The notes beneath the pieces are model-generated. The model had not been told where the DNA came from, ran no database searches, and saw only the letters and a list, made by a program, of their open reading frames with translations. Of a DNA stretch of 64,000 nt, positions 1 to 64,000 are shown one piece after another. The stretch spans positions 1 to 64,000 of the forward strand of contig NZ_AP021847.1 in the NCBI RefSeq assembly GCF_009176705.1. Reading direction: 5' to 3'. The position numbers were made by a program, and so were the translations under genes. How positions within the stretch are numbered: position 1 is the first letter of the stretch; each line of letters starts with the position of its first letter. Source of the DNA: Pseudoalteromonas sp. A25 (GTDB lineage Bacteria; Pseudomonadota; Gammaproteobacteria; Enterobacterales; Alteromonadaceae).

Positions 1-386
1 TTTCTGAGCAAAACCCAAAGGCTGGCTTACCAACCGAAAACGAAGCAGGCAGTCGCCGTTATCCGCGCGTAAGAGCAAATATTGCTACTACCTATCAGTA
101 TGAAGATATTTCTGCGAGCTTGAACACTAACTATGTTGGCAGCGCGACATTTGATAAAACCAGATCTGATGAGTATTACCCTAAAGAATTCGGTAACAAT
201 ATCCCAAGCTATACAACACACAACTTGCGTATCAACTACAACGCAACTGATGAGTTAATGGTTTATATGGGTATCAATAACTTAGGTGATAAAAAGCCGC
301 CTAGATTACCGCTTCTGAACCAAGGTAACATGTTTTATGATGCCGTTGGTCGAACATACAGAGCAGGCTTAAAGTACAAGTTTTAA
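1..386 (+). CDS. TonB-dependent receptor, C-terminal part (5' end outside window)
   Basis: The reading frame is open from the window edge (first full codon at base 3) to TAA at 384-386, about 127 residues. It looks like the last strands of an outer-membrane beta-barrel of a TonB-dependent receptor: alternating aromatic/polar strands, a GINNLGDKKPP segment typical of the penultimate strands, a VGRTYRAGLKYKF ending, and a C-terminal Phe as required for Bam recognition. The family imports siderophores, vitamin B12 or oligosaccharides, but the substrate-determining plug and loops are outside the window. An intrinsic terminator follows directly. The family call is fairly sure; the substrate is unknown. 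Confidence 0.8.
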   Translation, partial: SEQNPKAGLPTENEAGSRRYPRVRANIATTYQYEDISASLNTNYVGSATFDKTRSDEYYPKEFGNNIPSYTTHNLRINYNATDELMVYMGINNLGDKKPPRLPLLNQGNMFYDAVGRTYRAGLKYKF

Positions 387-410
387 TCTTACACTTTACA
401 TTTAACAGCA

Positions 411-439
411 AAAAGCAGAGCTCAGCTCTGCTTTCTTAT
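411..439 (+). terminator. Rho-independent terminator after the TonB-dependent receptor
   Basis: The stem AGCAGAG (414-420) pairs with CTCTGCT (426-432) around a 5-base loop. It is preceded by A residues and followed by a T-rich run. It sits 28 bases after the receptor stop and before the convergent DUF1338 gene. Confidence 0.75.
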
Positions 440-501
440 CTGCGTAATTCTTTTAGGTTAGCGCGCGTTAGTACTTTCAAAAATCTTATCTGCTGATGCT
501 G

Positions 502-1260
502 CTACAAACCCAGTGTAGATCTCACCATCTGGTTTTCGTAGCGCAGAGCAAACTCATAGAAGCAACTTGGAATGCTAAACTCACCATCGCTAAACTTAAC
601 ATTAAAGTGATCCGCAAGTGTTGATGACTGCTCAAGTAATACCTCTGGTGACCCTTTAATTTCGCCGCCTGAGCTATTTAATTCAAAGCCTGCATCTTTC
701 AGCGCTTGGTTAACCGCTTCAATGGTGTTGAACTTTTGTAAGTAGTTAATGCTCACCGTAAAGTGGTTTGCACGATAACCCCATGCCGACATCCACGCTG
801 CATATTCGCTTTCTTCTAGTAATTGCTTGTACTGCTCGTGGCTTACTTGCCAGTGCGTGCCAGAATATAAGAAGTTGTCTGCAGTGATAGCACTTTCGTC
901 AATCTGTGCAACCATGTCTTTAACAATCGCTTGTAGCTGAGGCGAAAACTTCTCTACTAAAAGTTCTGAAATGAACACTTTTGGTTTTGTTGGATCTGAG
1001 TGCTCAAAATGCTTTGCATATAGTTTTTTTGCTTCAAAGTGGTATTCACCACACTCTTTGTAACCAACCGCTTTAAAGTGTGCAGCTAGTTTTTCTAGCC
1101 CTACTTTTTCAAGGTTAAAAGTACGTAGTGCAATGTGGTCATTGATCACATCGTCTTTTTGTGTTGAACCAAGCAGCTCATGAACTTTAACAGCTGAAGG
1201 TGTTACCGAAAGGTAGTTATTCCAAAGTTCGTCAAATAGTTGATCAACATTGTTGTGCAT
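502..1260 (-). CDS. DUF1338 family protein (2-oxoadipate dioxygenase/decarboxylase-like)
   Basis: This 252-residue protein belongs to DUF1338. Characterised members are Fe(II)-dependent 2-oxoadipate dioxygenase/decarboxylases that form 2-hydroxyglutarate in lysine catabolism. Visible conserved positions that would fit the family's metal triad are H42 (NDHIALRTFN), H166 (ANHFTVSINYL) and E236 (CFYEFALRY). It is shorter than the roughly 460-residue Pseudomonas enzyme, matching the short form seen in marine gammaproteobacteria next to ast genes. It is last in the leftward run astC-astA-DUF1338, 66 bp downstream of astA, so it is probably cotranscribed. The substrate in this context is unproven; the position suggests a 2-oxo acid from amino acid breakdown. 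Confidence 0.8.
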   Translation of the reverse strand: MHNNVDQLFDELWNNYLSVTPSAVKVHELLGSTQKDDVINDHIALRTFNLEKVGLEKLAAHFKAVGYKECGEYHFEAKKLYAKHFEHSDPTKPKVFISELLVEKFSPQLQAIVKDMVAQIDESAITADNFLYSGTHWQVSHEQYKQLLEESEYAAWMSAWGYRANHFTVSINYLQKFNTIEAVNQALKDAGFELNSSGGEIKGSPEVLLEQSSTLADHFNVKFSDGEFSIPSCFYEFALRYENQMVRSTLGL

Positions 1261-1326
1261 AATGGGTTCCTTAATTTTGCGGATTGTCCGCGTTAACTTG
1301 GTGCGATTAAGCCCGACGCAACAAGT

Positions 1327-2346
1327 TTATAAAGTAAATGTTCTAACAGAGTCGCCGTTGTTTAATGCCAATGCCTTTGCAACACTTGGGTCGATTTGCA
1401 AGGTCTTGCTCTGTTCATCGTAAGAACATTTATCTGTAAATGTCGCTTTAAAGTCTGCCAGCCCTTGATTAGATATCGCACGCGCTTTACCTGATACTCC
1501 AGCGCATATTTCTACTACAGCTACGAATGAACGTTGCACAGTTCTAATATTGCCAAGTTTTGCTTCAATCGTTGGGCCTGCATCAAACAAATCGATGTAA
1601 CCTCGGTGCTCAAAGCCTTCTTTTTGCAATAGTTTTAAAGCAGGTTTAGTTTTTTCGTGCACTTTACCAATCACGGCTTGTGCGTCTTCACTGAGTAAGT
1701 TTGCGTAAATAGGGTACTTGGGCATCAGCTCACTGATAAATACCTTATCGCCTAGGCCAACTAAGTGATCAGCCTGCGGAAACTCGATGCTGAAAAAGTG
1801 CTCTTGTAACCATTTCCAAAATGGTGAGTTACCTTGGCTGTCGCTAACACCACGCATTTCTGCGATAACGGTATCGCTAAATCGCTCGCTATGATCAGCC
1901 ATAAAGACAAAACGAGAACGACTTAAAAAGCGCCCAGCTAACCCTTTGCGAAACGGCTCTCTTAAAAACAGGGTACAAATTTCGCTGCATCCGGTGTAGT
2001 CATTACACATACTCAAAATATCAACAGTATTGTAAACATTGAGGGTGCGAGAGTGATGTACCGTTTTACCTAAATGATAGTGATAAAGCGGTACTTGCAT
2101 GCCTACTGCCGCTTCAATGGCGGTAGTACCCATGATGTCGCCTGTTTCGCTATCTTCAAGTACAAACACATACCCTTCATCAAAAGGCTTATTCAGTGAT
2201 TTAGCGAAGCTTCTTTCAGAGCGCGTAATTTTGTCTTGTAACAGTTGGTCGTCAACGGGTAACGACGTAAAGCCATGACCTGACTCTATGGCAATCTGTT
2301 TAAAAGCGGCAAAATCGCGACTGGCTATCGGTCTTAGTATCTGCAT
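1327..2346 (-). CDS. astA: arginine N-succinyltransferase
   Basis: AstA transfers succinyl from succinyl-CoA to the alpha-amino group of arginine, the first step of the arginine succinyltransferase (AST) pathway. The 339-residue length is normal for the family. The N terminus (MQILRPIASRDFAAF), the central CSEICTLFLREPFRKGLAGRF-type region and the GYIDLFDAGPTIEA segment are typical of AstA/AruG. It lies 40 bp downstream of astC on the same strand. astD, which usually follows in related bacteria, is absent here, as are astB and astE, so the pathway needs distant genes to be complete. Confidence 0.92.
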   Translation of the reverse strand: MQILRPIASRDFAAFKQIAIESGHGFTSLPVDDQLLQDKITRSERSFAKSLNKPFDEGYVFVLEDSETGDIMGTTAIEAAVGMQVPLYHYHLGKTVHHSRTLNVYNTVDILSMCNDYTGCSEICTLFLREPFRKGLAGRFLSRSRFVFMADHSERFSDTVIAEMRGVSDSQGNSPFWKWLQEHFFSIEFPQADHLVGLGDKVFISELMPKYPIYANLLSEDAQAVIGKVHEKTKPALKLLQKEGFEHRGYIDLFDAGPTIEAKLGNIRTVQRSFVAVVEICAGVSGKARAISNQGLADFKATFTDKCSYDEQSKTLQIDPSVAKALALNNGDSVRTFTL

Positions 2347-2386
2347 AGTTACATCCAGTGGGAGGCGGTTAAACCTCCCAATCCGA

Positions 2387-3625
<1,239 letters not shown>

Positions 3626-3647
3626 TTAATTTACTTCAACTTGTTGT

Positions 3648-3710
3648 GCATCTTTTTTAAACAAATATAAAGATGCTTATTTATCAACATTATTACGATG
3701 ATTAACGTAA
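3648..3710. promoter_or_regulatory. Inverted repeats in the astC / Lrp-type regulator divergent region
   Basis: The 163-bp divergent region is very AT-rich. It contains GCATCTTT (3648-3655) paired with AAAGATGC (3669-3676) around 13 bases, then TTACG (3693-3697) paired with CGTAA (3706-3710). Lrp/AsnC proteins bind AT-rich, imperfectly palindromic sites, so these are candidate operators for the adjacent regulator. This is inference; no site consensus was tested. Confidence 0.4.
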
Positions 3711-3776
3711 ATTTGCAGTGCAAAAATAAACAAATTGTTTAAAATAAAAAGCAAATTAACGAACATATTTAGCAAA

Positions 3777-4205
3777 ATGATAAATTCACAAGATGAAAAG
3801 CTGATTGCTTTGTTAAGAAGTAACGCCCGCGCCAGTATTTCAGATTTAGCAAGAAGCTTAGACTTATCACGCTCAACGGTGCAAAGCCGCTTGCAAAAAT
3901 TAGAGCAATCTGGGGTGATTAGAGGTTACAGCGTAGAGTTTGGCCAAGAGTACCTATCTGAGCTTGTAGAAGCCCATGTATCAATTAAAGTGAAACAAAA
4001 GCTTACCACCAAAACCAACATTGCCTTAAAGCACATGAGCAACATTAGCGCCTTATACGCCATCAGTGGCGAATACGACATGATAGCGGTAGTAGAAGCA
4101 CAAAGCCTACAACAGCTCAGTATCATTTTGGATGAAATAGGCAATTTAGAAGGGGTAGAGCGCACCAACTCCTCGGTTATTCTAGAAACCAAGTTTAAGC
4201 GCTAG
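3777..4205 (+). CDS. Lrp/AsnC family transcriptional regulator
   Basis: The 142-residue protein has an N-terminal AsnC-type winged helix-turn-helix (about residues 5-55: QDEKLIALLRSN, SISDLARSLDLSRSTVQSRL) and a C-terminal RAM ligand-binding/oligomerisation domain (about 65-140). ATG at 3777 is preferred. An upstream TTG at 3735 would add 14 basic residues not usual for the family, whose members typically begin just before the DxKLL segment. Divergent placement against astC suggests control of the astC-astA-DUF1338 run by an amino acid ligand, which is inference from context. Confidence 0.88.
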   Translation: MINSQDEKLIALLRSNARASISDLARSLDLSRSTVQSRLQKLEQSGVIRGYSVEFGQEYLSELVEAHVSIKVKQKLTTKTNIALKHMSNISALYAISGEYDMIAVVEAQSLQQLSIILDEIGNLEGVERTNSSVILETKFKR

Positions 4206-4242
4206 GGTAAAGTGTTTATCACATAAGGTTTGGGGTAGTTTG

Positions 4243-4274
4243 GTAGATTGGATATGCGAAGCGACATCCGACAA
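4243..4274 (+). repeat. Dispersed hairpin repeat, copy 1
   Basis: It begins GTAGATTGGATATGCGAAG and ends GACATCCGACAA. It resembles the widespread proteobacterial intergenic element of general form GTAGGTyGGAT-(GCGAAGCG)-ATCCrACA. Its end CATCCGACAA (4265-4274) is repeated in inverse orientation at 4996-5005. Confidence 0.5.
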
Positions 4275-4360
4275 GCCAGTATCAGAGTGGTAAAGTGATC
4301 CAGCTTTTATAATTGACTGGGTTGGGCTTACTTATCATTGTGTGTCGTATCTGTTATATA

Positions 4361-4425
4361 TGCATAACCAACAAACACTTAAACCTAAAAGACGCAAAAG
4401 CGCCGGTTAAGCGAGGCGTTATATG
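4361..4425 (+). other. attC-like (integron cassette recombination) site
   Basis: The 5' arm has GCATAAC (4362-4368) and CTTAAACC (4378-4385). The 3' arm has GGTTAAG (4405-4411) and GTTATAT (4418-4424) in the ending GAGGCGTTATATG. The arms pair imperfectly, and the CTTAAACC/GGTTAAG pairing leaves one unpaired A, as in attC sites with extrahelical bases. The VOC coding frame begins about 60 bp after the putative crossover point, as in a gene cassette. No integrase is visible, and the downstream attC is at most half present, so this is a candidate only. Confidence 0.4.
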
Positions 4426-4484
4426 TTTTCTCGGAAAATTTAAAAATTGCGCAAAATCAGCGTTTTGAAATGGCGGAAATCATT

Positions 4485-4895
4485 ATGTCCAAGACTGTTC
4501 AGCAGCAAATCGGAAATGTCGCTCTAGTTGTTGAAAATTACGACGATGCTATTGAGTTCTATACTCAAAAACTTCAATTCACACTGGTCGAAGATACTGA
4601 CTTAGGTGGTAAACGCTGGGTTCAAGTTTCTCCTCCAAATTCTAATGGTACGAACTTACTTTTAGCTCAAGCGAGTACACCTGAGCAAACGCAAGCAGTT
4701 GGAAATCAAACTGGTGGTCGTGTGTTCTTGTTCCTGCAAACTAATGATTTCTGACGAGACTACGAGTTAATGAAGACAAATGGTGTTGTATTTAATGAAG
4801 AGCCACGAGTTGAAGAATACGGAACAGTGGTGGTATTCCAAGATCTCTATGGTAACAAATGGGATTTATTGCAGCTAAACAGAGCAACCAAATAG
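4485..4895 (+). pseudogene. VOC (glyoxalase/bleomycin-resistance) family gene, interrupted by an in-frame TGA
   Basis: The frame starts at ATG 4485, with GGAAA upstream; ATG 4470 is in frame but has no Shine-Dalgarno. It encodes one VOC domain beginning QQIGNVALVVENYDDAIEFY, with conserved GGKRWVQVSP and LLLAQASTPEQ segments. The frame stops at TGA 4752-4754, but translation continues in the same frame after it with typical family sequence (RDYELMKTNGVVF, then EEYGTVVVFQDLYGNKWDLLQ) to TAG at 4893-4895. The TGA occupies the place of the usual Trp in family sequences of the form DDFWRDY, so a TGG-to-TGA change is likely. The product lacks its last beta-strands and at least one metal-ligand region. 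TGA is a normal stop elsewhere in this window, so recoding is unlikely. Confidence 0.75.
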
Positions 4896-4995
4896 CGCGC
4901 ACATAACAAAGCATTACGGTTTTTGGCTAAATATTTGAATATAGACCACGGAACAACCCGGTAAGTCCGGTTGTTTCTGCGTAAATTAATAACTT

Positions 4996-5034
4996 TTGTC
5001 GGATGGCGGCGCTGCGCGCCTTATCCCGTTCTAC
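4996..5034 (-). repeat. Dispersed hairpin repeat, copy 2 (inverted)
   Basis: Read on the minus strand it begins GTAGAACGGGATAAGG and ends GCCATCCGACAA, with a GC-rich centre (GCGCGCAGCGC). It has the same framework as the copy at 4243-4274. Together they flank the VOC pseudogene as inverted repeats. Confidence 0.45.
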
Positions 5035-5041
5035 ATAAAAA

Positions 5042-5075
5042 GTAGGTTGGTTAAGCCAAAGGCGCCACCCAACAT
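5042..5075 (+). repeat. Dispersed hairpin repeat, copy 3
   Basis: It begins GTAGGTTGGTTAAGCC and ends GGCGCCACCCAACAT, a hairpin-forming member of the same general class as the copies at 4243 and 4996. It lies between the VOC pseudogene and the 3' end of nhaA. Confidence 0.45.
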
Positions 5076-5130
5076 ACTTTAAAATACAACGTTGAAGATA
5101 CGCTATTGGACTTCGCGGTAATTTAACGCA

Positions 5131-6498
5131 TCACGTTACTAACTCAGTCGGGTTATGCTGTTCAGTTTTAGCGATATACCACAGCACCATTAATCCAGCC
5201 AATGCCGAGAATACCGAGGCAAATAAAATGCCCAGTTTTGCAGCGTTTAACTGTTCGGGGCTGTACGCTAAATTGGCAATAAATAACGCCATCGTAAAAC
5301 CGATACCTGCCAGCATGCCGCCGCCAAGGATCATGCCCCAATGTAAGTCACTTGGAAGCTTTGCAATTTTTATTTGCACTGCCGCCCAACTGAATAACAA
5401 AATACCGATGGGTTTACCTAATACAAAACCAAGAAACACCGCGAGTGTAACTGATGAGGTAAAACTTACCTCTGCCAATGGAATACCGGCATTGGCCAGT
5501 GCAAATAGTGGCATCACAATAAACCCAACCCAAGGGTGAAGCAATATCTCTAAGCGCTCAACAGGGGAGAGTGCTTCTCTTGCCGCAGCTTCTGCAGTTC
5601 TTAAGGCTTTACGGTCCGCCGTGTCGCCACTCCAATGCTCACTAGGCGGGTAATCAACCACACAATTCATAATTGCATGGAGCCTATCATCACTTACCCA
5701 TTTATTGGTTGGCGTTAACAACCCTAAAATAACACCTGTTACCGTGGCGTGTATGCCAGAGACATCAACCGCAACCCATATAAATATGCCGACAATAAAA
5801 AACACGGTGATGCTTCTAACACCTAAAAAAGCCATTAGCTTAACGAGCACAAATCCCATTAAAGCGATGCCAATAGCAAGCCAATCTAGATTACCACCGT
5901 AGCCAATGGCAACAACAATTATCGCGCCCAAGTCATCAACTACAGCTAACGACAACATAAATACCCGTAAACTTTTGGGAATACCTTTACCAAGCAGCGC
6001 TAAGCAACCAAGCACAAATGCCGTGTCTGTGGCCATTACTGTTCCCCAGCCATGCTGGCCTGGCAGAGAAAATTGCAACGTTAAATACACCAGAGCGGGC
6101 ACCAACATGCCGCCTAAGGCACCTGAGACAGACAGCATAGCTAAACTGGGGTTGCGTAACTCACCCAATACCAACTCACGTTTAAGCTCTAGCGCAATCA
6201 AAAAGAAAAATAACGTCATTGCTGCGTCATTAACCCACTCTTCTATCGGTCGTATATATTCAAAAGTATCAAACTTAATCCCGATTGATATATGCCAAAA
6301 GTTGGCAAATGCGTCACTCACAGGAGAATTTGCCAAAATCAAAGCAATTATGGTCGATAATAATAGGGTCACACCCGCAGCAACTTCTACTTTAAAGAAG
6401 CGAGAGATTGGCTCTACTATCCAATCTATATGCTCTTTTGGTAGCTCAGTAGCGTGACCTACGTTTGTCTTTTTCGACCGAACGCTCATGGTTTTCAC
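5131..6498 (-). CDS. nhaA: Na+/H+ antiporter NhaA
   Basis: This 455-residue inner-membrane antiporter exchanges cytoplasmic Na+ or Li+ for protons and contributes to pH and salt homeostasis. The diagnostic ion-binding aspartates are present in SLAVVDDLGAIIVVA (D188-D189), and the TM4 TDTAFVLG motif carries D158. About 11-12 membrane segments are visible. The N terminus is longer than in E. coli NhaA (388 aa). A hydrophilic insert around residues 280-310, rich in charged residues, lies between helices. The start is GTG at 6498 with AGGAG five bases upstream; ATG at 6489 is an alternative. It appears to be a single-gene unit. Confidence 0.93.
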   Translation of the reverse strand: MKTMSVRSKKTNVGHATELPKEHIDWIVEPISRFFKVEVAAGVTLLLSTIIALILANSPVSDAFANFWHISIGIKFDTFEYIRPIEEWVNDAAMTLFFFLIALELKRELVLGELRNPSLAMLSVSGALGGMLVPALVYLTLQFSLPGQHGWGTVMATDTAFVLGCLALLGKGIPKSLRVFMLSLAVVDDLGAIIVVAIGYGGNLDWLAIGIALMGFVLVKLMAFLGVRSITVFFIVGIFIWVAVDVSGIHATVTGVILGLLTPTNKWVSDDRLHAIMNCVVDYPPSEHWSGDTADRKALRTAEAAAREALSPVERLEILLHPWVGFIVMPLFALANAGIPLAEVSFTSSVTLAVFLGFVLGKPIGILLFSWAAVQIKIAKLPSDLHWGMILGGGMLAGIGFTMALFIANLAYSPEQLNAAKLGILFASVFSALAGLMVLWYIAKTEQHNPTELVT

Positions 6499-6636
6499 CT
6501 AATCTCCTAGCAACAAAAATATGGTTTTAACACCTTGTTTTTAAATACATTTTTTACCATCGTGGTTTAGTAAATTGCTCAACCCCTATGCCATGTGTCG
6601 ATAACAAATACGGCACCTGTATGCTGTATCTGTGCT

Positions 6637-7629
6637 TTAATCTTTCTTCTTAATTTTTGAGTCACTTTTTGGCTCCATATCTTTTAAGAACTTAAATAAA
6701 TCGCTATCGGTAGACAAAATGAGCGTTGTATCATCGGCCATAATACTCGGGTAAGCTTGCATAGTTCGGGTAAATTCAAATAAGCTCACAGCTTGCGGGC
6801 TTTGATTGTAGGCTTGAGCATAAATTTGCGCAGCTTTGCCATCTGCTTGCCCTCTAATTTCTTCTACTTGGCGGTAAGCTTCTGATTGAATTTTATTTAA
6901 CTCTCTGACTCTGTCACCACGAATTCTAGCGGCTTCACCATTGCCTTCCGATAAAAACCTCTCAGCAATTTGGCGACGTTCACTCACCATACGCTCATAA
7001 ATTTTGGGCCTAACGCTTTCGTTGTAGTTAATACGTTTAAAGCGAATATCGAGCAACTCAATACCAAACACCTGTACTTTGTCAGCTGCGGCAGTAAAGA
7101 TCTCTGTTTCTACCATCTGGCGGCCCTTATGAATTGGCACAAGCGCGCCAATTTTGGTGTCAGCATCTAATTCAATTAGTAGCCCTTCACGCAAAGGCTT
7201 TCTATCTGCACTGGTGCGTATAATTTCGATCAGTTTATGTTTGGCAACCGAGTTGCGGGTTTCGCTTCCCAAAATATCATCCAATCTCGATTGCGCACTT
7301 CGCTCATCTCGAAGACGCAAAAAATATTGCAAAGGTTCGGTAATACGCCATCGAGCAAATATGTTGACCGAAATATAAAGTTTATCTTTGGTTGGCATAT
7401 CCGAAGGGGCACCGTTCCATTCCAACACACGCTTATCTATTGCGTTTACTTGTTGAATGAAAGGGACCTTTATGTGCAACCCTGCATCAACTATTGGTTC
7501 TCCGATAGGTTTACCAAATTGCGTAATAATAACCTGTTCAACTTCGCTAACAGTATAAAGCGCACTATTTAGGGTCAGTGCAACAACCATGAGCAAAGCA
7601 ACAGCAATGGATATGTTTTTTGCTTTCAT
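6637..7629 (-). CDS. HflC-like SPFH/band 7 membrane protein
   Basis: The 330-residue protein has one N-terminal transmembrane segment (about 8-24), an SPFH domain (about 25-200: VEQVIITQFGKPIGEPIVDAG) and a coiled coil rich in Arg/Glu/Ala (about 215-265). HflC with HflK forms a large periplasmic cage around FtsH protease and modulates it. Its ATG overlaps the stop of the upstream HflK-like gene (ATGA), so the two are translationally coupled. The classical hflK-hflC locus follows hflX-hfq; here the neighbours are different, so this is probably a second, paralogous pair. For that reason no gene symbol is given. Confidence 0.82.
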   Translation of the reverse strand: MKAKNISIAVALLMVVALTLNSALYTVSEVEQVIITQFGKPIGEPIVDAGLHIKVPFIQQVNAIDKRVLEWNGAPSDMPTKDKLYISVNIFARWRITEPLQYFLRLRDERSAQSRLDDILGSETRNSVAKHKLIEIIRTSADRKPLREGLLIELDADTKIGALVPIHKGRQMVETEIFTAAADKVQVFGIELLDIRFKRINYNESVRPKIYERMVSERRQIAERFLSEGNGEAARIRGDRVRELNKIQSEAYRQVEEIRGQADGKAAQIYAQAYNQSPQAVSLFEFTRTMQAYPSIMADDTTLILSTDSDLFKFLKDMEPKSDSKIKKKD

Positions 7630-8678
7630 GGTTTTTCTCCCGACATTTTATTTAGATTAAGAAAAGGTAAAACATGCTGCGCTTTGTCATCGATGATCAC
7701 TTTTGAGCGAACGCTAGGTAACACAGACTGCAAAGTTTCGACGTATATGCGTCGCTTAGTTACTTCTGGGGCTTTAAGATATTGTGCATAGAGCGCATTA
7801 AATCGGGCAACATCCCCCAGGGCTTCATTTACACGTTTTAAGCGATAGCCATCTGCTTCTCTGATCCGTTGATCTTTTTCACCTAAAGCCAGTGGAATCA
7901 CTTTATTGTAATCTCGGCGCGCTTCGTTGATGAGCTTTTCTTTTTGCTGCTGTGCTTGGTTTACTTCATTAAATGACTCTTGTACGGGCATTGGCGGGTT
8001 AATGTTTTTAAGTTGCACCTGATCGATACTTAACCCCATTGCATACTTGGTTGATAATGCTTGCATTTTTATAAGTGCTTGAGACTCTATTTCCTGTCGC
8101 CCTATGGTGATCACTTCATCAACCGTACGGTCGCCTACCACCTCACGCATTACAGATTCAGATACATAGCGTAAGGTTTCACTGGGCTCTCTAACTTCAA
8201 ATAAAAATTTAACCGGATCAGAAATACGATATTGCACTACCCATTCAACAAGAGCGGCATTTAAGTCTCCAGTAACCATTTGCGTTTCTCGTAACCCTTC
8301 ATTACGGCGGGGGCTTTGATAGGGGTCATTGGCCCCCACTGTAGAGAAGCCAAACTCTTGTTTAAGTTGCCGTTTTACAGGCACTGTACTGGCATGATCT
8401 ATACCAAATGGTAATTTGAAATGCAGGCCTGGCTGCTCAAGGGATAAAAATTTACCAAAGCGCTGTATAACCGCCACTGAATCACTAGGGACTGTATAGG
8501 CTGAATTCCATATTGTGAGTAATACACAGATAAAGGCAAAAACGAATGGAAAACTTGGATGGCGACCGCCGGGTAATATAGTTGGCACATAAAATAATTT
8601 TTTTAAAATTTCATTTAAATCTGGTGGTGATTTATTACCCCCACCCCAACGGCTTTCAGTGTTATTGTTGTCAGTCAT
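7626..8678 (-). CDS. HflK-like SPFH/band 7 membrane protein
   Basis: The 350-residue partner of the HflC-like protein has a Gly/Asn/Pro-rich cytoplasmic N terminus (NTESRWGGGNKSPPD), a transmembrane helix at about 44-62, an SPFH domain with PSDSVAVIQRFGKF, and a helical/coiled-coil tail. The N-terminal Gly-rich region and the NINPPMPVQESFNEVNQAQQ motif are hallmarks of HflK. It overlaps the downstream HflC-like gene by 4 bp. It lies 84 bp downstream of a racemase gene on the same strand and could belong to that transcript. A role in FtsH modulation is inferred from family. Confidence 0.82.
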   Translation of the reverse strand: MTDNNNTESRWGGGNKSPPDLNEILKKLFYVPTILPGGRHPSFPFVFAFICVLLTIWNSAYTVPSDSVAVIQRFGKFLSLEQPGLHFKLPFGIDHASTVPVKRQLKQEFGFSTVGANDPYQSPRRNEGLRETQMVTGDLNAALVEWVVQYRISDPVKFLFEVREPSETLRYVSESVMREVVGDRTVDEVITIGRQEIESQALIKMQALSTKYAMGLSIDQVQLKNINPPMPVQESFNEVNQAQQQKEKLINEARRDYNKVIPLALGEKDQRIREADGYRLKRVNEALGDVARFNALYAQYLKAPEVTKRRIYVETLQSVLPSVRSKVIIDDKAQHVLPFLNLNKMSGEKP

Positions 8679-8762
8679 TTTAAGTTCCTCTGTTTAGAGT
8701 TGTTAATCGCTTACATGAACTAAATTTAGGTTTTTAGAACTATGCTACTTAGGCGTTCCGTT

Positions 8763-9830
8763 TTAGTGATAAAAGTACTTACTAACATATGGGGAGGTCA
8801 TTGCTGAGAGCAAACCACTGTAGTCCAGCTTAAACCTAATTTCTTGACCAACCTGCAAAGCTACTCCTGCACTTTCAACCACCAAGTGGTCACTGCAACT
8901 GGCTACAATCGTTATTCCTCGCGGTGGTATTATTCCTAATGGATTAACATCTTGACGACCAAGCGCAAGTAGCCCTTGTTTAACTTGTCCTCTATCAATA
9001 ACTTGTGGCATTTCACCAAATGCGTTTATGGATCTTTGTCCCTTCGGTATTGATGGTTTAATGTTGGATTCAATAACTTCTGCTACCAAAGTGACGATAT
9101 CGGTATGTGCGCCAGCGATGGGGTGTTTGTAAAGCGCTTCAACGCCAAAGTAAATCGCTTCACCCAGTCGTAATTGATTAACGGCATTATGTACATGTGG
9201 GTCTAAGTCCAGTGCCCAAAGTAAGTTTGCTGAGTTACCTCCAGAGATGATTTCAAAACGAATGCCAAATAGCGTTTCAGCTTCTTTTGCTAATTTGGCT
9301 AAAAAATCCATATTATCTTGCTGTGGCGCAACGCCATAACGGCACGTTAAATTGGCGCCAATTCCTTTTAAGGTAATATTTGAAAGTCTTAGTGTTTGCC
9401 TGATAATGTCAAAAAGCTTATCTGGCATAATGCCTTCCCTAAGGTCGCCTAACTCAACCATTACTATAACTCCATGAAGGAATCCCGCATTCTTTGCCGC
9501 TTTAGACAGTGCTCTTATTACGATAAGCTCGGTATTAAGGCTTATTTCACAGTTTAATACCACGCGCTCGACCTGACTCAGCATTGGCGTTCGTATCAAC
9601 ATCATTGGTATGGTAATGCCGGCGTGTCTCATCCTTTCTATATTTTCTATACGTGAGTCGGCGAGCATTCTAACGCCAGATAAAATAAGCGAAGCTGCAA
9701 CTGTAGGATGGCCCATAAATACTTTGGTAACGGGTACTATACTGATGCAATGAGGTTTTAGTATGCTGATAAGTCGTTTTGCATTAGCAACAATTTTGGC
9801 ACAGTCGATTTCTAACCTTGGCGTGTTCAT
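8763..9830 (-). CDS. alanine/ornithine racemase family PLP enzyme
   Basis: The 355-residue fold-type III PLP enzyme has an alanine-racemase N-terminal TIM barrel. Candidate Schiff-base Lys36 lies in IVPVTKVFMGHP, and MVELGDLREGIMP and RLGEAIYFGVEAL match the alanine/ornithine racemase group rather than Alr/DadX. It likely racemises an amino acid such as ornithine, alanine or a related substrate; the substrate cannot be read from sequence. Its ATG overlaps the stop of the upstream DUF1611 gene by 4 bp. The coupling suggests joint work on a D-amino acid. Confidence 0.8.
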   Translation of the reverse strand: MNTPRLEIDCAKIVANAKRLISILKPHCISIVPVTKVFMGHPTVAASLILSGVRMLADSRIENIERMRHAGITIPMMLIRTPMLSQVERVVLNCEISLNTELIVIRALSKAAKNAGFLHGVIVMVELGDLREGIMPDKLFDIIRQTLRLSNITLKGIGANLTCRYGVAPQQDNMDFLAKLAKEAETLFGIRFEIISGGNSANLLWALDLDPHVHNAVNQLRLGEAIYFGVEALYKHPIAGAHTDIVTLVAEVIESNIKPSIPKGQRSINAFGEMPQVIDRGQVKQGLLALGRQDVNPLGIIPPRGITIVASCSDHLVVESAGVALQVGQEIRFKLDYSGLLSAMTSPYVSKYFYH

Positions 9831-11017
9831 AACGGCGTTGGTATTTTTCTTTCAAGCAGTGGAAAAGCTTTAAAAACCATATGCAGTAAAAATTCACTTG
9901 AACGCTTTAGTGCGTCGGTAACGGGTATGCCAAACTCTTTTGAGTAGTGATATATACACTCGTCAACTTCGTGGTTGCTCATATCTTCATGATTTATGCT
10001 AATACCTATCACCTTTGTATGTGTGAAGTTTTCTATTAGCTCTATTTCACTTGCGAGTGATGGCATGCGCATTTGTGCAAAATCAACTCTAAATTTACGG
10101 TGTGGGGCATGTTGCACAATCACTGCATTAGGTGCAGAGCCTCGAATTATCATCGCGCTTGTGCAAAATGCAGTATGGCTAAGCGCCCCTTGTCCCTCAA
10201 TTATAATGACATCAGGTTCCTCAGTTTCATAAGCTCGGCAAATAACCGCTTCGAGCTCTCCTGGGCAAAACTGAGCCGGTATAGAGTCCATCACTAAACT
10301 ATACGCAGATCCTTGCATTACGCCCGTTTGCCCAGTAGCGACTGAAACAACATTAAGACCACTTTGCTTCAAAGCGTTAGTGAGTATCGTTGCTGTTGTG
10401 CGTTTGCCCACCGCACAATCAGTGCCCATTACCACGATTCTTGGGCAATCCACTTTATTGATAAGACCGCTAAAAATTTGTAAGTTGCGCTGCTCTCTAG
10501 GTTTACGTATGTCAAAAATCGCCACACCATTTTCTCGGCTAATGGCGATAAACTCTGGGTCATCATTCAAATATTCATGTAAGCCATTGACAATATTCAT
10601 TCCAAGCTTCATTGCTTCAATAATAACAAGCCGTTGTGAAGTCGATAACACACCACTGGAAGGTGCAATACCAAATATTAAATATTTAGGCCTCTCGCTG
10701 GCCTTGTGAACAGCTTCCTGTAAGCTTGCATAGATTGGAATACCATTATTTTTGCGATCCAGTGCATATCCTGAATCTAACCCCGCTTTTTCGCTATCAA
10801 TGACAGATAATATGCGAAATTTGGGAGAATAGCGGATCAGCCCATTGGCTGTTTTACCATCTGTTTTAGTGAAGTTTCCCTCACAAAAAATAACTGCACT
10901 AAGCGTAGCGACCGTGTCATGAGCGTGATTTGACCCAATAAAATCATTTTGCGCTTTAGAATTTGAAACCTTTTTAGGAACGACCTGAAATAGGTTTACC
11001 ACATTTGGAGAAGACAT
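9827..11017 (-). CDS. DUF1611 family P-loop protein (DgcN-like, putative D-glutamate N-acetyltransferase)
   Basis: The 396-residue DUF1611 protein has an N-terminal Rossmann-like domain and a C-terminal P-loop domain with Walker A GTDCAVGKRT (198-207), then SVATGQTGVMQG and IIIEGQGALSH. A DUF1611 member (DgcN) has been described as a D-glutamate N-acetyltransferase in marine bacteria, working with the deacetylase DgcA. No DgcA-like gene is adjacent here; instead a coupled PLP racemase follows. D-amino acid metabolism is therefore an inference. It is the first gene of the leftward run and has a 530-bp upstream region. Confidence 0.75.
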   Translation of the reverse strand: MSSPNVVNLFQVVPKKVSNSKAQNDFIGSNHAHDTVATLSAVIFCEGNFTKTDGKTANGLIRYSPKFRILSVIDSEKAGLDSGYALDRKNNGIPIYASLQEAVHKASERPKYLIFGIAPSSGVLSTSQRLVIIEAMKLGMNIVNGLHEYLNDDPEFIAISRENGVAIFDIRKPREQRNLQIFSGLINKVDCPRIVVMGTDCAVGKRTTATILTNALKQSGLNVVSVATGQTGVMQGSAYSLVMDSIPAQFCPGELEAVICRAYETEEPDVIIIEGQGALSHTAFCTSAMIIRGSAPNAVIVQHAPHRKFRVDFAQMRMPSLASEIELIENFTHTKVIGISINHEDMSNHEVDECIYHYSKEFGIPVTDALKRSSEFLLHMVFKAFPLLERKIPTPL

Positions 11018-11547
11018 TATTAGCCTCAGTATTTATAGAACCTAGAGGTTGATTTGTGCATACCGAGATTTTAAATCGGGAGAGGTACAAGTAGTCCCAC
11101 TAAGCAAGTCGGGAGTGATAGGGAACTATAAAGATAGGCCATTTTTTATACATTAGATAGTGTTATCTCATTTATATGCAAAAACTTAGTTACACCCAAA
11201 TTACTTAGTTTTAACACCCAGACAACGACAATTGGTTTAGTGATCCACTTATACGGTATTAGGTAAAATTTAAACTGTTTCAATTTAGACTTTGTTGATT
11301 CGCCCATCAATTAGCGTTTATACGCCTCATTTCAGCAATAACTGTTGTTAACAGCTTATCCAGCTACGCAGTTAGTGCGCTTAGAACAAAAGCAGACGTC
11401 AGCAAATGACCAATTTATTTATCTTATTATTTGAATTAGTATAGTTTTACTTTTTATAAGTGACATCTTATTTGCTTAACTTCCTGCCTAACATGGTAGG
11501 AAACCGCAATGGATTGCTCATAGCTTTTTGGGGCTTTTGGAGGAACA
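11018..11547. other. Intergenic region between divergent DUF1611 and Mpo1-like genes
   Basis: No convincing gene is seen in these 530 bases; the only plus-strand frames are tiny (12-21 codons). The region holds small inverted repeats such as AGATA-GTGT-TATCT near 11155. It also holds one match to a sigma-E (ChrR-type) promoter, TGATCC at 11241-11246 and TAAAAT at 11264-11269 with a 17-base spacer, about 280 bp upstream of the Mpo1-like gene. Confidence 0.5.
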
Positions 11548-11901
11548 ATGAACATTAGGGATATTTTACAGTGGCAGTGGGATGGGTATAACAAGTTCCA
11601 TAAGTCTCGTATCAATTTATGGATCCATATCTTGGCAGTGCCAGTATTTATTTTTGGTACGCTCTTTTTTATCGGCTCGCTTATTAGCTTGAATATTTTA
11701 TCATTAATTTATTCTGTGCTGTTAATGGCTATTTCAATTGCGGTGCAAGGTTTTGGTCACAGCAAGGAAGCGCTACCAGCAGAGCCATTCTCTAGCGCCA
11801 AAAATGCTTTTCTGCGTATTTTTTTGGAGCAATTATACACGTTTCCAAAATTTGTAATCACCGGAAAATGGTATTCAGCGCTTAGAAACTCAAAACCCTA
11901 A
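11548..11901 (+). CDS. Mpo1-like (DUF962) membrane protein
   Basis: This 117-residue protein of the Mpo1/YGL010w (DUF962) family has hydrophobic stretches at about 24-45 and 47-68. Conserved polar residues of the family are visible: H18 and N23 in FHKSRINLWIH, H27, and QGFGHSKEALPAE with H71 and E74. Yeast Mpo1 is an Fe2+-dependent dioxygenase acting on 2-hydroxy fatty acids; bacterial members are uncharacterised. The start is set by a strong Shine-Dalgarno (TTGGAGGAACA) just before ATG. It is probably monocistronic. Confidence 0.8.
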   Translation: MNIRDILQWQWDGYNKFHKSRINLWIHILAVPVFIFGTLFFIGSLISLNILSLIYSVLLMAISIAVQGFGHSKEALPAEPFSSAKNAFLRIFLEQLYTFPKFVITGKWYSALRNSKP

Positions 11902-12011
11902 CAAGTATTTTAAACAGCGCGGCTACGTTTTTTCTACCGATTTTAGCAAACTATTATCAGCTTCTTAAATGAGCGTATAACTAAATGGCTTTTAAATTAA
12001 AAGGAATATTA

Positions 12012-13202
12012 ATGTTTAGACTTATTGCAACGGTTATCTTGTTTTTATCATTCTCTGTTAACGCTCAAGATATTAAAATTGGTGAAACACAAGTTTTAAA
12101 ATCAGAGGTATTAAACGAAAGTAGAGAATATTACATATCTTTTCCAAAGTCATACGACAAAAACAACTACACATCATACCCCGTGCTCTATTTACTTGAT
12201 GGCGATATGCATAGTTTCTTTCAAGTATTTTCAGGTATGGTTAATCAAATGAGCGTAGATGCAAGCCCAACCATCCCTGAAATGATTGTGGTGGGTATAG
12301 CGAGTCAAAATAGAGTAAGAGACAGTTCACCGACTAACTCACTGACACAGTATGGCGGCAAAACAAATGACGCACTCAGTGTTACCGGTGGTGCAGACAA
12401 ATTCATTCAATTCATAAAAGAAGAACTTATTCCTACAATTAACCGCAAATACAGAACGTCAGATTATAAGGTGTTAGTGGGCTATTCTTTTACTGGCTTA
12501 CCTGTTATTCAAAGCTTATACACGACGCCAGAAACATTTAATGCGTACATGGCTATCGATCCAAGTATGTGGTGGGATAACCAATACATGTTAAAACAAT
12601 TAACGCACTTTTATAAAAAGCCGGCGCTAGATAAACGTCGCCTCTTCATAGCAACAACCGAACGCGTTACTGAGGTATACCCAAAAGAAAATTACGTTGC
12701 AGAATTTATTAAAAGGCTAACAAATAAGTCTAAAGACGGGCTTTATTTTGACTCTATAACCTTTGGCAAAGATGAGAACCATCACACGATGCAAGTTTTG
12801 AGTTTTTACAAAGGATTGCGCTCTGTTTTCGAAGGCTACATGATTGATGATCATGCGAGGTTTCGCTCAGCCAAAGCGTTGGAAACACATTTTTATAATC
12901 TTTCGAATAAACTAGGTGCAAAATTTCAATTACGTGAAGATCTTCTCAACTGGTTTGGATACGAAAGGCTTTACAACAACCAGTTTGTTGACATTGACGT
13001 AAATCGAGCTGTCGAATTTTTTGAACTCAATACTCAATACTATCCACTTTCTTCAAATGCATGGGACAGTTTAGGGGAGGGGTATATGATACAGGGTAAC
13101 GATAGCGCAGCCTTAATTTCATATGAAAAATCACTTCAGCTAAATCCAAATAACAAAAATGCACAAGAGAAAATAGCGCAATTAAAAAGTAAGCTAAATT
13201 AA
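12012..13202 (+). CDS. secreted alpha/beta-hydrolase (esterase D/Fes-like) with C-terminal TPR
   Basis: ATG 12012 follows AAAGGAAT and yields a clean signal peptide (MFRLIATVILFLSFSVNAQ), so it is preferred over 11985. The mature protein has an esterase domain of the Fes/IroE/esterase-D type: YPVLYLLDGDMH, PEMIVVGIA, nucleophile Ser159 in VGYSFTG, and a DENHHTM segment carrying the likely catalytic His. The C-terminal ~60 residues (SSNAWDSLGEGYMIQGNDSAALISYEKSL...) form a tetratricopeptide-like hairpin. Substrates in the family range from siderophore esters to S-formylglutathione and acyl esters; none is indicated here. It is periplasmic or exported. The 396 aa match the esterase-TPR architecture common in marine Bacteroidetes and Alteromonadales. 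Confidence 0.8.
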   Translation: MFRLIATVILFLSFSVNAQDIKIGETQVLKSEVLNESREYYISFPKSYDKNNYTSYPVLYLLDGDMHSFFQVFSGMVNQMSVDASPTIPEMIVVGIASQNRVRDSSPTNSLTQYGGKTNDALSVTGGADKFIQFIKEELIPTINRKYRTSDYKVLVGYSFTGLPVIQSLYTTPETFNAYMAIDPSMWWDNQYMLKQLTHFYKKPALDKRRLFIATTERVTEVYPKENYVAEFIKRLTNKSKDGLYFDSITFGKDENHHTMQVLSFYKGLRSVFEGYMIDDHARFRSAKALETHFYNLSNKLGAKFQLREDLLNWFGYERLYNNQFVDIDVNRAVEFFELNTQYYPLSSNAWDSLGEGYMIQGNDSAALISYEKSLQLNPNNKNAQEKIAQLKSKLN

Positions 13203-13325
13203 CATCTCACAATCAGTTGGATCAGACCATTTAACTGACCTGTTTGTTTTGCCTAAAACTGTAGCCTATTATGAATTTCCGTTTAACTAAGTGTGCTCTT
13301 ATACGTGGATTAAAAAGGATATTTT

Positions 13326-13745
13326 ATGACTTCGAACAATAAGCTTAAAAGGTTGAATACCAGCAGGGATTTTATCGCAGATAATTATCACGTACCGCTG
13401 AGCTTATCTGATATAGCAAAGTGCTCATACATGTCTCCTTATCATTTTTTGCGTGTTTTTAAAGATACCTATGGAGAAACGCCCACCGAGTTTTTGATTC
13501 GCCTTAGGGTTGAACAAGCTAAAAATATGCTTATTACAGAGAACTTTACTGTCTCAGAAGTTTGCGAAAAAGTCGGATATACGAGTCTGGGTAGCTTTTC
13601 GTCGTTGTTTTTAAAGCAAGTTGGTATGGCACCTACTTTATATCGCCGTAAGCTTTGGGCTTTGTCTAGTGAAGCATTCCGCTTCCCGGCGCAAGCTATA
13701 CCGGCATGTTATGCCTATCATTTTTTGCGCAATTTGACTAAGTAA
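13326..13745 (+). CDS. AraC/XylS-type HTH regulator (DNA-binding domain only)
   Basis: The 139-residue protein consists essentially of the double helix-turn-helix AraC domain at residues 8-108 (SLSDIAKCSYMSPYHFLRVFKDTYGETPTEFLIRLRVEQAKNML, then the VSEVCEKVGYTSLGSFSSLFLKQVGMAPTLYRR signature). It has a short C-terminal tail and no separate ligand domain. It is followed 70 bp downstream by a VOC-family gene on the same strand, a pairing often seen for such short regulators. The AAAAGGATATTTT preceding ATG provides a ribosome binding site. The ligand and targets are unknown. Confidence 0.88.
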   Translation: MTSNNKLKRLNTSRDFIADNYHVPLSLSDIAKCSYMSPYHFLRVFKDTYGETPTEFLIRLRVEQAKNMLITENFTVSEVCEKVGYTSLGSFSSLFLKQVGMAPTLYRRKLWALSSEAFRFPAQAIPACYAYHFLRNLTK

Positions 13746-13815
13746 GCAATATAGGAGAAATATCATTTTGATTTAATCTGTAAAATAAAGATGAATTAAC
13801 AATAAGGACTTTAAA

Positions 13816-14244
13816 ATGATCACATCTATTGCTCATACAACCATATATGTACTTAATCAGGACAACGCACTCGATTTTTACAAGAACAAGCTCGGTTTTG
13901 AGGTCGGTGACGATATGAAAGTGGAGGGCGATTTTAGGTGGCTAACTGTGCATCCAAAATCTACCCCTCAACTTCAGCTAGTCTTAGCAGAGCCAAAAGA
14001 GGGGCCCATGTTCAGTAAAGAGTCTGCTGAAAAAATACGAAGTTTAATCGAAGAAGGTGCATTCGGCGCTGGTGTTTTTGAAACTGACGACTGCCAAAAA
14101 ACGTATCAAGAGCTTGAGGCCAAAGGCGTGGAGTTTATCCAGCCACCCACTGAGCAGCTTTATGGTATTGAAGCCATGGCCTTAGACAACTCAGGCAACT
14201 GGTTTAGCTTGGTTGAACGAGTAAATAAATTGAATAAGTCTTAA
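13816..14244 (+). CDS. VOC family (glyoxalase-like) protein
   Basis: The intact 142-residue vicinal-oxygen-chelate protein has two beta-alpha-beta-beta-beta modules (SIAHTTIYVLNQDNALDFYKNKLGFEVGDD and GVFETDDCQKTYQELEAKGVEF). It ends LDNSGNWFSLVERVN, with His and Glu/Asp candidates for metal binding. Such proteins act as lyases, dioxygenases or thiol-transferases; the specific reaction cannot be inferred. AAGGAC precedes the start. It is probably cotranscribed with the AraC-type regulator. A long hairpin follows the stop. Confidence 0.85.
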   Translation: MITSIAHTTIYVLNQDNALDFYKNKLGFEVGDDMKVEGDFRWLTVHPKSTPQLQLVLAEPKEGPMFSKESAEKIRSLIEEGAFGAGVFETDDCQKTYQELEAKGVEFIQPPTEQLYGIEAMALDNSGNWFSLVERVNKLNKS

Positions 14245-14250
14245 CTTTAT

Positions 14251-14290
14251 CTGTCAGGTTTGATTGTTATAGCTTAATCAAATCTGACAG
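14251..14290 (+). terminator. Long hairpin after the VOC gene (possible terminator)
   Basis: CTGTCAGGTTTGATT (14251-14265) pairs with AATCAAATCTGACAG (14276-14290), a 15-bp stem with one G-T pair and a 10-base loop. No T-tract follows on the plus strand. The CTGTCAG/CTGACAG stem base recurs in the hairpin at 16308-16344. Confidence 0.5.
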
Positions 14291-14660
14291 TCGCATAAGT
14301 GCCAATCTCAGTCGTTCAACAGCAACTTGATAGCTTGCGGTCAATCATGGTCGCAGACGTTCAGCTAGCTTGTTTTTGGACATAAACGTGTTAGAGACTA
14401 AGGGCAGCTTTGTGCCATAAGCAGCCGTTAAATAGTATTATTAAAATCAACAACTCTGACCCCATTGATTCCATTTTTTCAGGTGGCTGGGTACTCACAT
14501 TATGTTGCTGCTATAGCTTTCGTTGCATTTCTATTTTATTACCTATTATCAAATATAAAACTAGGTTAAGTCAGGAAAGGCGTATTAAAAAATGGGCACT
14601 TAACTGTCAAAAAAACCAAAGGCCAGCATTTTTTACCTCAGATTTTATTAAGAAGCTTTA
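14291..14660. other. Region left of the IS element with no convincing gene
   Basis: A 90-codon frame (14410-14682) runs into the IS but lacks a ribosome binding site and resembles no protein. Another frame (about 14440-14570) encodes one hydrophobic helix ending YYLLSNIKLG but has no ATG start. The region may be decayed DNA. It contains AAACGTGTTAG (14384-14394), repeated directly at 18539-18549. Confidence 0.4.
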
Positions 14661-14727
14661 TGGACTTCCCAGACTTTGCTAGACACCCAATGAGTTACAT
14701 TGTAACTTCTAATAAAAGGTGTTTTTT

Positions 14728-15006
14728 ATGAGCAAAGGCAAGCGGTATACCCAAGAATTCAAAATCGAAGCAGTTAAGCAAATCACAGAGCGTGGTTATT
14801 CAGTTACAGAAGTATCTGAACGACTAGGTATTTGTACTAAAACCCTGTATCACTGGCGCAGCCAGCTATCTGATAAACCTAAATCGGTTAAGTCATCAGA
14901 CGAACAACTTAGGATCGCTAAACTTGAGGCTGAATTGAAACGTGTCACGGAGGAGCGGGATATTCTAAAAAAGGCCGCAAGGTACTTTGCCAGCAACCCC
15001 GAGTAA
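14728..15006 (+). CDS. IS3-family transposase OrfA
   Basis: The 92-residue OrfA has an N-terminal HTH (SKGKRYTQEFKIEAVKQITERGYSVTEVSERLGICTKTLYHW) for binding terminal repeats and a leucine-zipper-like coiled coil (about 55-88: LRIAKLEAELKRVTEERDILKKAARYF). ATG 14728 follows AAAAGG; a GTG at 14719 is in frame but less likely. A programmed -1 frameshift at A-AAA-AAG (14967-14973), in the LKK codons, would produce the OrfAB transposase. Confidence 0.9.
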   Translation: MSKGKRYTQEFKIEAVKQITERGYSVTEVSERLGICTKTLYHWRSQLSDKPKSVKSSDEQLRIAKLEAELKRVTEERDILKKAARYFASNPE

Positions 15007-15875
15007 AGTACGGCTTCATCCGAGATCACCAAGATGAGTTTTCCATTACTACGATGTGCCGCCTTTTTAAGCTGCATCGCAGTGGTTTTTATGCGTGGTT
15101 AAAAAAGCCTGTAAGTGATAGAGCGCTTGAAGATAGTCGCTTGTTAAAGCTCATTAAAGAGTTTTATATAGCCAGTGGCGGCACATATGGTAGCCCTTGG
15201 ATACATGCAGACTTGCGTGAAGCCGGTGAGCAATGCAGCGTAAATCGTGTTGCTAAGATCATGCGTCAACATAATCTTAAAGCGCAAATTGGGTATAAAC
15301 GTCGTCATATTAAAAGCGGTAAAACATCGCGGATTGCAGATAACTTATGAGCGCGTCAATTTAACCCGCCAGCGCCGAACCAATCATGGGTCAGCGACAT
15401 CACCTATGTTAGAACTTATGAAGGCTTTTTATATGTAGCAACGGTTATGGATTTATTCTCTAGGCGCATAGTTGGTTGGTCGATGGATAAAAATATGGAT
15501 AAGCACCTTGTTATAAACGCCCTGTTGATGGCTGTATATCAACGTCAACCGAAGACTGAAATACTGGTACATAGTGATCAAGGTAGTCAATACGGTAGTG
15601 CTGACTATCTTGCATTTATGAAAGAACATAACCTTGTGCCTTCAATGAGCCGCGCTGGGAACTGTCATGATAATGCGGTTGCTGAAAGCTTTTTTGCGAC
15701 GATTAAAAAACGAATAATTAGGCGTAAGATATACTCGACAAGAGAAGATGCGAAAGCTGAGATATTTAATTTTATAGAAATGTTTTACAATCCCAAAAAA
15801 CGCCATTCACACACAGGCGGTGTTTCACCTGCTAAGTTTGAGGAAGCGTACTATTCTGAGTTAAAAACTGTCTAG
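14970..15875 (+). pseudogene. IS3-family transposase OrfB, with in-frame TGA
   Basis: This frame is entered by -1 frameshifting from orfA, with an internal ATG at 15054. It carries an HTH_21-type region (MCRLFKLHRSGFYAWL) and the rve integrase core. DDE residues are visible: D in SWVSDITYV, D in LVHSDQGSQYGS and E in NCHDNAVAESFF, followed by K/R in the usual position. TGA at 15348-15350 interrupts the frame between the HTH_21 part and the catalytic core, where related elements read NLL-x-RQF. Everything else stays in frame, so a single base change (TTA or CGA to TGA) explains it. The catalytic part cannot be made without readthrough. Confidence 0.85.
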
Positions 15876-15893
15876 TAAAAGCTGGGAAGTCCA

Positions 15894-16295
15894 GAAATTA
15901 GTAATTGCGGGCAGCTACGCTCATATGACGCAAGATGTGTTGCGAAAACATATAATGTTGGATTAAAACCTGAAAAAGCAATTGTAGCGATAAATAAGGT
16001 TTCCGAGGAAGATGTAGATCATTGGTTATTGTATCAGAAAGCAAAAACATATTTAGACTTAGGAGAAAGTAATTACAAAAGTGCACTATCCAGTGCTAAA
16101 GAGTGTTTTTCTTTAGCAAAAAGTGATGAAAAAGCACTAACAAGAATATCCATATATCATGACCTGCTTAGTGGTTGCTATATGAAGCTAGATGATTCTG
16201 AAAATGCAAAAATAGAGCTTCAGAAAGCAATTGAAAATTGTTCCAATGAAAAATACAAGGTCGACTTGCAAAATAGGTTGAATAAATTGTATTAG
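15894..16295 (+). pseudogene. TPR-like protein, 5'-truncated at the IS edge
   Basis: The frame is open from the first base after the IS to TAG at 16293-16295, about 133 codons, with no start at its left end. An ATG-less upstream part (SYDARCVAKTYNVGLKPEKAIVAINKVSEEDVDHWLLYQKAKTYLD split over the region) continues into helical pairs LGESNYKSALSSAKECFSLA and DDSENAKIELQKAIEN that look like tetratricopeptide repeats. The left flank of the IS does not continue this frame, so the 5' end was probably lost by an IS-mediated deletion. The function of the original protein is unknown. Confidence 0.6.
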
Positions 16296-16307
16296 CTCAG
16301 ACTAGAC

Positions 16308-16353
16308 CTGACAGTTACCCATTTTTTCAATCGGTGACTGTCAGTTTATTTTT
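16308..16353 (+). terminator. Rho-independent terminator between TPR fragment and HEPN operon
   Basis: CTGACAGTTACC (16308-16319) pairs with GGTGACTGTCAG (16333-16344), a 12-bp stem with one G-T pair, followed by TTTATTTTTT. It sits between convergent coding sequences and probably ends both. Confidence 0.7.
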
Positions 16354-17170
16354 TAGATAGTTTACTATTGTAGTGTTCCGCTCGCTCAATTAAACCCAAT
16401 GCAACTTCGCTTATACCATCTCCGGCCTTCATCTTTCCAATAAATGTCTCTTTAAACATCGGGTAAAGGTTTGAAAATATTTCAGTGAGCGTTATCGATA
16501 GTAAAGTTACAACTTGATTGAAATCGCCCTCTATCTCAGCGATAACATTTTTGTGTTCTGCTTCAAGATCCAATTCTTCACCATTCGGTCCAGTATGCTT
16601 GCCTGAACTTCCAAAAGCTTCCATAGCACTTGCCGCATAATAAAATTCTGGAAGGCTCCCCAAAATTCTTCTCTCTCCTCGGTGAAAAAGTCTATCTCTT
16701 TCCTCACGCAAATTTTTTCCTGTTTCGGCTACTGCATCTATAAGCTTTATTAGCCTACTGTTAGCTAATATTGTTTCACTTTTAATTAATGCTTTTCTGG
16801 ATACCTGACGTGGAGGCAGGCCGACTTCATAAACTGATTCAATTAATAGAAATACGCAATCCCTAATCGACGTTACTCTACCTAACATGACATCTAGAAT
16901 CGAACGCACCCAGTTGTAACGTGAAATATTTCCAAGTGGCGTTTCGACCGGAAGATTCGTCAGTGACAATAATTGATAGATTGTTTCAAGTGACTTAAAT
17001 GTATCGTTCAGGGCATTTGCCCTGTGATGGACTTGCAACACGTAGTTCACGTCGGAAGGAGCTGTTCCAAATTCAAAATCTCGAAAGCAGAGCGGTTGGT
17101 ATAAGTCGTACACTACGCCGATGAATAGGCATCGATCTAAAGTCTCACTATCAAACTTCATTTCTGACAT
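16346..17170 (-). CDS. HEPN-motif protein of unknown function (second gene of two-gene operon)
   Basis: The 274-residue, largely alpha-helical protein contains R158-D-R-L-F-H163, an exact Rx4H HEPN-type motif with an acidic residue after Arg, in the segment NLREERDRLFHRGERRIL. The helix SIRDCVFLLIESVYEVGL lies upstream. The LREERDxxxHRGE context resembles HEPN families such as Cthe_2314. HEPN proteins with this motif are often metal-independent endoribonucleases in toxin-antitoxin, abortive-infection and CRISPR-linked systems. Its ATG begins one base after the TGA of the DUF3644 gene, so translation is coupled. No signal peptide or membrane segment is seen. RNase activity is inference. Confidence 0.55.
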   Translation of the reverse strand: MSEMKFDSETLDRCLFIGVVYDLYQPLCFRDFEFGTAPSDVNYVLQVHHRANALNDTFKSLETIYQLLSLTNLPVETPLGNISRYNWVRSILDVMLGRVTSIRDCVFLLIESVYEVGLPPRQVSRKALIKSETILANSRLIKLIDAVAETGKNLREERDRLFHRGERRILGSLPEFYYAASAMEAFGSSGKHTGPNGEELDLEAEHKNVIAEIEGDFNQVVTLLSITLTEIFSNLYPMFKETFIGKMKAGDGISEVALGLIERAEHYNSKLSKK

Positions 17171-17171
17171 A

Positions 17172-18398
17172 TCAGCGCTTGTTCCTAAGTTGGCTGCGTC
17201 TAAATTCCTTAGCAGATTCCAGCCACTTGGGTTGCTTTAAGTTGTCCACAAACCATCTAATGAATTTTTCAGAATAGCGAGGTCTCCCATCAATCACCCA
17301 ACGCATATCTGACTTTGTCTGATTATTAATTTTGTGTTTATTCAGCACGGCCTGAAAAGCGCCACTCTTGATTGAAATGGTTGCCTGCCGTTTGTTTATT
17401 TCGTAAAGGGCCTCCTTCGTATGGTAGGGGTGCGTAGCATCTGGATCTTTAGTCTTCGTGATGATAATAGCCCCTTCACCGGCATCACCCACACTAAGTG
17501 ACAGATCGCTTTCATCTTCCCGTTTAACAAGCGCAAGCCTGTAGTCAACCGGGATTGAGAACTCTGTAGAATCAACCTTCTTCGATGTTTCGTCAAAGCG
17601 TTGAATGAATTTCGATACTGATTGAGCAGCATGCTTACCATACAACTTTTGAATTAATGCTACTTCTGGAGCGGGGCCATCTACTACCAAACTCAGCATA
17701 CCCACACTTTGCCCGGCAAGAGGGGCATTACCCATTTCATTCCTATAACGTGTTTGATAGTTCAGAACGGTTGCTTGAAAAAGCCGGGACAATTGTGGCT
17801 GTAATTCTGGTATCAGCAGATGGATGGCGTGGTCACGTAAATCAATAATCGTCTCTAAATTGATTCTGACAGGATCTTTTTCTTGCAGCCTCCTTTTAAC
17901 CGCATCTGAAATGGATATACTTTTATCCCCATCATAAAAGATTTTTTCATACCCTTCAGCCTTAAGTATTTCTGCTTTGAGTAACAGTTCCCAAGCATTG
18001 ACCATCATGATTGCGAAGGCCTCAACACGATTTTTCATACTTGGTCGGTTATATACCTCAAGCGCTAAAGTAAACGCATCGAGACTCCGACTAACCAGCT
18101 TGTCGTGAAACTGCTCTTCCGGTTTTTTTTGTTTAGCTTTCGCTGACTGACTCATTACTGCAAGGAACTCGTCATTTGATAAGACACTTATCCCTTCAAT
18201 TCGGTATTTGGCACGTGAACCAGCATGAAAAATGTACTTATCAAGCAACTTCTCATTAATGTACTTGTTGATGGAGTTTTTACTATACGTGGTGCGTTGG
18301 GCTACCATCTCAGCGGTAAAGATAGTGCCGTTTTCTTCAAACTCCCTTAAAACATCAGCCAACGCGATCTGGTTATTATTCCTTGCCAATTTATTCAT
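17172..18398 (-). CDS. DUF3644 family protein (HEPN-like), first gene of two-gene operon
   Basis: From ATG 18398 the protein has 408 residues. A 439-residue reading from 18491 is possible, but family members start near ARNNNQIALADVLREF. Regions: an N-terminal winged-helix-like DNA-binding segment (about 10-60: FTAEMVAQRTTYSKNSINKYI); the DUF3644 core (about 95-215: RVEAFAIMMVNAWELLLKAEIL, then TIIDLRDHAIHLL), whose R188-D-H-A-I-H193 is an Rx4H HEPN-type motif; and a C-terminal domain rich in Lys/Arg (YHTKEALYEINKR...INNQTKSDMRWVIDG). DUF3644 proteins are uncharacterised and often lie in defence or mobile regions. Coupling to a second HEPN-motif protein one base downstream suggests a two-component system. 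Confidence 0.65.
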   Translation of the reverse strand: MNKLARNNNQIALADVLREFEENGTIFTAEMVAQRTTYSKNSINKYINEKLLDKYIFHAGSRAKYRIEGISVLSNDEFLAVMSQSAKAKQKKPEEQFHDKLVSRSLDAFTLALEVYNRPSMKNRVEAFAIMMVNAWELLLKAEILKAEGYEKIFYDGDKSISISDAVKRRLQEKDPVRINLETIIDLRDHAIHLLIPELQPQLSRLFQATVLNYQTRYRNEMGNAPLAGQSVGMLSLVVDGPAPEVALIQKLYGKHAAQSVSKFIQRFDETSKKVDSTEFSIPVDYRLALVKREDESDLSLSVGDAGEGAIIITKTKDPDATHPYHTKEALYEINKRQATISIKSGAFQAVLNKHKINNQTKSDMRWVIDGRPRYSEKFIRWFVDNLKQPKWLESAKEFRRSQLRNKR

Positions 18399-18804
18399 AT
18401 CCTTCTGTAGATCTTGATAGAAGCAAGTTGTTGGTATGCCCCTAGAACAATAGACACTTTTCAGCATTACTAAAATTAAGTCAACAGGCAAGTACCTACC
18501 AAAGCTAGTTCAGTCATGCGAAACACGTAATGGGGCAGAAACGTGTTAGCTGAACGTCCGTTTTATAAAGTTGAGTCACCCCACCAGATTACTTTGACTG
18601 TCTCTTGATAGCCCAAAGCCGCCTGTCAGGCGAAGTTTAAACCCGTTGTTTTAAACTGTAAGATCGCATATGAGCTACTAAAAATAAATAACAGGTAAGC
18701 CAGTAGGCGCCTTACACGGTGCCGCTGGTTTATAAAACACATTTCAAACGTAACACTCAACAGCAAATCTTACCCGCAGCGCCTAAATCATCAGCTGTAC
18801 TAAC
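18399..18804. other. Intergenic region upstream of the HEPN operon
   Basis: No gene is seen. The region should hold the leftward promoter of the DUF3644 operon. It contains AACACGT/ACGTGTT (about 18521-18547), a perfect AGTTTAAA/TTTAAACT hairpin (18634-18641 with 18650-18657), and AAACGTGTTAG (18539-18549), a direct repeat of 14384-14394 on the other side of the accessory segment. Confidence 0.45.
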
Positions 18805-19236
18805 TCAGCAATCACTGTCTTTGAGATTAGCAGTCATGATAACTGCTACCTCGTTAAATACATCGATCTGCTCTGGCGTAAGGCCAACGCGCATGTTTTG
18901 TATAATTTTAGCTTCAATTGATAACACTTGCTCTAATACGGCTTTACCATTATTAGTTAAGCTAAGTAGATGGCTTCGGGTATCATTTGGGTTTTTGGCT
19001 TTTTCAATTAATCCCTTTTTAATCATATCTTTAATCAGTCTTGCTAATTGACCTTTGTCTCTATCCATGTGCTCAGACATAAAAGCGGCGGTGCAATGCT
19101 CTGTTCTATTTATTAGATGAAGCGATTGTATTTCCATCGGCACAACCTCAACCCCTTGCGCTCTAATGGCTTTGAGCACCAAAGATTTAAATCTAAAGGT
19201 AAGTGCTAAAAAGCTATCGGGCAATTCAGTATTCAA
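18805..19236 (-). CDS. MarR family transcriptional regulator
   Basis: The 143-residue winged-helix regulator has the wHTH CTAAFMSEHMDRDKGQLARLIKDMIKKGLIEKAKNPNDTRSHLLSLTNNGKAVLEQ (about 48-105), including the wing motif DxRSxxLxLT, and flanking dimerisation helices. It diverges from a DUF2798 membrane-protein gene across a 93-bp region that carries two related 15-bp palindromes. This arrangement implies repression of both genes. The inducer is unknown. Confidence 0.88.
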   Translation of the reverse strand: MNTELPDSFLALTFRFKSLVLKAIRAQGVEVVPMEIQSLHLINRTEHCTAAFMSEHMDRDKGQLARLIKDMIKKGLIEKAKNPNDTRSHLLSLTNNGKAVLEQVLSIEAKIIQNMRVGLTPEQIDVFNEVAVIMTANLKDSDC

Positions 19237-19253
19237 AGCTCACTCCTAACATG

Positions 19254-19268
19254 GTTGACATTGTCAAC
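19254..19268. promoter_or_regulatory. Palindromic operator candidate 1 (MarR)
   Basis: GTTGACATTGTCAAC is a perfect palindrome with 7-bp arms around one base, 18 bases upstream of the MarR start codon. It shares its outer half-sites GTTGA/TCAAC with the palindrome at 19298. Confidence 0.6.
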
Positions 19269-19297
19269 AGTAACACCTAACCTTGCCATCATCAATA

Positions 19298-19312
19298 GTT
19301 GATAATATCAAC
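19298..19312. promoter_or_regulatory. Palindromic operator candidate 2 (MarR)
   Basis: GTTGATAATATCAAC is a perfect palindrome with 7-bp arms, 17 bases before the DUF2798 start. The centres of the two palindromes are 44 bp apart, so each sits in the likely promoter of one divergent gene. Confidence 0.6.
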
Positions 19313-19329
19313 CAAAATGGAGAGGCGTT

Positions 19330-19773
19330 ATGAGATTATTCAAAAAGATACTTGTTATGGTACCAGTGGTATTTACATTGGTCGGTATCCTCACTTTTGT
19401 GATGACCTATCAAAACATCGGATTTTCGAACAGCTTTGTTGAGCAATGGCTCACCTCTACTATTTGGGCTGCGACGACGATGGCGCCTATCGGGTTTGTG
19501 ATGGTTGCTATCATTTCAAAGGTGGTTAACGCACTGCTACCAAAAACTCGAGACGTTATAAAGAACGCAGTAATCGGCATATCAATGGCAATTGTCATGG
19601 AGGGGTTTATGGCAGCGGTTACAACCATAAATAATGTGCGTTACGTTTCATTGGAGGCATTTGTAGATTATTGGTGGCAGGCATTTATCATAGCCTTGCC
19701 TGTCGGATTGTTAATCTCAGTATTTATGACCCTAACGGTAAAGCCTCGTCTTGAACGTTTTATGGCCAACTAA
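19330..19773 (+). CDS. DUF2798 family membrane protein
   Basis: The 147-residue inner-membrane protein has four predicted hydrophobic helices (about 7-27, 45-65, 78-97, 118-138). The family motif region NAVIGISMAIVMEGFMAAVTT and a WWQAFIIALPVGLLISVFM helix match DUF2798, whose members are uncharacterised. GGAGAGGCGTT precedes ATG. Divergence from a MarR regulator with shared palindromes suggests inducible expression, perhaps in response to a small aromatic or toxic compound. The stop overlaps the end of the convergent Cys-rich gene by 4 bp. Confidence 0.8.
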   Translation: MRLFKKILVMVPVVFTLVGILTFVMTYQNIGFSNSFVEQWLTSTIWAATTMAPIGFVMVAIISKVVNALLPKTRDVIKNAVIGISMAIVMEGFMAAVTTINNVRYVSLEAFVDYWWQAFIIALPVGLLISVFMTLTVKPRLERFMAN

Positions 19774-19976
19774 CAGCACTTACCCTGCTCCTGAATGGGT
19801 GGGCAGGGTACGCTGCCATAAGAGCAAAACACACAGCAGTCGCCTTTTAGGGGTTTTAATAACGCGTCGCAGTTGCTGCATTGATAAAAATATAAACATG
19901 CATCTGTAGGCATGGTTTCTTTACTTTTAAAGCCACATTTAGGGCAGGTGAGTTCTGACTCCAATATTGTTTTCAC
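19770..19976 (-). CDS. small Cys-rich GDCC-motif protein
   Basis: The 68-residue protein has three Cys clusters: CPKCG (11-15), CSNC (33-36) and GDCCVFCSYGSVPCPP (45-60), ending KCC. The first two clusters form a likely zinc ribbon. The GDCCVFCSYG segment is a conserved signature of a small family found in many proteobacteria, with no assigned function that I know of. The protein is probably metal-binding and cytoplasmic. Its 3' end overlaps the convergent DUF2798 gene by 4 bp. Confidence 0.8.
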   Translation of the reverse strand: MKTILESELTCPKCGFKSKETMPTDACLYFYQCSNCDALLKPLKGDCCVFCSYGSVPCPPIQEQGKCC

Positions 19977-20662
19977 TATTAATCCCTCTTTTTAATAGTT
20001 GGTAGATAACTCGCGCACAATTTTAAATTTATTTGCAATTTTCTGCTTGCTATTAGTTTGAAAAATCTAATATGTACTGTCGCAAGTTTTACATTAGTCT
20101 TATGGCGCAAGGCATGTTAGCCTTAGTCACGGTTAGCATAAGTAACATAGCCAAACATACATAGGCGAGCACTCGCCATCTTTCCTATTTTCAACAAGTT
20201 ATTTAAGCCCTACTGTTTGCACACATTGTAGGCTATAACCAGAAATATCAAAGCACTGCGCACATAAGTTGATTAAGACCAAGCGGTATGAGCCACTTAT
20301 TTACTGAATGATCCGCAATAATGTTAAATATTTGTTTAATTTCAACGTAACTCATTGAGAGTTTAATTAATTTTATTCACTTTACAGAATTGTCGCTTCG
20401 TATTAGCTTAGCATTTTGTTGATAGACTGATAGTTGGTCTGTGTTTTGCTGTAGTACCTGTACGCCTTAAACACAGTCCGATACCACATGAAATTGCACA
20501 TAAATGGTGCAGTTTCATTAAAAATGCACTGTCATAATGCGTAAACACTTATTTGATTTACTATTGATATGACTACCACTGTTTCCGATTGTTAAGCAGT
20601 TAAAGGCACGGCACTGTGGCAAGGATTAATTTACCATCACTGTGGTTTATTTGGAGCCTGCT
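19977..20662. other. 686-bp region upstream of the glycogen operon
   Basis: No gene is recognised. This is the expected promoter/leader of the glg operon. Two long-range inverted repeats are visible: CTGTGTTT (20439-20446) with AAACACAG (20469-20476), and TGAAATTGCAC (20489-20499) with GTGCAGTTTCA (20507-20517), the latter an 11-bp stem with one G-T pair. These could be operator half-sites or leader RNA hairpins. A distinct -10/-35 pair was not assigned. Confidence 0.45.
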
Positions 20663-20965
20663 ATGTTAACCAAACGCTTTTTTAAAACTAAAGATGAAGC
20701 CGAAGTCACCTTCGAATTTTCTCACCCTCAAGCCAAAAAAGTCGAACTTGTTGGCGAGTTTACTGACTGGAAACCGCTCGCGATGAAGTTTGTCAAAAAA
20801 GACAAAGCCTTCAAACTCAAGCAACGATTACCTGTTGATAAGCAGTATCACTTTAAGTATCTGATCGATGGCAAACAGTGGGACAACGACACCCAGGCCG
20901 ACGCATATGTACCAAACAGCTTTGGTACCGACAACAGTATCGTCAATACCCAGCGTTTAGTGTAG
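20663..20965 (+). CDS. stand-alone CBM48 (isoamylase early-set) glycogen-binding protein
   Basis: The 100-residue protein is almost only a CBM48 domain: DEAEVTFEFSHPQAKKVELVGEFTDWKPLAM, then YHFKYLIDGKQWDNDTQADAYVPNSFG, resembling the glycogen-binding domain of AMPK-beta and the N-domains of GlgB/GlgX. ATG 20663 is chosen because GGAG lies seven bases upstream; a GTG at 20642 lacks this. As first gene of the glg operon it may tether enzymes to glycogen or sense it. No catalytic domain is present. malQ starts eight bases after its stop. Confidence 0.85.
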   Translation: MLTKRFFKTKDEAEVTFEFSHPQAKKVELVGEFTDWKPLAMKFVKKDKAFKLKQRLPVDKQYHFKYLIDGKQWDNDTQADAYVPNSFGTDNSIVNTQRLV

Positions 20966-20973
20966 TCGCCTAT

Positions 20974-22959
20974 ATGCAGGGATTATCTCAGCTGTTTTAC
21001 TTGCACGGTATTGGCTACGACTATACAAAATACACCGGCGAGCATGTCGTGTTTGAACATCAAACCAGAGCGCAAGCATTACGCTGCTGTGGTATCGATA
21101 CTGACAATATATCTCATATAGATAAGTTAAATTTTGACCTAGACATAGCACCATGGCTCAATGTTGTTGGTGATGTATGTATGGTTGAACAACATGACTC
21201 ACTACTTAAGCTGCGACTGCCCGATAGTCAGTTAAATGGCATTGCAAACCTGTGCATTGAAGCGCTCAATTACGAGCATCAATTTGCATTAACAAGTGGT
21301 GCTGTTATAGGAGAGTATTTGTTTGAGGGAGTCCGCTATGTTGAAGTCGCCTATCAAATAACAGCGCTGCCAATCGGCTATTTCGATGCCAATATCTGTT
21401 TACCATCGGGCACATATCAAACACAAATTTGGTCGATACCTAGCGAGTGCTATAAACAACCCGAACACCCTTCTTGTGGTATCTCTGTGCAGCTTTATAC
21501 CTTAGCTAGCGATAGAAACCTTGGCATTGGCGATTTTGCAGACTTACATGAGTTAGTAAAGCACAGCGCCAGTCACGGCTGTGACTACATTTTGCTAAAC
21601 CCCCTGCATATGTTGTTTAAAGAGCAACAGCACAGAGTAAGCCCTTATAGCCCAAATCATCGCGGTTTACTCAACCCGCTGTATATTGCCATTGATTGGT
21701 GCGACGACTTTGAGCAAAGCACACAGATTCAGCATGAATTAGCGCTGTCTTTAGCCGCCTTAAAGTCGCACAAAAAAGAGCCTTTTGTTGATTATAATTT
21801 AGTAAGCGAGCAAAAGTATCGCTTGCTTGAGATGCTCTACCACCATTTTAAGCAACACAAAACGTCTAAATCGGTAGATGCATTTGCGTGTTTTAAGCGC
21901 GAATTTGCCAAACCATTAGAAGTGCTTAACAACGATGAATGCCAAATTTATTGGCAGTTTCTTGCAAGACAGCAGCTTAACCGTTGTCAGCGCTTTAGCA
22001 TAGAAAGTGGAATGGCCGTTGGCTTAATCAATGATTTAGCCGTAGGGTGTGCACAAGACAGCTTAGAGTTTAATGCAAACAAGACTCTATATGCTGGTAA
22101 TGCTCATGTGGGTGCACCGCCAGATCCATGGGCAGAAGCAGGCCAAGACTGGGGCCTGCCAGCACTAAACCCGATTAAACTACGCACCAACAAATTTGAA
22201 TTTTTTAAACAGTTACTGCGCAGTAACATGAAATCAGTCGGTGGCCTTCGCATTGACCATGTTATGGCAATTCGGCGCTTATGGTGGTGTTTTTCAGTGC
22301 AAGGTTCACAACAAGGCTGTTACGTTTACTACCCGTTTGAGCACCTTATTGCGCTTCTAAAAATAGAATCGCAACTACAGCAAACCATGATCATTGGTGA
22401 AGATCTAGGCGTGGTTCCACCTGAAGTGCGCTCCGTTATGCTCGACGCCAACATGCTGGGAAATGTGCTTTTTTATTTTGAGAAAGACCAAAACGGCGAG
22501 TTTGTTCAACCAGAACATATTAGAAGCCATGTGCTATTAATGGTGGCAAACCATGACGTACCGCCATTTAACGCTTGGTGGCAGGGCAAAGATCTGATCG
22601 TAAAAAGCCAATACGACCTATTAGATGAACAAGCGTTATCTAATGAACAAAGCAAACGTGATAACGAAAAAGACCGGTTATTACGTTGGTTTGAAAAGGC
22701 GGGCGTTAGTCATTTCAACAAGCAAAGCAACGCTAACTTGGTGTATGAGTCTTTGATCACACAACTATCTAAATCAAGCGCATCCATGTTGTGCATTCAA
22801 CTTGACGATTTAGACGAACAAGACTTACCCGTCAATATTCCCGGCACGTACCTTGAGTACCCAAACTGGCGGCGCCGGTTAAAGAACAATATCAGCGACA
22901 TTTTTACTAATAAAAGTGATTTTATAAATTCAATAACTCAAAGCAGGAAAGGATTATGA
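20974..22959 (+). CDS. malQ: 4-alpha-glucanotransferase (amylomaltase)
   Basis: The 661-residue GH77 enzyme transfers alpha-1,4-glucan segments between maltooligosaccharides. Visible family motifs are SPYSPNHRGLLNPLYIAIDW, GAPPDPWAEAGQDWGLP, VGGLRIDHVMAIRRLWW (Asp nucleophile), TMIIGEDLGVVPPEVR (acid/base Glu) and NHDVPPFNAWW. The open frame extends upstream to 20878 inside the CBM48 gene, but that part is out-of-frame shadow; ATG 20974 begins the family-like N terminus MQGLSQLFYLHGI. Its TGA overlaps the glgB start (ATGA). Presence in a glg operon suggests recycling of debranched oligosaccharides. Confidence 0.92.
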   Translation: MQGLSQLFYLHGIGYDYTKYTGEHVVFEHQTRAQALRCCGIDTDNISHIDKLNFDLDIAPWLNVVGDVCMVEQHDSLLKLRLPDSQLNGIANLCIEALNYEHQFALTSGAVIGEYLFEGVRYVEVAYQITALPIGYFDANICLPSGTYQTQIWSIPSECYKQPEHPSCGISVQLYTLASDRNLGIGDFADLHELVKHSASHGCDYILLNPLHMLFKEQQHRVSPYSPNHRGLLNPLYIAIDWCDDFEQSTQIQHELALSLAALKSHKKEPFVDYNLVSEQKYRLLEMLYHHFKQHKTSKSVDAFACFKREFAKPLEVLNNDECQIYWQFLARQQLNRCQRFSIESGMAVGLINDLAVGCAQDSLEFNANKTLYAGNAHVGAPPDPWAEAGQDWGLPALNPIKLRTNKFEFFKQLLRSNMKSVGGLRIDHVMAIRRLWWCFSVQGSQQGCYVYYPFEHLIALLKIESQLQQTMIIGEDLGVVPPEVRSVMLDANMLGNVLFYFEKDQNGEFVQPEHIRSHVLLMVANHDVPPFNAWWQGKDLIVKSQYDLLDEQALSNEQSKRDNEKDRLLRWFEKAGVSHFNKQSNANLVYESLITQLSKSSASMLCIQLDDLDEQDLPVNIPGTYLEYPNWRRRLKNNISDIFTNKSDFINSITQSRKGL

Positions 22960-25181
22960 ACAGTGTAGTATCAACAAGCAAACCCGTTCAAGATTACTCA
23001 CAACAGCTAAATGCATTACAAAGTGGTTGCTTTGCTGATCCCTTTTCCTTTTTAGGGTTACATTCTGTTTCTGCGACAGAGTATGAGCTTAGGGTCTATT
23101 TACCCGGTGCCGACTCAGTGAGTATTGAGCAAGGGAAAACCGCGACTAAACTTAAGCGTTACTTATCTAGCGATCTGTTTTTGCTGTCATTAAGCCGACC
23201 ATTGACACACGAAAATAAACTCGTTGTTCAGTACGACAAGCACAAGCAAGTGAAACACGATGTTTATCGTTTTGGATGTCACTTGGACGAACAAGCACTT
23301 TATTTGTTTAACGAGGGGACACTCGAGCACGCCTACCAACATCTTGGCGCGCATTTCATAACACATGAGGGCGTTGAAGGTGTGCGGTTTTCAGTTTGGG
23401 CACCCAATGCCAAAAGCGTGTCTGTGATTGGCGACTTCAATTGCTGGAACCGATGTGAGCACTTCATGCGTTTTCATCCGGCAAGTGGTGTATGGGAATT
23501 GTTTATACCAGCGTTAAAACCAAACCAATGCTATAAATACGCCATTGTAGATAATTACGGCAACGTACAAGACAAAGCCGATCCTTTCGCGTTTAAAATG
23601 CAACAGGCGCCAGGTACCGCGTCGGTGTTACAGCCCCTTAAACAACATAAAGCCTTAACGCAAAGTCAGCTTAGTGCGCGTGCAAAGCGCAATCATGTCA
23701 GTGCGCCCGTTAGTATCTATGAGGTACATTTAGGTTCTTGGAAACGTCGAGTCGATGAAGACAATCGTTACCTGACCTACCGTGAGCTTGCAGACGATTT
23801 AATCCCATATGTTAAAGATATGGGGTTCACACACCTACAATTGATGCCAATCAGTGAATATCCATTTGATGGCTCTTGGGGATATCAACCAGTAGGCTTG
23901 TTTTCTCCGTCGAGTCGCTTTGGCAGCTTTGAAGATTTTATCTATTTTACTGAACGCTGCCACGACGAAGATATTGGTTTATTGATTGATTGGGTACCCG
24001 GGCATTTCCCCTCTGATCCGCACGGCTTACACAAATTCGATGGCACACACTTATATGAACATGCTGATAGCCGCCAGGGCTTTCACCCAGACTGGAACAC
24101 CTATATTTATAATTACGACCGCCCAGAGGTGAAAAGCTTCTTACTCGCAAATGCCATGTATTGGCTAGAGGAGTTTAAGATTGATGGCTTGCGCGTAGAT
24201 GCCGTTGCATCGATGTTATATCTTGATTACAGCCGTAAAGACGGAGAGTGGATCGCTAACAAGTATGGTGGCCGCGAAAACCTAGGCGCTATCGATTGCC
24301 TACAACAAGTTAATACTCGCTGTTATGGAGCAGACTCAAGCATTATGATGATTGCCGAAGAGTCAACAGCGTGGCCTGGCGTTACCAATACGGTCGATAA
24401 CAATGGACTCGGTTTTGGTTTTAAATGGAACATGGGCTGGATGAACGATAGCTTAAGCTATATGAGTCGCGATCCACTTTATCGCCAGCATCACCATCAT
24501 GAAATGACATTTTCAATGGCGTATGCCTACTCTGAAAACTACATTCTACCACTTAGTCATGATGAAGTAGTGCATGGCAAAGGGTCTTTATTAAGTAAGA
24601 TGCCTGGCGATGATTGGCAACAATTCGCAAACCTTCGAGCTTACTTTGCATTTATGTTTGCGCATCCGGGCAAAAAACTACTGTTCATGGGCAGTGAGCT
24701 GGCCAGCAGACACGAATGGGATCACAACCAAGGCTTAGATTGGCAGTTGCTTGAACATGAGTCGCATAATGGCATTCAAAAGGTAATTAAAAAACTAAAT
24801 ACGCTTTATACCGCTACCCCTGCACTACATGAATGTGACCATACACCTGCGGGCTTTCAATGGATAGACTGCAATAACGCTGCTCACAGTTTGTTCAGCT
24901 TTGCTCGTTTTGGTAAAGAGCGCAACGATCTCACCGTCGTCATTAGCCATTTGGCTCCCTTAGTACATCACCAATACAGGGTCGGTGTCCCCAGAGCTGG
25001 CGTGTATGAAGTTGCACTTAATACCGATGATAAAGATCTGTTTGGCTCTGGTGTTAAAGTGGTGGGGTCAAAGCAACAACTCATTCAAACTGAACCGACG
25101 CCCTCACATGGCTTTGAGCACAGCATCGTGATCAGCATTCCGCCTCTAGCAACACTTTACTTAAACTGGATCACAGGATAA
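22956..25181 (+). CDS. glgB: 1,4-alpha-glucan branching enzyme
   Basis: The 741-residue GH13_9 enzyme cuts alpha-1,4 chains and forms alpha-1,6 branches. Domain order: N1 module (about 30-120), CBM48 (about 125-225: VRFSVWAPNAKSVSVIGDFNCW), catalytic barrel (about 250-630) and C-terminal beta domain. Catalytic motifs: HLGSWKR, DWVPGHFPSD, DGLRVDAVASMLYLD (nucleophile Asp), MMIAEESTAWPGV (acid/base Glu) and LPLSHDEVVHGKGSL. The length is typical of the two-N-domain enterobacterial type. It overlaps malQ by 4 bp, and glgX follows after 3 bases. Confidence 0.95.
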   Translation: MNSVVSTSKPVQDYSQQLNALQSGCFADPFSFLGLHSVSATEYELRVYLPGADSVSIEQGKTATKLKRYLSSDLFLLSLSRPLTHENKLVVQYDKHKQVKHDVYRFGCHLDEQALYLFNEGTLEHAYQHLGAHFITHEGVEGVRFSVWAPNAKSVSVIGDFNCWNRCEHFMRFHPASGVWELFIPALKPNQCYKYAIVDNYGNVQDKADPFAFKMQQAPGTASVLQPLKQHKALTQSQLSARAKRNHVSAPVSIYEVHLGSWKRRVDEDNRYLTYRELADDLIPYVKDMGFTHLQLMPISEYPFDGSWGYQPVGLFSPSSRFGSFEDFIYFTERCHDEDIGLLIDWVPGHFPSDPHGLHKFDGTHLYEHADSRQGFHPDWNTYIYNYDRPEVKSFLLANAMYWLEEFKIDGLRVDAVASMLYLDYSRKDGEWIANKYGGRENLGAIDCLQQVNTRCYGADSSIMMIAEESTAWPGVTNTVDNNGLGFGFKWNMGWMNDSLSYMSRDPLYRQHHHHEMTFSMAYAYSENYILPLSHDEVVHGKGSLLSKMPGDDWQQFANLRAYFAFMFAHPGKKLLFMGSELASRHEWDHNQGLDWQLLEHESHNGIQKVIKKLNTLYTATPALHECDHTPAGFQWIDCNNAAHSLFSFARFGKERNDLTVVISHLAPLVHHQYRVGVPRAGVYEVALNTDDKDLFGSGVKVVGSKQQLIQTEPTPSHGFEHSIVISIPPLATLYLNWITG

Positions 25182-25184
25182 GCA

Positions 25185-27230
25185 ATGTTAAATTCAAGAC
25201 GGGGTAGCTGTCGCCCGCTTGGCAGTACAGTGATAGACGATGGGGTAAATTTTGCCGTTTACGCGCCAGAAGCCACTTCCTTGTCATTGTGTTTATTTGA
25301 CAGCAGCGGTCATAGTGAAACAGCGCGCATTGCGATGTTTCTGCATGAAGGCGGTATTTGGAGCGTACATGTCTCTCCTCTTAATGTGGGTGCCTTATAT
25401 GGGTATCGAGCAGAAGGCGAATATAACCCGCAAAAAGGAAAGCTGTTTAATGCTAATAAGCTTTTACTCGACCCTTATGCTAAAGACTTACACGGCGAGT
25501 TTACATGGAGTGAGCGACATTTTTGTCACATGCCGGTCGGCAAACTAAGCCTCTCTGATAATGCGATTGATATGCCCAAGTCAAAAGTGGTTGCTATCGA
25601 CAAATACGACAGCCCAAAGCCTCAGGTTCCTTGGTCAAGAACCGTTATCTATGAATGTCACGTCAAAGGGGCAACCGCTCGGCACCGTGAAATACCACCT
25701 GCATTAAGAGGGACTTTTGCAGCCCTTTGCGAGCCCGCATTTATCAGCCATCTTAAGTTTTTAGGCGTAACAACACTTGAACTTTTACCTGTGCAAACGT
25801 TTGTTAGTGAACAGTTCCTTACAACCAAGGGGCTAACCAACTATTGGGGCTACAACACACTTAACTTTTTCATTCCTCATAAAGCATACTTGTGTAATGG
25901 GGATGTGCGCGAGTTTCAATCTATGGTGCGTACATTACACCAAGCAGGCATTGAGGTGATTTTAGATGTAGTCTACAACCACACAGCAGAAGCCGGTGTT
26001 GATGGCCCAACATTGTCGCTTAAAGGCCTCAATAATCAAGGCTATTATCGCAGTGTACTTGGGCAGCCCGACGTCTATATCAACGACACAGGATGTGGTA
26101 ACACTGTGAATATTGATGACCCATACGCGCTCGGTTTAGTGCTAGATAGCTTACGCTACTGGGTTGAGGTGATGGGTGTAGATGGCTTTAGATTTGACCT
26201 TGCAACTATTTTGGCCAGAAATGCAGATGGCTTTAATCGCTACCATGCATTTTTACAAGCCGTGATTCAAGACCCGATATTACAGCAAGTTAAACTCATT
26301 GCAGAGCCTTGGGATATCGGCCCCGGTGGCTATCAACTTGGTGCGTTTCCCGCTCCATGGCGAGAATGGAACGACAAGTACCGTGATACCGTAAGACGGT
26401 TTTGGCGAGGCGATATCAACGTTTTACCGGAGCTTGCCAAGCGTATTCATGGCTCACACGATTTGTTCGAGCATAACCTACGAGGTCCATTAAGCTCTAT
26501 CAACTTTATAACCAGCCACGACGGATTTACCTTAGCTGACTGGGTTAGTTACGAGCACAAACACAATGAAGCGAATGGCGAGCAAAACCTTGACGGACAT
26601 GGTGCCAATCACTCTATGAACTGCGGTAAAGAAGGCTTTTCTACCGATCCTAAGATCACCTCTTTGCGCTTGAAAATGCAAAAAAATGCCTTAGTCACGC
26701 TGTTTCTTTCCAAAGGAGTGCCAATGATTGCGTCTGGCAGTGAGTTTGGCCACTCTCAAGGTGGAAATAACAACGCTTACTGCCAAGACAACCGAAGCAA
26801 CTGGTTGGCATGGAAGTCTTCTCAGTTCAATCACAGTCTTACAGTTTTTATCAAAGAACTGGTCGCATTACGCAAACAGTTTGATGCCTTTTCACACCCT
26901 TTTTATATACACACTGACGATAGTCGCTTTTCAGTGCATTGGCTTAACGAGCATGGCGAGCCTATGCTCCCACAACAATGGCACGAAGCTAACCGTCAGT
27001 GGTTAGTTTATATGCTTGTCGATAAGCAAAAGCAAAACGCTCTAATGATTATGTTTAATGCGGCTAAAGACCCTTTAGACATGACCTTTCCAGCTGCTCC
27101 CTATAGCGAGCAATGGCAATTGGCACTCACTAGTTGCAAAAGTGTAGACGTTATCGAGCAGTCGATTTCTATTTCTCCCCAATCTAGTTGGGTTTTTACA
27201 TCTGTAAATGAAGGAATTACTCATGGCTAA
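25185..27230 (+). CDS. glgX: glycogen debranching enzyme
   Basis: The 681-residue isoamylase-type GH13_11 enzyme hydrolyses alpha-1,6 branches of phosphorylase-limited glycogen. Visible are an N-terminal CBM48 (VNFAVYAPEATSLSLCLFD), VIYECHVKGATARH, DVVYNHTAEAG, MGVDGFRFDLATILAR (nucleophile Asp), KLIAEPWDIGPGGYQLG (acid/base Glu) and FITSHDGFTLADWV. It lies 3 bases after glgB, and its stop overlaps the start of glgP (ATGGCTAA), so the three are translationally coupled. Confidence 0.94.
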   Translation: MLNSRRGSCRPLGSTVIDDGVNFAVYAPEATSLSLCLFDSSGHSETARIAMFLHEGGIWSVHVSPLNVGALYGYRAEGEYNPQKGKLFNANKLLLDPYAKDLHGEFTWSERHFCHMPVGKLSLSDNAIDMPKSKVVAIDKYDSPKPQVPWSRTVIYECHVKGATARHREIPPALRGTFAALCEPAFISHLKFLGVTTLELLPVQTFVSEQFLTTKGLTNYWGYNTLNFFIPHKAYLCNGDVREFQSMVRTLHQAGIEVILDVVYNHTAEAGVDGPTLSLKGLNNQGYYRSVLGQPDVYINDTGCGNTVNIDDPYALGLVLDSLRYWVEVMGVDGFRFDLATILARNADGFNRYHAFLQAVIQDPILQQVKLIAEPWDIGPGGYQLGAFPAPWREWNDKYRDTVRRFWRGDINVLPELAKRIHGSHDLFEHNLRGPLSSINFITSHDGFTLADWVSYEHKHNEANGEQNLDGHGANHSMNCGKEGFSTDPKITSLRLKMQKNALVTLFLSKGVPMIASGSEFGHSQGGNNNAYCQDNRSNWLAWKSSQFNHSLTVFIKELVALRKQFDAFSHPFYIHTDDSRFSVHWLNEHGEPMLPQQWHEANRQWLVYMLVDKQKQNALMIMFNAAKDPLDMTFPAAPYSEQWQLALTSCKSVDVIEQSISISPQSSWVFTSVNEGITHG

Positions 27231-29706
27231 AAAAAGCGCTCAAGTGTGCGTAGTAAAGCATTGGCAAGAAGCACCGAAACTTGATGAAAGTACCTTCAGT
27301 GACGATTTGATGCGTCACTTTTACTACACGTTAGGACGAGACAAAGTAGGCGAGTCGCAACTCTATCTATATCACGCATTGGCTATGACCATTCGCGATA
27401 GACTTGTGTCACGTTGCAGAGCAACAAATCAATTCCTTAAACAACAGAAAACACGCAAAGCAGCTTATTTATCTCTTGAGTTTTTAATGGGCCGAGCGCT
27501 TGGCAACGCTGTTCTAAATCTCGATTTACAAAAAGGTGTACAGAGTGCACTTAAACAATACTGTGCTGATTTAGAAAGCGTGGGAGAAGCAGAGCACGAC
27601 GCTGGGCTCGGTAACGGTGGCTTAGGACGCTTAGCTGCATGCTTTTTAGATAGCTGTGCCAGTTTGGCGCTACCAGTCATTGGTTATGGCATTCGCTACG
27701 AATATGGCATGTTTAATCAAACCATCGAACAGGGTAATCAAGTAGAACACCCAGATAATTGGCTTCGAGAAGGACACCCTTGGGAGTTAGCTGCACCCGA
27801 GCAATCTCAGCGCGTTAAATTTTTTGGTCATGTCGAAACCTTCCGTGATAGAAGTGGCAGAGAACATAGGCAATGGGTAGATACGCAAGATGTGCTAGCG
27901 GTGCCTTACGATGTGCCAATTCCAGGTTACAAGAATGGCGTAGTAAATACCTTACGCTTATGGAAGTCAGAAGCAACTGACGAATTTGATCTGACAGAAT
28001 TTAATGCAGGAAGTTACTCAGAAGCCGTTGCTAAAAAGAACTTAGCAGAGCAGATCACCATGGTGCTTTATCCGAATGACAGCAGCGAAAATGGTAAAGA
28101 ATTACGCTTACGCCAACAATATTTTCTCTCAAGTGCGAGCTTGCAAGATATCTTGTTACAGTGGGTAGAACAATATGGCGCTAACTTTAGCGACTTTGCT
28201 GATTATCATGTTTTTCAATTGAACGACACGCACCCGAGTATTGCTGTTGCTGAGCTAATGAGGCTATTTGTTGATGTTTATGAGCTGAGTTGGGACGAAG
28301 CTTGGCAGATAACCACTCAAACAATGGCGTACACCAACCATACGTTATTGCCAGAGGCATTAGAAAAATGGTCAGTGCCATTATTTGCAAAGTTACTTCC
28401 TAGATTATTGGAGATTATCTACGAGATAAATGCCCGTTTCCTCAAGCTAGTTTCACTTCACTGGCCAGGTGATGTAAATAAACAGCGAGAGTTATCGTTA
28501 ATTGAAGAGGGTGACGTGCCACAAGTGCGCATGGCTTACCTAGCCATTGTTGGTAGCTACTCTGTCAATGGTGTGGCGGCACTTCACACCGAGCTACTAA
28601 AGTCTGGTTTATTTAAAACCTTCTACGAACTTTGGCCAGAAAAATTCAACAATAAAACCAATGGTGTAACACCGAGACGCTGGCTTGCCCATTGTAACCC
28701 GAGTTTAAGTAAACTGATTAGTGACAAAATTGGCTCGGGCTGGATAGCCGACTACAGCGAAATATCGCAGTTACGACGCTATTACGACGACGAAAAGTTT
28801 CACAAGCAGTGGCAAAAAGTCAAAACAGCCAATAAACAAAGATTGTGTGATTTGGTTAAGCAGCGCTGCGGTGTTGAGTTTGATGTAAACATGATGTTTG
28901 ACGTACAGGTTAAACGCATTCACGAATACAAACGCCAACTCCTTAACATATTGCACGTTATTCACCTATACGACCGAATTTTAAAAGGCGATGTGCAATC
29001 TCTTGCTCCTAGATGTGTGCTAATTGGTGGAAAAGCCGCGCCTGGATACTATATGGCGAAAAAAATCATAAAACTGATTAACAATGTCGCAGAAGTTATC
29101 AATAGTGACGAAAAAGCAAAGCCTTATCTGAGAGTTGCATTTTTTCCAAACTATAATGTTACTGCCATGGAAGCGATTTGCCCGGCTACTGACTTGTCAG
29201 AACAGATCTCTACAGCAGGTAAAGAAGCTTCTGGTACCGGTAACATGAAGTTTATGATGAATGGTGCTATCACCATCGGCACATTGGATGGTGCCAATAT
29301 TGAGATCCGTGATAACGTGGGTGCTGATAACTTTTTCTTGTTTGGCGCACATGCAGAGCAAACCGATGAAATACGTGCCCGTTACAATCCACAAAAAATT
29401 ATATCTCAAGACCCTAATTTAAATGCAGTGATGCGCCTGCTAGAGAGCGGTCACTTCAATTTATTAGAGCCTAGTGTGTTTGATGATTTAATTAACGCTA
29501 TCAAAAGCCCTCAAGATCCATGGCTTACCGCCTATGACTTTGCAAGTTACATAGATGCGCAACAAAAAGCATCCGATACTTATTTAGATCAACCAACTTG
29601 GACTCGTATAAGCATTTTAAATACCGCGGCCAGTGGAAGTTTTTCCAGTGACCGAACCATTTCGCAATATTGCGATGAAATCTGGCGCCTTGCGCCAATG
29701 CAATAG
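27223..29706 (+). CDS. glgP: glycogen phosphorylase
   Basis: The 827-residue GT35 PLP enzyme releases glucose-1-phosphate from alpha-1,4 chain ends. Family motifs: LEFLMGRALGNAVLNL, GLGNGGLGRLAACFLDS, FQLNDTHPSIAVAELMR, TNHTLLPEALEKW, KTNGVTPRRWL, VKRIHEYKRQLLN and the PLP-lysine segment EASGTGNMKFMMNGAITIGT. ATG 27223 is preferred over 27208 because AAGGAA lies seven bases upstream and the protein starts MAKKSAQ. It overlaps the end of glgX. Confidence 0.95.
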   Translation: MAKKSAQVCVVKHWQEAPKLDESTFSDDLMRHFYYTLGRDKVGESQLYLYHALAMTIRDRLVSRCRATNQFLKQQKTRKAAYLSLEFLMGRALGNAVLNLDLQKGVQSALKQYCADLESVGEAEHDAGLGNGGLGRLAACFLDSCASLALPVIGYGIRYEYGMFNQTIEQGNQVEHPDNWLREGHPWELAAPEQSQRVKFFGHVETFRDRSGREHRQWVDTQDVLAVPYDVPIPGYKNGVVNTLRLWKSEATDEFDLTEFNAGSYSEAVAKKNLAEQITMVLYPNDSSENGKELRLRQQYFLSSASLQDILLQWVEQYGANFSDFADYHVFQLNDTHPSIAVAELMRLFVDVYELSWDEAWQITTQTMAYTNHTLLPEALEKWSVPLFAKLLPRLLEIIYEINARFLKLVSLHWPGDVNKQRELSLIEEGDVPQVRMAYLAIVGSYSVNGVAALHTELLKSGLFKTFYELWPEKFNNKTNGVTPRRWLAHCNPSLSKLISDKIGSGWIADYSEISQLRRYYDDEKFHKQWQKVKTANKQRLCDLVKQRCGVEFDVNMMFDVQVKRIHEYKRQLLNILHVIHLYDRILKGDVQSLAPRCVLIGGKAAPGYYMAKKIIKLINNVAEVINSDEKAKPYLRVAFFPNYNVTAMEAICPATDLSEQISTAGKEASGTGNMKFMMNGAITIGTLDGANIEIRDNVGADNFFLFGAHAEQTDEIRARYNPQKIISQDPNLNAVMRLLESGHFNLLEPSVFDDLINAIKSPQDPWLTAYDFASYIDAQQKASDTYLDQPTWTRISILNTAASGSFSSDRTISQYCDEIWRLAPMQ

Positions 29707-29736
29707 ACCACGACACAAGGATATTTGGAGAAAGTT

Positions 29737-31035
29737 ATGCCCAGTTACGCAAACCGCTACATAAGTAGCTTAACCAGAGAAACCTACGCTTTAATTTTAG
29801 CTGGTGGTCGAGGCTCTCGTTTACATGAATTAACCAATTGGCGTGCTAAGCCTGCTGTATATTTTGGTGGTAAACATAGGATCATCGATTTCCCTCTATC
29901 AAACTGTATTAACTCAGGAATTAGACGGGTTGGTATTGCGACACAATATAAGTCGCATTCACTTATTCGTCACGTTAATCGCGCTTGGGGTCACTTTAAA
30001 AAGGAGTTAGGGGAGTCTGTAGAGATTTTACCGGCATCACAGCGATATGGCGATGAGTGGTACTGTGGTACGGCAGATGCTGTTTTTCAAAATATGGACA
30101 TTATTCGCCACGAATTACCTAAATATGTAATGATCCTATCAGGCGACCACGTTTATCGTATGGACTATGGCGCGCTTTTAGCCAAACACGTAGAAACGGG
30201 TGCCGACATGACCGTTTGTTGTATTGAAGTACCGTGTGAAGAAGCTGCAAATACCTTCGGTGTAATGACCGTTGACGGCGACAAACGTGTACGTCGCTTT
30301 GATGAAAAGCCAGAGCATCCAACTTCGATTCCAGGCAAAGACGGTGTTTGTCTTGCCTCTATGGGTAATTATGTATTTAACACAGAGTTTTTATTTGAAC
30401 AGTTAAAGCAAGATGCAGAGCGTGAGGGCTCTGGTCGAGATTTCGGTCACGATATTATTCCAGCCATTATTGAAGAGCATAATGTGTTTGCTTTTCCATT
30501 TCGTGATCCAAGTCATGAAGGACAACCCTATTGGCGCGATGTGGGTACGCTGGATTCTTTTTGGGAAGCGAATATGGAGCTTGTTTCTCCAGAGCCGCAA
30601 CTTGATTTATATGATCCATCGTGGCCAATTTGGACCTATCAAGAGCAACTTCCTCCTGCAAAGTTTATTTTTGATGATGACGACCGCCGTGGCATGGCAG
30701 TAGATTCGACAGTATCTGGAGGGTGTATCATCTCCGGTTCCAAAGTTAAGAAATCGCTATTGTTTTCCAATGTTCATGTTCACTCATACTGTGATATTGA
30801 AGGGTCAGTGGTGCTACCAGGTGCAGTAATTGAGCGCAACTGCAAAGTACGTAACGCTATCATCGACAGAGGCTGTCATTTACCAGAAGGGTTGGAAATT
30901 GGTTTTGACCCTAATTTGGATAAAGACAATGGCTTTAGAGTAACAAATAAAGGTATAGTGCTCGTCACTAGAGAAATGTTACTTGCTTACAATCAAAAGC
31001 AACTGGCGAAAAAAGACAAACTTCAAACTGCATAG
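29737..31035 (+). CDS. glgC: glucose-1-phosphate adenylyltransferase
   Basis: The 432-residue ADP-glucose pyrophosphorylase makes ADP-glucose from ATP and glucose-1-phosphate, the committed step of glycogen synthesis. It has the N-terminal nucleotidyltransferase domain ([35 protein letters not shown]), the [14 protein letters not shown] and [13 protein letters not shown] motifs, and a C-terminal left-handed beta-helix ([37 protein letters not shown]). ATG 29737 has GGAG six bases upstream; a TTG at 29725 is less likely. Allosteric control by glycolytic intermediates is known for the family. Confidence 0.95.
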
Positions 31036-31047
31036 ATAAGGCATAAC

Positions 31048-32586
31048 ATGCGGGTATTAATGGTCGCAGCTGAAAATGATCGGCTGCCAAATTGTAAAGT
31101 CGGCGGTGTTGCGGATGTGATCCGTGACATACCCTATGCATTAAGTGCACAGGGTATTAGCGTCAAAGTTGTGGTGCCCGATTATGGGCAAAGTAAGTTA
31201 AATAGATCGTTCATCGGCGATATTGCCGTACCATTTCGCCAACACTTAGAAACCGCTACCTTGTGGCAAGTTGAGCAAAGCGAAGGCGTGACACAGTATG
31301 TGATTTCCCACTCTTTGTTTAGTGAGCACCAAGGTAGTATTTATTGCAATGACGATCATAATCGTCCTTTTGCAACAGATGCGACTAAATTTGCATTTTT
31401 TAACGCTGCGGTATGTGAAGCAATAGAGCATAAAATGTTTGATGAGCTGGATGTTTTGCACCTACATGACTGGCATGCAGCATGCGTTAGCGTGTTACAA
31501 CATTTTAGCCCTCGATTTGTTTATTTAAAACAGCTTAAAACAGTGTACACCGTACATAATTTAGCACTGCAAGGGATCAGGCCATTTGGACATGACGAAT
31601 CCTCTTTAGAGGCTTGGTTTCCTACACTTAGCTATAATGGTCAACAACTTTGCGACCATCACCACCCGCATTGCTTTAACCCTATGCGCAGTGCCATCAC
31701 TTTGGCAGACAAAGTACATGTTGTTTCTCCTACATATAGTGATGAAGTACTACACAGTAGTGAACCTGATAGGGGATTCTTTGGCGGCGAAGGATTAGAG
31801 CATGATATGCACATTGCGAAACGGCAAGGCAAGCTCGTTGGTATACTCAATGGCTGTCATTACAACCAGCAAAATGCATCATCTCAAATATCTCTTGCTG
31901 ATTACTACAATCTAGTTAATGACGAACTGATTAGATGGATGTCAAAGCAACCAGCGCTATTGTCGTGCCATTATATTGCGCATCAACGACTAAAAGCATG
32001 GCAAAACAAAGCAGCAAACGGGCCGCTTATCACAAGTGTCGGCCGATTAACCGATCAAAAAGCATTGTTGCTTAGACAAAATACTGAGCAAGGGATTGTG
32101 CTAGATAAACTCGCTCAGTTGGCATTAGAGGTTGACGCAAGGATAATTATATTAGGCTCTGGCGATCCCCACTTGGAAAATCTCTTTACACAGGTGATGG
32201 CACGCCATGAAAATGTACTTTATTTAAACGGATATGGGCAAAAAATTGGCGACTATCTATACCATTTGGGTGATTTATTTCTGATGCCTAGCTCTTTTGA
32301 GCCTTGTGGAATAAGTCAAATGCTCGCTATGAGAGCAGGGCAACCATGTCTTGTTCACCAAGTAGGCGGTCTTGCTGATACCGTACAGCACTTACAAAAT
32401 GGGTTTACTTTTTCAGGGGAAGATCTGGAACAACAATGTGATCAATTAATAGCAACCTTTAATTTTGCATTAACAACATATCAATCTGCTCCTGAGCAAT
32501 ATACTCAGCTGTCTAAAAATGCGGCTCAGGCGAGGTTTACATGGCAGTCATCTGCAAAGGATTATATATTGCAACTGTATGAGTAA
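31048..32586 (+). CDS. glgA: glycogen synthase (ADP-glucose)
   Basis: The 512-residue GT5 synthase adds glucose from ADP-glucose to alpha-1,4 chains. It begins MRVLMVAAEN followed by the ADP-glucose-binding loop KVGGVADV (KTGGLADV in E. coli). TVHNLALQGIRPFG, ADKVHVVSPTYSDEV, ITSVGRLTDQKALL and the C-terminal LMPSSFEPCGISQMLAMRAG-type motif are present. It is about 35 residues longer than E. coli GlgA (477), with extra sequence in the middle. It is the last gene of the operon; a strong terminator follows 60 bases after its stop. Confidence 0.93.
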   Translation: MRVLMVAAENDRLPNCKVGGVADVIRDIPYALSAQGISVKVVVPDYGQSKLNRSFIGDIAVPFRQHLETATLWQVEQSEGVTQYVISHSLFSEHQGSIYCNDDHNRPFATDATKFAFFNAAVCEAIEHKMFDELDVLHLHDWHAACVSVLQHFSPRFVYLKQLKTVYTVHNLALQGIRPFGHDESSLEAWFPTLSYNGQQLCDHHHPHCFNPMRSAITLADKVHVVSPTYSDEVLHSSEPDRGFFGGEGLEHDMHIAKRQGKLVGILNGCHYNQQNASSQISLADYYNLVNDELIRWMSKQPALLSCHYIAHQRLKAWQNKAANGPLITSVGRLTDQKALLLRQNTEQGIVLDKLAQLALEVDARIIILGSGDPHLENLFTQVMARHENVLYLNGYGQKIGDYLYHLGDLFLMPSSFEPCGISQMLAMRAGQPCLVHQVGGLADTVQHLQNGFTFSGEDLEQQCDQLIATFNFALTTYQSAPEQYTQLSKNAAQARFTWQSSAKDYILQLYE

Positions 32587-32643
32587 ATGAAAATTTCGAT
32601 AACAATTGCAAATATAACTATGCAATTTTGTAACATCGATATC

Positions 32644-32680
32644 AAAGAGCAGGCTAAGAGCCTGCTTTTTTCTTTTTAGA
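32644..32680 (+). terminator. Rho-independent terminator of the glycogen operon
   Basis: AGCAGGCT (32648-32655) pairs perfectly with AGCCTGCT (32659-32666) around AAG, followed by TTTTTTCTTTTT. Confidence 0.9.
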
Positions 32681-32819
32681 TGCTATAGTTATTGAATTAA
32701 CTTTCATGCTTATTAATGCCTTAGCCCTATATTAATTTTAGTCATTTAGGTTTAGAATTGCGTTTTATATAAATAATAAAGTGCTACATTTGAAGTGGCA
32801 AATACCGAGGAGTCAACTT

Positions 32820-34037
32820 TTGAAGGTTTTTGTTGCTCGACAAGCAATTTTTAACCGCCGTAAACAGGTGGTGGCTTACGAGTTATTATTTCGAGACGGC
32901 ACTAGGAACAGTTTTCCCGATATTGCTGACGATGTTGCTACAGCAAAGCTCATTATGGATAACCAATTAAACTTGGGAACTCGTTACCTCACATCGGGTA
33001 AAAAAGCATTGATAAATATTGGCCCTGATTCTTTAAAGCAAGAGCTTGCCCACTTTTTGCCAGCTAGAGATGTCATATTAGAGTTGCTGGAAAGTATTGA
33101 CCCTACTTCGGAAAACTACGAAAAAGTCAGAGAGTTGTTTCACCAAGATTATCGACTTGCGCTTGACGATTTCGAATACACAAGAAAGTGGGAGCCATTT
33201 TTAAAGCTAATTCGATTAGTTAAATTTGATATTCAGCAAAATTCGTTAGATTCAATCAAAGAGTTGGTTGATGAGTTTAAAAAAAGAAAAAACATGAAGC
33301 TACTAGCTGAAAAAGTTGAGACAGAAGAAGAGTTTGAGCAAGCTAGAGCCATGGGATTTCATTTTTTCCAAGGATACTTTTTCGCCAAACCCAGAGTTAT
33401 TCAACAAAACGACATTGAAACAAACCACGCTATTGTAATGCTCATATATTCAGAAGTGTTACGTAAAAACATGAATATAGATAAAATAGCACGCTTATTT
33501 GCGCAAGATACAGCCCTGGCTTATAAACTCTTAAGGTTAATAAACTCTGGTGTTTTTCCTCTTAAAAACCGTATAGAGTCGCTGAAACAGGCACTTGTTT
33601 ACCTTGGTGATGAACGCATCAAGAAATTTGTCGGCCTAATCATGACAGCCCATGTCGCTGAAGGAAAACCAACCGAACTTACCCGATTAAGCATTGTACG
33701 TTCGCGCTTTTGTGAACTCATTGCCAAATCAGTTAACCCAAACATTAAAAACATGAGCTTTTTAACTGGTTTATTTTCATTGCTAGATGCAATTTTAGAT
33801 AGGCCCATGGAGCAGGTGGTATCCAGACTACCATTCCCTGAAGAACTGCACGATGCATTAATGGGCAAACATAACTTACTCTATTACATTTTGAACGTGG
33901 TTAAAGCCTACGAAAGTGGCAGTTGGTGGCAGCTACAAGAAGCATGTAGCCTATTGAACATTGATGATGGCCGTCTTCCTGATTTTCATGTTGAAGCTAT
34001 TCGTTGGGCAGATATGTATAATGAAACTCTATTCTGA
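32820..34037 (+). CDS. EAL-HDOD (YuxH/CdgJ-like) signalling protein
   Basis: The 405-residue protein combines an N-terminal EAL domain (about 1-200) with a C-terminal HDOD domain (about 205-400). Start TTG 32820 has GAGGAG seven bases upstream and gives the family N terminus MKVFVARQAIFNRRKQVVAYELLFRDG; a GTG at 32781 is in frame but less typical. EAL residues partly survive (YELLFRD, ALDDFEY, LLAEKVET, FFQGYFFAKP), but EAL itself reads ELL. The protein may be a degenerate c-di-GMP effector, as described for CdgJ-type motility regulators. The DUF418 gene follows 20 bp downstream. Confidence 0.85.
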   Translation: MKVFVARQAIFNRRKQVVAYELLFRDGTRNSFPDIADDVATAKLIMDNQLNLGTRYLTSGKKALINIGPDSLKQELAHFLPARDVILELLESIDPTSENYEKVRELFHQDYRLALDDFEYTRKWEPFLKLIRLVKFDIQQNSLDSIKELVDEFKKRKNMKLLAEKVETEEEFEQARAMGFHFFQGYFFAKPRVIQQNDIETNHAIVMLIYSEVLRKNMNIDKIARLFAQDTALAYKLLRLINSGVFPLKNRIESLKQALVYLGDERIKKFVGLIMTAHVAEGKPTELTRLSIVRSRFCELIAKSVNPNIKNMSFLTGLFSLLDAILDRPMEQVVSRLPFPEELHDALMGKHNLLYYILNVVKAYESGSWWQLQEACSLLNIDDGRLPDFHVEAIRWADMYNETLF

Positions 34038-34057
34038 TATAGAGTAAAATAGTTTAC

Positions 34058-35161
34058 ATGAACAGGATTTCTCAGCTCGATAGTTTGCGTGGCATTGCGG
34101 TACTGGGTTTATTGCTGCTTAATAGCTACTACTTCGCTTTGTTTGAAACGGGCTATGTGAGGCCACAAGTGCCCGTTTTAAGCGACCAGATAATTCAATA
34201 TTTAAACCTTTTGTTGCTAGACAGTCGGTTCCGAACACTCTTTTGTATGCTCTTTGGTGCAGCACTGGTTATACAATTTAGTAAGCGAAATAATATAGAA
34301 TCACTCAAACCTAGGCTCATCGCTATTGGGATTATAGGTATACTACACAGTATTTTTGTATGGCCTGGGGATATCCTCCTTAGCTATGGCATTGCCGGCT
34401 TTTTGGCTTTGTCTTACCTCAACGCAAACAACCAGCGGGTTTTACACCACGGTATAGCCTTGTTCTTTTTAAGCTGTACACTTCTGCTTTTGCTCTCATT
34501 TACTTCAACCGATGAAATGATTTCTCGGCAAAGCGCGCAATTTGAGCTTTTAGTAACCAGCGCTCCTAGCGATTTACCAAGCCTGCTCATACACAATGTA
34601 GCAATGACCGCCATCATGTTATTGATGCTTCCTATTTTAACCCTTTGGAATGCGCTTGGTCTTATGCTTATCGGCATGTATTGCTTCAAAAAGCAAATTT
34701 TCACATTAGGCTTAAACAAAGCACATTTAACACTTACTATCAGTGCAATATTTATATTATCCGCTACGAGCATAGCGCTTGAGACTATAGACGGCCAAAA
34801 ATATGCTGGAATAAACGAAGCGCTCGTATGGGTTAATGCATTATTTGGTGCGTTACTTGTTACGCATTTAAACGCAAAAATCAGCTTTGGGCGTGTACTG
34901 CTTATGCCAGTTCAAGCAGTCGGAAAAGTCGCGTTAACATGCTATTTAATGCAATCGTTCATCATGATCTGCTACTTTGTATGGCTCAATCCACAAGCTC
35001 GAGCTAGTTATAACCGCATTGACTACGTAGAGCTGGCGTTTGTTGGTATCGCCCTACAGCTTTTACTTGCTCCTTTGTACACAAGATACTTCACTCACGG
35101 ACCATTTGAGTACGTGCTGAAGCATTTAAGCCTAAAAATCGCGCAGCGCCACAAAGATTAG
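34058..35161 (+). CDS. DUF418 family membrane protein
   Basis: The 367-residue polytopic inner-membrane protein begins ISQLDSLRGIAVLGLLLLN, the N-terminal signature of the DUF418/YeiB family, which is related to acyltransferase-3 and heparan-alpha-glucosaminide N-acetyltransferase-like proteins. FRTLFCMLFGAALV and the C-terminal VGKVALTCYLMQSFIMICYFVW region fit the DUF418 core. About ten hydrophobic segments are visible. Function is unknown; members may transfer acyl groups across the membrane. It is likely cotranscribed with the upstream EAL-HDOD gene (20 bp gap). Confidence 0.82.
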   Translation: MNRISQLDSLRGIAVLGLLLLNSYYFALFETGYVRPQVPVLSDQIIQYLNLLLLDSRFRTLFCMLFGAALVIQFSKRNNIESLKPRLIAIGIIGILHSIFVWPGDILLSYGIAGFLALSYLNANNQRVLHHGIALFFLSCTLLLLLSFTSTDEMISRQSAQFELLVTSAPSDLPSLLIHNVAMTAIMLLMLPILTLWNALGLMLIGMYCFKKQIFTLGLNKAHLTLTISAIFILSATSIALETIDGQKYAGINEALVWVNALFGALLVTHLNAKISFGRVLLMPVQAVGKVALTCYLMQSFIMICYFVWLNPQARASYNRIDYVELAFVGIALQLLLAPLYTRYFTHGPFEYVLKHLSLKIAQRHKD

Positions 35162-35252
35162 GCTGGTTTAACCAATCGACATAGATAAAAATAAGCATTT
35201 TTATCATGATTCGTTTAAAATACGGTTTTTATACTTTTTCAAAGGGTGCTCG

Positions 35253-36134
35253 GTGGCGCAATTAACTCGACTCAATAAATATATAAGCGAAACAGGGTTC
35301 TGTTCACGTAGAGAAGCAGACAAACTTATTGAAACCGGTCGCGTTAAAGTCAACGGTAACTTACCCGAAATGGGCTTAAAGGTCAGCGATGATGACCAAG
35401 TCTTAATTGACAATAAACCATTAAAAGCAAAACCTAAACGTGTATATATCGCCTACAACAAACCGGTAGGCGTCACTTGCACAACAGAAAAAAAAATAAG
35501 AAGCAATATTGTCAGTGCCATTGATTACCCGGAGCGAATATTCCCAATCGGCCGATTAGATAGACCTTCTGAGGGATTAATTTTTCTCACCAACGAAGGT
35601 GATATCGTCAATAAAATTCTACGTGCGGGTAATAACCATGAAAAAGAATACGTGGTTACTGTAGACAGACCCATTAATAAACGTTTTGTTGAGCGCATGG
35701 CGGGCGGCCTGCCAATTTTGGATACGGTTACTAAAAAGTGCTTTGTTAAACAGAACTCAGAGCACACATTTACGATTGTGTTAACACAAGGGCTAAATAG
35801 GCAAATCCGCCGAATGTGCGAATATTTAGGCTATGAAGTGACTAAGCTCAAACGAGTTCGCATTATGAACGTAAATTTAAATGGCCTGCGTCCGGGGCAA
35901 TGGCGTCATCTCACGGATGCTGAAATGAAAGTTATCAATGACTCAATTTCTGACTCAGCAAAAACCGAAGAGGGGTCTATCGATCCTAATAAAAAAGAAT
36001 TAAAAGCGTCGATTCGCAAACCCAACACTACAAAAAATCAATCAAATGACCCGCATCAAAAGTCAGCTCAAAAGCCTAAACACACACGTGTACCAAAACG
36101 CAAACCCGGCACGCTTTCTCTTAAAAAGCAGTGA
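35253..36134 (+). CDS. rluF: 23S rRNA pseudouridine synthase, RluF-like
   Basis: The RsuA/RluB/E/F-family enzyme isomerises a uridine in rRNA or tRNA (RluF: U2604 of 23S rRNA). It has an N-terminal S4 RNA-binding domain (1-60: LTRLNKYISETGFCSRREADKLIETGRVKVNG) and the catalytic motif FPIGRLDRPSEGLIFLTNEGD (catalytic Asp in GRLD), then KEYVVTV and LTQGLNRQIRRMCEYLGYEVTKLKRVRI. The KLKRVRIMNV ending of the core resembles RluF. The start is GTG at 35253, with AAAGGG six bases upstream. The C-terminal ~55 residues are a basic low-complexity tail (Lys/Asn/Pro-rich), likely extra RNA contacts. Confidence 0.85.
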   Translation: MAQLTRLNKYISETGFCSRREADKLIETGRVKVNGNLPEMGLKVSDDDQVLIDNKPLKAKPKRVYIAYNKPVGVTCTTEKKIRSNIVSAIDYPERIFPIGRLDRPSEGLIFLTNEGDIVNKILRAGNNHEKEYVVTVDRPINKRFVERMAGGLPILDTVTKKCFVKQNSEHTFTIVLTQGLNRQIRRMCEYLGYEVTKLKRVRIMNVNLNGLRPGQWRHLTDAEMKVINDSISDSAKTEEGSIDPNKKELKASIRKPNTTKNQSNDPHQKSAQKPKHTRVPKRKPGTLSLKKQ

Positions 36135-36148
36135 GTCTTAAACTCAAA

Positions 36149-36176
36149 GGCAAGGGCAGGGGTTTCAACCCTTGTC
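36149..36176 (+). terminator. Hairpin after rluF (weak terminator candidate)
   Basis: CAAGGG (36151-36156) pairs with CCCTTG (36169-36174), extendable with G-T pairing. No clear T-tract follows. Confidence 0.4.
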
Positions 36177-36218
36177 TGTGTATAAACTGACCTTTTAGAA
36201 AATTGGTTTTTATAAGCC

Positions 36219-36338
36219 AACGATTTTTATAAAAACCACGTCAATCTGATTGAACAAGATGTAGAGTTTGTACGCAAGCAAAGCGAAGAAGATTGCGGTA
36301 CTGTAGCCGTTTTCAAAGGCTTTTATGGTAATGTATAG
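36219..36338 (+). other. Short coding-like frame without start (possible gene remnant)
   Basis: In the 343-base gap between rluF and the peroxiredoxin, one frame is open for 39 codons to TAG at 36336-36338. It reads like real protein (NDFYKNHVNLIEQDVEF, then KQSEEDCGTVAVFKGFYGNV) but has no ATG, and TAA stops the frame just upstream (36213-36215). A hairpin GGGTTTAA/TTAAACCC (36338-36359) overlaps its end. It may be the degraded 3' end of a lost gene. I do not recognise the family. Confidence 0.3.
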
Positions 36339-36477
36339 GGTTTAATCGAATTTAAACCCTCGCATAATATTGGCAGCACGTTTTCAAGCATTACACGAAT
36401 ACCCATAATATTTATCCGTGTTTAGCGACGGCTTTTAGTACTACACTAGCTATTCCATTCACAAAGAGAGCAAAGTC

Positions 36478-36951
36478 ATGATCGAACAAGGACAATCACT
36501 TCCTCAAGCAACACTCAGTGAGTTAACGGCTGATGGTATGGTTAATCATCAAGTAAGTGAATTATTCGCAAATAAAAAAGTTGTGCTGTTTGCCGTACCA
36601 GGAGCATTTACACCTACATGTTCAGAGTCGCACCTTCCAGGCTTTATTACATTGGCTGATAAAATAAAAGCTAAGGGTGTCGATATTATCGCCTGCGTAT
36701 CCGTTAATGATGCATTTGTAATGAAGGCTTGGGGCGAGTCACAAAACGCCTCTGAACTAAAAATGCTCGCTGATGGTGACGCAAGCTTTACCCGAGCGCT
36801 AGGCCTTGATATGGATACCCAAGCCTTCGGTGGTGTGCGCTCACAACGCTATGCCATGATTATCGAAAACGGGGTTGTAACAACACTCAATGTTGAAGCA
36901 CCAAAGCAGTTTGAGTTGAGTAAAGCTGAAACAATTTTAGCGCTGCTTTAA
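36478..36951 (+). CDS. Prx5-type peroxiredoxin
   Basis: The 157-residue thioredoxin-fold peroxidase reduces H2O2 and organic hydroperoxides. Peroxidatic Cys48 lies in VPGAFTPTCSESHLPGF, the Prx5/AhpE-like PGAFTPTCS motif; Thr45 and an Arg in the GGVRSQRYAMI segment (about residue 125) complete the active site. No fused glutaredoxin domain is present, so a separate thiol reductant is expected. GAGAG precedes the ATG. A terminator follows 12 bases after the stop. Confidence 0.93.
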   Translation: MIEQGQSLPQATLSELTADGMVNHQVSELFANKKVVLFAVPGAFTPTCSESHLPGFITLADKIKAKGVDIIACVSVNDAFVMKAWGESQNASELKMLADGDASFTRALGLDMDTQAFGGVRSQRYAMIIENGVVTTLNVEAPKQFELSKAETILALL

Positions 36952-36962
36952 ATGTCCATTTT

Positions 36963-36990
36963 GAAGCTGGTTTAAAAGCCAGCTTTTATT
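36963..36990 (+). terminator. Rho-independent terminator after the peroxiredoxin gene
   Basis: AAGCTGG (36964-36970) pairs with CCAGCTT (36979-36985), followed by TTATTT. Confidence 0.8.
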
Positions 36991-37007
36991 TACCTACGCC
37001 TTTTAAC

Positions 37008-38009
37008 ATGACCAACACAAATACACGTAAAAACATCCAGCACATCGTCACGCAAATAAAGCAACAAGAGCGCGCTCTAAGACAACGATATCCTATTTTA
37101 AAGTACCAAAACCAAATCAGCCTCCTAATTTTGCTGCTTAGTTTAGTCGGGATGGTTAGCATAGGTGTCTTATACATACAAGGAACGGTTTCAGCGCTCA
37201 CTTGCATCGTGATCTCAGCCTTTTTTGCATCAATATCTCATGAGCTTGAACATGATCTTATTCATAGGCAATACTTTAAATCGAATGAGTTAGCTCATAA
37301 TACGATGTTGCTGATTGTTTGGCTGATGCGGCCCAATACAATCAACCCTTGGTATCGTAGGCATATTCATTTACATCATCATAAAACATCTGGTTCAACG
37401 CAAGATATAGAAGAACGCTTGGTAGGTAACGGCATTAAAAACCCACTCATCAGAGCGATTGTAATTGTTGATGGGTTACTCGGCCTGTTACTTATGCAAA
37501 AGCGCTATACCAAAGAGATTAAAGGTTTTAACTTCTTTTCGCTATTTAACTCAGGATTTCCAATCACTACATGTTACTTTGCGATACTCTATAGTGCATT
37601 GCTGTTTCATGGTGTGAACATGCTCAGCCGTGGTACGTTGACATATCCGATATGGCTCATCGACGCAATGTACTGGGTTGATATACTCATGGTCGTGCTG
37701 ATATTACCTAATATGTTACGTTCTATTTGCCTTAACTTTGTTACATCTTCAATGCATTACTATGGTGGCGTTACTAATTTACTTGAACAAACCCACGTAC
37801 TGAACCATTGGGTGATGTTACCATTTCAGCTATTTTGCTTTAATTTTGGCGCAACACATACCATTCACCACTTTGTGCCAAACCAACCTTTTTATATCCG
37901 CCAACTGATTGCTGCAAACGTTTTGCCGATAATGAAACGCTATGGCGTCAATTTTAACGACTTTAAAAGTTTAAGAAACGCAAATCTATACACCAATAGA
38001 GGTAAATAA
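37008..38009 (+). CDS. membrane fatty acid desaturase/hydroxylase family protein
   Basis: The 333-residue integral membrane di-iron protein has three His boxes: HELEHDLIH (78-86), HIHLHHHK (119-126) and HTIHHFVPNQPFYIR near residue 283. At least four hydrophobic helices flank them. The histidine pattern matches the fatty acid desaturase superfamily (desaturases, hydroxylases, ketolases); the substrate is not determinable. The gene starts 18 bp after the terminator of the peroxiredoxin gene and ends at a shared bidirectional terminator, so it is a single-gene unit. A poor Shine-Dalgarno precedes ATG. Confidence 0.85.
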   Translation: MTNTNTRKNIQHIVTQIKQQERALRQRYPILKYQNQISLLILLLSLVGMVSIGVLYIQGTVSALTCIVISAFFASISHELEHDLIHRQYFKSNELAHNTMLLIVWLMRPNTINPWYRRHIHLHHHKTSGSTQDIEERLVGNGIKNPLIRAIVIVDGLLGLLLMQKRYTKEIKGFNFFSLFNSGFPITTCYFAILYSALLFHGVNMLSRGTLTYPIWLIDAMYWVDILMVVLILPNMLRSICLNFVTSSMHYYGGVTNLLEQTHVLNHWVMLPFQLFCFNFGATHTIHHFVPNQPFYIRQLIAANVLPIMKRYGVNFNDFKSLRNANLYTNRGK

Positions 38010-38032
38010 AAAGATTGCTCTCGCTTAAAAAG

Positions 38033-38064
38033 CAAAGCCACCGAGAGTCGGTGGCTTTGTCTTA
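38033..38064. terminator. Bidirectional terminator between desaturase and RND genes
   Basis: CAAAGCCACCGA (38033-38044) pairs perfectly with TCGGTGGCTTTG (38048-38059) around GAG. A-rich and T-rich flanks allow termination of both converging transcripts. Confidence 0.85.
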
Positions 38065-38077
38065 TTTGCATACCTGA

Positions 38078-41000
38078 TTATGTTGGTTGCTTTATACCAA
38101 AAACAACGCAATACATCACAGGCACGACAATGAGCGTTAGAATGGTAGCAAACCCCAACCCAAACATAATTGTTACCGCCATAGATTTGAAGAATACATC
38201 AAACAGTAAGGGGATCATGCCTAAAATTGTGGTGATAGCCGCCATTGAAACTGGCCGTACACGGCTTACGCCAGAATCAAATACCGCCTGATACGGTGCC
38301 TTACCTTGCGCTAATTCATGGTTGATCTGGTCAATTAGCACAATGCCATTTTTAATCAACATACCTGATAAACTCAACAGGCCAAGTAAGGCCATAAAAC
38401 TAAATGGCGCATTCAGTGCAACTAAACCTGCCGTAACACCGATAATGGCAAGCGGTACAGTAGACCAAATAACCAAAGGCTGCCTCAACGAGTTGAATAA
38501 TAGAACGGTGATCATAAACATCGCTAAATAGCCAATTGGAAGCGAACCAAAAATTGCTTTTTGCGCTTCGCTAGACGATTCAAACTCGCCCCCCCATTCC
38601 ATTTCATAACCATGAGGTAAATCAATGGCTTCTATTTCGCCACGGACCCTTGCAAATAACTTTGCTGGCGTTTCATCACCTATCACATCATGGTCTGCCA
38701 TAACCGTGATAGTGCGTTTTCGGTCTCGACGCATGATGAGGGGGTCTTCCCACATCACTTTAAAGTCGTCAACCACTTGAGTGATTGGTACATAAACACC
38801 TAAAACTGGGCTAAAAATTTGTAAATCATTTAAATTTTCGACATTTTTACGCTCTTCTTCTGGCGAGCGTGCCACTATCGGCAGCAGTTGTGTTCCATCA
38901 CGATATAAGCCAACTTTGTTCCCAGAGACAGTGGTCAGTAATAGTTGATCTACATCGCTTTTGCTTATTCCCAAACGACGTGCTTTCTGTTCGTTAAACG
39001 CCGGTCTAAGTACCTTAGTACGCTGACGCCAGTTGTCTTTAATGTTAAATGCGCCATCGTCTTTAGCCAGTATTTGTTTGGCCTTTGCAGCCAATTGGCG
39101 AAGAATAACTGGATCAGGACCGGAAAAACGCGCTTCGATTTTGGCATCGGTCGAAGGGCCAATTTCCATACGTTTGATTTTAAGCTCACCCGCAAGAAAG
39201 TTATTTTGCTCAAACGCTCTTAGCTTAGAAATCATTGTTTTGACCGCCTCTCTGTCGCTAACACGCACAATCAATTGACCGTAAGCGGCATATTGCTTTT
39301 CAGGTGCATAGGTCAACATAAATCTAGGTGCACCTTGACCAATAGTTGTTGTCACTTCCTCTACTAACGGTTGAGCTTGCAAGAACGATTCAATCACCGC
39401 CAAGTTATCCGCTGTACTGCGAATATCAGCACCTTGGTAATGCCAGTAATCCACATAAAACATCGGGGTATTAGATGCCGGAAAAAATGATTGCTTTACT
39501 GACTTAAAACCCACAATCGATGTGGCTAGCAACACCAACATCAACCCTACAGTTAATGCACGATGCTTCAGTGAAAATGACAGCAGAGCTTTGTAAATGT
39601 TAAATATTATACCTTTATACGGATCACTATCTTGCTCTGAGCCAGTGTGCTTAGGCGCTTTAAAAAGCAAGTCTGCAAAAAATGGCGTCAGAGTAATCGC
39701 AGTGACCCAGCTTAAGAGCAACGAAATAAGTAGCACCCAAAAAAGCGAACCCGCAAACTCTCCACTGGCATCACTACTTAAACCAATTGGGGCAAATGCA
39801 GTGATACCAATCACAGTCGCGCCCAGTAATGGCCACTTGGTTTGGCCCACAATATTAACTGCAGCTTGTAGTTTTGTTTGACCACGCTTTAGGTTAATCA
39901 AGATACCTTCAGTAACAACAATGGCATTATCAACCAGCATACCTAACGCGATGATCAAAGCCCCCAAAGAAATACGCTGTAGGTCAATTGCAAAAATTTT
40001 CATGAAAATAAATGTACCGGTCACGGTCAACAGCAATACCGCACCAATTAATAAGCCACTTTTCACACCCATGAATAACAGTAAAACAACAATGACTATT
40101 GCGACGGCTTCTAACAGACTAACAATAAAGCCATCTACAGATTTTTCTACTTCATTGGGCTGATGATAAACCGTATTTATTTCCATCCCATGTGGGCGCT
40201 GGTACTCTAAATCTATCAGATGTTTATTAATGGCTTTGCCGATGTCGACAACATTCACACCTGAGCTAAACGATACGCCGACCAATAACGCTCGCTGTTG
40301 GTTGTAACGGGTAATATGATTCGGGACTTCAGCGTATTCACGACTTACCTTGGCAACATCTCCTAAGTAAATAAGCTCTTTTGCACCGGGCTTTGAAATA
40401 AGAAGGTGCTCAAGCTCTTTAACATCTTGAAACTCTCCGGTAGGGTGTAACCGAATAGACTCATCTGCAACGCGGATTTTTCCAGCATTAGATACACTAT
40501 TTTGTGATTGTAACAGACCAAAAATATAAGAAGGGGAGATACCTAGTTGCGATAATTTTTGAGTTGCAACCTCTACAACAACTTGCGCTTGTTGCTCCCC
40601 AGCGACGGTTACTTTACTTACGCCATCAACTAAAACCAATTCACGTTTCAAATAATCAACGTAGTCTTTTAACTCATCATAGGAGTAACCCTCACCTGTC
40701 ACTGCGTACATAACACCATATACGTCAGCAAAGTCGTCGATGACCTTCGGCGCGTAAACCCCCGGGGGAAGGTTCGGTTTTAAATCATTAATCTTACGCC
40801 TTAACTCATCCCAAATTTGTTTTAAATCTTGTTTTCGATAGATGCTTTTCATCTCTACTGTAATTTGAGATTTGCCAGCCGAAGAGATTGATGTAACGTA
40901 ATCAACATAAGGCAGTTGTTGAATAGCATTTTCAATGACAAATGTGACTTCTTCTTCCACTTGTTGCGGCGAAGCGCCAGGATATAATGTCACCACCATT

Positions 41001-41134
41001 GCTTTTTTAAGCGTGAATTCTGGATCTTCAAGCTGCCCTAAGCCTAGATATGAAACTGCCCCTGCTACCAAAAGAAGTAAGGCAAACATCCAGCTAATTA
41101 CCTTATTTTCGATTGACCATTTAGCTAGGTTCAT
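38078..41134 (-). CDS. RND-family multidrug efflux permease
   Basis: The 1018-residue inner-membrane HAE-RND transporter is the proton-driven pump of a tripartite efflux system. It has an N-terminal TM1, two large periplasmic loops and two blocks of TM helices (about 335-500 and 860-1000). TM4 carries GALIIALGMLVDNAIVVTEGI with the proton-relay Asp residue, and the RND signature SLSGMLIKNGIVLIDQINHE is present. Start ATG 41134 lies two bases after the adaptor stop; an upstream ATG at 41161 inside the adaptor gene is less likely. Sequence style (ISWMFALLLLVAGAVSYLGLGQLEDPEF) resembles the single-gene AcrB-like clade, not AcrB itself. Substrates are unknown. No outer-membrane channel gene is adjacent. 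Confidence 0.92.
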   Translation of the reverse strand: MNLAKWSIENKVISWMFALLLLVAGAVSYLGLGQLEDPEFTLKKAMVVTLYPGASPQQVEEEVTFVIENAIQQLPYVDYVTSISSAGKSQITVEMKSIYRKQDLKQIWDELRRKINDLKPNLPPGVYAPKVIDDFADVYGVMYAVTGEGYSYDELKDYVDYLKRELVLVDGVSKVTVAGEQQAQVVVEVATQKLSQLGISPSYIFGLLQSQNSVSNAGKIRVADESIRLHPTGEFQDVKELEHLLISKPGAKELIYLGDVAKVSREYAEVPNHITRYNQQRALLVGVSFSSGVNVVDIGKAINKHLIDLEYQRPHGMEINTVYHQPNEVEKSVDGFIVSLLEAVAIVIVVLLLFMGVKSGLLIGAVLLLTVTGTFIFMKIFAIDLQRISLGALIIALGMLVDNAIVVTEGILINLKRGQTKLQAAVNIVGQTKWPLLGATVIGITAFAPIGLSSDASGEFAGSLFWVLLISLLLSWVTAITLTPFFADLLFKAPKHTGSEQDSDPYKGIIFNIYKALLSFSLKHRALTVGLMLVLLATSIVGFKSVKQSFFPASNTPMFYVDYWHYQGADIRSTADNLAVIESFLQAQPLVEEVTTTIGQGAPRFMLTYAPEKQYAAYGQLIVRVSDREAVKTMISKLRAFEQNNFLAGELKIKRMEIGPSTDAKIEARFSGPDPVILRQLAAKAKQILAKDDGAFNIKDNWRQRTKVLRPAFNEQKARRLGISKSDVDQLLLTTVSGNKVGLYRDGTQLLPIVARSPEEERKNVENLNDLQIFSPVLGVYVPITQVVDDFKVMWEDPLIMRRDRKRTITVMADHDVIGDETPAKLFARVRGEIEAIDLPHGYEMEWGGEFESSSEAQKAIFGSLPIGYLAMFMITVLLFNSLRQPLVIWSTVPLAIIGVTAGLVALNAPFSFMALLGLLSLSGMLIKNGIVLIDQINHELAQGKAPYQAVFDSGVSRVRPVSMAAITTILGMIPLLFDVFFKSMAVTIMFGLGFATILTLIVVPVMYCVVFGIKQPT

Positions 41135-41136
41135 AA

Positions 41137-42216
41137 TTACAGCCCTCGCTCTTTGGTCCAAGGTCTAACTTTGAGTCCTTCTTTTAAATGATGTACACCT
41201 GCACCTACAATGATCTCTCCACCGTTGAGCCCGCTCGTCACTTCAATATCCTGATGGTGCATCTTACCTATCAAGACTGCGCGTTTATGCAGCAATTGAG
41301 TGCTTTCGTCGTAAACCCATACATAGGCGTTGTCGGCTATCGTCTCAGTGCGTTCAGAAAAAACAGCTGAAATAGGCACATATAGTTTCTTTTTAGCACC
41401 ATGAGTAACTTTGTTGCGGTCAATGTAAACATGGCCTGTCATACCCGCAAGCAGGTTAAAATCTTTAGGAATGGGTAAAGTAAAAACAACTTTATAACTT
41501 AACGTTGCAGGATCTGCCTGCGTGTCCCACTCCTTTATTGTAAGCTCATACGATTTGTCAGGAAAGCCATCAAAAACCACGCTAGGATGGTAGTCAAACT
41601 CTTTGTCTACACGTGCCACAAGCTTTTCTGGAACTTGAATAACCACATCCATCATATCTCGCGTTTCTAAACGTAAGATATTTTGCTTCGCAACCACATT
41701 TTCATAATTTTTTACGAACACTTTGGCAATAGTGCCACTAAATGGCGCGCGCAGTTCACTATTTTGCAAGTTCGTTTTTGCTATTTTTAACGCCGATTCA
41801 GCAACTTGCTTATTGGCTAGCGCTTGGTCGTACTCTGATTTGCTTGCTATAGACTTTTTATACAGCGACTCTAGACGTGCAAGTTGCGAAGAGGCCAGCT
41901 CAAACTGCGCCTGACGTTGCTCTAACTGTAATTGGAAGTCTTCTGGGTCTAGTTTTGCCAGTAACTGTCCCTTACTAACTTCTTGACCGGCTAAAACAGG
42001 AAACTCCATGAGTTCGCCATTTACTCTAAATGCCAAATATGAGCCTTGATTCGCAACAACTTCCGCAGGAAAACTTCTGATATCACTGGCGTCGCTGTTT
42101 GCAACGGTGACCAGTTTTACTGGACGAAGCGGCTCTAATTCAACTTGGCTTGACTCCTTATCTTGACAGCCCAGCAGTAGTGCCAGCAACATTAGTATTG
42201 CAGCAGTTTTATACAT
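41137..42216 (-). CDS. RND efflux periplasmic adaptor (membrane fusion lipoprotein)
   Basis: The 359-residue MFP has a lipoprotein signal peptide with lipobox LLLGC (Cys17), a lipoyl/barrel-sandwich domain (LAFRVNGELMEFPVLAGQEVSKGQLLAKLDPEDFQ), an alpha-helical hairpin (about 90-150: ASSQLARLESLYKKSIASKSEYDQALA) and beta-barrel plus membrane-proximal domains. ATG 42216 is preferred because GGAG lies seven bases upstream and the signal peptide then starts at residue 1. It precedes and nearly abuts the pump gene, and is divergent from a LysR-type regulator. Confidence 0.9.
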   Translation of the reverse strand: MYKTAAILMLLALLLGCQDKESSQVELEPLRPVKLVTVANSDASDIRSFPAEVVANQGSYLAFRVNGELMEFPVLAGQEVSKGQLLAKLDPEDFQLQLEQRQAQFELASSQLARLESLYKKSIASKSEYDQALANKQVAESALKIAKTNLQNSELRAPFSGTIAKVFVKNYENVVAKQNILRLETRDMMDVVIQVPEKLVARVDKEFDYHPSVVFDGFPDKSYELTIKEWDTQADPATLSYKVVFTLPIPKDFNLLAGMTGHVYIDRNKVTHGAKKKLYVPISAVFSERTETIADNAYVWVYDESTQLLHKRAVLIGKMHHQDIEVTSGLNGGEIIVGAGVHHLKEGLKVRPWTKERGL

Positions 42217-42284
42217 GTAATAACTCCATCTATCTAATTGATGAAAAACTTGTGCTGAAGAATATTTGAAATCCATATAAAATA

Positions 42285-42300
42285 AAAATTATATAATTTT
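42285..42300. promoter_or_regulatory. Perfect 16-bp AT palindrome in the efflux/LysR divergent region
   Basis: AAAATTATATAATTTT is perfectly palindromic and lies 23 bases before the LysR start and 69 bases before the adaptor start. It is a candidate LysR-type operator, although its pure AT content makes chance occurrence possible. Confidence 0.4.
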
Positions 42301-42322
42301 AGAATCTTGATAAATTTTAGTT

Positions 42323-43219
42323 ATGAAAATTTCAGATATAGAGATACTTCAAGCTATCGCCAGTGCAAATAGCATGAGTGAAGCCGCGCAACAGTTGTAT
42401 AAAACACAACCTGCACTTACACAAGCAATTAAAAGGCTTGAGGAGCAACTTGGTTTCCCCCTTATTAATCGCAATAATTATCGTGTCACTTTAACCGAAA
42501 AGGGCCGACGATTTTGTGATGAGTCTGCAAAGTTATTAGTATTGCGTGACGACTTACAAACTCTTGCTAAAGAGTTTTCTTTGGGTAATGAAGCCCGATT
42601 TAATATCTGCTATGAGCCACTTTGCTATCAAACTCAATATAACCAAGTAATAAGTGATGTATTTAAGCAATTTCCTCATACTGAAATGGCCATCACTAGT
42701 GGCAAGCGCTTTGTAGCGCTTGAGCAAGTTAACAATGCACAAGCTAACTTAGGCATTGGCCCTTGGTTCGATTTATTCCATGCAACAGGTGATCTAGAAT
42801 CGATAGCGATAGGGGAGATCCGCTTGGGATTGGTGGCAAAAAAAGGCTTATTACCTACCTCAGTCAATTATGAGCAGCTACAAAGTTTTCCTTGCTTAGC
42901 AATGTTTGAAAGCGGTTTTAATTTTGATAGCGAGCGTCTAGCTTATGCCAGAGGTGCTGGCATGATGAAGTTAGATGATATCGCTTCAATCAAGTCTTTT
43001 TTGCTCAGCGGCACTGGCTTTGCCATGATCAGTCTAAGCCACTGTCAGGCTGAAATCGACGCGGGGCTTTTAGAACAAATTAATGTAATTGACAGGCAAA
43101 GTACTTTTACCGCGAAGATACATGCATTTAGAAAACAGGCTCGCCATCATGGACCAGTTGCAAGAGTTATTTGGGACAAATTTAAACACATAGGAGCGAG
43201 CTATGCCGAACAAAAGTAA
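42323..43219 (+). CDS. LysR family transcriptional regulator
   Basis: The 298-residue LTTR has an N-terminal wHTH (MKISDIEILQAIASANSMSEAAQQLYKTQPALTQAIKRLEEQLGFPLINR, 1-50) and a C-terminal two-lobed substrate-binding domain. It is divergent from the RND adaptor gene, the classic arrangement for a local regulator of efflux. The inducer is unknown. Its 3' end overlaps the start of the alkyltransferase-like gene by 17 bp. Confidence 0.9.
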   Translation: MKISDIEILQAIASANSMSEAAQQLYKTQPALTQAIKRLEEQLGFPLINRNNYRVTLTEKGRRFCDESAKLLVLRDDLQTLAKEFSLGNEARFNICYEPLCYQTQYNQVISDVFKQFPHTEMAITSGKRFVALEQVNNAQANLGIGPWFDLFHATGDLESIAIGEIRLGLVAKKGLLPTSVNYEQLQSFPCLAMFESGFNFDSERLAYARGAGMMKLDDIASIKSFLLSGTGFAMISLSHCQAEIDAGLLEQINVIDRQSTFTAKIHAFRKQARHHGPVARVIWDKFKHIGASYAEQK

Positions 43220-43538
43220 GGGACTCGATGCAGAGTTCAAAGCGCGCGTTTATACGCTAATTGGTGCGATTCCTCAAGGAAAGGTAGCCGCGTATGGTCA
43301 ACTTGCTAAGTTGGCTGGCGCTGAAAACCAGTCACGTGCAGTAGGGCGGTTGTTGAAATGTTTACCGCCAGAAAGCTCACTGCCTTGGCACAGAGTTGTT
43401 AATAGTCAGGGTAAAATCTCGTTTGATGAAAATAGCGAAAAGTACCAACAACAACGAAAATTGCTTGAAGCAGAGGGTATTCAATTTAAAAACAATAAAG
43501 TTAATTTAAAAACTTATCAGTGGCTCGTTTCATATTGA
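43203..43538 (+). CDS. alkyltransferase-like protein (ATL), inactive MGMT homologue
   Basis: The 111-residue MGMT C-terminal-domain protein has the recognition helix region QSRAVGRLLKCLP and the active-site motif PWHRV (61-65), where methyltransferases have PCHRV. The Cys-to-Trp change is the hallmark of alkyltransferase-like proteins (E. coli Atl/YbaZ). These bind O6-alkylguanine without repairing it and hand lesions to nucleotide excision repair. The Arg finger (SRAVG) and Tyr (AAYGQL) are kept. The start overlaps the end of lysR by 17 bp, with GGAG upstream, so translation from the same mRNA is likely. Confidence 0.88.
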   Translation: MPNKSKGLDAEFKARVYTLIGAIPQGKVAAYGQLAKLAGAENQSRAVGRLLKCLPPESSLPWHRVVNSQGKISFDENSEKYQQQRKLLEAEGIQFKNNKVNLKTYQWLVSY

Positions 43539-43565
43539 TCGTAAATTTATAGCGACTCGTAACTA
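43536..43565 (+). promoter_or_regulatory. Second candidate sigma-E (ChrR-type) promoter, before the LON-domain gene
   Basis: TGATCG (43536-43541), then 18 bases, then TAACTA (43560-43565). This is one mismatch from the -35 TGATCC, with the same spacer as the candidate at 44170. Transcription would start about 25 bases before the LON-domain ATG at 43597. It is a weak inference. Confidence 0.35.
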
Positions 43566-43596
43566 ACTACATAATTTAATCAACCTGTAGGTAATT

Positions 43597-44172
43597 ATGA
43601 TCCGTGCACTCTTTCCACTTCCGGTATTTCTGCTACCAGGTGGATATACAAAGCTTAGAATCTTTGAACCTCGATATCTGACTATGGTCGGAAATGCGTT
43701 AAAACGAGACGAGGGTTTTGTTCTGTGCCCACATGTTGAGAATGCATATTTAAATGTACCAAGTGAAGGGATGTACGTACGAATCGTTGACTTTTCTCAA
43801 GATAAGGGGGGCCAACTACTGATTGACGTTGCGGCTCAACACAGAGTGACAATTGCAGATCCATTTCAAGATGAGCAAAACTTGAGACACGCTACAATAT
43901 CTATTATTGAGCAGCCGGTTTGGTGTGACGTTGAACCTTCACAATCTGACTTCGCGGGTGAAATGGCTGATATGCTATCAGATGTTTTTGTACAGAATCC
44001 CGAGATTGATGCGCTATATCGAGAAAAGCATTTCGACGATCCCGTTTGGGTAGCAAGTCGTTGGCTTGAGTTGTTACCAATGAAAGATGCAGAAAAACAT
44101 AAACTTAAATCATCTGTAAACTTTGAACAAGTGGTAAATTTCCTCCATACTATTTTATACAAATCACAGTGA
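43597..44172 (+). CDS. LON peptidase N-terminal (substrate-binding) domain protein
   Basis: The 191-residue protein consists of the LON/PUA-like N domain only: LFPLPVFLLPGGYTKLRIFEPRYLTMVGNALK, then FVLCPHV. There is no AAA+ or protease domain. Related single-domain proteins are widespread and functionally undefined; some may act as adaptors or substrate binders. It lies 59 bp upstream of the ECF sigma gene on the same strand. A possible sigma-E promoter precedes it, so it may belong to the photo-oxidative stress regulon. Confidence 0.85.
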   Translation: MIRALFPLPVFLLPGGYTKLRIFEPRYLTMVGNALKRDEGFVLCPHVENAYLNVPSEGMYVRIVDFSQDKGGQLLIDVAAQHRVTIADPFQDEQNLRHATISIIEQPVWCDVEPSQSDFAGEMADMLSDVFVQNPEIDALYREKHFDDPVWVASRWLELLPMKDAEKHKLKSSVNFEQVVNFLHTILYKSQ

Positions 44173-44199
44173 TCCATTAGATACAGGCTTGCGTAAATA
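44170..44199 (+). promoter_or_regulatory. Putative autoregulated sigma-E promoter of the sigma/ChrR operon
   Basis: TGATCC (44170-44175), an 18-base spacer, then TAAATA (44194-44199). The Rhodobacter sphaeroides RpoE (ChrR-controlled) promoters have TGATCC-N18-TAAGA-like elements, and rpoE-chrR is autoregulated there. Expected initiation near 44206 gives a 26-base leader to the ATG at 44232. Confidence 0.65.
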
Positions 44200-44231
44200 T
44201 CGTTATCGATAAACATTGAAGATAACGAGTT

Positions 44232-44855
44232 ATGGTCGACCAAGTATCCACATGCGATTCACCCAATGTCGCGAGAAATAGTAAAAATATGGAACAAGCG
44301 CCTTCCCAAGCTTTATCTGATGCTCTTTGCAAAGTTGCCAACTTGCGAGACAAACGCGCTTTTGCAACCTTGTTTGAGTATTTTGCGCCAAAAATCAAGC
44401 GATTTGGCATCAAGCAGTTTGGTAACGAAGCATTAGCAATGGAGTTGGTTCAAGATACGCTGACATCAGTTTGGAGAAAAGCGCATCTTTATCACCCAGA
44501 CAAAGGCGCAGCGACCACATGGGTGTACACAGTAATGAGAAACGCGTCATTCGACGCACTGAGAAAAATGAAAAGTAACAAAGAAGAACATCTCAGTGAA
44601 GAAATATGGCCATTGCTGCAAGATGAACACGTAATTGAAGATGGTTTCGGTGACCATCTGCAAGATAGAAAAATCAAAGAGCACATAAGTAAACTTCCCC
44701 CAGCCCAACAGGACGTAGTTAAAGGGGTATACTTTCAACAGATGTCACAGGAACAGTTGGCAGAACAGTTAGACATTCCTGTAGGCACGGTAAAATCTAG
44801 ATTAAGGTTAGCTTTGCAAAAACTAAGAGCAGAAATGGGAGACAGTAATGATTAA
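44232..44855 (+). CDS. rpoE: ECF RNA polymerase sigma factor (ChrR-controlled sigma-E type)
   Basis: The 207-residue group IV sigma factor has region 2 (about 48-115: ATLFEYFAPKIKRFGIKQFG, then ELVQDTLTSVWRKAHLYHPDKGAATTWVYTVMRNASFDALRK) and region 4 (about 145-200: LPPAQQDVVKGVYFQQMSQEQLAEQLDIPVGTVKSRLRLALQKLR). The immediately following gene encodes ChrR, defining the singlet-oxygen/organic hydroperoxide-responsive ECF11-like group, distinct from the envelope-stress RpoE. ATG 44289 is an alternative start but would shorten the N terminus. It overlaps chrR by 8 bp. Confidence 0.88.
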   Translation: MVDQVSTCDSPNVARNSKNMEQAPSQALSDALCKVANLRDKRAFATLFEYFAPKIKRFGIKQFGNEALAMELVQDTLTSVWRKAHLYHPDKGAATTWVYTVMRNASFDALRKMKSNKEEHLSEEIWPLLQDEHVIEDGFGDHLQDRKIKEHISKLPPAQQDVVKGVYFQQMSQEQLAEQLDIPVGTVKSRLRLALQKLRAEMGDSND

Positions 44856-45498
44856 GCACCATCCATCAGAGCAGCTACTTTCCCAATATAGCATTGGAGA
44901 GTTGCCAGCAACGCTGAGTATAGCTGTGTCAGCTCACTTAGAGTTCTGCTCATGCTGCCAAGCAAAAGTTGAAGCCTTAGAAGCGGCTAATGCAACGCAA
45001 GAGTTTGAAGACGTTGATTCTCCCTTTGACAACGATGATTTTGAGGACATTTTCTCATTAATCACCAACAACGATGATGTTGACACGATAAAAGCGTATG
45101 AGCCGCAGTTCGTCAGTTACCAGAGCAAGCAAGCAACATTGCCTAGAGCCATAGCAGCCACAGACAGAAGCAACTTTATTCAACTGGGTAAATTGTCACG
45201 GTCTAGGCTACAGCTAGACGATGGGGAATTAAGAGCCAGCTTGTTACAAATCGAAGCAGGAGGAGAGATCCCGCATCACACGCACACAGGTTTTGAGCTA
45301 ACCTTATTACTTGACGGTGAGTTTTCTGATGAAGAAGGCAGCTACGTGCCAGGTGATTTCATTTGGTTGGATGCTCGTCATCACCATCAACCAGCAACAA
45401 CAAGAGGATGTTTGTGCTTTACTGTTGTAAATAGTGCTTTACACTTTAATAAAGGCTTAAGCAAGCTGCTTAACCCTATCGGTAATTTGATTTACTAG
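44848..45498 (+). CDS. chrR: ChrR-type zinc anti-sigma factor
   Basis: The 216-residue two-domain anti-sigma factor has an N-terminal ZAS zinc domain with H30-x3-C34-x2-C37 (HLEFCSCC) and an upstream His (HHPSEQ), then a C-terminal cupin with H144-x-H146-x3-E150 (HHTHTGFE) and a later His cluster ARHHHQP (178-180). These match the two zinc sites of Rhodobacter ChrR. Singlet oxygen triggers ChrR degradation, which frees sigma-E. The gene overlaps the sigma gene by 8 bp, the expected coupled stoichiometry. Confidence 0.9.
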   Translation: MIKHHPSEQLLSQYSIGELPATLSIAVSAHLEFCSCCQAKVEALEAANATQEFEDVDSPFDNDDFEDIFSLITNNDDVDTIKAYEPQFVSYQSKQATLPRAIAATDRSNFIQLGKLSRSRLQLDDGELRASLLQIEAGGEIPHHTHTGFELTLLLDGEFSDEEGSYVPGDFIWLDARHHHQPATTRGCLCFTVVNSALHFNKGLSKLLNPIGNLIY

Positions 45499-45510
45499 GC
45501 GATTTAAAGA

Positions 45511-46467
45511 ATGGAAAAATCTTCTTCAATAAGAATTGGAATAAGCGCCTGCTTGGCTGGCGATAAAGTACGTTTTGATACTGGGCACAAACGCTCCAAC
45601 TTTTGTATGGACGAACTTGCTAAGCATGTTGAATATGTGAAGTTTTGTCCTGAGGTAGCTGTGGGTTTACCTATCCCACGCCCTACCATTCGCCAAGTTA
45701 GAGTAGGTGACACTATCAAAGTTTGTCGTCCGGATGGGTCAGGGGATGTGGGTCCTAAGTTGACCGAATACGGTAAAAAAGTTGCTACTGAGCAAGCTGC
45801 ATCGTTATCGGGTTTTGTTTTTTGCGCTAAAAGTCCAAGTTGTGGAATGGAGAGAGTGAAAATTTATAACGAAGCTGGCACGGGTAACACATCAGAGGGT
45901 ATTGGTTTTTTTGCCCAGCAGATCATGAAACATAACCCTTTGTTACCCTGCGAAGAGAACGGCCGCTTAAACGACCCTCATCTTCGAGAAAACTTTGTGA
46001 TGAGAGTCTATGTTTACAAAAGCTGGCAAAACCTAAATCACGAAGATGTTGGCATGCACGAGCTGACGCAGTTTCATGCCAAACACAAATATTTAGTTAT
46101 GGCCCACAACTATGAATCATACAGAGAGCTGGGCCGTTATCTTGCGCAGGCCTCTGATGAGCCATTAGACGAGGTTAAGCAAAATTATATTGCTGGACTT
46201 ATGAAGGCATTATCAAGCCCTGCATCGAGGAAAAACCAAACAAACACGCTAGCGCACTTACAAGGTTACTTTAAAAACGATTTATCAAAAATTGAAAAGC
46301 AAGAGCTGTGTACAGCGATTGACGAATACCGTCAGGGTTTAGTGCCGCTATATGTTCCTCTTACTTTATTAAAACACCACTTGACGGTGCACCCGAACGA
46401 TTATTTGGCGCAACAGGTTTACTTTGCCCCCTATCCTAACGAACTTAAATTGAGGTTTGGTATTTAA
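45511..46467 (+). CDS. DUF523 and DUF1722 fusion protein
   Basis: The 318-residue protein has an N-terminal DUF523 domain (about 8-150: GISACLAGDKVRFDTGHKRSNF, FCPEVAVGLPIPRPTIRQV, CAKSPSCGMERV; conserved Cys) and a C-terminal DUF1722/YbgA domain (about 190-305: LTQFHAKHKYLVMAHNYESYRELGRYLA). Such fusions commonly sit beside photolyase genes in sigma-E/ChrR regulons; the biochemical role is unknown. It starts 12 bases after chrR, and its TAA overlaps the phrB start (TAATG). Confidence 0.88.
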   Translation: MEKSSSIRIGISACLAGDKVRFDTGHKRSNFCMDELAKHVEYVKFCPEVAVGLPIPRPTIRQVRVGDTIKVCRPDGSGDVGPKLTEYGKKVATEQAASLSGFVFCAKSPSCGMERVKIYNEAGTGNTSEGIGFFAQQIMKHNPLLPCEENGRLNDPHLRENFVMRVYVYKSWQNLNHEDVGMHELTQFHAKHKYLVMAHNYESYRELGRYLAQASDEPLDEVKQNYIAGLMKALSSPASRKNQTNTLAHLQGYFKNDLSKIEKQELCTAIDEYRQGLVPLYVPLTLLKHHLTVHPNDYLAQQVYFAPYPNELKLRFGI

Positions 46468-47849
46468 TGGCACCGATATTTTGGTTTAGGCGAGATCTTC
46501 GTTATTTCGCAAACGACGCTTTAATAGAAGCAGTTGAAAATGGTGCCAAGGAGGCACTTTTTTTTGTGTGTGAAAAGCAGTGGAGCATGCACAACAGTGC
46601 ACCAGTTCAAATAGATTTGATAAAACGTCGCGTTGCATGGCTTGGTGAGGCGCTATCCGCTTACGGTATCAATTTGTCAGTTTTGGAAGTAGACGACTTC
46701 GCCGATATTCCAAAGTCTCTTAAGCAGTTTTGTGATGAACGAAACACACACCGTGTGTATGCCAATGCCGAATACGAAATTAATGAACAGCAACGCGACG
46801 CGAAGTGTATTGCGGCGGGTATAGAGTTAGTGCTATTTGATGGCGACCTAGTTGCCCCACCAAAGAGTGTGGTAACAAAATCCGGTGACATGTTTAAGGT
46901 TTTCACGCCTTTCAAAAAAGCGTGGCTCAAGCATTATGAGCAAGTACACTTTTATATACCAAGTTGGCCGTTAGACGCCGTAAAAAATGCCGATGGTTGG
47001 TCAACGCCTAAGTGCTTAGAGTCGGATGGAAGCTCTCAAAAATGGCCTGTGGATGATGATGCTATCAAAGTTATCGCGAACAATTTTATTGAAAATAAAT
47101 GTGCTGATTACCAGAGCGTAAGAGATATCCCCAGCATCAAAGGAACATCAGGTCTAAGTCCTTACCTAGCGCTAGGGGTTATATCTGTAAAACAACTACT
47201 TGCCCAACTACAGCTATTTTATCCCGATATTTTACATACCACCAATAAGCCGGAGTTTTGCTGGGTCAACGAACTCATCTGGCGCGAGTTTTACCGTCAC
47301 TTGATTGTTTCTTTTCCTAAGCTGTGCAAGCACAAAAATTTTAACGACAAATACGACTCTGTTTGCTGGCGAAATGATCCTTCGCAATTTAAAGCATGGT
47401 GCGATGGGCAAACTGGATATCCTATCGTCGATGCTGCGATGCGCCAATTGAATCAAACCGGGTGGATGCACAACCGTTTGCGAATGATCGTCGCTAGCTT
47501 TTTGACAAAGCACTTATTAATTGATTGGCGTTGGGGTGAAAAGTATTTTATGCAACGCTTAATTGATGGAGACTTTGCCAGCAATAATGGTGGTTGGCAA
47601 TGGGCTGCAAGTACAGGGTGCGATGCACAGCCATATTTCAGAATTTTTAACCCAATAACGCAAAGCGAAAAGTTTGATCGCCAAGGAGATTTCATTCGTA
47701 GATATGTGCCAGAGCTGGAAGATGTACCAACAAAATATATACATTTTCCTCACGATTATCTGGTTACAAAGCAAAGTGCTCAGTATGTGCCTCCATTGGT
47801 TGAACACAAAGCAGCACGAGTAAGAGCTTTAGACGCATTTAAGGTGTGA
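46467..47849 (+). CDS. phrB: deoxyribodipyrimidine photolyase
   Basis: The 460-residue class I CPD photolyase/cryptochrome-family flavoprotein repairs UV pyrimidine dimers using blue light. The N-terminal Rossmann antenna domain starts APIFWFRRDLRYFANDAL. The C-terminal FAD domain carries ELIWREFYRHLI, DGQTGYPIVDAAMRQLNQTGWMHNRLRMIVASFLTKHL and GDFASNNGGWQWAASTGCDAQPYFRIFNP, with the Trp electron-transfer chain residues. It is embedded in the sigma-E/ChrR operon, matching its co-regulation with photo-oxidative stress. Confidence 0.94.
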   Translation: MAPIFWFRRDLRYFANDALIEAVENGAKEALFFVCEKQWSMHNSAPVQIDLIKRRVAWLGEALSAYGINLSVLEVDDFADIPKSLKQFCDERNTHRVYANAEYEINEQQRDAKCIAAGIELVLFDGDLVAPPKSVVTKSGDMFKVFTPFKKAWLKHYEQVHFYIPSWPLDAVKNADGWSTPKCLESDGSSQKWPVDDDAIKVIANNFIENKCADYQSVRDIPSIKGTSGLSPYLALGVISVKQLLAQLQLFYPDILHTTNKPEFCWVNELIWREFYRHLIVSFPKLCKHKNFNDKYDSVCWRNDPSQFKAWCDGQTGYPIVDAAMRQLNQTGWMHNRLRMIVASFLTKHLLIDWRWGEKYFMQRLIDGDFASNNGGWQWAASTGCDAQPYFRIFNPITQSEKFDRQGDFIRRYVPELEDVPTKYIHFPHDYLVTKQSAQYVPPLVEHKAARVRALDAFKV

Positions 47850-47852
47850 TCA

Positions 47853-48278
47853 ATGCATAGCGTAATTTCCCGTTTTATAGACATGTATGATGTACTGAGC
47901 GCTGACAATTTGTCGGTGTTAGAACAGGTTTATCATCAAGATGTTCAATTTGTTGACCCCTTACATCAAGTAAACGGCCTCACTCACTTAACTATGTACT
48001 TTGCAAATATGTACGCCAATGTTAGAGCTATAAAATTTGATATCAAAGACGCCTTCGATATTGAAGAAAACGGGTTTGTTTATTGGCAGATGAGATTTAA
48101 ACATAAGCGAATTAACGGGGGAAAAGAGGTCATTGTTAATGGCCACAGCCACCTTCGCTTTAAAGACGACAAAATTATCTTTCATCAAGATTATTTTGAT
48201 GCAGCAGCAATGTTGTACAGGAATATCCCGCTGCTTAAGCAACTCATTGGGTTTATTGATAAAAGGGCGGTTAAATAG
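47853..48278 (+). CDS. NTF2-like/SnoaL family protein
   Basis: The 141-residue cone-fold (NTF2-like superfamily) protein has ISRFIDMYDVLSADNLSVLEQVYHQDVQFVDPLHQVNGL, then YWQMRFKHKRINGGKEVIVNGHSHLRF. Members are enzymes or ligand binders. This subgroup is repeatedly found in sigma-E/ChrR operons next to an SDR, and its exact reaction is unknown. It begins three bases after phrB, and its TAG overlaps the SDR start codon. Confidence 0.8.
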   Translation: MHSVISRFIDMYDVLSADNLSVLEQVYHQDVQFVDPLHQVNGLTHLTMYFANMYANVRAIKFDIKDAFDIEENGFVYWQMRFKHKRINGGKEVIVNGHSHLRFKDDKIIFHQDYFDAAAMLYRNIPLLKQLIGFIDKRAVK

Positions 48279-48988
48279 TGAAACACGTGCTGATAACAGG
48301 CGCAACGTCAGGTATTGGTCGTGGTCTTGCAGAGCATTACGCCCACGACTCAATCGTTTATGCATGCGGTAGAAACGAGCAAGCTTTAAACGAGCTTGAG
48401 AGCATTAAAAATGTCCGAGCGCTGAAGATGGATGTAACACAATTAGATGAAATCAAAGCGCAAAGTAGCGATATAGATAAACTCGATATTTTGATCTTAA
48501 ATGCAGGAAACTGCGAGTACGTCGATGATGTTAAACAATTCGACAGCGCACTGTTTCAGCGTGTGATAGAAGTAAATTTGCTCTCTTTAGGCTATTGCTT
48601 AGATGTATTGCTTAAGAAAATAAGATCAGGCGGGCAGCTTGTAATAGTGAGTTCTAGCGCCTCATTTTTAGCATTACCCAGAGCGCAAGCCTATGGTGCA
48701 TCTAAAGCTGCTGCTACTTATCTTGGGCAATCATTAGCCGTAGACCTTGATGACATAGATGTGAGTATTGTGCACCCGGGGTTTGTGAAAACCCCGCTTA
48801 CCGACAAAAATGATTTTCCAATGCCAATGGCTGTGACTGTAGAACATGCTACGCGGTCAATAGCAAAGGGGATAGCAAAACGACAAAAAGAAATACACTT
48901 TCCCAAACGTTTTACTTTTATACTCAAGGCACTGAGATTATTACCATTTAGCATTTGGCTGTATTTATCCAAAGGAATTAGACGTTGA
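48278..48988 (+). CDS. short-chain dehydrogenase/reductase (SDR)
   Basis: The 236-residue classical SDR has cofactor motif TGATSGIGRG, LDILILNAGNCEY (NAG motif), VIVSSSASF (catalytic Ser) and YGASKAAATYLGQ (Tyr-x3-Lys). The C terminus has a hydrophobic segment (FILKALRLLPFSIWLYLSK) that may contact the membrane. It starts at GTG overlapping the previous stop and ends in TGA overlapping the TTG of the next gene, so it is tightly coupled. Its likely job is a redox step on a lipid or a lipid-derived aldehyde; this is inference from its operon. Confidence 0.87.
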   Translation: MKHVLITGATSGIGRGLAEHYAHDSIVYACGRNEQALNELESIKNVRALKMDVTQLDEIKAQSSDIDKLDILILNAGNCEYVDDVKQFDSALFQRVIEVNLLSLGYCLDVLLKKIRSGGQLVIVSSSASFLALPRAQAYGASKAAATYLGQSLAVDLDDIDVSIVHPGFVKTPLTDKNDFPMPMAVTVEHATRSIAKGIAKRQKEIHFPKRFTFILKALRLLPFSIWLYLSKGIRR

Positions 48989-50238
48989 ACAAAATTGCGA
49001 TTATAGGTTCAGGTATTTCTGGCATGACCGCTGCCTACTTACTCAGTAACAAATTTCATGTCAAAGTGTTTGAAAAAAATGACTATATAGGGGGTCACAC
49101 TGCGACAGTTGATGTTGAAATGAATGGTGAGAATTACGCAGTAGACACTGGTTTTATTGTATTTAACGATAGAACATATCCAAAATTCGAAAAACTGTTA
49201 GCTCAGCTTGGTATCGACAGACAACCTACACAAATGAGTTTTAGTGTTAAAAATTCACAAACCGGTTTCGAGTATAACGGTCATACATTCAGCACACTGT
49301 TTGCTCAGCGTCGGAATCTGTTTCGTTTGAAGTTTTGGCGCCTTCTTTATGACATTGTACGGTTTAATAAAATTTGCAAATCTATGTATGCGCAGCAAGA
49401 CTACACCCAGTGTAAAACCCTTGGTGAACTACTTGAATTGCATAGTTTCAATGACTTCTTTAAGTTGCATTACATCCTGCCAATGGGGGCGGCTATTTGG
49501 TCAACCAGTATTAAGGAAATGGCTGCATTCGAAGTTGAGTTTTTCATTAAATTCTTCTACAACCATGGGTTGCTAGACATTACAAACCGGCCCCAGTGGT
49601 ACGTGATCCCGGGTGGTTCAAGAGAGTATATTGCACCTTTAATCAAAAAATTTAAAGACAACATAGTGCTAAGCGCAAACATTAGAAAGGTTACGCGTAA
49701 TAGCACAGGTGTTGAATTAGTAATGGAAGACGGCAGTTCTGAGCTGTTTGATAAAGTAGTATTTGCCTGTCACTCTGATCAAGCTTTAGCGCTTTTGGAC
49801 CAGCCGAGTGAAGATGAACTATCGGTGTTGGGTGCCATTCCTTACACTGCCAACTCAGTCATATTGCACACTGATGACAGTATTCTTCCTAAACGTAAAG
49901 CTGCGTGGGCAAGTTGGAATTATCTACTAGATCAACAAACAGACAGTGCTGCGGTTGTTACATACCAGATGAACATATTACAGGGTTTAGACAGCCCCAA
50001 TCCATTTTGTGTAACGCTTAACCACGAATCAGGCATTGAACAAAGTAAAATATTACGTCGTTTTACGTATCATCATCCTGTGTTTAACCAAACAAGCATC
50101 GCAGCACAAAAGCAAAAACCACTCATAGATGGCAAGAACAATAGTTATTTTTGCGGCGCCTATTGGTACAACGGCTTTCATGAGGATGGCGTACGCAGTG
50201 CTGTGAATGTTGCTAAGCAATTGGGCGTTGAATTTTGA
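48985..50238 (+). CDS. FAD-dependent oxidoreductase (amine oxidase/desaturase-like)
   Basis: The 417-residue protein starts with a dinucleotide-binding fold ([40 protein letters not shown]) and continues as an NAD(P)-binding Rossmann/amine-oxidase family flavoprotein. The TTG start overlaps the SDR stop, with AGGA eight bases upstream. Genes of this type lie directly upstream of DUF1365 and CFA-synthase-like genes in sigma-E/ChrR regulons, where related Rhodobacter proteins take part in furan fatty acid formation. A role in phospholipid acyl-chain modification is plausible but unproven here. Confidence 0.86.
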
Positions 50239-50969
50239 ACGTGTCGCTAAACAGTGCATTGTTTATTGGGGATGTAAAACATAAGCGATACAGCCCTAAG
50301 GAGCACCAGTTTCACTATCCACTTTACATGATGTGGCTTGATTTAGATGAACTAGAAAACCTCAATAGCATCCACCCATTACTTGGCACTAAGGGGTTAA
50401 AAATACTAAAGTTTAATGACAAGGATTACTTAGTGAACTATCACGGTGATCTACGTGAACGAGCCGTGTCAGTGAGCCAAGAGCTCGGCGCAAAAACAGA
50501 GATAGGTAAAATATTTTTACTGTGCCAGTTGCGTTGCTTTGGTGTTTATTTTAGCCCAGTTAACTTTTTCTTTTTTGCTGATAGCAACGGGCAATTTCAA
50601 CATATGGTCGCAGAAGTAAGCAACACACCTTGGAACGAAAGGCACTGTTACTTAGTTAAATTGAACGAAAAAGTGAACTTTAAGAAAACGTTTCACGTAT
50701 CTCCATTTATGAATTTGGATATGCATTATCACTGGCAAGTAAGAGTGAGCGATAGCCGCGTTTTTATACACATAGCAAATAAGCGACAAAGCACTTTGCT
50801 ATTTGACGCATCGCTCAGACTAAAGCGACAAGAACTTTTAAGAGCGAATGTTTCGTCACTTTTAATGCAATTTCCAGCCATGACTTTGTCTATATTTAAA
50901 GGCATTTATTGGCAAGCACTAAAGTTATTTTTGAAGAGGGTGCCTTTTTTAGGGCATACGGGGCGTTAA
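50235..50969 (+). CDS. DUF1365 family protein
   Basis: The 244-residue DUF1365 protein has the family opening [35 protein letters not shown], then [20 protein letters not shown] and [18 protein letters not shown], and [17 protein letters not shown]. Function is unknown; it is nearly always found between an FAD oxidoreductase and a CFA-synthase-like gene, as here. The TTG at 50235 overlaps the previous stop; a GTG six bases downstream is an alternative. The CFA-synthase-like gene starts one base after its stop. Confidence 0.86.
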
Positions 50970-50970
50970 T

Positions 50971-52233
50971 ATGGAAAACACATCATCAATCGAGAATCAG
51001 CTTCGTTTGTCGTGGTCAGAAAAACTCTACAGCAAGGTCGTTTTTTCTGCATTCGATAGCATTGAAACTGGGCACATAAAAGTATTAGTTGGAAACCAAC
51101 GATATGAATTTGGACAGCGTGATAGCAAACTAACTTGCACGGTGACTGTTGTAGACAGCGCGATGTTCAAACTATTCGCGCTCGGTGGCAGTGTAGGCGC
51201 GGGCGAAGCCTATATTCAAGGATATTGGCGTTGCTCAGACTTGACGGCTTTGATTGAAATTTTTGCTCAAAATCAAGCTCAGTTAGACGCCTTTGAGCGT
51301 AAATTCTCTTTTATCACAGGTTTTGTCAATAAGCTTAAGCACATTCAAAACAAAAATTCAAAAACAGGTGCTAAAAAGAATATCTCAGCGCATTATGATT
51401 TGGGCAACGACTTATATAGTGCATTTTTGAGCAAAGAGATGCTCTATTCGAGTGCTATTTATCCTAGCCAAGATAGTACGCTCGAGCAGGCCCAAGAGCA
51501 TAAACTTCATACTATTTGTAAAAGCTTAGACCTCAAGGCGAACGACAATGTGATTGAAATTGGCACCGGATGGGGCGCCTTTGCAATTTATGCCGCACAG
51601 AATTACGGCTGCCATGTTACGACTACAACCATCTCTGAAGAACAGTACGACTACGTTAAACAAAAAGTCGCGGTGCTTGGGCTCGAAAATAACATTACGC
51701 TACTTAAAAAAGACTATCGCGACTTAGAGGGGCACTTTGATAAGCTTGTTTCTATTGAAATGATTGAGGCGGTCGGTCACAGCTATCTGCCTAGCTTTTT
51801 TAAAAAGTGCGACGCTTTACTCAAAGAGGACGGCGTTATGCTTATCCAAGCCATCACAATTGCATGCCAGCGCTATGAGCACTATTTAAAACAGTCTGAC
51901 TTTATTCAACAGTATATATTCCCAGGTGGCTGTTTGCCTTCTGTGACTGAACTTAGCAAGCAAATATGTACTAATACTTCCATGGTCGTTCATGACATCA
52001 GCGACATAGGGCTGCACTATGCCAGAACACTACGTGACTGGTATGTACGTTTTAAGCAAGCTTGGCCAACGCTAGACCATACAAAATTTGACCAACGCTT
52101 TTATCGGCTTTGGGAGTTTTACTTATGCTATTGCGAGGGTGCGTTTAAACAACGCTCCACCAGCACAATACACTTAGTAGCACGAAAGCCTAGATATGTT
52201 TCAACACACTGTGCCGATACGCTTAATTACTAA
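50971..52233 (+). CDS. cyclopropane-fatty-acyl-phospholipid synthase family methyltransferase
   Basis: The 420-residue SAM-dependent enzyme methylates unsaturated acyl chains of membrane phospholipids. It has an N-terminal lipid-binding part (GSVGAGEAYIQGYWRCSDLTALIEIF), SAM motif I NVIEIGTGWGAFAIYAA, TTTTISEEQYDYVKQKV, FDKLVSIEMIEAVGHSYLPSFF, QAITIACQRYEHYLKQSDFIQQYIFPGG and GLHYARTLRDWYVRFK. In sigma-E/ChrR regulons such proteins either make cyclopropane acids or start furan fatty acid synthesis (UfaM-like); sequence alone does not decide. It overlaps the DUF2878 gene by 38 bp. Confidence 0.9.
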   Translation: MENTSSIENQLRLSWSEKLYSKVVFSAFDSIETGHIKVLVGNQRYEFGQRDSKLTCTVTVVDSAMFKLFALGGSVGAGEAYIQGYWRCSDLTALIEIFAQNQAQLDAFERKFSFITGFVNKLKHIQNKNSKTGAKKNISAHYDLGNDLYSAFLSKEMLYSSAIYPSQDSTLEQAQEHKLHTICKSLDLKANDNVIEIGTGWGAFAIYAAQNYGCHVTTTTISEEQYDYVKQKVAVLGLENNITLLKKDYRDLEGHFDKLVSIEMIEAVGHSYLPSFFKKCDALLKEDGVMLIQAITIACQRYEHYLKQSDFIQQYIFPGGCLPSVTELSKQICTNTSMVVHDISDIGLHYARTLRDWYVRFKQAWPTLDHTKFDQRFYRLWEFYLCYCEGAFKQRSTSTIHLVARKPRYVSTHCADTLNY

Positions 52234-52705
52234 TTTTGCGCTTTTTCAAGCTTGTTGGTTGCTGGCGCTGTTCTACCAAGCAAACGCATTATGGCTTATG
52301 TGCATTGTTTGCGTTCTATTACTGATCACTAACCACAGCTTCAAAAAACAATGTCTTTTGTTAGTGCTCGCTCTGCCAGCAGGCTTAAGTGTCGAATTAG
52401 TAGCAATTTATACAGGGATGATACAACACCCTGAGAACGCTTTACCTAGCTGGCTTGTGGTTTTGTGGATAGCCTTTATATTGACCTTCGACAGTTCGCT
52501 CAAGGGGATCCTATCGCTACCTAGATACTTAGGCGCGATTGTCGTAGCAGCTTTCGCACCAGCGAGCTACATCGCCGCTGCAAACTTTGGGGTTTTTGAA
52601 ATTATGGTCTCGACTAGTCAGTTTTATGCGGTGTTTGGCACTGCTTGGCTCGCTTGTACCTTATTTTTTATAATAATTTATGATTGGTTATTCACAAAAT
52701 GCTAA
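52196..52705 (+). CDS. DUF2878 family membrane protein
   Basis: The 169-residue protein has about five hydrophobic helices (FALFQACWLLALFY, LWLMCIVCVLLLI, CLLLVLALPAGLSVELVAIYTGM, WLVVLWIAFILTF, LACTLFFIIIYDWLF). It belongs to DUF2878, unknown in function, and is the typical last gene of photolyase/CFA stress operons. Start ATG 52196 lies 38 bp inside the CFA-synthase gene; the frame and membrane topology are intact. It is the last member of the 44.2-52.7 kb operon; no strong terminator was recognised after it. Confidence 0.8.
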   Translation: MFQHTVPIRLITNFALFQACWLLALFYQANALWLMCIVCVLLLITNHSFKKQCLLLVLALPAGLSVELVAIYTGMIQHPENALPSWLVVLWIAFILTFDSSLKGILSLPRYLGAIVVAAFAPASYIAAANFGVFEIMVSTSQFYAVFGTAWLACTLFFIIIYDWLFTKC

Positions 52706-52915
52706 TTTATCGCTCAGCAGGTATTGCGAAAATATCAAGCGCTTGCTAGTTTGTAATTGCTTGGTTAGTACAGACAAAAACCGCTGTTAAAGCACGCTAT
52801 TTCTGACGTTTATCAATTTTTCGCTAAAATTTTCAGGAAATGGTTGCACATCTAGCCAAAATGCATAAACATAGGTTTTGCTTAGGCAAAATATAAAATG
52901 AATAGGAATCTAATA

Positions 52916-53191
52916 ATGAATAAAGCTCAACTAGTTGAAAAGATGGCAGCAGACGCTGAAATTTCAAAAGCGGCAGCAGCCCGCGCACTTGAAGCATTCA
53001 CTGGTGCCGTGACCAAGTCTCTTAAAGAAGGCGATTCAGTTGCACTGGTTGGTTTTGGTACATTTTCAGTAAAAGAGCGTGCTGCTCGTACTGGCCGTAA
53101 CCCACAAACTGGTGCTGAAATCCAAATTGCTGCAGCGAACATTCCAAGCTTCAAAGCAGGTAAAGGTTTAAAAGACCAAGTTAACCTTTAA
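52916..53191 (+). CDS. HU family DNA-binding protein (HupB-like)
   Basis: The 91-residue nucleoid protein bends and compacts DNA. It has the whole HU fold, with [44 protein letters not shown] carrying the DNA-inserting beta arm and its conserved RNPQTG tip. [25 protein letters not shown] resembles E. coli HupB more than HupA, but the usual lon neighbour is absent. ATG 52916 has AGGA nine bases upstream; ATG 52898 would add six atypical residues. A bidirectional terminator follows. Confidence 0.93.
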
Positions 53192-53212
53192 TACGGTTAA
53201 ACAGTTAAAGCA

Positions 53213-53244
53213 ACAAAGGGACCATTTTGGTCCCTTTGTTTTAT
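53213..53244. terminator. Bidirectional terminator between the HU gene and ilvH
   Basis: ACAAAGGGACCA (53213-53224) pairs perfectly with TGGTCCCTTTGT (53228-53239) around TTT, with a T-run after it on the plus strand and A-rich flank before it. Confidence 0.9.
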
Positions 53245-53254
53245 TTACAACTTT

Positions 53255-53752
53255 CTAGCCTTTTAGCGCTTTATCGCCGCGACCAATGCCAACAGCTCCA
53301 GAGCGAACTAACTCAATGATATCACTTTCATGTCTAAGCATATCTAAGAAAGATTCTAAGCGTTCAGCATTACTCAATAACTGCAAAGTATAGCTTTGCT
53401 TACCCATATCAATAATTGAGCCCTGAAATACATCAGCAATTCGAGTAACAGCAGCTCTGGTAGCTTCATCTTTAGCAAATACTTTCACTAATAGTAACTC
53501 TCGTTCAATATGAGGTACCTCTGTTAAATCGATGATTTTTAGCACATCTACCAGCTTATTAACTTGCTTTGTTATTTGCTCTACCACTCTGTCGTCACCG
53601 TGTGTCGTGATAGTAATGCGCGAAAGAGTTTGATCAGCCGTTGTGCCAACGGTTAAGCTATCAATGTTATAGGCTCGTTGTGAAAATAAACCTACAATAC
53701 GAGATAACGAGCCGGGTTCATTTTCTAATAAGATACTTAATATTCTACGCAT
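53255..53752 (-). CDS. ilvH: acetolactate synthase small (regulatory) subunit
   Basis: The 165-residue regulatory subunit has an N-terminal ACT domain (RRILSILLENEPGSLSRIVGLFSQRAYNIDSLTV) that binds valine, and a C-terminal domain (about 85-160). The length matches IlvH, not the short IlvN or IlvM. It activates the catalytic subunit and confers feedback inhibition. Its ATG overlaps the TAA of the large-subunit gene (TAATG), so synthesis is coupled. A terminator lies just downstream. Confidence 0.93.
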   Translation of the reverse strand: MRRILSILLENEPGSLSRIVGLFSQRAYNIDSLTVGTTADQTLSRITITTHGDDRVVEQITKQVNKLVDVLKIIDLTEVPHIERELLLVKVFAKDEATRAAVTRIADVFQGSIIDMGKQSYTLQLLSNAERLESFLDMLRHESDIIELVRSGAVGIGRGDKALKG

Positions 53753-55476
53753 TATGCTTTTACTCCCTTTTTAAGCCACATATCATCAACCGCACCGAGT
53801 TTAATTTGCATTGGGTACACATGCTCTTTCTCGTCTACACGAATATCCAAAAAGACCAATCGATCAGTTATTGCAAATGCTTTTTCTAGTGCCGCATCTA
53901 ACTCGCTAGGGTGGTCAACTCGTATCCCGATATGGCCATAGCTTTGCGCTAAGGCTACAAAGTCTGGTAACGATTCCATGTAAGAGCTAGAGTGCCTTCC
54001 TCCGTACATCATATCTTGCCATTGTCTTACCATTCCAAGGGAGCGGTTGTTTAATGAAACAATTTTCACAGCAAGGCCATATTGCAAGCACGTCGAAAGC
54101 TCCTGAATGTTCATCTGTATTGAACCATCTCCGGTAACGCAAACTACGTGCTCATTAGGGAACGCCAGTTTAACTCCCATAGCAGCAGGTAAGCCAAATC
54201 CCATCGTGCCTAAACCACCCGAGTTTATCCACTGCCTAGGGTTCTTGAATGGGTAGTATTGTGCTGCAAACATTTGGTGCTGACCAACGTCAGAACAAAC
54301 ATAGGCATCACCATTGGTTACCTCATAGACCTTCTCAACTACAGTTTGCGGCTTAATTACCTCTTTGCCTAATTCGTAAGATAAGCACTGCTGCGAACGC
54401 CATTGTGTAATTTGTTGCCACCAATCCTCTTGAGCACTTCGATCGATTCGACTGCTACTTTTATCAATTGCAGCTTGTAGTTGCTCCAATACAGTTGCCA
54501 AGCATCCTACAACCGGTATGTGTGCCTTGATGGTTTTTGAAATTGAAGTAGGGTCTACATCGACATGCACAATCGTGGCTTCTGGGCAAAATTTCTTAAC
54601 ATTATTCGTTACCCGATCATCAAATCGCGCGCCTAGCGCTAAAATGACATCGGCGTTAGCCATCGCTTTGTTAGCCTCTAAATTACCATGCATGCCTAGC
54701 ATACCGATAAAGTTAGGGTGCGTTCCGCTAATTCCCCCAAGTCCCATCAGAGTATTTGTGATCGGAGCATTCAGTGTTTCAACCAGCTCGGTAAGCTGCA
54801 CTGACGTATTAGACAAAACAATGCCACCACCTGAATAAATAACAAGTCGTTTAGCACCTAATATCGCTTCAACTGCTTTCTTAATTTGCTTCGGGTGCCC
54901 TTTAACGCTTGGGTTATAAGTCCTCATATCGATACGCTCTGGCATCACATAATTAAATTTTAGCTGAGGGTTTAGAATATCCTTGGGCAGCTCGACCACA
55001 ACCGGACCTGGACGACCAGTACTAGCTAAATAGAACGCTTTAGCGAGTATTGTTGGGATCTCCTGAGCATCTCTACAGTTAAAGCTATGTTTGACTATCG
55101 GTCTTGAACATCCAACAATATCGGTTTCTTGGAACGCATCATCACCAATCAAATTTGATGGCACTTGACCTGAAAGTACCACCATTGGTATTGAGTCCAT
55201 ATAAGCGGTGGCGATACCCGTAACGCAGTTCGTTGCACCTGGGCCAGATGTGGCAAGCACAACGCCAACATTACCAGTAGCTCGGGCGTAACCATCGGCC
55301 ATATGTGTTGCGGCTTGTTCATGACGAACCAAGATATGTTCAATTTCGGTTTGTTGGAACAGTGCATCATATAAATCTAAAACTGATCCGCCTGGGTATC
55401 CAAATATATACTCAACGTCTAGTGCCCCGAGTGCCTTTACAACTAGCTCTGAGCCATTGTATTGCTGTGTTTTCAT
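53752..55476 (-). CDS. ilvI: acetolactate synthase large (catalytic) subunit
   Basis: The 574-residue ThDP/FAD enzyme condenses pyruvate to acetolactate, or with 2-oxobutyrate to acetohydroxybutyrate, the first common step of Val/Leu/Ile synthesis. Motifs: [36 protein letters not shown] (catalytic Glu), [15 protein letters not shown] and ThDP-binding [20 protein letters not shown] 55476 is chosen: GAGGA lies six bases upstream, whereas the in-frame ATG at 55482 directly touches it. A leader peptide and intrinsic terminator precede the gene. Confidence 0.94.
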
Positions 55477-55519
55477 CCTCATTCCTCAGAATTATCAGTA
55501 CCTGTTGGTAATTTCAACC

Positions 55520-55546
55520 AAAAAAAAACCCCGCATTTGCGGGGTT
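55520..55546 (-). terminator. ilvIH leader attenuator (intrinsic terminator)
   Basis: On the minus strand AACCCCGCA (55546-55538) pairs perfectly with TGCGGGGTT (55535-55527) around two bases, followed by nine T residues. It lies 15 bases after the leader peptide stop and about 45 bases before the ilvI start. GCGGGG in the end of the leader coding sequence (55576-55571) can pair with the CCCCGC arm instead, giving a mutually exclusive antiterminator. Confidence 0.85.
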
Positions 55547-55561
55547 AAAGCGTAAATTTGC

Positions 55562-55633
55562 TCAACACGGCCCCGCTGGACTTAAAGATAAGACCACGAC
55601 TAGGACATGTAGGTTAGATAAAATACGTTTCAT
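55562..55633 (-). CDS. ilvIH leader peptide (transcription attenuation)
   Basis: ATG at 55633-55631 opens a 23-codon frame ending in TGA at 55564-55562. The peptide starts MKRILSN and continues LHVLVVVLSLSPAGPC: five Leu, four Val and one Ile among 23 residues, with the core LVVVL. It lies between a promoter-like pair and an intrinsic terminator ahead of ilvI. This is the design of classical branched-chain amino acid attenuators, where ribosome stalling at Leu/Val codons prevents terminator formation. E. coli ilvIH is controlled by Lrp and not by such a leader, so the arrangement resembles ivbL-ilvB or ilvGMEDA logic. The Shine-Dalgarno is weak. Confidence 0.8.
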   Translation of the reverse strand: MKRILSNLHVLVVVLSLSPAGPC

Positions 55634-55672
55634 TTTTGGTATTAATTTTTATTTTGTCAATTTACTGAGTTC

Positions 55673-55701
55673 ATTAAATGTTGTTTTGTAATGCATGTCA
55701 A
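55673..55701 (-). promoter_or_regulatory. Sigma-70 promoter of the ilvIH leader
   Basis: On the minus strand TTGACA (55701-55696), a 17-base spacer and TTTAAT (55678-55673). Initiation near 55666 would give a leader of about 33 bases before the leader peptide ATG. A second TTGACA (55660-55655) lies too close to the leader ATG to serve this transcript. Confidence 0.65.
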
Positions 55702-55819
55702 GGGCAGATACACAAAAGCGCATAAAAAAAGCAAATACTGTAAGTATTTACACTCATTAAAGCTAAAGTTTAACGAAGGAATGCGATTAAAAGAAAATAA
55801 TATGCAAAAAGGAGGGGGT

Positions 55820-55848
55820 CAAAAATAGGCTGACCAAACGCCAGCCTT
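55820..55848 (-). terminator. Rho-independent terminator after isocitrate dehydrogenase gene
   Basis: On the minus strand AGGCTG (55847-55842) pairs with CAGCCT (55832-55827) and is followed by ATTTTTG. It lies 17 bases after the stop. Confidence 0.65.
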
Positions 55849-55864
55849 ATCTTTTTAGGTTCTA

Positions 55865-56872
55865 TTATAAACGGTCAATAACAGCTTGAGTGAAATCAGT
55901 GGTTCCATGGTTACCACCTAAGTCACGAGTTGTACGGTCACCGCTCTTAATTACATCTGCAACTGCGCTTCTGATGCGTTCTGCAGTTTCGCCCATCTCT
56001 AGATACTCAAGCATTTGAATCGAAGCTAAGATGACTGACGTTGGGTTAGCAAGGTTTTTACCAGCGATATCAGGCGCACTACCGTGAACTGCTTCAAAAA
56101 TAGCGGCATTCTCACCAATATTTGCACCAGGCGCCATACCTAAGCCACCTACAAGACCCGCGCACAGATCTGATAAAATATCACCAAATAGGTTTGTTGT
56201 TACAATTACGTCAAATTCTTCAGGAGTCATCACTAACTTCATGCATGTCGCATCAACAATCATCTCTGCCGATTCGATATCAGGGTAACGCTCGCCAACT
56301 TCGCGCGCTACTTTCAAAAACAAACCAGAAGTCGACTTAAGGATATTCGCTTTATGGACAGCCGTTACTTTTTTACGGCCTTCACGACGTGCTAACTCAT
56401 ACGCAAATGTTACGATTTTTTCAGCACCTTCGCGTGTAATTTTTGACATCGCTTCAGCTTCATTGCCATCATCAGAAACTACCTGGCCAAGACCAGAGTA
56501 CATACCCTGAGTGTTCTCACGTACTGTGATGATGTCGATGTCTTCGTAACGCGCTTTCGTACCAGCAAATGATTTTACTGGACGTACGTTAGCATACAGA
56601 CCAAATTGCTTACGCAACGTAACGTTTATAGAAGTAAAACCTTCACCAACTGGCGTCGTCAATGGACCTTTTAAAGTGATTTTGTTCTTTTCAATCACTT
56701 CTAAAGTTTCTTTAGGAAGTAGTTCACCAGTTTTTTCTAGTGCTGCAAGACCTGCATCTACAAATTCATAGTCAAAATCACAGCCTGCTGCATTTAAGAT
56801 TTCAATTGCAGAGTCGATAATGCTAGGACCTATGCCGTCGCCTTTAATCACGGTAATGGTTTGCTTTGCCAT
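55865..56872 (-). CDS. isocitrate dehydrogenase, NAD-dependent type
   Basis: The 335-residue beta-decarboxylating dehydrogenase converts isocitrate to 2-oxoglutarate. ITVIKGDGIGPSIIDSAIEILNAAG, LKGPLTTPVGEGFTSINVTLRKQFGLYANVRPVKSF, ITVRENTQGMYSG and VTTNLFGDILSDLCAGLVGGLGMAPGANIG match the NAD-IDH/homoisocitrate/isopropylmalate superfamily. The SxNVxLRKxFxLYANxRP substrate loop and the length favour NAD-isocitrate dehydrogenase over LeuB or the long NADP enzyme. ATG 56872 follows AAGGA; a GTG at 56923 would add 17 atypical residues. Confidence 0.85.
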   Translation of the reverse strand: MAKQTITVIKGDGIGPSIIDSAIEILNAAGCDFDYEFVDAGLAALEKTGELLPKETLEVIEKNKITLKGPLTTPVGEGFTSINVTLRKQFGLYANVRPVKSFAGTKARYEDIDIITVRENTQGMYSGLGQVVSDDGNEAEAMSKITREGAEKIVTFAYELARREGRKKVTAVHKANILKSTSGLFLKVAREVGERYPDIESAEMIVDATCMKLVMTPEEFDVIVTTNLFGDILSDLCAGLVGGLGMAPGANIGENAAIFEAVHGSAPDIAGKNLANPTSVILASIQMLEYLEMGETAERIRSAVADVIKSGDRTTRDLGGNHGTTDFTQAVIDRL

Positions 56873-57125
56873 TCTGGTTTTTCCTTTATCAAAAGTAATT
56901 TTGCACCATACCCAAATGGGCACTACTGAAAAGTTTAGTAAACAAAGAGGGAAGGTGCGTGTTCGCTTGAAAATTTAAGCGCGTTTTATAACAATTTATG
57001 CAGACATATACCAGTAAGTAATGACAATTACCCATAAATAAGGCTTATGCTTGTTATAGGTAGTATTTATTGCGTAAATAACACACGAAATATCGATTTA
57101 TACTGGCGGTATTAAATACTTTATT

Positions 57126-58817
57126 TCAATCAACGTTGCAACTTGGACTTTGTGCAATAAACGCATCACAAAAAGAGGCCAAAGAGGGCCACTGCAAATC
57201 GCTTAGTACATTATCTAACAGCTGTGTTTGCCACGCACTGAGGGCTTGCGAACCACCCAAAGTATATATTGCCAGCAGCTTAATAGCGATGATTTGCTGC
57301 CCTAACTCATCTAACGTTTGCTTTTGCTCAACTTCAGATTTCAGAAATGCTTGATGTGAGGTAGAGTGTTTAAAATAACTTTCAACAAATGCCTCGAACT
57401 TTGATTCGTCTAAGCGATTAAAACCAAACAAATGAGCAATCGATACACCTTTATCTTCAATGTCTTCTGTACATGGTATTACAAGGCGCATGATATTCGT
57501 ATTGTGGTTATTTAAGATAAAATAAATGGCAGCTGTAAACGGGCTTAACAACTGTTCAAATTGCTCACCTTGGGCATGACTAAATAAGGTTATGATAAGC
57601 TTATTTATGTGAATGTATTTTTGCCAAACATCATTTGCAAACGGATGATGTAACTGTGAAATCAATGTTTCAAGCAGCACTCTTTGACACAATAATCCCG
57701 CCGTATCTAAACCAACCATAGTAAGACAATGGCGTAAAGTGGTTGCTTTTTGGCCTTGGCGATTATATTGTCTCGCCGCTAACTGTAACGCTTGCGTGAT
57801 TTGTGAAAAAGGCTTTATGGTTTTTTCTATCGCTTTAAACTCTAAAAACTGCTGTTTACCTAGGTTAGTAATTGCTTGCCAAATATCTGTATGTTCCACA
57901 TGCCCGCAATGAGCTACTGGCATTTGCTCGTTAAACCATATTGTGTAAAGCAATGTGTTATCTGACGTCACGATAGGCTGATACACGGGAGAAAATTGCT
58001 TAGTTGTTTTTATCATGCCTACTGCTTTGTTATTATCTAACAACGCCAACAAGTAGCCATTGTTTATAACCGATAGAACCAGCGCGCCTTGCCCCTTGTA
58101 ATTCACTAGCGAACCACCAGGGTAATGAATTATCTGCTTTGATAGCGCCATTAAAGAAAGCTGCGCAAATTCATTATGTGTGCCTAAATACAAGGATTTA
58201 ATCGCTTGTACTATCGTAAACGTTTTAACATTTGGTCTGGGTGTAATTGCTTTTGCTATTCGTTTAGCTAGCGTCACCAATATACTGGTGTTGTCGTATA
58301 AGGGGATCGCTTTATTGCCGGTTATGGCATTTGAGTACTTATCCAATCGCGACAGAATACGTTGTAATTGCCCGTTTGGAACGTTCGCACTGTTCAGCAT
58401 AGTGACAGCAAACTGGTGTCTTAGCTTTACCAATTTACTCTCTTGTTTACTCAAAGTAGCAGAACGAGCCAATTTGTTTGTTTCGTTGGAGCAACATAAA
58501 TAATCACTTAATGCTGCAATGACTAATTCTTCTGTAAATGACTCTTTATAACCGTTAGCGCAACAAAACGCACAAACCAAAATACACTGGTTAACAGTAA
58601 GGTTAGTTGTATAGCCATAATCTGATGCATAGAATTGCAGATGAGCGTGCATCGCATTTGGCTGAGCGTAATAACATTGTACGAAGCGCTCAGCTAATTG
58701 GGTAAGAGTAGGGTAGATAGCTGGCCATTTTTGCTTTTTATAATAAAGTCGAAGGGCTTGATGAGTGTGTTCAAACAACCGTTTTAGATGGACTGGACTT
58801 GGGGTAAATTCAGACAT
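57126..58817 (-). CDS. unrecognised 563-residue protein
   Basis: I do not recognise this family with certainty. From ATG 58817 the protein is mainly alpha-helical, without signal peptide or transmembrane segment. It has a helical N-terminal part (about 1-130) with clustered cysteines (QCILVCAFCCANG), a middle segment with beta strands (IHYPGGSLVNYKGQGALVLSVINNGYLLALLDN, about 250-290) and a helical C terminus. The middle may be a degenerate HD-GYP/HDOD-type signalling region, but no HD residues are evident. Start 58817 lies two bases after the DUF3192 stop, so it is coupled to that gene. A long in-frame extension to 58862 overlaps DUF3192 and is less likely. Confidence 0.65.
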   Translation of the reverse strand: MSEFTPSPVHLKRLFEHTHQALRLYYKKQKWPAIYPTLTQLAERFVQCYYAQPNAMHAHLQFYASDYGYTTNLTVNQCILVCAFCCANGYKESFTEELVIAALSDYLCCSNETNKLARSATLSKQESKLVKLRHQFAVTMLNSANVPNGQLQRILSRLDKYSNAITGNKAIPLYDNTSILVTLAKRIAKAITPRPNVKTFTIVQAIKSLYLGTHNEFAQLSLMALSKQIIHYPGGSLVNYKGQGALVLSVINNGYLLALLDNNKAVGMIKTTKQFSPVYQPIVTSDNTLLYTIWFNEQMPVAHCGHVEHTDIWQAITNLGKQQFLEFKAIEKTIKPFSQITQALQLAARQYNRQGQKATTLRHCLTMVGLDTAGLLCQRVLLETLISQLHHPFANDVWQKYIHINKLIITLFSHAQGEQFEQLLSPFTAAIYFILNNHNTNIMRLVIPCTEDIEDKGVSIAHLFGFNRLDESKFEAFVESYFKHSTSHQAFLKSEVEQKQTLDELGQQIIAIKLLAIYTLGGSQALSAWQTQLLDNVLSDLQWPSLASFCDAFIAQSPSCNVD

Positions 58818-58819
58818 GC

Positions 58820-59203
58820 TTACTTGGCCTTTTCGTAGGCCACACTTGCCGCAGGCCCCCACAGGATGAGCTGCCCATTATCAAATAACAATCCAGTACA
58901 TTCATCTTGTGTTGTGATCCCATCTGGTTTAACTAATTGAGTACGATAATAAACAATTTGTAAGGTCTTATCCTGATGCTTCTTCACATAAGTTAAATCA
59001 GGGCTTCCCAATGTTTCTAGTACCTCATCGAGCTCTATATTTTGATCAGGCTTTAACTTACTAATAAAGCGTTTGTTAAAGGCTTCACGGTCTTGCCATA
59101 TCATCGCTTGCGGGTCATCTTTATAATAATTGATCACCAACATCACAATCGTGGCATAAACAGCCAAACCTAACACTATATACTGCAATACTTTCTTTAT
59201 CAT
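58820..59203 (-). CDS. DUF3192 family protein
   Basis: The 127-residue protein has one N-terminal transmembrane helix (about 5-25: VLQYIVLGLAVYATIVMLVI) and a soluble domain with the DUF3192 features MIWQDREAFNKRFISKL, then LETLGSPDLTYVKK, IVYYRTQL and TTQDECTGLLFDNGQLILWG. Members are small, membrane-anchored and uncharacterised, with a fold like the SmpA/BamE class. It is upstream of, and coupled to, the 563-residue protein. A CCACC/GGTGG hairpin (about 59211-59227) lies just before its start. Confidence 0.8.
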   Translation of the reverse strand: MIKKVLQYIVLGLAVYATIVMLVINYYKDDPQAMIWQDREAFNKRFISKLKPDQNIELDEVLETLGSPDLTYVKKHQDKTLQIVYYRTQLVKPDGITTQDECTGLLFDNGQLILWGPAASVAYEKAK

Positions 59204-59269
59204 AGTAAACCCACCTGAAAACGGTGGAAGAGTATAACAGAGTGGCCACTTTGGCGTATAAAGTTGCGA

Positions 59270-60058
59270 CTAAACAACGCCATTTGCACACAGCCTTAAT
59301 TGCTTAAGATTAAAGCCCAAATGAATGTCTGTTCTGAGCGTTACCAATTGCTTACTGATGATATAGTCGTCCATTCCTGTAACTAACTTTTCTTTTGTAG
59401 AGGGTTTACAGTCAGAGTCTTCAATAGCGTCAGCTAACTCATTGTAATTTGCAACGAGTTGCGCAGCGGTCTTTTTACCAATCCCCGCAACGCCGGGAAC
59501 ATCATTGGTTTTATCACCTGCAAGCGCCCAAAAGTCAGCCAGTTTATCTTTTGTCACACCAAACCTTTCAAGAATGCAGTTATTCGTAAGCCAATGACGC
59601 TTAAAATAATCGTAAATGGAAATGTGCTCACTAAGTAAAGGGTAAAAGCCTTTATCCGTTGAGATTATAGTAGACTCGACATTCGCTTTGCTGGCCTTAC
59701 TCGCAAGCGTCGCGATGATATCATCGGCTTCATCTTGCTGAGGCATATAAGCAGTTACGCCATGTTCAACAAACCCTCTCGCAACTGACTCTAAATTAGC
59801 ACAGAGTAATTCTGGCATTGGCTTACGGCTATGCTTATAGTTTGGATAAAAGTGATATCGCCAGCTTTTTTGACCATCGAACACCGCGATAGCATGTGTG
59901 GCTTCAGTGATCGCAAGCAACTTTTTAGTCGCATGACTTACACGACTCTTACAAGACACTATTGTTTGTTGTTCGCTACGATGGGCTTGTTGTTCATCTA
60001 CTGCGTAGATGCGCCTAATTAAATTAAGCGCATCTATTAGGACTAGTTTTCTTTTCAT
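59270..60058 (-). CDS. xni: flap endonuclease Xni (ExoIX)
   Basis: The 262-residue 5'-3' nuclease-family protein is homologous to the N-terminal domain of DNA polymerase I. It has [68 protein letters not shown] and the helix-hairpin-helix [26 protein letters not shown]. Metal-binding acidic residues are in place. Family members cut 5' flaps in DNA replication and repair. Its ATG overlaps the ppnN stop (ATGA). Confidence 0.92.
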
Positions 60059-61398
60059 GCTTTAATTTGGTAGCACGGTATGTATTTACTGCCAGGAAGT
60101 TTCATACGACCTTGCTCAACAAAAGCGCGTAACAGTTTATCCATATCCTTCATCAAAGACGTGTCACCGCTTAGCGTGTAAGGCCCGTGCTGTGCTATCG
60201 CTTTAATCCCTTCATCTTTTACATTACCGGCCACTATCCCAGAAAAAGCGCGACGCAAATTAGCAGCTAGTTGCTGGGTTGGTTGAGACAAATGTAAATC
60301 TAGCGCAGCCATATTCTCATGCGTGGGCGCAAAAGGCATTTGAAACTCGTTATCAATTTTAAGCGTCCAGTTGAAATAATACGCATCTCCATGCGCTTTT
60401 CGATACTCTCGAACTTCTTTCATACCCAGTTTCAGTTTTTTTGCCACAAGTGCGGGGTCATCAATGATCACTTCAAACTTTTTAAGCGCTTCATCGCCTA
60501 GGGTACTCTTAACAAACATACAAATTTCTTCGAAGTACTGCGCAGACTCCTTAGGGCCAGTAAGTATCACCGGTAAGCATTGCTTTTCATTTTCAGGATG
60601 AAGCAAAATGCCCAATAAATAGAGCAACTCTTCTGCGGTACCTGCGCCGCCCGGAAAAATAATAATTCCATGCGCGGTACGCACGAACGCTTCTAAGCGT
60701 TTTTCAATATCTGGTAGTATGACTAGCTCATTGACTATTGGATTGGGTGGCTCGGCTGCGATAATACTTGGCTCAGTTAAACCTAAATAACGATTACTGC
60801 TGATCCTTTGCTTTGCATGGCCTATCGTGGCCCCTTTCATTGGTCCTTTCATTGCACCTGGTCCACATCCTGTACAAATGTTGAGCCCGCGCAAGCCTAA
60901 CTGGTAACCCACTTCTTTTGTATAGCGATACTCAGTTTCATTAATTGAATGTCCGCCCCAACAGGTAATAATATTTGGATCGCTATTTACTTCAAGAGCA
61001 TCAGCATTACGCAACATGTCAAAAACCATATGCGTAATTTCACGAGGCGTATTTATTTGTGCTTCATGGCGTTGACAAATGAACAAAATGTCGCGTATTA
61101 CCGAGAAAATATGTTCATGAATACCTAAAATAATTTCATCATCCACAAAGGCCGTTTCTGGAGGGTTACTGAGCTCAATTTTAATACCACGTTCACGCGC
61201 GATCAGTTTAATGTCAAAGTCTTGATATTTATTGTATATTTCTGAGCTTGAGTCTGTATGACTGCCCACATTTAAAACAGCCAAAGCGCAATTTCTAAAT
61301 AGTCTATATCGCTCGCTGTTAGATGATTGTTGAAGTAAGTCTACCTCTAATTGAGATAACAGATTTAGTACGCCAGTGGGGTTTAACTGTACTTGCAT
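60055..61398 (-). CDS. ppnN: pyrimidine/purine nucleotide 5'-monophosphate nucleosidase
   Basis: The 447-residue LOG-family hydrolase (YgdH) cleaves nucleoside monophosphates to base and ribose-5-phosphate; E. coli PpnN is activated by (p)ppGpp. The LOG motifs [15 protein letters not shown] and the N-terminal [65 protein letters not shown] and [24 protein letters not shown] are near-identical to the family. ATG 61398 is chosen over ATG 61404 because AAGGAG lies seven bases upstream. xni is coupled downstream. Confidence 0.93.
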
Positions 61399-61412
61399 AG
61401 GCATTCTCCTTG

Positions 61413-62963
61413 TTATTCACGAAGGCAAAGGCGATCACGACCGCTATTTTTTGCCTCGTAAAGTGCGCTATCCGCTCTATCAAATGCAGATAGCGGGGTG
61501 TCACCATCTTTAAATTGCGTTGCACCTAGAGATATGGTGATTTGTACTTGCGTCTCTTTAAATTTAAAAGGGATCGACTTTATAACGTTACGTAACTTTT
61601 CTAGGGGTGGTTTAGCATGTTGTAAATGCATACCGGGCATCAACACGACAAACTCTTCACCGCCGTACCGCGCGATAAAATCTGTCTTACGTATGGCTTT
61701 TTTCAGTGCCCTTGCTATAACTTGCAAAGTTTTGTCACCAGCACTATGCCCATATTTATCGTTGATTGATTTAAAATGATCAACATCAATTACAACCAGT
61801 GTCACGTCGCTTTTATTTATACCAAACAAATGAAACTCTTGGTTAAACCTGTCATCAAATGCGGCCCTGTTCGGTAGTTTGGTCAAGCCATCAAGTAAGC
61901 TTTTAAAACGTTGTTCTGACAGCCGCTTTTTATATGTATTTACTTTAGTCTCTAACACACTAATGCGGTCGTTAATTTTTTCAAAACTCTCATATAACGC
62001 TTTTTTATCTTCACTTTCAATGCGCTCACGCTCTATCAAGTCTTGGCTTAACAGTTTTAATTCGCCATCAACTAAGCTTTTTAATTCACTGATAGTCGTT
62101 GCTTTTTGTGTGTGACTATTCAACCGTTCAATTTTTGATTCTATCTGCTTATTTAAACTGCTAATTTGCTTATTTACACTCTGAGAGTGCTTAGTTGTTG
62201 CGACTATCGAGCTATTGAGCTCTTCTAAAGTTTGGTTTAGAGAAACCAAAAAGCCTTGCGCTGATTGACGCTCACGACTGATGCTCTTAACTATCACTTT
62301 AATAATATTCAATGCTGAATTGAGCAATGAATCGATACTATCATTTAAAGTAATCGCATTTTTTATCGCTTTGACTTCCTGAGATACGTCTTCATCAAAG
62401 GTCAGTTCATTCGCTAAATTTAATAGTTCGTTGGCGATCTCTGGTGACTGCTGCAATTGCTCTGCGTCATTTACGATATCCGCTTGCGATAATTTTAGTT
62501 GTAACGCTTGCTGATAAATACTCGAGAGCTTTTCGAGTACTGGTATGTAGTCACTCGTTGTGTTGATATTTGATAACTCATGGTCCAAAAGGTGACGTAG
62601 CTTTCTGCGCCCATCCTCGGGTAAGCCTCTGATTTTTTGCAGTTGCTTACCGGCCTGCATGATACTTTGCTGCAGAGAACGGTTGTTTGTACTAATGGTT
62701 GCTTCTTGATGTTTTAGGATATCATTCATCCCATCGATCAGAGGCTCTAGCTCTTCGAAATCCATGCCTTTTTGCAGCGCACTACGAAACTTAGCAAGCT
62801 GATTATCAAGTGCTACATCTTGCCCTTTACAACTTAGCGACAGCTTAGCGGCAAAATTAGATAACACATCCACTTGATGCTTGCGCGCGGTCTCTAAAGC
62901 CTTTCTAGCTTTTATTGTTTGTTCTAGCTTTTTTTCTAGAAGCGCAGAGTTTTTAGTTACCAA
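61413..62963 (-). CDS. diguanylate cyclase (GGDEF domain) with coiled-coil sensor region
   Basis: The 516-residue protein has a long helical, coiled-coil N terminus (about 1-350) and a C-terminal GGDEF domain. The active-site loop is [10 protein letters not shown] (GGEEF at 434-438), and the RxxD inhibitory site is R425-K-T-D428, so it probably makes c-di-GMP from GTP with product inhibition. [16 protein letters not shown] and [19 protein letters not shown] are typical. No transmembrane segment or PAS is seen, so it is cytoplasmic. It ends 15 bases before the ppnN start on the same strand, so it could be the first gene of the run. Confidence 0.9.
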
Positions 62964-63142
62964 TATTAACTACTTCCATCATCTTCAGTGTTTTAACTTA
63001 AGTTTACATCAATTATTTGCGTTGTGTTTACGAATTTTATGTTCTTTGTAATTTATCGAACATATTGTGCTTTCACCGAGTTTTTTAGACATGCTTTGGT
63101 GTTTTGATATCCTCAAAGTATTAATTCCAACTCGGGCATACA

Positions 63143-64000
63143 ATGCAATACAAACATTTTCTTATCCCACTTACTCTTATAACATTCAATTCCTTCGCTC
63201 AAGTAGAATATAAACTAACAATAGATCAAGGCGAACATCACTTAGGTAACGTGACTGTTGAGTTTCCAAAGTCAGCTCAAGCTCACCTTGATATCAAATT
63301 ACCAGATTGGCGCACCGGGCGCTATGAAGTATTAGATCTTGCCAATGGTATTCGCTATTTCAATGCAACAGATCAAAAAGGCGACACTCTTAATTGGCGC
63401 AAAATAGACAAAAGTACATGGCGTGTTCATTTAGACTCCCCAACACAGGTTAAAGTGAGTTACCAGGTGTACGCCAACGAACTAGGAAAACGCGCTAGAC
63501 ATATCGACGACACCCACGCATTTGTTGATGCTTCTGGGTTCTTCATGTTTTCTGAATCATTTCGTCAAGAACCAGTGTTAGTTGATTTAGATGTTCCCAA
63601 GCCATGGCGCTCAGTATCAGGCATGGAATACGCGCATGATAAACATAGTTTCACGGCAGCTAATTATGACGTTCTAGTAGACTCACCGATTGAAACAGGT
63701 GTAAATGAGTTACATAAATTCACCGTTGATGGACGAAACTATGAATTAGTGATCTGGGGCCAGGGTAACTACAATGTCGAGCAGATGCTCGTAGACCTAA
63801 AAAAGTTAGTTAATACGGGCTCTTTGATTTGGCAAGACTATCCATATGATCGTTATGTATTCATGGTTCACGCCACCAGTGGCGCACGTGGTGCTACCGA
63901 ACATTTAAATTCTACAATTATTCAACGTCACCGAGATAGTTTTGCAAAGCGTAAAGACTATGTAGGCTTTATATCTACCGCAGCTCATGAATTTATTCAC
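63143..64000 (+). CDS. M61 family peptidase (glycyl aminopeptidase-like), 3' end outside window
   Basis: The frame is open for 286 codons from ATG 63143 to the window edge. It has a signal peptide (HFLIPLTLITFNSFAQ), a beta-rich N-terminal domain typical of M61 (ITIDQ-type start EYKLTIDQGEHHLGNVTVEF, LDIKLPDWRTGRYEVLD), and the zinc metalloprotease motif AAHEFIH in its last seven codons (HExxH). The second Glu ligand lies beyond the window. M61 peptidases are periplasmic or exported aminopeptidases. The Shine-Dalgarno is weak. Confidence 0.85.
   Translation, partial: MQYKHFLIPLTLITFNSFAQVEYKLTIDQGEHHLGNVTVEFPKSAQAHLDIKLPDWRTGRYEVLDLANGIRYFNATDQKGDTLNWRKIDKSTWRVHLDSPTQVKVSYQVYANELGKRARHIDDTHAFVDASGFFMFSESFRQEPVLVDLDVPKPWRSVSGMEYAHDKHSFTAANYDVLVDSPIETGVNELHKFTVDGRNYELVIWGQGNYNVEQMLVDLKKLVNTGSLIWQDYPYDRYVFMVHATSGARGATEHLNSTIIQRHRDSFAKRKDYVGFISTAAHEFIH

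Follow-up and report, generated by a model that had tools for sequence, protein, structure and literature searches.

A DUF3644 gene with a variable coupled partner on an inserted segment of Pseudoalteromonas sp. A25, a candidate two-gene defence module

The coupled gene pair and its products

The window (the whole stretch of DNA that was analysed, 64,000 nt) contains an inserted segment with two coupled genes on the reverse strand, a DUF3644 gene and the partner gene that follows it. The features of this segment are listed below.

14228..18686: inserted segment with the gene pair, transposase-like ORFs and a short ORF (right boundary to about 15 nt)
14228..14420: left end of the insertion, which recurs at other loci
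16346..17170, reverse strand: partner gene (P0002), 274 aa; HEPN-like, related to Cthe_2314 HEPN
16682..16699, reverse strand: RDRLFH motif, R158-H163 of the partner; predicted RNase site
17171..17171, reverse strand: coupling junction, the single base between the two genes
17172..18398, reverse strand: DUF3644 gene (P0001), 408 aa; wHTH, HEPN and C-terminal domain; PADLOC PDC-S19
17175..17444, reverse strand: C-terminal domain, residues 319-408 of the DUF3644 protein; REase-like according to the literature
17727..18119, reverse strand: predicted HEPN domain, residues 94-224 of the DUF3644 protein
17820..17837, reverse strand: RDHAIH motif, R188-H193 of the DUF3644 protein; predicted RNase site
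18159..18398, reverse strand: predicted N-terminal winged helix-turn-helix (wHTH), residues 1-80 of the DUF3644 protein
18530..18686: right end of the insertion, of which the outermost 97 bases have matches in 18 of 40 genomes of the genus (own genome among them)

On the reverse strand the junction reads CGC TGA T ATG TCA, with one base from the DUF3644 stop to the partner ATG. The first-pass annotation had described this coupling, with the second ATG one base after the first TGA, and its coordinates and strand are correct. Both motifs it had named, RDHAIH and RDRLFH, are present, and R-D-x3-H occurs in both proteins. An R-[NDH]-x3-H string is found in 7 of the 44 window ORFs of at least 150 aa, and by itself the motif is weak evidence, no more than chance. 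The two motifs stand above chance because they are conserved across homologues of both proteins. In an alignment of 45 partner sequences (query included), hand-chosen from the 77 matches, itself included, of the partner family search, R158 and H163 are kept in all 45 and D159 in 43. Among 42 DUF3644 sequences (query included), picked from the 120 listed of 243 matches, R188 is kept in 42 and H193 in 41; R-x4-H is kept in 119 of those 120 listed matches. Conservation of the Rx4-6H motif in these alignments is strong for both proteins.

The DUF3644 protein belongs to a known family. It matches Pfam PF12358 with E 2.6e-45 and 154.7 bits, against a curated cut-off of 27.6. Nine PADLOC PDC-S19 models also match it (best E 9.9e-74). 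PDC-S19, in which we take S to stand for single-gene, is a candidate defence label in PADLOC. The partner lies outside PDC-S19 and has no match at E 1 or better in PADLOC, NCBIfam or PHROGs.

Fold comparison of the DUF3644 model points to a winged helix and a HEPN-type block, with structures of HEPN-MNT and other HEPN toxins at the head of the list. The DNA-binding-type N-terminus proposed in the first pass thus corresponds to the wHTH predicted by model comparison, and the helical HEPN fold is likewise predicted by the model. Foldseek found no match to this model at E 0.001 or better, and sequence profiles of the DUF3644 and partner families recovered no convincing solved relative. Residues 285-316 have pLDDT below 50. 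The REase-like C-terminal domain is not confirmed by the model, and its match to PF18740 (E 0.01, 16.8 bits) lies below the cut-off of 24.9.

The wHTH-HEPN architecture is already published, and DUF3644 is already in PADLOC as PDC-S19. EC042_2821, a HEPN family that overlaps DUF3644, is described as occurring in R-M operons and in fusion with wHTH, REase and ZnR domains (Anantharaman et al. 2013, PMC3710099). HEPN with Rx4H is common to these families and to the protein studied here. The excerpts of that paper used here describe no coupled exchangeable second gene, and the REase part is unconfirmed in the window protein.

The partner is named Cthe_2314-like only, because it does not reach the cut-off of PF18730 (HEPN_Cthe2314): it aligns with this family over residues 82-233, yet scores 23.2 bits (E 7.9e-5), below the curated 27.1. 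The PF18730 label also falls on 4 of its 11 first-round relatives. Foldseek found no match to the partner model in the PDB at E 0.001 or better, and VIA-align returned mixed helix bundles. Since these fold searches gave no clear HEPN, the partner is read as HEPN-like from its motif and from its weak match in Pfam. A table in the excerpts of PMC3710099 gives the contexts of the Cthe_2314 family as ‘None detected’.

Relatives of the partner were found neither in phages and viral contigs nor, with a single-sequence query, in genome contigs; an E. coli relative, sought by DNA and by accession, was not found. A plasmid search gave two distant matches, one of them in Rhizobium pRLG202, where the relative overlaps a different, 194-aa gene that has no Pfam match (L115:4899-6331). 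The HEPN-like family may therefore have other gene partners. Remoter relatives (L004-L010), at 27-32% identity, carry R-N-x3-H, and by eye their 1.5-kb flanks hold no DUF3644-like gene.

The inserted segment and its ends

The pair is carried by an insertion of 4.4 kb. One genome (G035, locus L123) has the empty site, in which DNA left of 14228 (the 14227 side) joins DNA right of 18670 (the 18671 side). A second (G050, locus L125) is also without the segment and has about 200 other bases at the site. The transposase-like ORFs, IS3-type by eye, and the short ORF adjoin the gene pair, which agrees with the IS reported there in the first pass. The short direct repeat said to flank the segment is real, at 17 nt, but imperfect (88%).

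The ends of the insertion enclose different genes elsewhere. The right end gave 23 matches, from which 20 stretches were fetched (the window's own and two others were left out). In nine of the 20 the left end is present as well, in matching orientation and at a distance of 0.5-6.5 kb; some of these matches are short or partial. The contents of these nine segments (L153, L154, L155, L157, L161, L163, L166, L167 and L170) differ: their cargo includes HNH-nuclease genes, a gene that matches HEPN weakly, an integron-integrase fragment and a 357-aa gene, and L153 has no gene of 60 aa or more. The 357-aa gene lies between a second left and right end pair in the same genome as the window (L155:7737-8807; C2 about 696,500-697,600). 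It has no Pfam, NCBIfam or PADLOC match, and by eye a VEVKTT stretch recalls a PD-(D/E)xK nuclease. A complete Gabija-type gene pair, GajA and GajB (E 3.3e-177 and 7.9e-132), lies directly beside a right end at L160:1724-4824, and no left end was found in L160.

Some copies of the insertion look integron-related. The right-end copies of two relatives adjoin integron integrase pieces (TIGR02249) in broken frames (L161:1763-2014 and L168:1735-2438), and four 71-nt repeats within one end-flanked segment resemble, in our reading, attC sites. The end hairpins in the window are not established attC sites. A classical integron cassette was considered for the window and rejected: a folding test of the right-hand end hairpin alone, as single-stranded DNA, gave no better result than shuffled sequences. 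Rfam gave no match in 14000-19000.

Genes coupled behind DUF3644

The gene coupled behind DUF3644 is not fixed, and this is the new result. In whole genomes, DUF3644 matches occur in 27 of 393 relatives (own genome included), 19 of 394 genomes of the order, 24 of 295 of the family and 11 of 369 of the class, sets that overlap; one scan of species genomes gave 20 loci, and viral contigs gave 2. The partner has matches in 9 of the 393 related genomes, own included. After duplicates, fragments and remote members had been dropped, 27 distinct loci were counted, window included, all of them near full length except L056 (a 327-aa ORF with its N-terminus missing). In eight of these, the DUF3644 stop is followed by a second gene at a spacing of -4 to +3 nt. 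The seven besides the window are as follows.

L041, Pseudoalteromonas sp. XMcav2-N: HEPN-like partner; junction TGA-T-ATG, same as window
L045, Colwellia MAG: HEPN-like partner; spacing 3 nt
L043, Neiella marina: TIR partner (TIR_2, E 5.6e-25); spacing 2 nt
L044, Alteromonadaceae: MauJ-like partner (weak, E 0.0094); TAGTG overlap
L018: SIR2-like partner (SIR2_2, E 2.2e-5); TAGTG overlap
L019: SIR2-like partner, 71% to that of L021 (tblastn); TAGTG overlap
L021: SIR2-like partner (SIR2_2, E 2.7e-7); ATGA overlap

The slot certainly holds different genes: HEPN-like in three loci, SIR2-like in three, TIR in one and MauJ-like in one. The TIR partner can be aligned to TIR proteins of known structure, among them the NAD hydrolase AbTIR (E 1.8e-10). 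The conserved pairing of two HEPN genes envisaged in the first pass is not supported by these loci, since a second HEPN gene follows in 3 of the 27, another gene in 5 and none in 19. An active site built from two HEPN proteins is thus unlikely to be needed.

The dropped loci were the window's own copies (L001, L002, L011, L073); near-copies of counted loci (L003, L012, L013, L014, L016, L017, L074, L076, L077, L078, L092-L096); fragments (L026, L028, L038-L040, L060, L091, L101, L113, L114); L071, where the contig breaks off at the gene; and remote DUF3644 members, at about 30% identity or less or with weak matches (L022-L025, L027, L029-L037, L059, L061-L070, L080-L090, L097-L100, L102-L112). 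Kept though imperfect were L056, L020 (470 nt downstream) and the close pairs L047/L048 and L018/L019. A 72-aa ORF with a 44-nt overlap in L057 was treated as spurious, and loose downstream genes were scored as uncoupled, for example in L054 (75 nt, DUF4365) and L075 (94 nt).

Near-identical DUF3644 genes can precede unrelated partners. The DUF3644 proteins of L044 and L045 are 94% identical and are sisters in the tree (support 100/97). At the DNA level the two loci match at 86%; the match begins some 20 nt upstream of the start and breaks off 7 nt (L044) or 4 nt (L045) short of the stop codon's end. In the 1.4 kb that follows, no DNA match was found. Past the stop, L045 continues with a HEPN-like gene and L044 with a MauJ-like gene, neither of which has a tblastn match in the other's locus.

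DNA matches of the window to L043, L044 and L015 similarly break off no more than 23 nt from the stop's last base, and the match to L042, which has no partner, runs 23 nt past it. Only window-L041 and L018-L019-L021 match through both genes. The window-L045 and L041-L045 matches end at or before the stop despite the common HEPN-like partner, the proteins being 47% and 45% identical, respectively. To judge from such sequence comparisons, partners diverge faster than DUF3644, and the end-point of a DNA match therefore does not by itself prove an exchange. L044 and L045 remain a valid case, since their DUF3644 genes are very similar and are followed by unrelated partners. Mapped onto the 27-locus tree, all partner labels need five changes (the least possible is four), the HEPN label two and the SIR2 label one; the seven-row clade around the window has three HEPN partners, one TIR, one MauJ-like and two loci with none. 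Because so few partner changes are needed, swapping is shown for few events.

A probable two-gene defence module

We suggest that DUF3644 forms the core of a coupled two-gene unit with a plug-in effector, probably an abortive anti-phage module, a reading to which we give a probability of about one in two. The DUF3644 protein would be the constant part, acting as sensor and RNase, with an exchangeable toxin encoded by the second gene. The DUF3644 protein would be activated by infection, or by foreign nucleic acid that its wHTH recognizes, and translational coupling would keep the second protein in step with it. The second protein of the window genome would use its own Rx4H site for RNA cleavage, and in relatives the slot would be occupied by predicted NAD-degrading enzymes. 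The first-pass annotation had seen in the pair either a ribonuclease with its regulator or a heteromeric effector; the coupled HEPN-motif operon, the wHTH, the conserved Arg and His and the defence label and setting are supported, but the fixed HEPN pair is not.

This reading is preferred because the partners are of kinds usual as effectors and because relatives sit beside a phage integrase. In the two inspected of 45 matching phage records, a streptococcal satellite phage and a Staphylococcus phage, a remote DUF3644 relative is the gene next to the integrase. Such a position in phages is typical of accessory defence genes. TIR- and SIR2-type partners would be odd as antitoxins and are usual as effectors, according to excerpts of a review (PMC10952713). 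The same excerpts describe CBASS- and Pycsar-type systems with a constant sensing part and a variable TIR, SIR2 or nuclease slot, to which the arrangement here may be analogous; it differs in that no nucleotide-cyclase family matched either protein.

A broader and more tentative version would see in the DUF3644 wHTH-HEPN protein a common trigger for modular immunity, with a translationally coupled effector slot fixed at its stop codon. That slot might trade a HEPN RNase, a TIR NADase, a SIR2-like NADase and at least one enzyme of another kind. The unit might also travel, in this genus, in a segment whose ends carry other defence genes as well. We rate this broader version as possible but short of probable, because the tree needs only the five changes noted above and because the window-L045 match ends at the stop although both partners are of the HEPN-like type.

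DUF3644 might alternatively be a complete single-gene HEPN RNase defence, with the second genes as independent defence genes clustered on mobile DNA. The 19 solo loci of 27 and the PADLOC entry as PDC-S19 are consistent with this, as are uncoupled defence-type neighbours: DUF6988 (PDC-S52) genes lie 29 nt (L023:638-3593) and 194 nt (L056:7260-7871) downstream of DUF3644, and a reverse transcriptase lies upstream of the gene in L023. However, the -4 to +3 nt spacing in the eight partnered loci is tighter than loose clustering would give, and different partners are joined at the same junction. We consider this single-gene reading rather unlikely.

It is improbable that the genes form a toxin-antitoxin or toxin-regulator pair, with one HEPN protein as the RNase and restraint exerted by the other or by the wHTH. 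In favour of such a pair, the genes are coupled, the N-terminus is of DNA-binding type, and a class of HEPN toxins is known to have small partners. Nevertheless, no coupled MNT nucleotidyltransferase was found and no MNT family in Pfam matches either protein, both proteins keep the motif, TIR and SIR2-like partners belong to enzyme families that would be odd as antitoxins, and solo loci exist. A mobile stress or regulatory RNase operon without a role in defence would fit the sporadic occurrence in related genomes (partner in 9 and DUF3644 in 27 of 393) and the absence of a direct phage tie in this genome, yet the PDC-S19 match and the phage or satellite location of distant relatives make it very improbable.

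In the openly licensed papers searched, DUF3644 and EC042_2821 are named in one and the same paper and Cthe_2314 in two; we found there no printed mechanism for DUF3644, no mention of PDC-S19 and, in titles and the openings of abstracts, no report of a coupled exchangeable second gene; HEPN is not mentioned in the excerpts of the BstA paper used here (PMC8585504). If HEPN, TIR or SIR2 effectors occupy the coupled slot, one would expect DUF3644 to govern the second protein in the course of infection, and removal of the second gene alone to be possible. New effectors, with the MauJ-like protein as an example, could in that case also be sought by their position as partners.

Other neighbours of DUF3644 were also observed. 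An AbiU2-type HEPN gene (Pfam E 2e-12) lies 53 nt downstream of a remote DUF3644 gene (L059:1283-3384). By eye, DUF3644 lies directly behind a gcvP-like gene in L018, L021 and L046, which suggests an insertion hotspot.
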